Translations under genes and position numbers: made by a program | Part shown: one piece after another, positions 1-34,705 of the stretch | Position numbering within the stretch: the stretch's first letter is position 1 | Layout: each line of letters opens with the position of its first letter | Notes under the pieces: generated by a model | Database searches by the model: none | What the model was told of the DNA's origin: nothing | Seen by the model: only the letters and a program-made list of their open reading frames with translations | Assembly: GCA_017434555.1 (NCBI GenBank) | Contig: JAFRFB010000034.1 | Location: 1-34,705 of the forward strand | Source: Methanobrevibacter sp. | GTDB lineage: Archaea > Methanobacteriota > Methanobacteria > Methanobacteriales > Methanobacteriaceae | Direction of reading: 5' to 3' | Length of the DNA stretch: 34,705 nucleotides

Positions 1-306
1 CATATGTCCACCAGTCCATACATCCATCCATCAGTCCATTTGCAGTCCACACTTCAGTCCATCCACAACCATGTCCATAAACAGTCCATCGAACAGTCCA
101 TAAAATATCCATTAGGTAGTCCATAAACAGTCCACACAATAGTCCATAGTTAGTCCATCATATAGTCCATAAAGTGTCCATTAGTATGTCCATAAACAGT
201 CCACTGTATAGTCCATCATATCCACGAGGCAGTCCATAAACAGTCCATTGAGTAGTCCATAATATGTCCATTCTCATGTATATCAAGTCCAATATATTGT
301 CCAAAC
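1..306. repeat. GTCCA short-motif array (about 23 copies)
   Basis: GTCCA, usually as AGTCCAT, occurs about 23 times by eye in roughly 305 bases, all in the same orientation and mostly 10-20 bases apart. A longer unit, CATAAACAGTCCA, recurs four times. No sustained open frame explains the pattern. It lies just downstream of the minus-strand terminase large-subunit gene, before whatever gene follows to the left of the window. An array of one oriented short motif suggests binding sites for a multimeric protein. A packaging (pac) site read by the small terminase is the obvious idea given the neighbours, but that is inference. Confidence 0.8.
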
Positions 307-346
307 ATTAACATTAACGTTTAATATCTACATTAACGATAGCTAT
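305..346. repeat. Truncated copy of the dispersed ACATTAAC element (left arm only)
   Basis: The double left arm of the dispersed 110-bp family (ACATTAACATTAACG) is present at about 305-319. A second CATTAACG follows at about 330, running into ATAGCTAT. The internal GATATATATG core and the right arm GTTAATGT are absent. It sits between the GTCCA array and the terminase stop codon. Confidence 0.55.
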
Positions 347-1765
347 TTATGTAGAATACCATTTATCAACATCAACTCTTCTTGTTTGAGTTTCTGAAAC
401 TAATTTTTCATAAGCACCAGTAAAGGCAACTACACAATCATCGTGAATAGCTTCATTAGGATATGCTGTGATTTTCTCTAAAAATTCCATAGCCCATTTT
501 TTAGTGAACCCTGTTCTATCCTTTCCAACCAGGAAAATTCCATTAAGTTGGATGTCAGCTGAAACTCTTCTTGCCCTGTCAACTTTATTCTCACGGGAGT
601 TACCTGTGCCTGTGGTGAATCCTCTTCTATTTAATTCATCAATGATTAACAGGCCGAAGTTTTTTCCCGTACTTCCATCTATTTCTACATACTGCACATC
701 TGACTTGTCACGTGCTGCAGTGTTAATGATTTCATTTATTAAGTTTCTAGATTCCAATTGAAACTCATATGAATCTAAAATATAGATATTGCCGTTTAGA
801 TCTTTCGCTAACAATACTCCAGCTGTGAAATCCGGATCTGTTTTTTTCATGTTGGTGTCGTCCAGGACTTCAGTTGCAGCAAGATCCCAATATCTGATAA
901 CTCGAATGATTGGAATTTTCATATACTCCTCATGAGAGATCAAGTGGAAATCTGATTCATCAAATAGCTCACCTTTAATGGATGCATACCAGTTACCGTT
1001 CATTAACTGCTCACGTGTAACTCTGTCCAAGCCCATTAAGTATTCTTCATAGTCCTTTCTGTCCAGATAAACATTATCCAAATAGCTTGATGAAATAAAT
1101 CTTATCTGGTCTTTATCTTGGATGTCTTCATCTATCTTTTCGATGAATCTTTCGCGCACCCATTTGTTCCCACGCTTACCAGGATTTGAAGATGCCATCA
1201 GTTGAGTTGGAAGTTTATTGTCTTTAGTTTTTCGCACACGTGAACGCATATAGATATATTTAAAGCGCTCCAACTGTGTTAGTTCATCAATGCCAATGAA
1301 TTGATATTCCGAACCTTGATAAGTATCTAAATCATTTATGTTTCTTAAATATCCAAAGGTTAATGAATTCCCGTTTGGAAATGTCCATGAATGTTCAGTA
1401 CCGTCCCACTTCGGGCGAATAGCTGCATTATTCTGAATCTCTTTCCGGTTGAGCCATTGACTGGCCTTGTGAATCAATGCACCTTTCCTTTTTAAATCGG
1501 ATAATGTTCTTCTTAAAATTAGCGCATGATATTCATTAACATCATCCTGTACATAAAATAAGGCTCTCATTAATAAGCTGGTGGATTTACTGCCTCCGGC
1601 AGCACCACCAATTAAAACTTCTTTTTCAGTAGCTAATATCATCTCAGCTTGTTTGACAAATGGTTTGAATGGTATATATGGATTTTCATATACACATTTC
1701 TGAAGAATAGCTTTATCCCTTGCGCCTAAATAGAATTCATTGTTCTCGTTGTACATTCTCATCAT
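347..1765 (-). CDS. terL: Terminase large subunit (TerL)
   Basis: This is the ATP-driven DNA packaging motor and headful/cos nuclease of a tailed virus. The 472-residue length fits the family. An ATPase domain comes first: Walker A GGAAGGSKST at about 53-62 and Walker B FIGIDE at about 156-161. A C-terminal RNase H-like nuclease follows, with acidic positions in YWDLA, VEIDGS and HDDCVVA, the pattern of the Terminase_6C nuclease. Three in-frame ATGs lie within the first four codons, and no strong Shine-Dalgarno separates them. The start overlaps the end of the small-subunit gene by 29 bases, so the two are translationally coupled. The usual next gene, portal, is not in the window. Confidence 0.93.
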   Translation of the reverse strand: MMRMYNENNEFYLGARDKAILQKCVYENPYIPFKPFVKQAEMILATEKEVLIGGAAGGSKSTSLLMRALFYVQDDVNEYHALILRRTLSDLKRKGALIHKASQWLNRKEIQNNAAIRPKWDGTEHSWTFPNGNSLTFGYLRNINDLDTYQGSEYQFIGIDELTQLERFKYIYMRSRVRKTKDNKLPTQLMASSNPGKRGNKWVRERFIEKIDEDIQDKDQIRFISSSYLDNVYLDRKDYEEYLMGLDRVTREQLMNGNWYASIKGELFDESDFHLISHEEYMKIPIIRVIRYWDLAATEVLDDTNMKKTDPDFTAGVLLAKDLNGNIYILDSYEFQLESRNLINEIINTAARDKSDVQYVEIDGSTGKNFGLLIIDELNRRGFTTGTGNSRENKVDRARRVSADIQLNGIFLVGKDRTGFTKKWAMEFLEKITAYPNEAIHDDCVVAFTGAYEKLVSETQTRRVDVDKWYST

Positions 1766-2558
1766 CTATTTGTTTTGCAAGGATGTCTATTTCATTCATT
1801 ATGTCTTTTTGTGAGATTTCAATTTTCTTATCTTCCAATTCTAAAACACGATTCTTGAATAGTCTATCCATCTCGTCTTTGAATAATCTATTCTTAGCTT
1901 CAAATGCTTTAACGGATAATTCCAAGTATCTGACTTTCAGTTCTGCTAGATCAAGTAAGTACCTGGGCAAACTTTTTTCATTTGCAAGGTGTCTTATTTC
2001 ACGATCTATTTTTGCAAAGTCAATTTCAATACCTACGGCATTTTTAGTTATCTTGTCGAGATTGTCAAGGCCTGTTTTAATATCAACTACCTGCTGCTGA
2101 AGTATGGTATCAATAGCTGTATCAATATTATCTGAATGGATATCATTATCCAATATTTGGCCTTGTGCAATAGCTCTGTTTGTTAATGATTTTTTATCAC
2201 TAGCTTTCGGGTTTTTATCTCTATCCGATAAATTATATTTCTTTTTAAATCTTGAGAATGTGGCTCTGCTTACTTCGAATTCGTGTTCATCAGCTAGCCA
2301 TCTTCTAATGTTTTCATCTGTTGCTCCAGATGTTTTCAGGTTTATTATTTCATCTAGTAATGTTTCGAGAAAATCGTTTTTAGTTAGTTTTAGTTTTGCT
2401 TTGAATTTTCTGTAGGTATTATCAGATACTTCCTGACCATATCTTGTTTTCAGCAATTCCCGTACTTCATTGTTACTCATCCCTTTTCTGCAACAGTTTA
2501 TTATCTCCTGTTCATGAGTTTCAAGAAAGAATATTACGTCTGAATTTTTTCGACCCAT
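1737..2558 (-). CDS. terS: Terminase small subunit-like DNA-binding protein
   Basis: This is likely the packaging-site recognition subunit. It is 273 residues, directly upstream of and overlapping terL. The N-terminal half holds two successive helix-turn-helix-like repeats: residues about 20-55 (MSNNEVRELL...SDNTYRKFKAKL) and about 70-110 (TDENIRRWL...SRATFSRFKKKY). The C-terminal half is charged and helical (about 165-265), suited to oligomerisation and TerL contact. A good Shine-Dalgarno (GGAGGG, about 9 bases upstream) supports the start. The call rests mainly on position and the duplicated DNA-binding domain, since small subunits are poorly conserved. The GTCCA array past terL is a candidate target. 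Confidence 0.72.
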   Translation of the reverse strand: MGRKNSDVIFFLETHEQEIINCCRKGMSNNEVRELLKTRYGQEVSDNTYRKFKAKLKLTKNDFLETLLDEIINLKTSGATDENIRRWLADEHEFEVSRATFSRFKKKYNLSDRDKNPKASDKKSLTNRAIAQGQILDNDIHSDNIDTAIDTILQQQVVDIKTGLDNLDKITKNAVGIEIDFAKIDREIRHLANEKSLPRYLLDLAELKVRYLELSVKAFEAKNRLFKDEMDRLFKNRVLELEDKKIEISQKDIMNEIDILAKQIDDENVQREQ

Positions 2559-2572
2559 AGGAGAAATCCCTC

Positions 2573-2821
2573 CTATAAGTTTCTTAATTCATTTTCAAGT
2601 TGTGATTTTCTTTCTTTAACTAACGTATATTCTGTTCTTTTAATTATTTTTTCTAATTCCGGATTCTCATTTATAGATATCATAGTTTCTTCAGCTACAC
2701 CCATGGCTATTAGTTTAGCTCCTAGTTCGTATGCAAATTTATGAGTGTGTTCAGAATCTTTGACTATCCTTTTTAGGCAAGTATCGACTCTTGCACTTAT
2801 ATTACTTTTACGAACTGTCAT
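2573..2821 (-). CDS. Small ribbon-helix-helix-like DNA-binding protein
   Basis: An 82-residue protein just upstream of terS. The N-terminus reads as a short strand (SNISARVDT), a helix (CLKRIVKDSEH), a turn and a second helix (THKFAYELGAKLIAMG), which is the ribbon-helix-helix layout. A charged helix follows (about 52-80). The middle is paralogous to the protein at 3021-3212: both share I[VI]K-[DN]S-x2-T-x3-A-x-E-[LV]-GA-x-LI. No Shine-Dalgarno is evident before the ATG, and a TATA-like stretch lies some 40-50 bases upstream, so a short leader is possible. It may be a transcription factor or a packaging accessory. The exact function is not known. Confidence 0.6.
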   Translation of the reverse strand: MTVRKSNISARVDTCLKRIVKDSEHTHKFAYELGAKLIAMGVAEETMISINENPELEKIIKRTEYTLVKERKSQLENELRNL

Positions 2822-2895
2822 AAATACAAATATGTTATTTATTGCTTTTATTATGGTGTAATGTATATAAAATTTTATTATAAAAAAAATAGTGA

Positions 2896-2918
2896 AATAA
2901 TAATAGTGTATTATTATT
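2896..2918. promoter_or_regulatory. Inverted repeat upstream of 2821, possible operator
   Basis: Two 10-base arms built from AAT/ATT units are separated by GTG, giving a perfect dyad between the two small minus-strand regulators. The low-complexity composition makes chance likelier than for a mixed-sequence palindrome. An operator for one of the adjacent ribbon-helix-helix-like proteins is plausible. Confidence 0.35.
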
Positions 2919-3020
2919 CCTCAATAATGAATTGTTGTGTTACGAGTAAATTGAATATCTTTATTGAGCTTAATTAGAAAAGTTCAATCTTCAATATACT
3001 TATACTCTTATAAAATAGCT

Positions 3021-3212
3021 TTAATCATCAAGTTCTTCTAATTCTTTTTGTAAATCATAAATCTGCATTTCTTTATAATGTCTTTCAAATTTACCAATTT
3101 GAATAAGATATGCGCCAACTTCAAGTGCATCCCTATATGTATAGTTAGAATTTTTGATGATTTCTTTTTTATCTTCATCCATATAGGATGATGTATTATT
3201 AATGTTTGCCAT
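3021..3212 (-). CDS. Small DNA-binding-like protein, paralogue of 2573-2821
   Basis: A 63-residue protein whose core (KEIIKNSNYTYRDALEVGAY) aligns with the core of the 82-residue protein at 2573-2821, so the two are duplicates of one short helical DNA-binding-like fold. The C-terminus (about 42-63) is an acidic amphipathic helix. A Shine-Dalgarno AGGGTG lies about 7 bases before the ATG. Downstream partners are terS and terL on the same strand, separated by about 200 bases. A regulator of the packaging genes is the simplest guess, but nothing in the sequence proves it. Confidence 0.55.
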   Translation of the reverse strand: MANINNTSSYMDEDKKEIIKNSNYTYRDALEVGAYLIQIGKFERHYKEMQIYDLQKELEELDD

Positions 3213-3519
3213 GGTTTACACCCTATAGTATTATATGTAATACATTATATTAATTTATTAGTTCTACTATATAAAATAATATATTTTTCACAAACAATAT
3301 GGACACAAATTATAATTAAATTATAATTAATGTGTTATATTAAAAATTAATTGATTTAAATTAAGTTTTAAATTAAGATACTGCTTTAAAATTAAGAATA
3401 CTTATTTTTGAGGTATATAACTAAGTTTTAATTTGTATATACAAATTTGTTCGAGGTTAATAGAATAGTAATAATATAGAAATAGCATAATATTTAATCC
3501 ATAATTGATATAGATAAAT
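3213..3519. other. Divergent AT-rich intergenic region
   Basis: This non-coding 307-base spacer lies between the minus-strand gene starting at 3212 and the plus-strand winged-helix gene at 3520. It contains several TATA-like stretches and a direct repeat of AATTATAATT. It also holds one clear palindrome, listed separately at 3430-3447. No small gene is seen. Confidence 0.6.
3430..3447. promoter_or_regulatory. 18-bp perfect palindrome, candidate operator of the winged-helix gene
   Basis: AATTTGTATATACAAATT is a perfect 18-base palindrome whose centre, TATATA, doubles as a TATA box. It lies about 72 bases before the winged-helix start at 3520. An operator that masks the TATA element is the classic archaeal repression layout, so autoregulation is a reasonable inference. 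Confidence 0.5.
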
Positions 3520-3795
3520 ATGTTAAAAGACACTGATACCTCGATATACATTGATGCATTTACCTATGTCAAACGTAGTAAGAATCGTCAGGAAATAATT
3601 CAAATAATTGGAACATCCAGAAATAAAACTCCATCTGAAATTAAAGAAGAAATGGGTGCGAGATTCAGTTTAACATCAAGAGTATTAAGCGATTTACGAG
3701 AAAAGAATATTGTTGAATGTTTAGATCCTGAAGCTAAAACTGGAAGGGTATACTATCTAACTGATCTTGGATTAAGAATTTACCGAGATTTATAA
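3520..3795 (+). CDS. Winged helix-turn-helix transcriptional regulator
   Basis: A 91-residue regulator. Residues about 18-90 form a winged helix: helix (RQEIIQIIG), helix-turn-recognition helix (TPSEIKEEMGARFSLTSRVL), helix (SDLREKNIVECL) and a wing (AKTGRVYYLTDLG). The recognition and wing part matches the second regulator at 21228-21494: both have a VL-x-[ED]L segment, then [IL]VEC[IL][ND]PE-x3-GR-x-Y-x2-T. So the two are paralogues at opposite ends of the non-structural region. The 18-bp palindrome upstream is a candidate self-operator. It likely controls the neighbouring restriction genes or lysogeny genes. No Shine-Dalgarno is obvious, and a leaderless or short-leader transcript is possible. 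Confidence 0.8.
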   Translation: MLKDTDTSIYIDAFTYVKRSKNRQEIIQIIGTSRNKTPSEIKEEMGARFSLTSRVLSDLREKNIVECLDPEAKTGRVYYLTDLGLRIYRDL

Positions 3796-3889
3796 AATAA
3801 CTATTTTTCAAAAAAGCGCAAGCTACAAAATAATTACCGTCAATACTAATATAATTGATACCTGCTCTTTACTTTTAATTAAATCAATG

Positions 3890-4002
3890 GACATTAACAT
3901 TAACGGCCGTGATTCCCAATTTGAATTTAGATTTCAAACTGCGATATATATGAAAGCGTTCTGGAAAAGAAGTTTTGAATAGCTGATGGTGGATGTTAAT
4001 GT
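3890..4002 (+). repeat. Dispersed 110-bp element, copy 1
   Basis: The left arm is ACATTAACATTAACGG at 3891-3906 and the right arm GTTAATGT at 3995-4002. The internal hairpin pairs TTTCA (3932-3936) with TGAAA (3951-3955) around the conserved core CTGCGATATATATG (3939-3952). It lies between the winged-helix gene and the restriction endonuclease, at the left edge of the restriction-modification cassette. All copies share this orientation. Confidence 0.8.
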
Positions 4003-4008
4003 TTTCAT

Positions 4009-4020
4009 ATATTTATATAA
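4009..4020 (+). promoter_or_regulatory. TATA box of the restriction endonuclease
   Basis: ATATTTATATAA lies about 45 bases before the endonuclease ATG at 4062 and directly after the right arm of element copy 1. The spacing fits an archaeal promoter with a short leader. The leader has no good Shine-Dalgarno; the closest match is a weak GGTTTGG. Confidence 0.45.
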
Positions 4021-4061
4021 CCTATCAATTATAAAACTAGATTCAAGGGTTTGGAATATAT

Positions 4062-5510
4062 ATGTCTAATTATCATTTTTTTAATAGGAAAGAGTTAGAA
4101 AGAATACTTGATGAATGCCTTAATAAAACATTAGGTGAAGTAGATAAAAATAATGTTTTTGAAATAACAAAGACACATCCTAAATATACTGGAATAGCTG
4201 GACATGTAATTGAGCAATCTGTATTAGGCTATCCTGCAGATACTAGACAGGAACCTGATTTGGATGTCGATGGTGTTAAAACAGAATTAAAAACAACGGG
4301 TATTAAATACATAAGGAATAATACTCAATTCGTTGCTAAAGAGCCTATGAGTATTACGGCCGTATCACCAGATATTATTGTTAATGAAACATTTGATGAT
4401 TCTAATTTTTGGCATAAGCTAGCTCATTTATTATTTGTTTATTATTTATATGATTCATCAACTACCGTTAAAGCTGCAGGCTATGCAGACTTCCCAATTA
4501 AAGGTTATCAATTTTATGAGTTCAATTCTGAAGATACAGAAATATTAAAGAATGATTGGGAAATAGTTAGAAACTTCATATCCTGCTTACAGGATAATTA
4601 TGACGATTATGAAGATGAATATCCAAGGATATCATATGAATTAAGACCTAAGTTAATGTATATTGATACAGCTCCTAAATGGCCAAACAATCCTAGATTC
4701 AGATTAAAGAGAAGTGTTGTATCTTCAATTGTACAAGATCACTTCGGTGAATCATTGGAACAATTACCTAAAACATATACTTCTTATTCTGAAATTAATG
4801 AAACCTGCCATAACTTAACAGAAGAATATAAAGGCAAACCTATTCATGAACTTATTGATTTATTAGATATCAGTGTTAAGACTGTTAATAAAGGTATTGG
4901 AGAGCATATAATTGTTAAAATGTTTGGTGGGAACTCTAAAAAAATGCAGAACATAAAACTGTTTAATAAATTGGGAATTATAGGAAAAACATTAACATTA
5001 ACGGAGAGAGGATTAAGAAAAGAAGATATGAAGTTATTCACAATTGATTTTAGTGAATTTACTGAAGATGCTGAATTTGAAGATTCACAAATCTATGATT
5101 ACTTTGCAAATAATAAATTCTTATGTATAATCTTCCAAAAGCCTCATGCTAATGCTAAATGGAATGATAATATCTTTTTAGGATTTAAAATGATTAATTT
5201 TGATGGTGACTTCATTGAGAATGATGTTCGCAATACTTGGGAGAGAATTAAAGATTTAGTTGTTAATGATAAACTAGAAGATGTTGTTGTCTTAGATAGG
5301 CATGGACAGCCACGTAGAAATAGAAGTGGTAATATAATGAGTGCTCCTAACTTCCCTAAAAGTTCTGAAGGAAATGTTTTTGTTAGAGGAACTAGCTCAA
5401 CATCTGATGTAAAACCATTGACATTAAACGGAATTAAAATGTATAGACAACAAATATGGGTTAAAGGTCTTTACATTGTTGAAAAATTAGATAGTGAAGA
5501 TTATATTTAA
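4062..5510 (+). CDS. Type II restriction endonuclease, Sau3AI/MutH family
   Basis: A double-strand DNA endonuclease of the MutH/Sau3AI fold. The N-terminal domain carries GIAGHVIEQSVLG (44-56), then D68, E75 and K77 in PDLDVDGVKTELKTT. The D-x6-E-x-K spacing is that of the MutH catalytic triad. Around residues 275-320 a second, degenerate copy appears (GIGEHIIVKMFGG) without the catalytic E-x-K, matching the two-domain plan of Sau3AI (catalytic plus regulatory half). The 482-residue length is also close to Sau3AI. Family members cut at or near GATC, so GATC specificity is a prediction only. The gene is convergent with its methyltransferase and overlaps its stop codon by four bases. Confidence 0.85.
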   Translation: MSNYHFFNRKELERILDECLNKTLGEVDKNNVFEITKTHPKYTGIAGHVIEQSVLGYPADTRQEPDLDVDGVKTELKTTGIKYIRNNTQFVAKEPMSITAVSPDIIVNETFDDSNFWHKLAHLLFVYYLYDSSTTVKAAGYADFPIKGYQFYEFNSEDTEILKNDWEIVRNFISCLQDNYDDYEDEYPRISYELRPKLMYIDTAPKWPNNPRFRLKRSVVSSIVQDHFGESLEQLPKTYTSYSEINETCHNLTEEYKGKPIHELIDLLDISVKTVNKGIGEHIIVKMFGGNSKKMQNIKLFNKLGIIGKTLTLTERGLRKEDMKLFTIDFSEFTEDAEFEDSQIYDYFANNKFLCIIFQKPHANAKWNDNIFLGFKMINFDGDFIENDVRNTWERIKDLVVNDKLEDVVVLDRHGQPRRNRSGNIMSAPNFPKSSEGNVFVRGTSSTSDVKPLTLNGIKMYRQQIWVKGLYIVEKLDSEDYI

Positions 5511-6769
5511 TCTTCTTGTTCGACAACTGTTTCTAAATATTTTCCTAGCTTTTGAACAATACCAACGACTAAAGCGTTACCCATCATGAAATATCTTCTT
5601 CTTTCTGTCATAGCTTTAGATTCAACATTAGTCCAATTATCTGGAAACATTTGAATTCTTTCAGCCTCAACAGGAGTTAATGTTCTGTATATGTCATTAT
5701 CCTCATCAACGCCAATAATATGGGAACTTCTATTAGTTGTGCTTTCACTAGTAAGCATTGTTCTTGCAGGAACATCTAAATGGTCTGGGAACGCAATAGC
5801 TCCTTCTGAATAACAGTAAGTTTCACCGTTAGGTTTTTTCCTTTCAATTCTTTTAGAACCTTTCAAGTATTTCCATTTTTCAAGTTTTTCAGCAGAGATA
5901 ATATATTTATCATCCACATTACTTTCAAGGATATCTCCTAATGTTTTGGATTCACCGGAGTAATTAGGTTCTACTTTATAGGTATAAATATCTCCGTTAA
6001 TCATACAACCTGCATTTAAAAATGGAAATTTAAATTCTTCACTAATATAAACGATATCTTCATATTTAGATATGTTATTGTTGTCATCGCCTAAATCAAC
6101 ATCATTTATTGGAAATGTTGATGCAAAAATACCGTCATTATAAATAAGTTGTTTTGCAGGAACTTTAACCATCTTTTTAAAATAATTTGTAGATTCATGA
6201 TAAGCAAAAATAAATACTCTCCTCCTTCTTTGAGGAAAACCATATTCTGCTGCATTAATGACTCTCCATTCAACAGCATAACCATTATCTAAAAATGACC
6301 TTAACATTACTCCAAAATCACGTCCTCTTTGAGTTGAAGGTGATTTAAGTAATCTATCTACATTTTCAAGTAAAACAAATGGAGGAGTTCTAGCTTCTAA
6401 AACTCTAGCAATATCCCACCATAAAACTCCTTTCTTACCTTCAATACCTTTTTCATTTGATAATGACCTTGCTACAGAATAATCTTGACATGGAAAACCA
6501 CCAACTAAAAGAGTATGTTCTGGAATAATATCTATCTCTTCAGTTGTAATTTCATTAATGTCTTTACATACATGATTATCACTTTCGCCGAATCTTTCAC
6601 AATAACAATCAAATGCAGCTTGTGTTTTAGTGGATGGCTCCCATTGATTAGCCCAAACGAAATCCCAATTAGATTTTTCTGTAACTTCTTTACCGTCAAA
6701 AGTTACTTCATTAAATCCACAACGGAATCCTCCAACACCTGCAAATAATTCAACGACAGTTTTATCCAT
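5507..6769 (-). CDS. DNA (cytosine-5) methyltransferase, partner of the Sau3AI-like enzyme
   Basis: This enzyme transfers a methyl group from S-adenosylmethionine to cytosine C5 and protects host DNA from the endonuclease at 4062-5510. Motif I is FAGVGGFRCGF (9-19), motif IV GGFPCQDYS with nucleophile C94, motif VI ENVDR (135-139) and motif VIII QRRRRVFIF (180-188). Motifs IX and X are near the C-terminus (MGNALVVGIV). It is 420 residues, full length for the family. The start is supported by GGAG 8 bases upstream. The methylase has its own promoter on the opposite strand, so the two genes converge; collision or antisense could tune their ratio. Sequence specificity cannot be read from the sequence alone. 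Confidence 0.93.
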   Translation of the reverse strand: MDKTVVELFAGVGGFRCGFNEVTFDGKEVTEKSNWDFVWANQWEPSTKTQAAFDCYCERFGESDNHVCKDINEITTEEIDIIPEHTLLVGGFPCQDYSVARSLSNEKGIEGKKGVLWWDIARVLEARTPPFVLLENVDRLLKSPSTQRGRDFGVMLRSFLDNGYAVEWRVINAAEYGFPQRRRRVFIFAYHESTNYFKKMVKVPAKQLIYNDGIFASTFPINDVDLGDDNNNISKYEDIVYISEEFKFPFLNAGCMINGDIYTYKVEPNYSGESKTLGDILESNVDDKYIISAEKLEKWKYLKGSKRIERKKPNGETYCYSEGAIAFPDHLDVPARTMLTSESTTNRSSHIIGVDEDNDIYRTLTPVEAERIQMFPDNWTNVESKAMTERRRYFMMGNALVVGIVQKLGKYLETVVEQED

Positions 6770-6911
6770 AATAATTTCTCCAACATCTATTATATTTATT
6801 TAACATCTATATTAATAATTAACGAGATCAAGTGAAAAGTATTTTTAATTGAAAATTAAAATAATAATAAAGTTGAATTCAAATTAGAATCATTTTAAAA
6901 GGTGGATACTT

Positions 6912-7151
6912 ATGGAAAGTTTAGAAAGAATTCATGATACAATAAATAGCATTGCAGAAGACCCAAGAGTTAATGTTTCTAAAATAGATGATTATACATT
7001 TGATATTGTTATTGATGGAGAGTTAATGGATTCATTTGACAAACTTGGAGAAATCCAAAAAAAGATTGATGAAAGTTGTTCTGATGAATTCACTCTTAAA
7101 ACTATTTATGGTGATGGACAAGACGCTAAATTAATTTTAGAAAAGAATTAA
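6912..7151 (+). CDS. Small conserved-looking protein of unknown function
   Basis: A 79-residue acidic protein, not recognised. It alternates helix (LERIHDTINSIAED), strands (YTFDIVIDGELM), helix (LGEIQKKIDESC) and strand (FTLKTIYG), a compact alpha/beta fold with no catalytic motif. A strong Shine-Dalgarno (AGGTGG) precedes the ATG. It is 16 bases upstream of the DUF2958-like gene on the same strand and diverges from the methyltransferase, so the two small genes form a mini-operon riding with the restriction-modification system. An accessory role in that system or in counter-defence is conceivable but unproven. Confidence 0.6.
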   Translation: MESLERIHDTINSIAEDPRVNVSKIDDYTFDIVIDGELMDSFDKLGEIQKKIDESCSDEFTLKTIYGDGQDAKLILEKN

Positions 7152-7167
7152 CTAATGGAGTTTCACC

Positions 7168-7443
7168 ATGAATATAGATATCTTTGAAAAAAATAATATT
7201 GAATTACCAACTATTAAGGATGCTGATGAAAAGGATAATCCACCAATAGTTGCACGTTTCACCAATGGTGATTGGAGTTGGTATGTATTAGCTGGTGAAA
7301 AGCTTGACAATGGAGATTATCTCTTATATGGCCTTGTGGATGGAATTCATAAAGAATTAGGAACATTCACTTTAAGCCAAATAGAAAGTGTTTCAGCTAC
7401 ATTAACATCTGACTTTGATAATATTGGCCTTTATGATTTATAA
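7168..7443 (+). CDS. DUF2958-like small protein
   Basis: A 91-residue protein. The stretch PPIVARFTNGDWSWYVLAGE...GDYLLYGLVDGIHKELGTFT (about 25-70) has the order expected of the DUF2958 family: an ARF-x-WxWY motif followed by a GLV-G-x-KELG-F motif. These are small proteins common on plasmids and viruses with no settled biochemical role. GGAG about 8 bases upstream defines the ATG. It is co-directional with the 79-residue gene before it and is followed after about 40 bases by dispersed element copy 2, which marks the right edge of the restriction cassette. Confidence 0.65.
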   Translation: MNIDIFEKNNIELPTIKDADEKDNPPIVARFTNGDWSWYVLAGEKLDNGDYLLYGLVDGIHKELGTFTLSQIESVSATLTSDFDNIGLYDL

Positions 7444-7482
7444 AAATTAATAGCTACTTTTTTAGATTCGATTTAATGAGAT

Positions 7483-7594
7483 GACATTAACATTAACGGA
7501 AGCCCTTCCATAAATCAATCCCGTTTTACACTGCGATATATATGAAAGGGTTTCAGAAAATAAGTTTTGAATAGCTAATAGCTGACGTTAATGT
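7483..7594 (+). repeat. Dispersed 110-bp element, copy 2
   Basis: The left arm ACATTAACATTAACGG is at 7484-7499 and the right arm CGTTAATGT at 7586-7594. The internal stem pairs CCC (7520-7522) and T-rich bases with AAAGGG (ending 7550) around CTGCGATATATATG (7531-7544). The segment before the right arm (AGTTTTGAATAGCT) is nearly identical to that in copy 1. It lies between two convergent genes, 24 bases... after the DUF2958-like stop region and immediately before the stop codon at 7597. Confidence 0.8.
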
Positions 7595-7596
7595 TG

Positions 7597-7824
7597 TTAT
7601 GGAAATTCACTTGCTATTTCATGGTACTTATCACTAACAATAGCTACAAAGTCTTGTATTTCACCTGTGACTTCTAAAGTATCAATGTCTACTTCTTTGA
7701 GATAACATATACTGTTAATGTCTTCAGGTTCGTCTGTTTCTGCAATACTGTACCAGCCCATTATCATTACTGGTTTATCTTTTGGAAATTTTTTTAAATG
7801 TTCTATCATTTCACCGCAATTCAT
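7597..7824 (-). CDS. Small protein of unknown function
   Basis: 75 residues. The start is placed at the ATG of MNCGEMIEHL because AGGTGAT lies 4 bases upstream; a longer in-frame extension would overlap the lysis gene and lacks a ribosome site. The sequence reads helix (GEMIEHLKKFPKDKPV), strand (VMIMGWYSI), then an acidic region and strand/helix (FVAIVSDKYHEI). The N-terminal pattern (M-x2-GE-x-I-x2-L-x-KFP-x-D-x-PV) is seen in many small phage proteins that lack a function. It follows the endoisopeptidase by 10 bases on the same strand, so it is probably co-transcribed with it. Confidence 0.6.
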   Translation of the reverse strand: MNCGEMIEHLKKFPKDKPVMIMGWYSIAETDEPEDINSICYLKEVDIDTLEVTGEIQDFVAIVSDKYHEIASEFP

Positions 7825-7834
7825 TTTATCACCT

Positions 7835-8644
7835 TTAACTTGAATATAAATCTGTAAATATCCATGATGGATCATATGCTATGAGGTATCCGTCTTCACA
7901 CCAGATGGATCTAACATTTCCTGAAGTTGTATCTGCTACTGCTGCAGGGTCACGGTTGATCCAGTTTCCGGATGTATGTTTGGAATGTCTCAGCCTTAAT
8001 CTGATATGGCCAGTTCCTGAAACTCTACATTTAACATGGACAAACTGCACATCATAGCCTAAGCTTTTGGCAATGCGGTAATATACTTGTCCCCAGTCTA
8101 CACAGTTGGAGCCTTTGCCTTTACTACCGTCATTTATTGTTTGTTTATCTGTTTTTTGTGAATCGAAGTATTTGCTATATAATTTCTTCTTTGCTATAAT
8201 AGCTAAGGCCTCATCAATGGTATTGCCTTTAAAACTGAATGTTTTGATAAAGAAATTCATTGTGGTGTCTTTATAGTCTGGTAATGTTGATTTCCTATAT
8301 ACTATTGCAGGATATCTTCCATTAGCTTTAATGAATGCTTCAGTCCTTATGGCCATGTCCACATATTCAGCTTTATCTATTTGAGTTCCATCCTTTAGTG
8401 TTACATAGTTTGGAAGGAAGTCTAAAGACGTGTTATCTTTAATGACTGCCATTGTATACATAGCTACTAGCTTATCATCGCCTAATTTTTTCGCGCGCTT
8501 TTCTACATCGGCGCAACTACCTTTTAGTTTGAATATCTGGTAGTAATCACGCTTCTTATATTTCTTTTTGTTCTGGATTAACCAGTAGGCAATCGAATTC
8601 ATGCCCTGGCAAAAGCTTGTCCAGATTATACTATTACTTGACAT
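7835..8644 (-). CDS. Pseudomurein endoisopeptidase (PeiP/PeiW-like lysis enzyme)
   Basis: This enzyme cleaves the isopeptide cross-link of pseudomurein and lyses the host at the end of infection. C181 (GSNCVDWGQ), H213 (TGHIRLRL) and D232 (NRDPAAV) form the Cys-His-Asp triad of the C71/transglutaminase-like fold known from the PeiP and PeiW enzymes of methanobacterial viruses. The N-terminal part holds a pseudomurein-binding repeat (about 88-116: IDKAEYVDMAIRTEAF followed by IKANGRYPAIV) and a more degenerate one before it. At 269 residues it is slightly short for PeiW-type enzymes. No Shine-Dalgarno is present; AT-rich TATA-like DNA sits directly upstream, consistent with a leaderless message. 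This gene is the best host marker in the window. Confidence 0.9.
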   Translation of the reverse strand: MSSNSIIWTSFCQGMNSIAYWLIQNKKKYKKRDYYQIFKLKGSCADVEKRAKKLGDDKLVAMYTMAVIKDNTSLDFLPNYVTLKDGTQIDKAEYVDMAIRTEAFIKANGRYPAIVYRKSTLPDYKDTTMNFFIKTFSFKGNTIDEALAIIAKKKLYSKYFDSQKTDKQTINDGSKGKGSNCVDWGQVYYRIAKSLGYDVQFVHVKCRVSGTGHIRLRLRHSKHTSGNWINRDPAAVADTTSGNVRSIWCEDGYLIAYDPSWIFTDLYSS

Positions 8645-8774
8645 ATTATATAATTTATATATTTAACTATTATAATTTTTATATAATGTGTCTGATTTGT
8701 GTAGTACATTATTTTATTATGTTGAATGTTAGATTTTGTATTAGTTAGTCTATATGTTCTGACTATTTTTGGTG

Positions 8775-9130
8775 TTGCAATTCCTGTTGCAACTATTGCA
8801 ATTTTGTTGCAACTCTATTGCAATCCGATTGCAACTCATGAAATTTTCACTATGAAATCTGAAATTGGAGTTGCAATTATTGCAATTTTTTATTATTAGT
8901 TTGTTCAATATTTTTTAATATATTTTAAAAAAACTGAACAATTGTAATTTTAAGAAAGTTAAATTTAACGTCGAAGAGAAATTGCAATTTTGTTGCAATT
9001 TTCCATACATGAATTGCAATTTTGTTGCAATTAATTGCAATTTTAAAAATCCAATATATTGAAAATTGCAATTTTGACCCTATTTTCCTTGCAGTTGCAA
9101 TTCATTATTTTGGTGTTGCAATTATTGCAA
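8775..9130. repeat. Left iteron cluster: 17 TTGCAA motifs
   Basis: TTGCAA occurs 17 times by eye in 356 bases, often as the palindrome ATTGCAAT or as GTTGCAATT, with spacings from about 9 to 100 bases. Pairs such as ATTGCAATTTTGTTGCAATT recur. The six-base core is itself palindromic, so each motif could bind a symmetric dimer. The density far exceeds chance for a hexamer with two G/C bases. Confidence 0.85.
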
Positions 9131-9150
9131 TTGTGAATGTATGTACGAAT

Positions 9151-9348
9151 GTATATAAATTATTGTACTACCTAGCGAAAGTGCAGTATGTCCAGTGGCA
9201 CATCTGTATGTCTTGGGACCCCCCTCTGAGGAGGGTCTGCTGGCATACCAAGGAAATGTATGTAATACACTATAAGTATTACAATACTTACACCTTCCTG
9301 CAAGCAGACAGCATACCTTGAAAAATAAATTTTGTCGTTTCTTTTTTT
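9151..9348 (+). ncRNA. Candidate structured RNA between the iteron clusters
   Basis: A TATA box (GTATATAAAT, 9151-9160) predicts a start near 9180-9185. A T-tract at 9338-9348 could end transcription, giving an RNA of about 165 nt. Stems visible are GTATG(T)CCAG 9186-9195 with CTGGCATAC 9240-9248; GACCC 9217-9221 with GGGTC 9233-9237; GTCTGC 9235-9240 with GCAGAC 9304-9309; AGGAA 9251-9255 with TTCCT 9295-9299; and TGTAATAC 9261-9268 with GTATTACA 9276-9283. The first two stems compete with the third, so two alternative folds exist. No known family is recognised. A copy-control or origin RNA is inference; a cruciform acting as DNA is the alternative. Confidence 0.5.
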
Positions 9349-9392
9349 AAAAAAAATCCAAAATTAAACAGTATTCAACATTTGTTCAAAAG

Positions 9393-9472
9393 TTGCAATT
9401 CCAAAATTTGAGTTGCAATTCCTATTGCAACTGTTGCAATATTTGTTGCAATCAAGTTGCAATTAATTGCAA
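9393..9472. repeat. Right iteron cluster: 7 TTGCAA motifs
   Basis: Seven TTGCAA motifs lie in 80 bases. They match those of the left cluster and end about 58 bases before the ATG at 9531. Their position makes them possible operators for the coiled-coil gene as well as part of a replication or partition locus. Confidence 0.85.
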
Positions 9473-9530
9473 TAGCTATAAAATATAGTTGTGATAAAAC
9501 TATGTATGTTAAGGATTTGGAGTGAAAGTG

Positions 9531-10631
9531 ATGGATGAAAAAACACTTGAAAAAAATGATCATGCAATTGGTCAGGAATTCGAAGTTAAGAAAAATACTG
9601 CTAACGCTAATAGGATAGGATTCAGCAATACTGTTTTTGGAGTTGGAGAAAAAGTCTATGTCCTATCAGAAAAAGAACATAAGAATGTAGTCCAACAATT
9701 AAACCAGGTAGATGAATATAAGGCCAGAATCAAAGAACTTGAAGCTGACATTAACGATGAAGATTTGAAAGGTGAACTTCAAGAAAAGGATGCAATGATT
9801 GCAAACCTTAAAGCAAGAGTTGACAATCTTGGAAAAGAACTGGAAGAATCTAAAGCACAGCCTAAAGTCTATGATAAGGATGAAATGGAAGAATTAAAAG
9901 AAGAACTTGAAAATGCTAAGGCCAAATGTAAGTACTGGAAAAATTCATTTGAAAATATAATGGAATCTTCAGATGGACTTGCAGCTAGAAATGAAGAATT
10001 GATTAGTGAAAATAATCAATTGAAAGATGCCAATAATAAAATCAATGAAACCAATAAGTTGCTGAATGATAATATCATTGCTTTAAATGCTAGCTTTAAA
10101 GAAACTAAAGACGAACTCCAATCCACTTTCGAGGTTAAAGAAAAAGATTATAGAGAAACCATTGAAAAACAACAAACACATATAGATGAATTAACCGAGA
10201 AAGTACAATCTCTTTCCATTCTTAAAGATTATATTTCCCCTAAGGAACATTACGCTGCACTTGAAGAATTAAAAGACAAAATCAAAGAAGTTGAACTGGA
10301 ACTTGACAAAGCTAAGGCTGAAGTTGATGTGAAACTCAAAACTCAGAAATCTGAAATGGATGTTAAACATACTGAAGAAAAAGCACAAATGCTAATAGCT
10401 TATACTCAAGAACTGAATGCACATAAATTAAAGTATAATGAACTTGCAAAAGACTATAACCATTTACTTGGAGATGCAAGCTCATTAACAAGAGTAAATA
10501 CATTATTCTCTGGAAGACATAAGACAATTGTTAAAGATAAGGAACCTGCGGAACTTGAAGAGATAGAGGTGGAAAAAGAACCAACAGATACAATTGAATA
10601 TGTCCCCAAAGATGAAATACATTTGATATAA
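9531..10631 (+). CDS. Long coiled-coil protein of unknown function
   Basis: About 366 residues. The start is set at the ATG of MDEKTLEKND because GGAG lies 8 bases upstream; a GTG three codons earlier is too close to it. After a non-helical head (1-50, with FGVGEKVYVLSEKE) almost the whole protein is heptad-like and charged (about 50-330), a long coiled coil. A short acidic tail follows (ELEEIEVEKEP). No enzymatic motif is seen. It directly follows the right iteron cluster and converges with the tandem ribbon-helix-helix gene. It could be a partition or scaffold-type protein or an anti-defence filament; the sequence alone does not decide. Confidence 0.6.
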   Translation: MDEKTLEKNDHAIGQEFEVKKNTANANRIGFSNTVFGVGEKVYVLSEKEHKNVVQQLNQVDEYKARIKELEADINDEDLKGELQEKDAMIANLKARVDNLGKELEESKAQPKVYDKDEMEELKEELENAKAKCKYWKNSFENIMESSDGLAARNEELISENNQLKDANNKINETNKLLNDNIIALNASFKETKDELQSTFEVKEKDYRETIEKQQTHIDELTEKVQSLSILKDYISPKEHYAALEELKDKIKEVELELDKAKAEVDVKLKTQKSEMDVKHTEEKAQMLIAYTQELNAHKLKYNELAKDYNHLLGDASSLTRVNTLFSGRHKTIVKDKEPAELEEIEVEKEPTDTIEYVPKDEIHLI

Positions 10632-10643
10632 ACTTAACGATAG

Positions 10644-11186
10644 CTATTCCGCATCTTCAATTGAATCCAGAATCTCATCCATCAATTTAGAAGTGTTAAT
10701 GTTATTTTCCTCACCTATTTCATATTCGATAACAGAACCAACTATGTTATCCAGGGATCTGTCTTGAATAGCTGAGATGACTCTTAATTTTTTGTGAGTA
10801 TCTGGATCTACTTTAACATTAATTCTTTTTCTTGGATTTCCTTTATCCAACATCTTATCGTTAATATCATAAGCACTATTGTCAATATCAATCTGTTTTA
10901 ACCAATCAAAGTCATTATTGTTGTCAAAAGATTCTTTAACATATTCAACAATATCCAATCTTTCAATCCGGCTTTCCAATATGGATGTTGCTATTGTTTC
11001 TAATGTAGTATCTTTTGCAGTAGCTATTACTTTCAATGCCTTATGAGTATTTGGAAATAGTTTGACTGTTATTTGTTTTTTAGGAAGCTCATTCATTTCA
11101 TTTAAGTAATCTTCACGTACCTGTCTTATTTTGTTTTCACGCTGAACCTGCTTTTCAATTAACTCATCAAATTTATCATTTGTCAT
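10644..11186 (-). CDS. Protein with two ribbon-helix-helix-like units
   Basis: 180 residues with an internal duplication. Unit 1 (about 37-75) is KQITVKLFPNTHKALKVIA followed by a second helix (DTTLETIATSILESRI). Unit 2 (about 119-155) is KRINVKVDPDTHKKLRVIS followed by DRSLDNIVGSVIEYEI. Both read strand, P-x-TH-K-L-[KR]-VI, helix, turn, helix, as in CopG/MetJ-type DNA-binding folds, so one chain may form a pseudo-dimer. A strong Shine-Dalgarno (GGAGGAGG) precedes the ATG. The gene lies 1.1 kb from the TTGCAA clusters, whose palindromic repeats would suit such a protein. A partition or replication-control role is inference; a plain repressor is the alternative. Confidence 0.7.
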   Translation of the reverse strand: MTNDKFDELIEKQVQRENKIRQVREDYLNEMNELPKKQITVKLFPNTHKALKVIATAKDTTLETIATSILESRIERLDIVEYVKESFDNNNDFDWLKQIDIDNSAYDINDKMLDKGNPRKRINVKVDPDTHKKLRVISAIQDRSLDNIVGSVIEYEIGEENNINTSKLMDEILDSIEDAE

Positions 11187-11284
11187 ATTTTCCTCCTCCT
11201 TAAATTTTATTATGTTATTACATTATAATGCAAATACATTTATATTTAGTTACATATAATATATTATTGATTGTATATAAAACT

Positions 11285-11320
11285 ATCCCGAGATACTAAA
11301 ATTCCATGTATCTCCAGGAT
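11285..11320. promoter_or_regulatory. Inverted repeat between divergent genes, candidate operator or leader hairpin
   Basis: GAGATAC (11290-11296) and GTATCTC (11308-11314) form a perfect 7-bp stem around an 11-base loop. The flanking ATCC (11285-11288) and GGAT (11317-11320) extend the symmetry. It sits between the divergent starts of the ribbon-helix-helix gene and the GIY-YIG gene, so an operator serving either is plausible. Confidence 0.5.
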
Positions 11321-11369
11321 ATATTAAATCGAAATAGAATTTTGTTTAATAATTAAAAGAGGTGCAATT

Positions 11370-12308
11370 ATGATGAGCAAATATAAAAATAAGATAAATC
11401 CATTTGAAGATTTAAAATCAGATGCTCAAAATTCAAATTGTGGAATATATAAAATTACAAACCTGAAAAATAATAAAGCATACATTGGCCAATCAACCGA
11501 CATCAAACGTAGATGGATAAACCATAAACTTGAATTAAAAAACAATAGCCATAGAAACTCCCATTTACAAAATGCTTTTAATAAATATGGCGAAGAAGCA
11601 TTTGAATTTAGGATACTTGAAGAAACTTTTGAAGAAAACCTAGATGATGCTGAAGAATACTGGATTAATTATTTCGATTCAACAAATCCTAGAAAAGGTT
11701 ATAATCTTACATATGGAGGCAATAATTCTAAAATAAGAGAGGATATTCAGGAACAAATGAATCTAGTTAAAGAATTAAGGAAACAGGAAGCACATTATTT
11801 TAAAATGAGACATATCAACAATAATGGTGGCTTTACAAAATTATATGCAATGGCAAAAGAAAACAAATCTCAAAAAGAGGCATCAATAGAATTGGGGATA
11901 CCTCAAGTTTATATTCGAGAATATTTAAAAGAACAAGGGTTTTCTAGTTGGAATCAACTAATTAAACAAGCTAGAGGTTTAAAACATGATTATTCTCTCA
12001 TTGATGAAAAAGGAGGAGTTTTATTTATTATAGACCAATTCATCCAAGGTAAATCAATTAATACAATAGCTAAAGAGTTGAATGTTGGAAATAAACTTAT
12101 TAGTGACTATTTGGCTTTCAAAGGAATTAACTCTAGAGAAGCACGAAAATATATTTCTAAATGGGGGATTGAATTAGTATTGATGTATTTTGGTGGTGTA
12201 GATTATATTAAAAAGAATTTAAAACTTGGTTTATCAATGGATGAAATTTCTGAAGAATGTAAAATTCCTAAAGAAAGATTATCAAAATATTTGAAAGAAA
12301 ATAGTTAA
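11370..12308 (+). CDS. GIY-YIG homing-type endonuclease with three helix-turn-helix repeats
   Basis: 312 residues. The N-terminal nuclease (about 25-115) shows CGIYKITN, KAYIGQSTDIKRRW, NAFNKYGEEAFEF and the family signature ending GYNLTYGG. The C-terminal half has three helix-turn-helix-like units: SQKEASIELGIPQVYIREYL, SINTIAKELNVGNKLISDYL and SMDEISEECKIPKERLSKYL, each about 60-75 residues apart. They are a plausible DNA-recognition arm. AGAGGTG 6 bases upstream sets the start. Such free-standing nucleases spread by cutting alleles that lack them, often in viral genomes. No intron or intein is seen next to it. Confidence 0.85.
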   Translation: MMSKYKNKINPFEDLKSDAQNSNCGIYKITNLKNNKAYIGQSTDIKRRWINHKLELKNNSHRNSHLQNAFNKYGEEAFEFRILEETFEENLDDAEEYWINYFDSTNPRKGYNLTYGGNNSKIREDIQEQMNLVKELRKQEAHYFKMRHINNNGGFTKLYAMAKENKSQKEASIELGIPQVYIREYLKEQGFSSWNQLIKQARGLKHDYSLIDEKGGVLFIIDQFIQGKSINTIAKELNVGNKLISDYLAFKGINSREARKYISKWGIELVLMYFGGVDYIKKNLKLGLSMDEISEECKIPKERLSKYLKENS

Positions 12309-12332
12309 CCTGATGTCTTGGATGTAGTTTTT

Positions 12333-12418
12333 ACATGTTATCATTAACGATTGATATTTCATTACTGGAAAAATAATTCTCTTACTGGAATGAATATTCT
12401 ATGTTTTTGATAACATGT
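12333..12418. repeat. Perfect 10-bp inverted repeat with internal direct repeat
   Basis: ACATGTTATC (12333-12342) is the exact complement of GATAACATGT (12409-12418). TTACTGGAA occurs twice inside the 66-base loop. It lies between the GIY-YIG stop codon and dispersed element copy 3. It could be a transcription terminator structure or the remains of a small mobile element; nothing decides between them. Confidence 0.5.
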
Positions 12419-12457
12419 TTTTAATGCATCATCAATAGCTATCAATTATAATGACAC

Positions 12458-12571
12458 GACATTAACATTAACGGAAGGGTTATGGGATTTGAATTTGTAT
12501 TTTAAACCCCGATATATATGCACGAGTTTTTAAAAGTAGTTTTCCATTGGTTAATGGTGGCCGTTAATGTC
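12458..12571 (+). repeat. Dispersed 110-bp element, copy 3
   Basis: The left arm ACATTAACATTAACGG is at 12459-12474 and the right arm CCGTTAATGTC at 12561-12571. The core CCCCGATATATATG is at 12507-12520, flanked by AAAC (12504-12507) and GTTT (12526-12529), with further TTTTAAA-type pairing outside. The right arm runs into the last codons of the minus-strand gene at 12551-12952, so that protein's C-terminus is encoded by the element. Confidence 0.78.
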
Positions 12572-12952
12572 ACGGTTATGGATCCACTCACGATGTTTTC
12601 CAATAGCTACCCTGACAATAACATCAATGAGATCAAGATTATCAGTCTGTTTGAAATAATATTCTGCAGGTCCTTCTAGCATTTGTCTTAAATCATAGAA
12701 TGGTCTAGGCTTAACAGCTTCAGGATTCATCAAACCGTAATTCTTCAATAGCTTAATGTTTTCAGTTTCGTACTTCTCTAATTTTGATTTCTGAACTTTA
12801 GTTGCTACTGTCTTTTCTTTCTTGTCAAATATCTTAGCTATCTGGGATGAATCAATTAATATGCTGCTTTCAATAAGTAACAGTTTTATTTCCTTACCTT
12901 TGACTGTTATTGTTGTTACATACGAATTTTCATTATCTAAAAATAATTTCAT
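12551..12952 (-). CDS. Small protein, possibly RhuM/Bro-N-like antirepressor fragment
   Basis: 133 residues. The stretch ILIDSSQIAKIFDKKEKTVATKV (about 31-53) resembles the winged-helix start of RhuM or Bro-N/ORF6N-type viral proteins, in which a Q-IA-x-[IL]F motif precedes a recognition helix. The rest (YGLMNPEAVKPRPFYDLRQML, then LIDVIVRVAIG) is not recognised. The length is much shorter than RhuM, so it may be a truncated or divergent member. AGAGG 8-9 bases upstream supports the ATG. The last few codons (DINGHH) come from the right arm of dispersed element copy 3, suggesting that the element's insertion reset the stop codon. Confidence 0.5.
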   Translation of the reverse strand: MKLFLDNENSYVTTITVKGKEIKLLLIESSILIDSSQIAKIFDKKEKTVATKVQKSKLEKYETENIKLLKNYGLMNPEAVKPRPFYDLRQMLEGPAEYYFKQTDNLDLIDVIVRVAIGKHREWIHNRDINGHH

Positions 12953-13010
12953 TTTATAGCCTCTACTATATAATATAGCTATTATATGATTTATATTTTA
13001 AAAATAGTTG

Positions 13011-13039
13011 AAGCTGGGAGAGGGTCTTAATCCCAGCTT
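13011..13039. terminator. Perfect 9-bp hairpin downstream of the capsid genes
   Basis: AAGCTGGGA (13011-13019) pairs with TCCCAGCTT (13031-13039) across an 11-base loop. In the minus-strand (capsid) direction the stem is followed after a few bases by a short T-run. It lies about 120 bases past the stop codon of the major capsid gene, so transcription end or mRNA 3'-end stabilisation is likely. The rest of 12953-13156 shows no gene. Confidence 0.5.
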
Positions 13040-13156
13040 GTTAAGGAATTTGGAGTTAATAAACTCTTAGCAGAAGAGATAATATATTCTTTAGCCCCTT
13101 ACACGCAATCTCTTAAATCGAAAGGGAAATATTTAGGAGATTAAACTATGGCTAGC

Positions 13157-14083
13157 TTATGCCCTGAAATTACCTTTGATTATTCTATTAGGTGCGTTCA
13201 TTAACACACCGACGGAGGAAAGTATGAATAGTTTGGTATACATAGGTAATTCGTCTCTAATGTCTTTACGCATGAATTCAATTAATGGATAGAAATCGTA
13301 CATCTCACCATCAGGTCCTAAAGGAGCAACGGTTGTTCCTGTAGTTCTGGAGTAAAGTAATTTCATACCTGGGTTAATGTAGTCCATACCAATGTAAGTT
13401 TTGTCACCCATTTCAGAACCACCATCACAGACAGCAGTTCCTAAGATATCAATGTTGTCAACGCCATAATAGCTTTTGATTAGTTCAACCGGTTCAACTT
13501 GTCTGTTGCTTGAGAATATGTCAGATTTTAAAGTTGTTAATGATTTGTAGCTTACGGCCATGCTGTTTAAGTTAGCATAGCTTCCGGCTGATTCTTTGAA
13601 TTTCTCTTGAGCTTTGAGGATGGTCATTCCAGTATCGTCACCTGCTTGGAAGTTGTAGGTGGAAACTTTACTGGAGTTCATAATCATATCAATAGCTGCC
13701 TTTTCAATACTTCTACCAATAAGAATACCTACATCCTGTAACATGTCATTAACGCTGATTAAATTGGAATCAAGCATTTGAGCAGAAACGTTTAACACTC
13801 CACCGATAGTGTCAATGGATACAGTTTCACTGATTGGTTTTCTCACGTTTAATTCCTGAAGGGTTGCACCAGGAGCTATGTCTTTGGCCTCACCAAGCAC
13901 GCCTTTTTGAATAGCTTCCTCGATGTTGACTCTTTGGGACATGTAAGTATAATATTGTGAGTTTTCTTCAATCTCTTGCTTTGGTAAAAGTCTTGTGAAT
14001 TTCATCCACTTTGCGGAAGTATCGGCCACGATTTGGGCCATTACTTCATTTTGTACTTTTGCATCATTTCCTTTAGTTAACAT
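13157..14083 (-). CDS. Major capsid protein, HK97-fold-like, paralogue 1
   Basis: 308 residues. It starts with a helical N-terminal arm (KGNDAKVQNEVMAQIVADT), followed by an acidic E-loop-like segment (QYYTYMSQRVNIEEAIQKG) and a core with LGEAKDIAPGA and LNVRKPISETVSIDTIGG. A P-domain-like helix follows (MLQDVGILIGRSIEKAAIDMIM). The order and size fit HK97-type capsid proteins of tailed viruses. It is clearly homologous along its full length to the next gene upstream (14098-15036). AGGAGG, overlapping the end of that gene, sets the ATG. The two are co-transcribed and probably mix in the shell or occupy different positions (hexon versus penton). Confidence 0.8.
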   Translation of the reverse strand: MLTKGNDAKVQNEVMAQIVADTSAKWMKFTRLLPKQEIEENSQYYTYMSQRVNIEEAIQKGVLGEAKDIAPGATLQELNVRKPISETVSIDTIGGVLNVSAQMLDSNLISVNDMLQDVGILIGRSIEKAAIDMIMNSSKVSTYNFQAGDDTGMTILKAQEKFKESAGSYANLNSMAVSYKSLTTLKSDIFSSNRQVEPVELIKSYYGVDNIDILGTAVCDGGSEMGDKTYIGMDYINPGMKLLYSRTTGTTVAPLGPDGEMYDFYPLIEFMRKDIRDELPMYTKLFILSSVGVLMNAPNRIIKGNFRA

Positions 14084-14097
14084 TTAATATAATCCTC

Positions 14098-15036
14098 CTA
14101 AGGCCTGCAAGTACCTTTCAAAGCAAGACCTGGTTTGTTTAATAATATTCCTACTTTTGATTGTATAAATAATTTGGTATATTGAGGTAACTCATCGTAA
14201 ATGTCTTTACGCATGATTTCAATGATAGGATAGAAGTCTGCAATGTTTTCATCTGATGTAATTGGTGCAACAGTAGTTCCAGAAGATTTGGAATACAATA
14301 CTGTTAATGGAGCATTACGGAGATCAAAACCAATATAGTCTTTATCACCAATTAATGATCCGCCGTCAGCTTGAGTAGTTCCTAACAAGTCAATGTTATC
14401 AATACCGTAGTATTCTTTAATGTCTTCAACAGGCTGCACTAACTTGTTAGAACTGTAAGCTAATTGTTTAACGTATGATAATGTCTTATATGATTCGGCC
14501 ATTATTGTTAAATCTGCACCTGCTCCAGCATTACCTTTGAAAGCTTCCTGTGCTTTGATAACAAACTTACCGAAAGCATCCATTGTATCGTCAGTTTCAC
14601 TAGTATTGTAAACCGGAACATTTGGAGAGCTAATTAATGTATCGTAAATGTTATATTCAATACGGTTAGCAATAACAGTAGCTACATCACCTAATAAATC
14701 TTCAAATGAAACAATATCAGAATCAAACACATCCTTATTAACGTTAAGGACACCACCAACAGTATCAATGGAGATAGTGTCAGTTACTGGTTTTCTAATG
14801 TTTAACTCTTGAAGGCTTGCACCTGGAGCAATGTCTTTGGCCTCACCAAGTAAACCTTTTTTAATAGCTTCATCAAGATTAATGTTTTGTCTAAAGTAAG
14901 TATAATAATCAGAATTCTCTTTGATTTCTTGTTTAGGAAATAGTCTTGCAAGCTTCAACCTTTTTGCGGTTTCATCAGTAATAGTTTGAGCTATTACTTC
15001 ATTTTGTACTTTAGTATCATTTCCTTTTGTAATCAT
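14098..15036 (-). CDS. Major capsid protein, HK97-fold-like, paralogue 2
   Basis: 312 residues, similar from end to end to 13157-14083: both begin M[IL]TKGND-x-KVQNEV and share LGEAKDIAPGA-[TS]-LQELN and [YR]KDI-[YR]-DELP. The aligned middle differs more (for example VPVYNTSETDD here). The Shine-Dalgarno AAAGGTGAT lies 5 bases before the ATG, just after the cement gene. The intergenic spacing of 12-14 bases in cement, capsid 2 and capsid 1 marks one operon. Which paralogue is the main shell subunit cannot be told from sequence. Confidence 0.8.
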   Translation of the reverse strand: MITKGNDTKVQNEVIAQTITDETAKRLKLARLFPKQEIKENSDYYTYFRQNINLDEAIKKGLLGEAKDIAPGASLQELNIRKPVTDTISIDTVGGVLNVNKDVFDSDIVSFEDLLGDVATVIANRIEYNIYDTLISSPNVPVYNTSETDDTMDAFGKFVIKAQEAFKGNAGAGADLTIMAESYKTLSYVKQLAYSSNKLVQPVEDIKEYYGIDNIDLLGTTQADGGSLIGDKDYIGFDLRNAPLTVLYSKSSGTTVAPITSDENIADFYPIIEIMRKDIYDELPQYTKLFIQSKVGILLNKPGLALKGTCRP

Positions 15037-15048
15037 TAACTATCACCT

Positions 15049-15552
15049 TTATGTCTGACCAGTTTCACCGGTTGTGCCGATGTCGTAAGGTCTGAATACT
15101 TCAATGTAATTGTAATCATCAGAACTAGTTACAGGATGCATTGCTATATATTCACCGTCATCTGATTTAATAGCTCCAGTACTGCTTAAAGCAATCTTAT
15201 CATTAACGGCAATGTTTGATAATCCACTAGCTAATTTTAATCTGAATAAATGACCTAAAACTAATATGGATGTTTTTCTTCTACCACCAGTCATAGTGAC
15301 CGGATCGTTAACTGCAATACCTAAAATGATTTCACCAGCAGCGCCAGTGTATTTTTTAACGGTTGGTTTTCCAATATCTGAGTTAGCTGATAATGTAACA
15401 GCATCATCAACTTTGATTTTATTTCCTGCATACTCATATCCTGGAGTTTCTCCAGTTGGAGTTGTTACAGTAGTTGCAGTAATTGTACCTTCGTCTAATA
15501 AGAAAGTTGTGACTTCTTTACGCTCTTCTAATAAGATAATAGAATCTGCCAT
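15049..15552 (-). CDS. Capsid cement/head decoration protein (DUF2190-like)
   Basis: 167 residues. It begins MADSIILLEERKEVTTFLLDEGTITA and continues through YAGNKIKVDDAVTLSAN, GEIILGIAVNDPVTMTGGRRKTSILVLGHLFRLKLASG and KIALSSTGAI, a beta-rich layout like phage cement proteins of the DUF2190 type. It is encoded right upstream of the two capsid proteins, as cement proteins usually are. The same domain recurs at the N-terminus of the proteins at 22680-23852 and 27261-27884 and, more distantly, 29410-30186, where it carries extra modules. A GGAGG 9 bases upstream supports the start. The tail (GTTGETGQT) looks like a vestigial collagen-like stub. Confidence 0.72.
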   Translation of the reverse strand: MADSIILLEERKEVTTFLLDEGTITATTVTTPTGETPGYEYAGNKIKVDDAVTLSANSDIGKPTVKKYTGAAGEIILGIAVNDPVTMTGGRRKTSILVLGHLFRLKLASGLSNIAVNDKIALSSTGAIKSDDGEYIAMHPVTSSDDYNYIEVFRPYDIGTTGETGQT

Positions 15553-15838
15553 TATTAATGTCCTCCACTAATATTTTACTATTACTTAATTTATTATTTA
15601 TGTTATATAAATATCTCTATATAATAGCTACTTTATTTATTTTTAGAAAAAGTTGTCTGTTAAACTAAATGGTTAATTAAAAAAAGAACTAAAGGATAGA
15701 AGGGAAATAAGCCACCCGTTATGAATAATCAATTTGCTTGTACTAATTTAAAACGTGTTTACAGCCTATCTCCCTATATTATGAAAACAATTTGGAGTGA
15801 AAGTATTGTCTTCATCAATACAATATATGTAACTAATA
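15553..15838. other. Intergenic region upstream of the cement gene
   Basis: 286 bases without a supportable gene. It carries AT-rich stretches that could hold the capsid promoter (TATATAAATA near 15605). A plus-strand TTTGGAGTGAAAG at 15791 matches the ribosome-site region of the coiled-coil gene at 9531. Here it is followed only by a nine-codon frame, so it may be the remains of a lost gene start. Confidence 0.45.
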
Positions 15839-16243
15839 CTATTTATTCTCTTCATTGATAATGGCCTGCTCAGCCTCACCACTCTCAATCATACCAATAC
15901 CAATATCAAAATTAGTTTTAATATCACTTAAAAGTCTAAGTTCTGCATTCCACGTTTCAGTTTCATGCTCACGTGTAAGTCCCCAAATACCTGCGTCCAA
16001 TTCACCTTCGATGAGGTCTTCCTTCATAAGTTCTTCATAAATTGAAAAATATTTTTCCTGAATCTCTTCCCGCAATTTCATTAACATTTCGTAATCGCTG
16101 ATGAGATCTTCAACTTGACTCTTATGTAATCTGAAACGAGCATGGTCATACAATAGCTTCATTCGTCTAAAGCTATCAATAACTTCACGTTCATCAACAT
16201 CAAGTTCATCATAAGTTTTTATTTTATCATTAGTCATATTCAT
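15839..16243 (-). CDS. Small acidic helical protein of unknown function
   Basis: 134 residues, strongly acidic and almost entirely helical (DELDVDEREVIDSFRRMKLL; VEDLISDYEMLMKLREEIQ; AELRLLSDIKTNFDIGIGM). No known motif is seen. The start is taken at the ATG of MNMTND; a GTG one codon upstream is possible and no strong Shine-Dalgarno is present. It is upstream of the cement and capsid genes on the same strand, separated by 286 bases. A scaffolding or capsid-assembly role is conceivable from position and composition, but unproven. It diverges from the type III methyltransferase gene across a dyad at 16290-16315. Confidence 0.55.
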   Translation of the reverse strand: MNMTNDKIKTYDELDVDEREVIDSFRRMKLLYDHARFRLHKSQVEDLISDYEMLMKLREEIQEKYFSIYEELMKEDLIEGELDAGIWGLTREHETETWNAELRLLSDIKTNFDIGIGMIESGEAEQAIINEENK

Positions 16244-16289
16244 CACTATTGATTATTTGAATAAAGACTTATAAATGCTTTTTGATATG

Positions 16290-16315
16290 AGTCTAGGGCA
16301 ATATTGCCTTGGACT
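16290..16315. promoter_or_regulatory. 26-bp dyad between divergent genes, candidate operator
   Basis: The central GGCAATATTGCC (16297-16308) is a perfect 12-bp palindrome. AGTC (16290-16293) and GACT (16312-16315) add outer symmetry, each spaced by three bases. It is GC-richer than its surroundings and lies between the divergent starts of 16243 and 16425. It is a good candidate site for a dimeric regulator, perhaps the winged-helix protein encoded at 21228-21494. Confidence 0.6.
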
Positions 16316-16424
16316 TGTAATTTATCAAACTTATGGTAATATCGATATAAAGATTATATAAAAAAACTTTTAATTAATCTTTAACATAAATTAATAACAG
16401 TTAATAATATTTGAGGATTTGGAT

Positions 16425-18512
16425 ATGAAGCTAACAGATAATGAAAAAAGAGAAATTGTCCAAATGATTGAGGACAATGAATCTATTCCCGATGATTATA
16501 GATTTAAACTTTTTGATAGTAATAGAAAAGTTGAATTAATCTGGGATGGAAAAACTAATGAAAAATCAAATGTTGTTTTACCTTTTCAGACAATAGAATG
16601 TATTGATGAACCTAGAAGAACTGGAACAACTTCTATTAGGCAGTCTGATTTGTTTAATTATGATAAAAGAGGTAGACAAATAAAAGGATGGTCTAATAAA
16701 TTAATTTGGGGAGATAACAAATTAATTTTAAGTAGTCTTAAAAATGGGCCGTTAAGACAAGAAATTGAAAAGCAGGGTGGAATAAAACTCATATATATTG
16801 ATCCACCATTTGATGTAGGTGCCGATTTTTCAATGAATATTGAAGTAGGTGATGAGTCTATCACTAAAAAATCTAATGTTCTTGAGGAAATAGCTTATAG
16901 AGATACTTGGGGAAATGGTTCTGATAGTTTTATTGCAATGATTTATGAGAGACTTTCTTTGATGAGAGATTTATTAGCTGATGATGGTACTATTTATGTT
17001 CACTGTGATTGGAGAGTTTCTGCATATATTCGTTTAATTTTAGATGAATTATTTGGTAAAGATAATTTTAGAAATGAAATTATTTGGTACTATTCTACTT
17101 TAGGTCGTCCAGATGACCGTTTTGCTTTAAAACATGACTCATTATTTGTTTATGGTAAATCTAAAAATACATTTTTTAATAAAGAAGGTGCTAAAGTACC
17201 TTACTCTGATGAATATATTAAGTCACACTTTAGAGATGTTGATGATGAAGGTAGACGTTGTAGAAAACGATTCGATGCTGGAAAATGGAGAATTTATTAT
17301 CCTGATGCAGGTATGATTCCAAATGATGTATGGGAAATCCCTTATGAAAATTCTATGTCAAAAAATAGAGTTAATTATCCTACTCAGAAACCAGAACAAC
17401 TTCTAGAAAGAATAATTAAATCTACAACCGTTGAAGGTGATCTTGTTGCTGACTTTTTCTGCGGTTCTGGAACAACAATGGCAGTTGCAGAGAAGTTAGG
17501 TAGAAAATGGATTGGTGCTGACTTAGGTAAATTTGCTATTCATACTACAAGAAAAAGAATGATTAAAATTCAAAGAGAATTAAAAGAATCTGGAAAAGAT
17601 TATAGAGCATTTGAAATTTTAAATCTTGGAAAATATGAAAGACAATATTATATGAATATTGACTCTGCATTACTTGATGAAAATCAAGAACAAGTAGTAT
17701 CTCAAAAAGAGAGAGAATTTAATTCTCTAATTTTATCTGCATATAAGGCAGAACCAATAAGCGGATTCAATACTTTAAAAGGTAACAAATTAGGTAGATT
17801 TGTTTCAATTGGACCTATTGACATGCCTGTATCAAGATTGTTTGTTGAAGAAGTTCTTAATGAATGTATCGAAAAACAATTAACAAAAGTAGATATATTA
17901 GGGTTTGAATTTGAAATGGGTTTATCTCCAGATATACAAGACCATGCTAAGGAAATAGGTATTGATTTAAATTTAAAATATATCCCTAAAGAGGTTTTCG
18001 ATAAAAGAGCTGTTGATAAAGATCAAGTGAAATTTTATGATGTTTCTTATATCGATGTAGATTACGAATTAAAAGATGATAAGATATCTATTGAATTAAC
18101 TGATTTTGCTGTTTTTTATAATCAAGACGAAAATAAAGTTCCAACTAGAAAAAATTCATCTGTACTTATAATTCGTAATGGTAATCTAATTAAAGTTAAA
18201 AATGTTGAAGGGGTTAATAAAGAAGAAACTATCACCGAAAGCTGGACTGATTGGATAGATTATTGGTCTATTGATTTTGATTACGAAAGCAAAAAAGAAA
18301 TTATTAGAGAAGGTGATGAAGAAATCTGGACAGGTAAATATGTTTTTGAAAATGAATGGCAAAGTTTCAGAACAAGAAATGATAGGACATTATTGTTAAA
18401 ATCTCCACCTTATCCAATGGAAAAAAGAAAAACAAAGATAGCTGTTAAAGTTGTAGACATATTTGGTAATGATACTATGAAAATAATTGAAGTAGATAAA
18501 GGAGGGAAATAA
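16425..18512 (+). CDS. mod: Type III restriction-modification methyltransferase (Mod)
   Basis: An adenine-N6 DNA methyltransferase of the beta class that also gives the type III complex its specificity. Motif IV is IYIDPPF (DPPF at about 126-129) and motif I is FCGSGTT (about 345-351), in the beta-class order. PTQKPEQLLERII precedes motif I. The gap between motifs IV and I seems short for a full target-recognition domain, while about 340 residues follow motif I, so recognition may lie partly in the long C-terminus. GAGG 8 bases upstream favours the ATG here over a TTG two codons earlier. Its stop shares one base with the res start (TAATG), so the two are coupled. Confidence 0.9.
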   Translation: MKLTDNEKREIVQMIEDNESIPDDYRFKLFDSNRKVELIWDGKTNEKSNVVLPFQTIECIDEPRRTGTTSIRQSDLFNYDKRGRQIKGWSNKLIWGDNKLILSSLKNGPLRQEIEKQGGIKLIYIDPPFDVGADFSMNIEVGDESITKKSNVLEEIAYRDTWGNGSDSFIAMIYERLSLMRDLLADDGTIYVHCDWRVSAYIRLILDELFGKDNFRNEIIWYYSTLGRPDDRFALKHDSLFVYGKSKNTFFNKEGAKVPYSDEYIKSHFRDVDDEGRRCRKRFDAGKWRIYYPDAGMIPNDVWEIPYENSMSKNRVNYPTQKPEQLLERIIKSTTVEGDLVADFFCGSGTTMAVAEKLGRKWIGADLGKFAIHTTRKRMIKIQRELKESGKDYRAFEILNLGKYERQYYMNIDSALLDENQEQVVSQKEREFNSLILSAYKAEPISGFNTLKGNKLGRFVSIGPIDMPVSRLFVEEVLNECIEKQLTKVDILGFEFEMGLSPDIQDHAKEIGIDLNLKYIPKEVFDKRAVDKDQVKFYDVSYIDVDYELKDDKISIELTDFAVFYNQDENKVPTRKNSSVLIIRNGNLIKVKNVEGVNKEETITESWTDWIDYWSIDFDYESKKEIIREGDEEIWTGKYVFENEWQSFRTRNDRTLLLKSPPYPMEKRKTKIAVKVVDIFGNDTMKIIEVDKGGK

Positions 18513-21196
18513 TGGCTCTTCCAATTGATTTTCCAAGTTCACCATATACTATCTTAAATCCAGATAATAGATGGTTTCCAGATGCAAAAACTCGTGAAAA
18601 AAATTTTAATCTAATACCTCCATTAGTAAATAAAATAAGACTTAAAGTTAAAGAATGGAGAGACAATGATTATGAAGGTGCTAGTGAAACTACAAAAGCA
18701 TTACTTCATTTTTGGTTTGAAGAAGAACATTGGATAGAAAATGCAAATGGAGAATTTTTTGAATTTAAATATTATTTTGCTCAAAGAGAATCTGTTGAAA
18801 CTATTATATATCTTCACGAAATAGCGAATGTTGAAGATAAATATGACTTAATAAAATTTGATAGTTCTGAAATTATCAAACCTGAAGATTTCCCTGAATC
18901 ATGGGCTCGTTTTGTAATTAAAATGGCAACAGGAAGTGGAAAAACAAAAGTTTTAAGTTTAATTTTAGTTTGGTCATTTTTCCATAAAACCTATGAAGAA
19001 CATTCAGATTTATCTAGAAATTTTTTAGTCATTACTCCAAACATTATTGTTTTAGATAGGATTCGTTCTGATTTTGAAAATCTTAAAACATTTTTTGCAG
19101 ATCCAATGCTTCCTGATGATGGTTATCAAGGTAGAAATTGGAAAACCGATTTTCAATTAGATGTTCATATTCAAGACAATGTAAATAAAAGAAATAAAAC
19201 TGGAAATATCTTTTTAACAAATATTCATAGAGTATATGATAGTGGATATAAAGAACCCTCATTTGATGATGAGAATACAATGGGATATTTCTTAGGTGAA
19301 AAGGCAAAAGATGTGAAAGAAGATCATGTCGATTTAGGAGATATTGTAAGAGATATAGATGAAATAATGGTTTTAAATGATGAAGCACATCATATTCACG
19401 ATAGTAAATTACAATGGTTTAAATCAATTGAAGATATTCATAATAATCTTAAACAAAAAGGAAATAAATTAGCTATGCAAGTTGATTTCACTGCAACCCC
19501 TAAAGATACTAAAGGGTTTATTTTTCCACAAACAGTTTCAGATTATCCTTTAGTTGAGGCTATCCATCAGAATATTGTGAAACAACCTTTCATTCCAGAT
19601 GATGAAAGTAGAAAAAAAATAAAGGAAATTGAATCCGTTAAAGTCGAAGAAAGATATGCTGATTATCTTGAAGTAGGTTATCAAGAATGGAAAAAAGCTT
19701 ATAGAGAACATATTGGCGTAGGTAAAAAAGCAGTTCTTTTTATAATGGTTGAAGATACTAAAAAATGTGATGCAGTTGCAGAATATCTTGAAGTAACTTA
19801 TCCTGAATTTGAAAATGCTGTTTTGACAATTCATACTAATGCAAAAGGTGATTTAAAAGATGGAAAATCTAGAAAAGCTAAAGAAGAATTAGATTTACTT
19901 AGAAAAGCAGCTAATGAAATTGATAGTATGGATAGTCCATATAAAGTAATCGTTTCAGTATTAGTATTAAAAGAAGGATGGGACGTTAAAAATGTAACTA
20001 CTATTGTTGGTTTAAGATCATTTACTTCAAAATCAAAAATCCTTCCTGAACAAACTTTAGGAAGAGGTTTAAGAAAAATGTATCGGGATAGTGAAGAAAA
20101 ACTCATGATAATTGGAACTGAACCATTTATGGACTTTATTGAATCTATTAAAAGTGAGGGGGTTAAATTGGGTAAAACTCAAGTTGGATCTAGTGGACCA
20201 GCACATGCAATGCGTATTGAAGTTGATTTAGATAATGAAAATAAAAACATTGAGGAATTAGATATTTTAATTCCAGAACTAGAACCTTCATTTTATACTG
20301 ATTTTATAAAGCTAAAAGAAATGGATGTTAGTAAATTTAAAGTTAATAAATTTGAAATAATCAATTATGGTGAAGAAGAACTCAGAGAAATTAATTTTAT
20401 TCACATTACTGATGATGATAAAAGAGAAACATTAACATTAAGTGGTGATAGGACTATTGATTATAGATCAATGCTTAGGTATTATGCTATTGTTATCTTA
20501 AAAGAAGCAAGATTAGTTTCAGGCAATACAACAGTCTATGGTAAATTAAGAGAATTTATTTCTAATTATTTATTTGAAGAACCTGTTAATTTAGAAGATC
20601 CTAATGTTATCAAAAATGTTTCTAGGAGAGAAGTTTCTAAAACCATACTTGATACTTTTATATATTATGTAACTAATATTACTACGGCTATTGTTCCTGA
20701 ACCAAAAATTAGGACTTGGAAATCAGTAGCTGATACAAAACCATTCATTGTTAAAGAACAGGGATATGTTGTACCTCAAAAATCAGTTTTTAATAAAATT
20801 ATTGGAGATAGTGGTTTTGAATTAACTTTTGCTGGAAAGTTAGAGGGATATAATGATGTTATTTCTTATGCAAAAAATTATCTTGCAATTCAATATCATG
20901 TTCAATATCAAGATAGAAATGGAAGAGTTTCAAAATACTACCCCGATTTCTTGGTTAAAACATCTCCTAATAAAGTATATATAATTGAAACAAAAGGTAA
21001 TGCTGACTTAGATGTTCCATTAAAACTTAAACGGTTGAAAAAATGGTGTAGTGATGTAAATTCCCAGCAAAACCAAATTACATATATTCCATTATATGTT
21101 GAACAAGAAAAATATGAAAAACAGCACATTACTTCGTTCAATGAATTAATTAAACTGTTTGAACATGAATTAAACTTCATGATTAATAACGATTAA
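18512..21196 (+). CDS. res: Type III restriction enzyme subunit (Res)
   Basis: 894 residues: an ATP-dependent helicase/translocase with a nuclease at the C-terminus. Helicase motif I is ATGSGKT (139-145) and motif II DEAH (290-293). DFTATP is motif III-like, and motifs V-VI include SVLVLKEGWDVKNV and LGRGLRKM. The endonuclease shows the PD-(D/E)xK pattern in YYPDFLVK...VYIIETKG near residues 808-832. It acts only in complex with Mod. No frameshift is seen, so the system looks intact. It converges with the winged-helix gene at 21228 after 31 bases. The strand-biased AATAGCT heptamer that marks the rest of the window is nearly absent here, suggesting separate acquisition. Confidence 0.92.
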   Translation: MALPIDFPSSPYTILNPDNRWFPDAKTREKNFNLIPPLVNKIRLKVKEWRDNDYEGASETTKALLHFWFEEEHWIENANGEFFEFKYYFAQRESVETIIYLHEIANVEDKYDLIKFDSSEIIKPEDFPESWARFVIKMATGSGKTKVLSLILVWSFFHKTYEEHSDLSRNFLVITPNIIVLDRIRSDFENLKTFFADPMLPDDGYQGRNWKTDFQLDVHIQDNVNKRNKTGNIFLTNIHRVYDSGYKEPSFDDENTMGYFLGEKAKDVKEDHVDLGDIVRDIDEIMVLNDEAHHIHDSKLQWFKSIEDIHNNLKQKGNKLAMQVDFTATPKDTKGFIFPQTVSDYPLVEAIHQNIVKQPFIPDDESRKKIKEIESVKVEERYADYLEVGYQEWKKAYREHIGVGKKAVLFIMVEDTKKCDAVAEYLEVTYPEFENAVLTIHTNAKGDLKDGKSRKAKEELDLLRKAANEIDSMDSPYKVIVSVLVLKEGWDVKNVTTIVGLRSFTSKSKILPEQTLGRGLRKMYRDSEEKLMIIGTEPFMDFIESIKSEGVKLGKTQVGSSGPAHAMRIEVDLDNENKNIEELDILIPELEPSFYTDFIKLKEMDVSKFKVNKFEIINYGEEELREINFIHITDDDKRETLTLSGDRTIDYRSMLRYYAIVILKEARLVSGNTTVYGKLREFISNYLFEEPVNLEDPNVIKNVSRREVSKTILDTFIYYVTNITTAIVPEPKIRTWKSVADTKPFIVKEQGYVVPQKSVFNKIIGDSGFELTFAGKLEGYNDVISYAKNYLAIQYHVQYQDRNGRVSKYYPDFLVKTSPNKVYIIETKGNADLDVPLKLKRLKKWCSDVNSQQNQITYIPLYVEQEKYEKQHITSFNELIKLFEHELNFMINND

Positions 21197-21227
21197 GTTA
21201 TTATACTATTATTTAAACCAACCATCA

Positions 21228-21494
21228 CTATTCTAAATTTTTAACTACTTGATTGCCTTTTTCAGTATGACGATATAATCTTCCTTTTCTTACTTCAGGA
21301 TTAATACATTCAACTAGCTCATGTGCTTTTAATTCTGCTAGGACTTTTGAAATATGATTTGTCCTTATTCCTGAATCTTTAGCAATAACGCTAGGTATCT
21401 TAACATCATCCTCTAAAGATTTCATAGCTTTTGTTCTGTATTGGGATATCTGCACATAGCTAATCTCTGTTAGCATTTCATCTGAAAGTTTCAT
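21228..21494 (-). CDS. Winged helix-turn-helix regulator, paralogue of 3520-3795
   Basis: 88 residues from the ATG of MKLSDEML; a GTG three codons upstream is the alternative start. The winged helix comprises KIPSVIAKDSGIRTNHISKV (helix-turn-recognition helix), LAELKAHELVECI (helix) and VRKGRLYRHTEKG (wing). The last 40 residues align with the regulator at 3520-3795. It sits tail to tail with the type III restriction gene and directly upstream of nothing on its own strand except the fibre operon's end. A role in controlling the type III operon, perhaps through the dyad at 16290-16315, is plausible. Confidence 0.78.
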   Translation of the reverse strand: MKLSDEMLTEISYVQISQYRTKAMKSLEDDVKIPSVIAKDSGIRTNHISKVLAELKAHELVECINPEVRKGRLYRHTEKGNQVVKNLE

Positions 21495-21542
21495 ATTAAT
21501 CACTCTTATTTAATAGTTTAATAATCATTTGATTTATATTTA

Positions 21543-22667
<1,125 letters not shown>

Positions 22668-22679
22668 ATTATCGCCTCG

Positions 22680-23852
22680 TTAATTTCTTATTGGAGTTAA
22701 TATTTCAACATCACTGATTATGAATTTTTTAACGTAATCTCCGTCAGTATAAGTGTAAATTATCATTCCAAAGTATATTGGTTTTGATAAATCCAATCCC
22801 CCATACTCAGCCGTTGACTCGAATTCATCTTTGTTAATGTTTATAGTAGATAATAGCTCATCGTTTTCTGAATATGTTTTAATCATGTAGTATTCATCTT
22901 CAGGATTATTTGATATTTCCATTTTATATGTTGTATCTGCACTTAATGTCACTTGACTATCTTTATGTAAATATAAATCTTCAGGAAATTCCCAAACTGT
23001 TATTCCTACTGGATTAGAGTATGAAACTCCTGCAAACAGTCCAAAGGTTCCGTCTGCAGCGAAACAGAATCCAAATCCCACAGCTAATAATCCACCTTCC
23101 ATTTTAAAATTAAATCTTATTCTCATAGGATCATTATAGAAAACATCACTACCTTTCTTCAGCAATCCTCCAATCCATACTGGATCTTCATAGAACCCTG
23201 GTTTTCCTGTTATGTAGAACTCTCCGTCATTATCACTTGCCCATGCAACATCCTGTGCCCTAAATGCATTTATCATGTTTTGAGATAGGCCTTGTGAAAT
23301 ATCTGAGAATGATTCATCCATTGTTGTCTGCCAATATGTTCCACATGGAGGTATTGGTTCTGACATACAGGCCGAAGAATTGTAAGGAAGGAAAACTTCC
23401 ACAAAATGATATTTATCAGAATCTTCTACAGGATGCATTGCAAAGCATGTTCCAGCATCATTAACGACAGCTCCATTGGGTGTTAATGCTATTCTGTCTT
23501 TAACATTAATGTTTTTAATTCCACTAGCTAGTTTAAATCTGAATATATGGCCTAGAATTAAAATAGCTGTTTTTCTTTTTCCTCCAGTCATTGTAAGGGG
23601 ATTGTTAACAGCTATACCGAATATTAAGCAATCCTCATTATCTTCACAGTATCTTCTCACATGAATTTTACCTATTTGAGATTTGCTTGATAAAGTTACA
23701 ACGTCCTCTGCATGAATCTTTACTCCTGAATAATCATAACCTATTATGTTACCGTTTGGTAGGACATTAACGGCTTCGGTTATATCTCCCTCATCCAACA
23801 GGAATGTTGTAATCTCTTTGCGTTCTTCAAGTAAAACAGTTTTATCACTCAT
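22680..23852 (-). CDS. Cement-domain fusion with a C-terminal lectin-like module
   Basis: 390 residues in two parts. Residues 1-165 are a close homologue of the cement protein at 15049-15552 (LLEERKEITTFLLDEGDIT, VNNPLTMTGGKRKTAILILGH, FAMHPVEDSDKYHFVEVF). After a cysteine-rich linker (CMSEPIPPCG), residues about 175-390 look like a beta-sandwich of concanavalin/lectin type: WQTTMDESFSDI, GLLAVGFGFCFAADGTFG and, near the end, KPIYFGMIIYTYTDG. The natural reading is a capsid-anchored adhesin, the cement part docking on the shell and the lectin facing outward. AAGGAGG 10 bases upstream supports the start. Confidence 0.72.
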   Translation of the reverse strand: MSDKTVLLEERKEITTFLLDEGDITEAVNVLPNGNIIGYDYSGVKIHAEDVVTLSSKSQIGKIHVRRYCEDNEDCLIFGIAVNNPLTMTGGKRKTAILILGHIFRFKLASGIKNINVKDRIALTPNGAVVNDAGTCFAMHPVEDSDKYHFVEVFLPYNSSACMSEPIPPCGTYWQTTMDESFSDISQGLSQNMINAFRAQDVAWASDNDGEFYITGKPGFYEDPVWIGGLLKKGSDVFYNDPMRIRFNFKMEGGLLAVGFGFCFAADGTFGLFAGVSYSNPVGITVWEFPEDLYLHKDSQVTLSADTTYKMEISNNPEDEYYMIKTYSENDELLSTININKDEFESTAEYGGLDLSKPIYFGMIIYTYTDGDYVKKFIISDVEILTPIRN

Positions 23853-23867
23853 TTATTTTAATCCTCC

Positions 23868-24977
23868 TTATGGACAGACAGCTTTTATGTATTTTATTGT
23901 AACTTTAATTCTTTCATTAGCTGTCGCTTGATTCTTATAGACAACTACACATGGCCCGTATGTTGTTCCAAGTTGTGATGCATACCAGTAACCTGCATAG
24001 TTTGAAATTGACGCGTCAGCATTTTCATAGTATGTATAGGCTCCACTGCTTCCTCCTGGAATTCTTACAACACATTCTCTTGACTGGCCTGATACTGTAT
24101 ATCCTTCATCATATGGACCGAAATAAAATGAATCCATATATGTTGTTCTGAAATCTGCATCGGATGAATCTAAAAATACTCCTATTGAGTTTCTTGAACC
24201 GTTTCCAACCATACCGCCACCAAGACCTAATGCTCCATCGTTAAAAGCAGTGCTCCCTCTTGTTATATCATATCCGATATAAACATTAGTGTTTGAATTA
24301 ACTCCTATGAGTGTTGGTGCATTCTTCAATGGTATTGCAAGCATTAGCTCACCAGCAGCATCAGCAGTAACGTAGAAATAATTAGCTCCATAACTTAAAT
24401 AGGTTGTATCGATTGATTTGACATTCCTTGATATTATTGGATTGGCCGTATCCAATACCCCGCTCATTGAGTAATCATAATCATCACCACTATAATTAAA
24501 CCAGTATTGTGGTAAAGATAATTGTGCTGAAACTGAAGGATTGGCCGTTACATAAACTTCATAGATATATCCTCCAGTATTTGCATCCGGATACAAATCT
24601 ATAGTGTCATTAGATGAAACATACGTTCCGTAATTACTCCATGACCCGCCACTGATTGGTTTTCTTCTAACTGTTATTGGAACATTTGGAATAGATGTAC
24701 CATGCTGATCTCTTACAACAGGATATGCATCAGTACTGCGACGTCCTGTTTGAGGTCCAGAATAAGTTAACCAACTTTCATAACAATTCCATTCAACAGT
24801 TGTTGGAGTTGGAACCGGCAATTTTCTAATCAATGGAATTACTCCATCTCCTTGCGTATAACCTATTTCCTCATCATCTAAAATAGCTCTTAATCTTGTT
24901 TGAGCCGTTGTTAGATTAGTATTAAGAGTTTGTTCGTTAGTTAGTATTGCAGATAAATCTGGTTGATTATACGGCAT
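23868..24977 (-). CDS. Large adhesin-like virion protein
   Basis: About 369 residues from the ATG of MPYNQPDL, chosen because GGGGTG lies 5 bases upstream; a GTG two codons earlier overlaps that site. The N-terminus is helical (LSAILTNEQTLNTNLTTAQTRLRAIL), then an Ig-like strand pattern (VVRDQHGTSIPNVPITVRRKP) is followed by a glycine- and aromatic-rich beta region (LGLGGGMVGNGSRNSIGVFL; ASISNYAGYWYASQ). No catalytic site is seen. The layout, helical attachment stub plus beta-rich ectodomain, suggests a fibre or spike tip. It overlaps the end of the next gene upstream and is in the fibre operon. Confidence 0.65.
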   Translation of the reverse strand: MPYNQPDLSAILTNEQTLNTNLTTAQTRLRAILDDEEIGYTQGDGVIPLIRKLPVPTPTTVEWNCYESWLTYSGPQTGRRSTDAYPVVRDQHGTSIPNVPITVRRKPISGGSWSNYGTYVSSNDTIDLYPDANTGGYIYEVYVTANPSVSAQLSLPQYWFNYSGDDYDYSMSGVLDTANPIISRNVKSIDTTYLSYGANYFYVTADAAGELMLAIPLKNAPTLIGVNSNTNVYIGYDITRGSTAFNDGALGLGGGMVGNGSRNSIGVFLDSSDADFRTTYMDSFYFGPYDEGYTVSGQSRECVVRIPGGSSGAYTYYENADASISNYAGYWYASQLGTTYGPCVVVYKNQATANERIKVTIKYIKAVCP

Positions 24978-24979
24978 TT

Positions 24980-25720
24980 TCACACCCCATAAACTTTAAT
25001 GTTTTTAATTCTCACGTTAGTGTTATTATTGTAACACTTACTAATTGCCAATTGGTTATTATCATAATTCTCATCCAGGCCATCAGGAATTGCTGATGAT
25101 AATGTAATTGCATTGCCTGCATAATCTGTTACTATAAATGTTGCTGTAGTGTCTGTTATTGTCAATACTGCATGATACCATTTATTTAATGTATTAGTTC
25201 TGCTATTGCTGGCCAGTGTATTGTTTAATGAATCAGATGTAGTTGTTCTGATATCTCCAGTTCTTATTTCAGTTATGCTTGAGGAATATCTTGCAACATT
25301 TCCAACCACTGCGAAATAATCAATATTACGACTATAAGGATAACATAACCCTACTCTTAATTGATTGTTATAGCTATTTCCTCCCTGCAATAACATGAAA
25401 TCATATTCAATAGCTAAAGGAAGTTTAAAATAATAATCATCAAGAATGGCATAACCAAAACTTTGATTTGAGTTTGTATTAAGATTATAACATTCGTTTG
25501 TTGAATCAAAAGTCAATGCTAAACTTCCCGTTACTGTCCAGTCAGATGTATTGTCTACACTGCACTTATCATAATAAAAACATCTCCACCTTTCAATCAG
25601 TTCTATGAGATTATCATCAGTTAAGAACTCTTTTCCATTAGCTGTTAGTTTTTCTTTCATTAACGTTCTAGCTAATTCCAATCTATCATTAACCGTTAAT
25701 ACAGTACTTGCTATTGACAT
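24980..25720 (-). CDS. Fibre-operon protein with concanavalin-like domain
   Basis: About 246 residues. The start is the ATG of MSIASTVLT, 6 bases after GGAGG; two earlier in-frame options overlap the ribosome site. A helical N-terminus (DRLELARTLMKEKL; DDNLIELIERW) resembles in style that of the next gene downstream. Residues about 55-246 read as a beta-sandwich of the laminin-G/concanavalin kind: DWTVTGSLALTFDST, LPLAIEYDFMLLQ, NKWYHAVLTITDTTATFIV and VRIKNIKVYGV. Such domains bind carbohydrate, here probably host surface glycans. It is part of the fibre operon. Confidence 0.68.
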   Translation of the reverse strand: MSIASTVLTVNDRLELARTLMKEKLTANGKEFLTDDNLIELIERWRCFYYDKCSVDNTSDWTVTGSLALTFDSTNECYNLNTNSNQSFGYAILDDYYFKLPLAIEYDFMLLQGGNSYNNQLRVGLCYPYSRNIDYFAVVGNVARYSSSITEIRTGDIRTTTSDSLNNTLASNSRTNTLNKWYHAVLTITDTTATFIVTDYAGNAITLSSAIPDGLDENYDNNQLAISKCYNNNTNVRIKNIKVYGV

Positions 25721-25730
25721 TAACATCCTC

Positions 25731-26273
<543 letters not shown>

Positions 26274-26298
26274 TGTTTATCACCTTTTTGTTTGTTTT

Positions 26299-26338
26299 AA
26301 AAAAAAAGGAAGTACACCCATTAATAGATAGTACTTCC
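26299..26338 (-). terminator. Hairpin plus T-tract terminator inside the fibre operon
   Basis: GGAAGTAC (26308-26315) pairs with GTACTTCC (26331-26338) around a 15-base loop. On the minus strand the stem is followed immediately by about nine T. It lies between the collagen genes 26366-27238 and 25731-26273 and would partly separate the operon into two expression levels. Confidence 0.65.
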
Positions 26339-26365
26339 TACAGGGATTTTATGGAATTAAAATTA

Positions 26366-27242
<877 letters not shown>

Positions 27243-27260
27243 TAAACACCTCTATTATTT

Positions 27261-27884
27261 TTAATCTCTATGCCAAACGAATAGTTCTCCATCTACTAGA
27301 AATGCATCCCCTTCATTAGCTGTTGGATGTGCTGCTATGAGTTCGTCAAGAGTATCATAAGACCCTAGGATAACAGTAGCAGCACCTGTATCCCCGGTGT
27401 CTCCTTTCTCTCCTTTACCTCCAAGACTTATTTGAAAGCAATTGACATATTCATATTCATCCGAATCTGCAACAGGATGAAATGCTATGAATCCACCTGC
27501 ATTGTCAACAATAGCTCCAGCTGATGTTAATTTGATTCTGTCACCTGCGTTAACTGTTTGACCGGATGATAGTTTCAAGCGGAAAAGACCTCCTAAGAGA
27601 AGTACTCTTCCTTTTCTGTCTCCGTTCATCATTACTTCAGGTTCATTGACAAGTATGCCAACAGGAACTTCTGCGCCTGTGTATTTCTTTAAGCTTTCTT
27701 TTCCTATTACGGATTTATTGGAAATACAAAGTACATCATCAACCATACATTTGTCGGAGTATTCAAATCCAAGATTACTACCCGTTGGAGTTATTACATC
27801 GTCGACTAATGTTTTAGTCCCGTCATCCAATAGGAATGTAGTAATCTCTTTTTGTTCTTCAAGTAAGACAATTGTATCCGTCAT
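27261..27884 (-). CDS. Cement-domain protein with short collagen linker and GSY/HPTA module
   Basis: 207 residues from the ATG of MTDTIVLLEEQKEITT; a GTG three codons upstream overlaps the previous gene's stop. Residues about 1-155 are the cement domain (FLLDDGTKTLVDD, VGILVNEPEVMMNGDRKGRVLLLGGLFRLKL, FIAFHPVADSDEYEYVN). A collagen stub ([13 protein letters not shown]) and one GSYDTLDELIAAHPTANEG...LVDGELFVWH module follow. This shows a cement head joined to fibre parts in a single chain, supporting the idea that fibres of this virus are anchored to the capsid. It precedes the long collagen gene, which may extend it. Confidence 0.75.
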   Translation of the reverse strand: MTDTIVLLEEQKEITTFLLDDGTKTLVDDVITPTGSNLGFEYSDKCMVDDVLCISNKSVIGKESLKKYTGAEVPVGILVNEPEVMMNGDRKGRVLLLGGLFRLKLSSGQTVNAGDRIKLTSAGAIVDNAGGFIAFHPVADSDEYEYVNCFQISLGGKGEKGDTGDTGAATVILGSYDTLDELIAAHPTANEGDAFLVDGELFVWHRD

Positions 27885-27889
27885 AGTTA

Positions 27890-28489
27890 TCACATCATTA
27901 TTTCAAATATATGATTTCCTTTAACAGAAGGATTGCATTTGATATTAAAACCATTGCCACTAGCTAAATTGCAGAAATATAAATCTTCAGATAATATTGT
28001 ATCATTTGGATAAATTACGAATTTGAAATATGGATATTGAAGTTTACTAAAGACATTAACTTTAATTAATGCAATTCCGAGTCCTCCGCCTTTGACTTCA
28101 ATTGGACGTGGTACTTCATGGATCATTGTACTGCCTTTGATGCAGTTGTCATCGTTGAAGTCTTTTCCGAAAGTGTATATTATTGTTTGATCTGTTTTTG
28201 TTCTCTTGCGATAATACCAGCCAAGAGCAATATCTGATTCACATTCAAGTAATTTGATTAACGCATCTGAAGGAAGCTGAATGTCTGAATCTACCATGAA
28301 GACATAGTCATAGTTACCGGCCATGGAGTTTTTAGCTATTTGATTTCTTGCTTTAGCACAATCATAGCCTGCAACATAATCAAAGTAGAGAGTATAGCCT
28401 TCCGGCCTTGTCAAGCCGTATATGCTTTTGAAACATTCCGGTTTGATGTTTTCAAATGTTGGAACTGCAATCAATATCTTTTTGTCCAT
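27890..28489 (-). CDS. Glycosyltransferase family 2-like protein
   Basis: 199 residues with a GT-A-type start: KILIAVPTFENIKPECFKSI, then YDCAKARNQIAKNS and a DxD-like metal site in YVFMVDSDIQLP (about 75-86). It is short, as in virus-encoded glycosyltransferases, and has no membrane segment. The donor and acceptor cannot be told. Its place between membrane proteins and collagen-like fibres suggests glycosylation of fibres or of host surface glycans to block superinfection; both are inference. GGAG about 10 bases upstream supports the ATG, and its stop overlaps the region before the next cement-domain gene. Confidence 0.75.
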   Translation of the reverse strand: MDKKILIAVPTFENIKPECFKSIYGLTRPEGYTLYFDYVAGYDCAKARNQIAKNSMAGNYDYVFMVDSDIQLPSDALIKLLECESDIALGWYYRKRTKTDQTIIYTFGKDFNDDNCIKGSTMIHEVPRPIEVKGGGLGIALIKVNVFSKLQYPYFKFVIYPNDTILSEDLYFCNLASGNGFNIKCNPSVKGNHIFEIMM

Positions 28490-28744
28490 TTATTCTTTCT
28501 CCAGTTTTTGGATTCTGCTTTCCAAATCATCTAAATTAATCTTGTCTTCTTTTTCGCATCTATATTCATACAAGTCGATTAATGCAACAATAACAATAGC
28601 TAATGCAAATGGTAAAAGTCCTTCAATTAAAGCATACTTAGTTGCATTAGTCATGATGATGTTGATAGCTACCGCTGTTAAAACAGCACTTGAAATTGTT
28701 TTGGTAAAGTTACAAATGAATATCTTCTTTTTTAATTTGTTCAT
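28490..28744 (-). CDS. Small membrane protein, holin-like or virion membrane protein
   Basis: 84 residues from the ATG of MNKLKKKIF. The GGAGG is 11 bases upstream, and the longer TTG-started frame would include that ribosome site. A basic N-terminus is followed by two predicted membrane helices (about 15-32, ISSAVLTAVAINIIM; about 42-60, LLPFALAIVIVALIDLY). The C-terminal helix is charged (EKEDKINLDDLESRIQKLEKE). Size, two membrane helices and a charged tail fit a holin or holin partner. It lies next to another two-helix protein (28769-29020), but the endoisopeptidase is far away at 7835-8644. Confidence 0.6.
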   Translation of the reverse strand: MNKLKKKIFICNFTKTISSAVLTAVAINIIMTNATKYALIEGLLPFALAIVIVALIDLYEYRCEKEDKINLDDLESRIQKLEKE

Positions 28745-28768
28745 GATAACAATATCCTCCAAAGAAGC

Positions 28769-29020
28769 TTATTGTTCTTCAGGGTAACCCAATACTGTTT
28801 TAGCTTTTTGTTTAGCGTGTTCAACATCTCCTTCGCCTCGTATCCTACTTGCGTAATGACTGGCTATTCCTAACACTATCATGAGAATGCAGTAGGGAAC
28901 AGTATTTTCACTAATGCCTAAAGATTCTGAGTATAACATGATGATTGGAATAACTGTGACTAGAAATGATGTTAATATGTCAATGTCTTTTCTATTGGCT
29001 TCTAACCATTCATATATCAT
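28769..29020 (-). CDS. Holin-like small membrane protein
   Basis: About 83 residues from the ATG of MIYEWLEANRKD, chosen because GAGG lies about 9 bases upstream; an earlier ATG at 29038 also fits but has no ribosome site. Two membrane helices are predicted (ILTSFLVTVIPIIMLYSES and ENTVPYCILMIVLGIASHYAS). A basic C-terminus follows (GDVEHAKQKAKTVLGYPEE). The pattern matches small phage holins. Paired with the membrane protein just downstream, it could form a holin/antiholin couple that times access of the endoisopeptidase to the wall. Confidence 0.62.
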   Translation of the reverse strand: MIYEWLEANRKDIDILTSFLVTVIPIIMLYSESLGISENTVPYCILMIVLGIASHYASRIRGEGDVEHAKQKAKTVLGYPEEQ

Positions 29021-29168
29021 CTGCAATCGCCTCATCATTAATATGACTTAAAATTATACCGTCAACACAAATCTTTTCTTCTGTTCTGTATACTTCCTCA
29101 GCATTTTCTTCTATACTCATCCAGGACTCGTATTCTTCAAAAGTTTCAAAGTATTTAATGTATTTCAT
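29010..29168 (-). CDS. Very small protein (52 residues), unrecognised
   Basis: ATG at 29168 overlaps the stop of the preceding gene (ATGA), and its own stop overlaps the start of the holin-like gene, so it is tightly coupled on both sides. The product begins MKYIKYFETFEEYESWMSIE and ends HINDEAIADDI; it is acidic and mostly helical. The tight coupling is the main argument that it is real. No function can be assigned. Confidence 0.55.
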   Translation of the reverse strand: MKYIKYFETFEEYESWMSIEENAEEVYRTEEKICVDGIILSHINDEAIADDI

Positions 29169-29356
29169 TGTGCCTCCCAGGTTATTGAATAATATAAAAT
29201 ACCATCTTCTATTTTAAATTGAATAACAGGTTTAACAGCGTAAGGATATCCACTATCAACGTATTTGGTTCCGTTCCAGTAAAACCAATGGCCTGTTGAT
29301 TGGTCAATGTAAGGGCCTTTATTTTCTAGGGTTCCTACTAGCTTCCTTATTGTCAC
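29165..29356 (-). CDS. Small virion-associated-like protein, GTG start
   Basis: 63 residues from GTG, with GAGG 7 bases upstream. The middle, GHWFYWNGTKYVDSGYPYA, is a short aromatic beta motif of the type that repeats in viral fibre and baseplate proteins. The end (FKIEDGILYYSITWEA) is beta-rich. It may be a small fibre component or chaperone. It lies between the cement-like protein at 29410 and the holin-like genes in the same operon. Confidence 0.55.
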   Translation of the reverse strand: MTIRKLVGTLENKGPYIDQSTGHWFYWNGTKYVDSGYPYAVKPVIQFKIEDGILYYSITWEAQ

Positions 29357-29409
29357 TTTAAAACCTCTCTATAATATTATGTATTTTATTATATATTTTA
29401 TTATTTGAT

Positions 29410-30186
29410 TTATATAAAGTATACATTTTGGCCATCATCACAACCTTCCCATTCCATGTAAAGTTTATTGTCTTCCCACACAAAACGAACGTCATTAACA
29501 ATAGCTACATCTGGAAGCTCACAATAAGTAACGCCGTCATTATCTGTAACATAATTAGCCTGCGCCATAATATTTGCCTCAGTTGGTACGATCATATTAA
29601 CGACATGAGTTATCGGGTCTTGTTCAAAACTACAATCAGCAAGATCAATACAGTTCTGAGATTCAGGATACATTTCAATCTCAGACATTTGTCTATAAAC
29701 TCTGATATAATCTGTTTGATTATTTTCCGTTAGATTAACAATTGATAATAGCCTTAGGTCATGGCCTTCCACTGGATTGCACTCCCCGTCACTGTCAATG
29801 TAAATTCTAGTGTTTGGAAGAATATCTTTTGGAGTTGGCCTTTTCAATTTCAACCTGAAAACATCTCCAAGCACGGCCACAGTAACAAGAGTATGGCCTG
29901 AAGACCTGACCTGAACCTTACCTAAAAGATAACCAAAAGCTAAATCGCCTTCTTTGGCCTTTTTAACTATTGTATGCTGCATTGTTGATGATTCATCTAA
30001 CGTTACCATTTCACCTACTGCACATTGATTAGAACAAATCCAAGCCGTTTGTTCCTCATTAACATAGGTTCTTTCGCCCTCATCCAATAGACAAGCGATA
30101 ACGTCCATTTTCTCTGCATGTTCCAATCCTGTTGGATATCCACGGCCATGTGCCATTGTACTTCCGTCATCATAATCAATAATCAT
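29410..30186 (-). CDS. Divergent cement-domain protein
   Basis: 258 residues. Residues about 30-180 follow the pattern of the cement domain: CLLDEGERTYVN, QCAVGEMVTLDESSTMQHTIVKKA, LAFGYLLGKVQVRS, VTVAVLGDVFRLKLKRPTP and NTRIYIDSDGE. The order matches LLDEG, VDDAVTLSANSDIGKPTVKK, ILGIAVNDP and LGHLFRLKL of the 15049-15552 protein. The N-terminal 25 residues (HGRGYPTGLEH) and a C-terminal extension (about 190-258) are unique. GGGTG 6 bases upstream defines the start. It is the second gene of the fibre operon and probably sits on the capsid or at its neck. Confidence 0.6.
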   Translation of the reverse strand: MIIDYDDGSTMAHGRGYPTGLEHAEKMDVIACLLDEGERTYVNEEQTAWICSNQCAVGEMVTLDESSTMQHTIVKKAKEGDLAFGYLLGKVQVRSSGHTLVTVAVLGDVFRLKLKRPTPKDILPNTRIYIDSDGECNPVEGHDLRLLSIVNLTENNQTDYIRVYRQMSEIEMYPESQNCIDLADCSFEQDPITHVVNMIVPTEANIMAQANYVTDNDGVTYCELPDVAIVNDVRFVWEDNKLYMEWEGCDDGQNVYFI

Positions 30187-31374
30187 TTAAAACACCCAAT
30201 CCCAATTGTGATTAATTATTTTATCTGGTAGATGTAAGCCAGTATCTTCTAAATTCTCATCATTAGCATCCCACAATAACGTACTACCTTTGTAAGCTTT
30301 AGGATATTCGTGAGAACCTTTATATAATCTAATTCCATGTTTGGAATCTTTTTCCGTTACTGTTATTGTTGGAATATTGTTGAATGCAATAATAGGTGAT
30401 GGGAATACTAGCAGCCATTTTAAATCAAGATAATTGAATTCAGAAAATTCTGTATCAGCATAATATGTTGCGTCCATCATTACCTCATCATATGTTGTTT
30501 GATGAATTTGAGAAGGATTATTTCTACTGCTAGCTTCTAAATAATCAGAACTTGCGGAAAATCCAGTTCCTGCTCTCATATGAATATGATATTGTTTCCA
30601 ATCTCCATCATCATCAGTTCCTGAATTGTAGGCATCCCAGGATGAGGACATTACCAAATCACCAACGCCATTAAGTAAACAATGCTCAGTATCGCTGCCT
30701 AAAGATATTGAACTAACTTTCATATCTGCTTGATATGGCGTTAAATTATAATCCGTTTGCATAAAAACAGATGGTGTTTCCCCATCCTCATTATATGGAT
30801 ATTTAAAAGAGTCATAAACACCAATACTGCCGACTGCTCTTTTAAACCTTGCAAAGACAACTCTACCATTTTTAAGTGATGAACCTGATAAATTTTTGGT
30901 ACATAAACATGAGACTTCCATTGGAACAAAACGTGAACGTATCACTTTTCCTGAGTCAGTTGCATCATTTTCTACACTTAAACCTTGACATGTCTCAAAA
31001 AAATCTGAGTATGTATCAGAGTTTGCATCAAAAAATTGAACTTCACCACCAGTTGATAAAGTGCTGCTGAAGGTTGTTGACTTATCATAAACTTCAAGGA
31101 TCAACTTTGTTGTTTGAGAAATTTTTCCAACTGGAATTCTTACCAGGATGCATGAGGGTTTGGATTCATAAGATGGAAGGTATAATAGGTTACATTGTGT
31201 GTTGTTCTGGGTTTTGATCTTTAGATTTTTCAAATCACTTCTGAAAAGATTAGAATAAGAACTATTGACCAGTGAATCCAATAATATGTAATCATAGCTT
31301 GATGAATAGCTACTGCTCCTTTGTGTGTAATTATTAATCACAATATTGATTTGTAATTCATTTTGCAATGTCAT
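30187..31374 (-). CDS. DUF2341-like beta-rich virion/adhesin protein
   Basis: 395 residues, first gene of the fibre operon. After a polar N-terminus, residues about 20-135 resemble the DUF2341 pattern: a strand series with SDLKNLKIKTQ, LLYLPSYESKPSCILVRIPVGKISQTTKLILEVYD. It continues with STGGEVQFFDAN...FFETCQGL, a segment type that usually follows DUF2341 as a concanavalin-like domain. The C-terminus holds IRLYKGSHEYPKAYKGSTLLWD, a fibre-tail-like motif. It probably binds surface polysaccharide. There is no ribosome site; a TATA box about 29 bases before the ATG implies a leaderless message. Confidence 0.6.
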   Translation of the reverse strand: MTLQNELQINIVINNYTQRSSSYSSSYDYILLDSLVNSSYSNLFRSDLKNLKIKTQNNTQCNLLYLPSYESKPSCILVRIPVGKISQTTKLILEVYDKSTTFSSTLSTGGEVQFFDANSDTYSDFFETCQGLSVENDATDSGKVIRSRFVPMEVSCLCTKNLSGSSLKNGRVVFARFKRAVGSIGVYDSFKYPYNEDGETPSVFMQTDYNLTPYQADMKVSSISLGSDTEHCLLNGVGDLVMSSSWDAYNSGTDDDGDWKQYHIHMRAGTGFSASSDYLEASSRNNPSQIHQTTYDEVMMDATYYADTEFSEFNYLDLKWLLVFPSPIIAFNNIPTITVTEKDSKHGIRLYKGSHEYPKAYKGSTLLWDANDENLEDTGLHLPDKIINHNWDWVF

Positions 31375-31394
31375 GATTAATATTTTATTATCTC

Positions 31395-31406
31395 TTTTAT
31401 ATAAAA
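31395..31406 (-). promoter_or_regulatory. TATA box of the fibre operon
   Basis: TTTTATATAAAA is centred about 26 bases before the ATG at 31374. In archaea transcription starts about 25 bases past this box, which puts the start at or next to the ATG. The absence of a Shine-Dalgarno in between fits a leaderless transcript for the first gene of a roughly 10-kb operon. Confidence 0.5.
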
Positions 31407-31430
31407 TATATAATAAACAAAGTAATATTT

Positions 31431-31537
31431 GACATTAACATTAACGATTCCATATTCGGATTTTGTTCTCCCCCGCACTTTGATATATATGCAGGGGTTG
31501 AAACAGAACTGAAATTAACATTACCTTCCGTTAATGT
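31431..31537 (+). repeat. Dispersed 110-bp element, copy 4
   Basis: The left arm ACATTAACATTAACGA is at 31432-31447 and the right arm CGTTAATGT at 31529-31537. The internal stem is near perfect: CCCCGCA (31471-31477) pairs with TGC-A-GGGG (31490-31497) around CTTTGATATATATG (31478-31491). It lies upstream of the fibre operon promoter. Confidence 0.8.
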
Positions 31538-31593
31538 AAGACTTGCTTTAGATAATTAAAACTAGAATATTACTTTTGATTTAAATAACACTA

Positions 31594-31738
31594 ACATTAA
31601 CATTAACGATAGCTGAACCAGAACATGAATCGAAATTAACATTAACGATTGGAGATTTAAAAGTTGTTTTCCCTTGCACTGCGATATATATGCACGGGTT
31701 GAGATTAAAACAAGATTAACAATGCTTGTTGTTAATGT
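31594..31738 (+). repeat. Dispersed 110-bp element, copy 5, with an extra left arm
   Basis: A stray left arm at 31594-31608 continues into GATAGCT. The element proper runs from ATTAACATTAACGA (31635-31648) to GTTAATGT (31731-31738). The stem CCCTTGCA (31671-31678) pairs with TGCACGGG (31691-31698) around CTGCGATATATATG (31679-31692). Its right end starts a 39-base sequence repeated at 33380. Confidence 0.78.
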
Positions 31739-31769
31739 GAAATAGCTTTCATAAAATTGAAAGTAAAAA
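31731..31769 (+). repeat. 39-base direct repeat, left copy (flanks the HEAT gene)
   Basis: Starting with GTTAATGTGAAATAGC, this 39-base stretch recurs at 33380-33418 with a single mismatch. It contains CTTTCA and TGAAAG arms that can form a small hairpin. The two copies bracket the decayed gene and the HEAT-repeat gene, as expected of an inserted or excisable cassette. Confidence 0.82.
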
Positions 31770-31835
31770 AAATAAGAATTGATTATTTTGATATTAATGT
31801 TAAAGATTCAAATACTTCCCATAATTCCATGAGCC

Positions 31836-32060
31836 TTAAACCTCCAAATTATTCTTTAATGTATCCAGTTTAAGATTTAACAATATGTCACCTTCCTGCA
31901 GGTTCCTGTTTTCTTTTGCAACATCAAGTTTATTATTGGCATAGCAATATTTACATGCATTAGACATGTGTTGTATGCACAGATATCTCTTGTTTGAATG
32001 TGAGACAACCCTGTCTTATACCCTTGACATTGATATTTTTGTAGGTGATATTATGTGCTG
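31836..32060 (-). pseudogene. Decayed gene remnant, DUF1848-like
   Basis: On the minus strand a reading frame ends at 31836 with NACKYCYANNKLDVAKENRN in it. That CxYCYAN segment and the preceding YLCIQHMS resemble the C-terminal cysteine motif of DUF1848 proteins. Upstream, another frame (VKGIRQGC) seems to continue the similarity after a frameshift, and there is no start codon or full-length frame. About 220 bases remain of a gene normally several hundred residues long. The family assignment is from memory of the motif and is tentative; that it is a broken gene is more secure. Confidence 0.35.
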
Positions 32061-32071
32061 TTCAATATAAT

Positions 32072-33295
32072 TTAAAGTTTATATTCACAGTGCTCGCAAT
32101 ATGCTGACTTTACAGGTATTTTTCCCCCGCAACGATGACATTTTTTATAGGATATGGGATCTGAAAAGTAAGATTTCTTCTGTTCAATCAAACCATCAAT
32201 ATAATCATATTCTCTTTTAAGGTCTCTTTCAGCAACTTCTTTTGAAATATCCCCATATGCACGATCTAATTCAATCTCTTTAATACTAATATTTACATGA
32301 TATATGATATCATCAATTTTTTCAAAAACTTTTTTTCTTTTGTTGATATTGTTTTTTATAGTCCTATTCTTAAAATTAGGATTATCAACAGCCATTAAAC
32401 GGACAGTGACACTATCATCATTTTTAGCTAAATATTCAAGGATTTCACTATCGCTGATTTCAGATGCTGCCTGTGCACGAATAAGCGCATTGGGATGATT
32501 TTTAGAAATATATATTAAAATGGTTTCATCATTTAAATTTTTAACTTCATCCACATTTTTAATGTCTGATAAATTTAATTTTTCATTAATCTTATTGATA
32601 GCAGTCATACGAACATCCATGTCCGAATCATTTTTAGCAATTTCATTTAAAATGTTTTTATCTTGAACAAATTTGATTGCATTTCTGCGAATATTATTAT
32701 CAGAGCAATTTCGTGATAGATCTATTAAAATATTCTCATCATTGATTTTTTTTGCCACTTCCAATCGGGATTTTGGATTAGTTGTATTTTCTATAATTTC
32801 TGATAGGATATTTTCATCACTGATTTTATTAATGGCATTATTAATGATTTTTTCACTATCTGATTTTTTAGCAATGTCTGATAGGATATTTTCATCACTG
32901 ATTTTATTCAGAGCATCTGTTCTGATATCAATAGGATAATTATTCTTTTTAACAATTTTGGCTAAAATAGATTCATCTTTAATATTACGCACAGCTTTTC
33001 TGCGAGTACCTATATCTTTATTATTCATCACGATTTTAACTAAAATAGTTTCATCAGTAATATTGTCAACAGCTTTTCTTCGAACAATAGTGTCTTTATC
33101 ATTTGTAGCGATTTCATATAATTCCGTTTCATCGGTAATTTTGATTATGGCTTTTCTTCGGACATTAATGTCAGAATCATTTTTAGCCATTTCTATTAAT
33201 ATTTCCTGATCATTTAAGTCATCTATTGCTTTAAGTCTAATGTTTGAATCTTTATGCTTCCATTTTGGTGTTTTAAATCTGTCAAATAAACCCAT
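32072..33295 (-). CDS. HEAT-repeat protein with C-terminal zinc ribbon
   Basis: 407 residues. From about 15 to 320 the chain is a series of 22-25-residue helical repeats with the consensus IxDExILxxIAKND followed by SDxxVRRKAIxxI, as in the PBS-lyase/leucine-rich variant HEAT family. Residues about 335-375 form a charged helical linker, and the end carries a treble-type zinc ribbon, CHRCGGKIP...CEHC. It is a scaffold for protein or nucleic acid binding, not an enzyme by motif. It is isolated from other genes and bracketed by dispersed elements and 39-base direct repeats, so it behaves as a cassette. A role in host modulation or defence is possible but unproven. Confidence 0.8.
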   Translation of the reverse strand: MGLFDRFKTPKWKHKDSNIRLKAIDDLNDQEILIEMAKNDSDINVRRKAIIKITDETELYEIATNDKDTIVRRKAVDNITDETILVKIVMNNKDIGTRRKAVRNIKDESILAKIVKKNNYPIDIRTDALNKISDENILSDIAKKSDSEKIINNAINKISDENILSEIIENTTNPKSRLEVAKKINDENILIDLSRNCSDNNIRRNAIKFVQDKNILNEIAKNDSDMDVRMTAINKINEKLNLSDIKNVDEVKNLNDETILIYISKNHPNALIRAQAASEISDSEILEYLAKNDDSVTVRLMAVDNPNFKNRTIKNNINKRKKVFEKIDDIIYHVNISIKEIELDRAYGDISKEVAERDLKREYDYIDGLIEQKKSYFSDPISYKKCHRCGGKIPVKSAYCEHCEYKL

Positions 33296-33379
33296 AAAAT
33301 CACTATTTAATATTATTATATGTAATTGTTTATAAACATAAATATATAAATTTAAATGTCGTCAATAACATTACCGTCC

Positions 33380-33418
33380 GTTAATGTGAAATAGCTTTCA
33401 GAAAATTGAAAGTAAAAA
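33380..33418 (+). repeat. 39-base direct repeat, right copy
   Basis: This matches 31731-31769 with one mismatch. It is preceded by CATTACCGTCCG, which resembles the sequence before the right arm of element copy 4 (CATTACCTTCCG at about 31519-31530), so the similarity extends leftwards into an element end. Confidence 0.82.
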
Positions 33419-33478
33419 GTAGCTATGGATGATAATGACATTAACGTTAACATTGACAATAGCTATGGCCAATTCCAG

Positions 33479-33588
33479 ATTAACATTAACATCGGCCATT
33501 TGTTATTAGAAACTTGCTTTTGAAATGTAGTTAATGTATATGCACAGTTGAAATACATATTGTTTTTTATTACCCTTGCCGTTAATGT
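33479..33588 (+). repeat. Dispersed 110-bp element, copy 6 (degenerate)
   Basis: The left arm ATTAACATTAAC is at 33479-33490 and the right arm CCGTTAATGT at 33579-33588. The core is decayed to GTATATGCACAG near 33536-33547, and no clear stem surrounds it. Length and orientation match the other copies. Confidence 0.55.
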
Positions 33589-33720
33589 AATACACATATG
33601 ATTATATTGTATGCAATACATTTTGATTTAATTTAATCAACAGTAACATCAATTATTTGATAGATTAATTTTGTGCGAAAAAGAGTAAAAAAATAAAATA
33701 TTGATTATTTTTGGAATTTT

Positions 33721-34311
33721 TTATTCTTCAGGATGTTTGATGAATGCTACACTTTCCTTTGAATATAAATCCTCATCAATGATTTTAATAATGAAATTAA
33801 CGAATGCTGGAAGTGATGTCTTATACCAATCAACTTCCTTGCCTTTTAAGATTATCTGATAATCATCCAATTCACCATCTCTTAGATATTCTGGGCGAAG
33901 GATGGTATAGTTAATGTCTGAATTTTCAATTATTTCAACAGCATCCCTATTCGGCACCTGATGAGGATTGTTGTCAACATTGTCCTTGCCATCAACCTCA
34001 TCTATAATCTCATTGTAAATTCCAACAGCACCAGTGAATAATAAACGTTTAATATCATATTTAACAAGATTAGAAGCCACTTCAGGAAGTTCACTACCTG
34101 ATATCGCACAGTATACAATATCATAGTCTTCAAAGATATCTGCAGTTGCTGCATCACCTGTTAAAACAGTTATGTTATCTGATTCAACTATTTTTTCAGT
34201 TCCTGTTCTTGAAAATTGTGTTACATTCCAATCTTTGGTTTTTACGATTTCTTTTGTCAGTGCGCTTCCGAGTTTTCCTGTTGCTCCTAAAATTAAAATG
34301 TTTTTTGTCAT
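33721..34311 (-). CDS. NAD(P)-binding Rossmann-fold protein, NmrA/SDR-like
   Basis: About 196 residues from the ATG of MTKNILILGATG; GGTGAT 4-5 bases upstream favours it over an ATG four codons earlier. The nucleotide-binding loop is GATGKLGSAL (8-17). The rest follows atypical short-chain dehydrogenases: VTQFSRTG, ITVLTGDAA, DIVYCAISGS, RLLFTGAVGIYN and YTILRPEYLRDGE. The usual catalytic YxxxK is not evident, so it may be a redox sensor or sugar-nucleotide-type reductase. It looks like a chromosomal housekeeping gene, not a viral one, suggesting the viral part ends to its left. Confidence 0.8.
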   Translation of the reverse strand: MTKNILILGATGKLGSALTKEIVKTKDWNVTQFSRTGTEKIVESDNITVLTGDAATADIFEDYDIVYCAISGSELPEVASNLVKYDIKRLLFTGAVGIYNEIIDEVDGKDNVDNNPHQVPNRDAVEIIENSDINYTILRPEYLRDGELDDYQIILKGKEVDWYKTSLPAFVNFIIKIIDEDLYSKESVAFIKHPEE

Positions 34312-34377
34312 GATTATCACCATTAAATGGATGTTAAAACTATTCTATTAACAATTTTATATAAATGTTTTAAAAGT

Positions 34378-34705
34378 AGCGCTATTGGATCAAGTCACCT
34401 GCTATACCCACGTTATAAGCGAGCCAATTCGCCCCACCATAACCACGCCGACCCGAGGCCGACCAACGGGAGGCCGAAGTGGGAGGCGTGGTATAGGTGG
34501 GGTGAATAGAATTGGCGAGCAATACTATATGGAGGAACCGACCCTCGCCGGTCGGTTCCGTAAGGTCATTAATGAAGAAACCGTTTAATATACAGCAATA
34601 TTAGCATTATATGCAGTCCGACCTTTAGGTCGGACTGGATGCCTTGAGCGTAAGCGAAAGGCCAATACTATAGACCTAACAATAATAGCTTTGTCAAGTT
34701 CGAGG
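34378..34705. ncRNA. GC-rich, strongly foldable locus, candidate structured RNA (cut by window end)
   Basis: No protein is supported here; two short overlapping frames are incidental. Instead there are long perfect stems. GCCAATTC 34423-34430 pairs with GAATTGGC 34509-34516, CCCCACC 34432-34438 with GGTGGGG 34496-34502, and ACCACGCC 34442-34449 with GGCGTGGT 34485-34492, all nested. GGAACCGACC 34534-34543 pairs with GGTCGGTTCC 34550-34559, and CAGTCCGACC 34614-34623 with GGTCGGACTG 34628-34637. GCCTT 34641-34645 pairs with AAGGC 34658-34662, capped by a GC-GTAA-GC loop. GC-rich stems in an AT-rich genome are typical of stable RNAs. Family and strand are not assigned; RNase P or SRP RNA signatures were not found. 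Confidence 0.55.

Follow-up and report, generated by a model that had tools for sequence, protein, structure and literature searches.

The question raised by this locus is what a tailed virus of methanogenic archaea does with 24 copies of the palindromic hexamer TTGCAA set between a lysis gene and a gene for a predicted coiled-coil protein. The copies lie in a 34,705-nucleotide contig from Methanobrevibacter sp., the whole of which we call the window, and an earlier note made from the sequence alone had read them as a possible origin or centromere of an element kept in a plasmid-like state. We give about even weight to the proposal that the array acts in segregation, as a centromere-like site, and that the virus persists in Methanobrevibacter-type methanogens as a circular plasmid.

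A phased array of palindromes

All 24 copies, 17 in a left and 7 in a right arm, are present as the earlier note had counted them (Table 1), and the 698 bp that hold them are the densest such stretch of the window, compared with 2.7 copies on average and at most 5 in 200 dinucleotide-preserving shuffles of the window and a maximum of 7 when the local region was shuffled on its own; the window as a whole contains 39 copies, with 18.8 expected. Across six related elements every one of the 118 array sites fits the extended palindrome RTTGCAAY, as against 44 of the 104 TTGCAA copies that lie outside the array in the same elements. Distances between array sites fall at 9–12, 20–23, 29–33, 41–44 and 50–54 bp, with a period of 10.5 bp (resultant 0.77–0.88) that holds even across gaps, and the array sites lie on one face of the DNA helix.

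Table 1. Features in and around the array (window coordinates)
Feature	Position	Strand	Remarks
Pseudomurein endoisopeptidase (Pei, lysis) gene	7835–8644	-	divergent neighbour
Left arm, 17 RTTGCAAY sites	8775–9130	.	start-to-start steps of 9–12 bp or whole-turn gaps (21, 29–31, 42, 102)
Secondary conserved motif in left arm	8901–8942	.	TTGTTCA (8901), TGAACAA (8935); third copy at 9382
Core between the arms	9131–9392	.	length kept, sequence drifted, in relatives
Right arm, 7 RTTGCAAY sites	9393–9472	.	directly upstream of the TATA-like box of the Coil gene
TATA-like box of the Coil gene, CTATAAAATATAG	9476–9488	+	read by eye; 3 bp past the last array site
Coil, 369-aa predicted coiled-coil protein	9522–10631	+	N-terminal ~35 residues highly conserved
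RHH180, 180 aa, two ribbon-helix-helix-like units	10644–11186	-	PHROG regulators, best E 4.5e-8

Comparison with the related elements G016, G046 and vir323 reveals that the array hexamers are 97–99% identical, the spacers 77–84% and the core 73–78%. The distance from the last left to the first right site, start to start, is 267–268 bp in three elements and about 277 bp in G016, and the two sites by which the right arm of vir323 is longer are also in phase. Taken together, flank constraint, phasing and conservation would be the marks of an array selected for protein binding. A search of 67 genomes of the genus for three sites spaced 9–12 bp apart located the array in five, as elements or fragments, and a lone triplet in a sixth (G067), while the reversed pattern gave zero matches in the same genomes. 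One contig (G057:C67; L038 3393–3480) carries the end of a lysis gene and four array sites followed by unrelated sequence, apparently either a truncated remnant or a recombination junction inside the array.

The GC-rich core, which the earlier note had described as foldable, does, as single-stranded DNA, fold better here than its shuffles (z -2.7 and -2.5), but relatives do not keep the GC hairpin near 9220–9245. An Rfam search of the core returned no match of note, and we do not retain RNA or single-stranded DNA structure as its function, few sequences being available for covariation.

A circular tailed-virus genome without an integrase

The ends of the window's contig (C21, 34.7 kb) are bridged by a second contig of the same genome (C136), which contributes 4,755 new bases and closes a circle of 39,460 bp; a long duplicated stretch that both contigs contain presumably reflects a second path through the assembly. 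Of this 39.46-kb circular tailed-virus genome the window covers 34.7 kb. Besides the array, the genome has genes for a terminase, a portal, two capsid proteins in tandem, collagen-like tail fibres, the pseudomurein endoisopeptidase and two restriction-modification systems. The two capsid paralogues (window 13157–15036) are about 57% identical and occur in nearly every family member seen.

The closest named relative is vir323 (Caudoviricetes sp., NC_133304.1 / BK063679.1), deposited as a circular sequence of 34,179 bp from a goat-faeces enrichment. Both have the same gene order, circular closure and closely similar TerL (94%), major capsid (95%) and portal (91%) proteins, and vir323 likewise carries the array (25 sites), Coil (vir323_00029), RHH180 (00028) and two further small proteins of 157 aa (00044) and 52 aa (00043). 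Our virus is a further member of the vir323 kind, whose annotation contains neither array nor cassette: the sites are unannotated and the proteins are labelled 'hypothetical'. In G016 the contig ends are inverted copies of GACTCTTTCAAAAACTTTGTTGATTT flanked by the 8-bp direct repeat GATTATTG, which indicates a circle that would be closed but for the break made by an apparent insertion sequence.

A profile search detected no integrase on any array-bearing contig. Virion genes and a circular map occur here with no integrase, the combination expected of a phage-plasmid, together with a conserved phased site array in cis, as expected of a partition locus. Judged from these sequences the element is apparently a free circle rather than an integrated one; circular assemblies can also come from circularly permuted virion DNA.

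Exchange of a module relative to integrated proviruses

The capsid protein is encoded in 32 of the 139 genomes of the host family, and we compared the five array-bearing elements with 31 array-less contigs. Coil and the 157-aa and 52-aa proteins are found in all five of the former and in none of the latter. Integrase and/or the early proteins of the G044 provirus (671, 204 and 166 aa) are found nearby in 11 of the 31 array-less contigs, a count limited by the many contigs that are short or have their flanks cut, and in none of the array-bearing elements. Integrated Methanobrevibacter-type proviruses (G044:C1 at ~1.775–1.83 Mb, G065:C79 and others) share TerL (91–92%), major capsid proteins (up to 99%), Pei and sometimes RHH180 with the array-bearing elements, but have an integrase and early module instead of the array, Coil, the 157-aa and 52-aa proteins and an oriC-like site described below. 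Since the lysis gene directly adjoins RHH180 in G044 and G065, the array and Coil form a cassette between these two. The array, the Coil, 52-aa and 157-aa genes and the origin-like site take the place of the integration/replication module of the proviruses, and this replacement, along with the circular contigs and the missing integrase, favours the plasmid-like maintenance and the centromere-like role proposed in the earlier note.

A TerL tree groups the array-bearing elements in a single clade (support 98/97), so that the maintenance features may occur together through one evolutionary event and not five. In the capsid tree the same elements are split, which forces at least two changes; the virus bodies recombine.

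Candidate array-binding proteins

The two genes that follow the array do encode a coiled-coil protein and a protein with two ribbon-helix-helix units, as previously described, but the suggestion that the latter binds the array fares poorly: RHH180 homologues 73–75% identical are present in the array-less proviruses G044 and G065, and none is present in array-bearing G012, a decayed or poorly assembled copy. Failing to co-occur with the array, RHH180 is disfavoured as its site-specific binder and is probably not essential to it. At the place that RHH180 occupies in relatives, G012 (C124; L037 15875–16554) has a ribbon-helix-helix plus PIN toxin-antitoxin-like pair beside Coil.

Three candidates for the binder are left, the 52-aa protein, the 157-aa protein and the N-terminal part of Coil, among which the data make no choice. 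The 52-aa protein is 96–100% identical in four elements and 73% in G046, and shows a weak match to Arc-like repressors (E 0.018–0.022). The 157-aa protein had suggested a ribbon-helix-helix fold by eye, which neither profile comparison nor a structure model supports, and the model has no PDB match. The N-terminus of Coil was likewise compared by eye to an AbrB-like domain, with no Pfam support; no DNA-binding fold was recognised in Coil, whose structure model is poor (pLDDT 62.7), and no homologue was found in a plasmid collection. The 52-aa and 157-aa genes map to the side of a second, smaller TTGCAA cluster, and Coil maps to the main array. In each of the five array-bearing elements this smaller cluster (3–4 sites) comes after the 157-aa gene; it lies near the oriC-like site in C136, G046 and vir323, with inserted genes between the two in G016 and G012.

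An origin-like sequence away from the array

Using a host origin recognition box (ORB) motif learned from the cdc6-upstream regions of six genomes, we identified an ORB-like site in each of the five array-bearing elements (scores 14.9–17.1), upstream of the portal gene, where nine proviruses score 4.7 or less. In the window's own element it lies outside the window, at about 1790–1850 of C136, and the circle places about 10.5 kb between it and the array. This site and the host cdc6-upstream region have in common two 19-nt words, AGGTATATTTCAAGTGAAA and TAATATATAATAAAGGTAT, and elsewhere in the 39-kb circle no match of at least 14 nt to that region was found. The site's matrix score of 16.8 is below those of the training host ORBs (19–29) and within the range of shuffled maxima; because single scores of this size occur in shuffled sequence, we place the weight on position and on the 19-nt identity. 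The GC skew of the circle tracks gene direction and is hence uninformative on the origin. Three strong host-ORB-like sites (scores 14.7–19.7) also occur near a contig end in G012 (C124 21709–21943; L072 1709–1943).

With the best host-ORB match upstream of the portal gene rather than in the array, we reject the array as a host-type origin and consider that replication probably starts outside it; of the two roles first envisaged for the repeats, that of origin is disfavoured. An unlikely variant would make the array an iteron-like replication origin or copy-number control site bound by an initiator or regulator of the element's own. Its site density is indeed iteron-like and its flanks AT-rich, no replication protein was recognised in an array-bearing element, and in the window's own element the second TTGCAA cluster lies within 120 bp of the oriC-like site; yet no Rep-family match was obtained for the array's neighbour genes, the only matches of 14 nt or more to the host oriC region are those upstream of the portal gene, no host-type ORB score in the array exceeds 12, and in G016 and G012 the small cluster and the oriC-like site have other genes between them.

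Transcriptional control and lytic functions as possible alternatives

The array fills a divergent intergenic region and runs up to the TATA-like box of Coil, which is conserved in G016, G046 and vir323 and whose position, 3 bp from the last array site, suggests Coil autoregulation. Together with the small cluster upstream of the portal gene, this arrangement could also describe a large operator at which cooperative binding silences or times the divergent Pei and Coil promoters. We find this quite unlikely: 24 phased sites over 700 bp are far above a usual operator, 130 bp lie between the first of them and the Pei start codon, and the proviruses have Pei (79–88% identical) without any array. 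Segregation and autoregulation are compatible rather than exclusive.

Least probable, and in our view improbable, is a virulent lifestyle, with DNA that is circularly permuted and terminally redundant and an array that takes part in lytic replication, in a phage nucleus-like or spooling complex, or in packaging instead of inheritance, since against the full set of head, tail, terminase and lysis genes, the circular maps that headful packaging predicts and the missing integrase stand the presence of the elements in cellular genome bins of several hosts, the location of TerS/TerL about 6 kb from the array and the working of the same terminases in array-less proviruses, the toxin-antitoxin-like pair in G012, typical of stably inherited elements, and the insertion sequence in G016 and frameshifted genes in G012, which suggest residence and decay.

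A proposed centromere-like segregation site

In the centromere-like reading, a sequence-specific protein (the Arc-like 52-aa protein, the 157-aa protein or the N-terminal part of Coil) would bind the 24 RTTGCAAY palindromes and, because the sites share one helix face, could form one continuous nucleoprotein complex, its two arms separated by a spacer whose length is nearly constant. Coil, expressed from the promoter abutting the right arm and autoregulated, might tether, pair or space the circles, whereas replication would start at the oriC-like site upstream of the portal gene by recruiting host Orc1/Cdc6.

Two bacterial systems offer parallels. In the type II partition system ParMRC of plasmid R1, the parC locus consists of two clusters of sites spaced by about 11 bp around a spacer, beside a promoter, and these sites are bound by a small ribbon-helix-helix protein. 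The present array resembles parC in its two site clusters around a spacer next to a promoter, but has an inverted-symmetric 8-bp site in 17 + 7 copies, an adjoining coiled-coil gene and no detected actin-like ParM. The staphylococcal pSK1 Par system relies on a single coiled-coil partition protein, whose own gene is preceded by repeats, and lacks a recognised NTPase; the locus described here shares all three traits, although no sequence relation was detected and Coil is without a recognised DNA-binding domain. Given the lack of sequence relation and of a motor protein, we do not file the array in either family. No Pfam match to a ParA, actin-like (ParM) or tubulin-like (TubZ) motor was found among the scanned ORFs, which excludes partition types I–III but not partition as such, because motor-less partition systems exist. 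Counting against segregation are the absence of a recognised motor, a Coil protein with no recognised DNA-binding fold, and the confinement of the array to one TerL clade.

Our searches of the literature returned no description of the array. More tentatively, and with doubt outweighing confidence, we propose a kind of segregation system that would be novel for archaeal viruses, one that works without a motor and in which a helically phased palindrome array, a coiled-coil protein and a very small Arc-like binder, along with a copy of a host origin element, would replace integrase and replication genes and turn an integrating virus family into plasmids. If so, sister virus groups would differ in how they persist, integrated or as free circles, the DNA responsible for persistence would be narrowed to the array, three small genes and the origin-like site, and an archaeal virus would possess a segregation system without a known motor. 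A stable maintenance module with a host-type origin could furthermore be of use in vectors for methanogens of the rumen and gut, for which genetic tools are few.

Variable regions of the virus genomes

Accessory genes differ between the window and vir323. The restriction-modification genes of the window comprise a MutH-like endonuclease with a C5 methyltransferase and a type III-like Mod/Res pair (4062–6769 and 16419–21196), and relatives carry different systems at comparable places. A GIY-YIG homing endonuclease-like gene (window 11370–12308) is also present in vir323 and was not found in G016 or G046. A dispersed repeat of ~150 bp (window 3853–4003, 7445–7595 and 12458–12570; copies 73–75% identical) adjoins accessory cassettes such as the restriction-modification genes and the homing endonuclease and recurs at the G046 contig ends, which suggests cassette exchange via recombination. 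Finally, a TGGACTG-rich, repetitive non-coding stretch follows the large terminase gene (C136 1–440, L030; window 1–270), is also seen in G046, and is where the contigs break.
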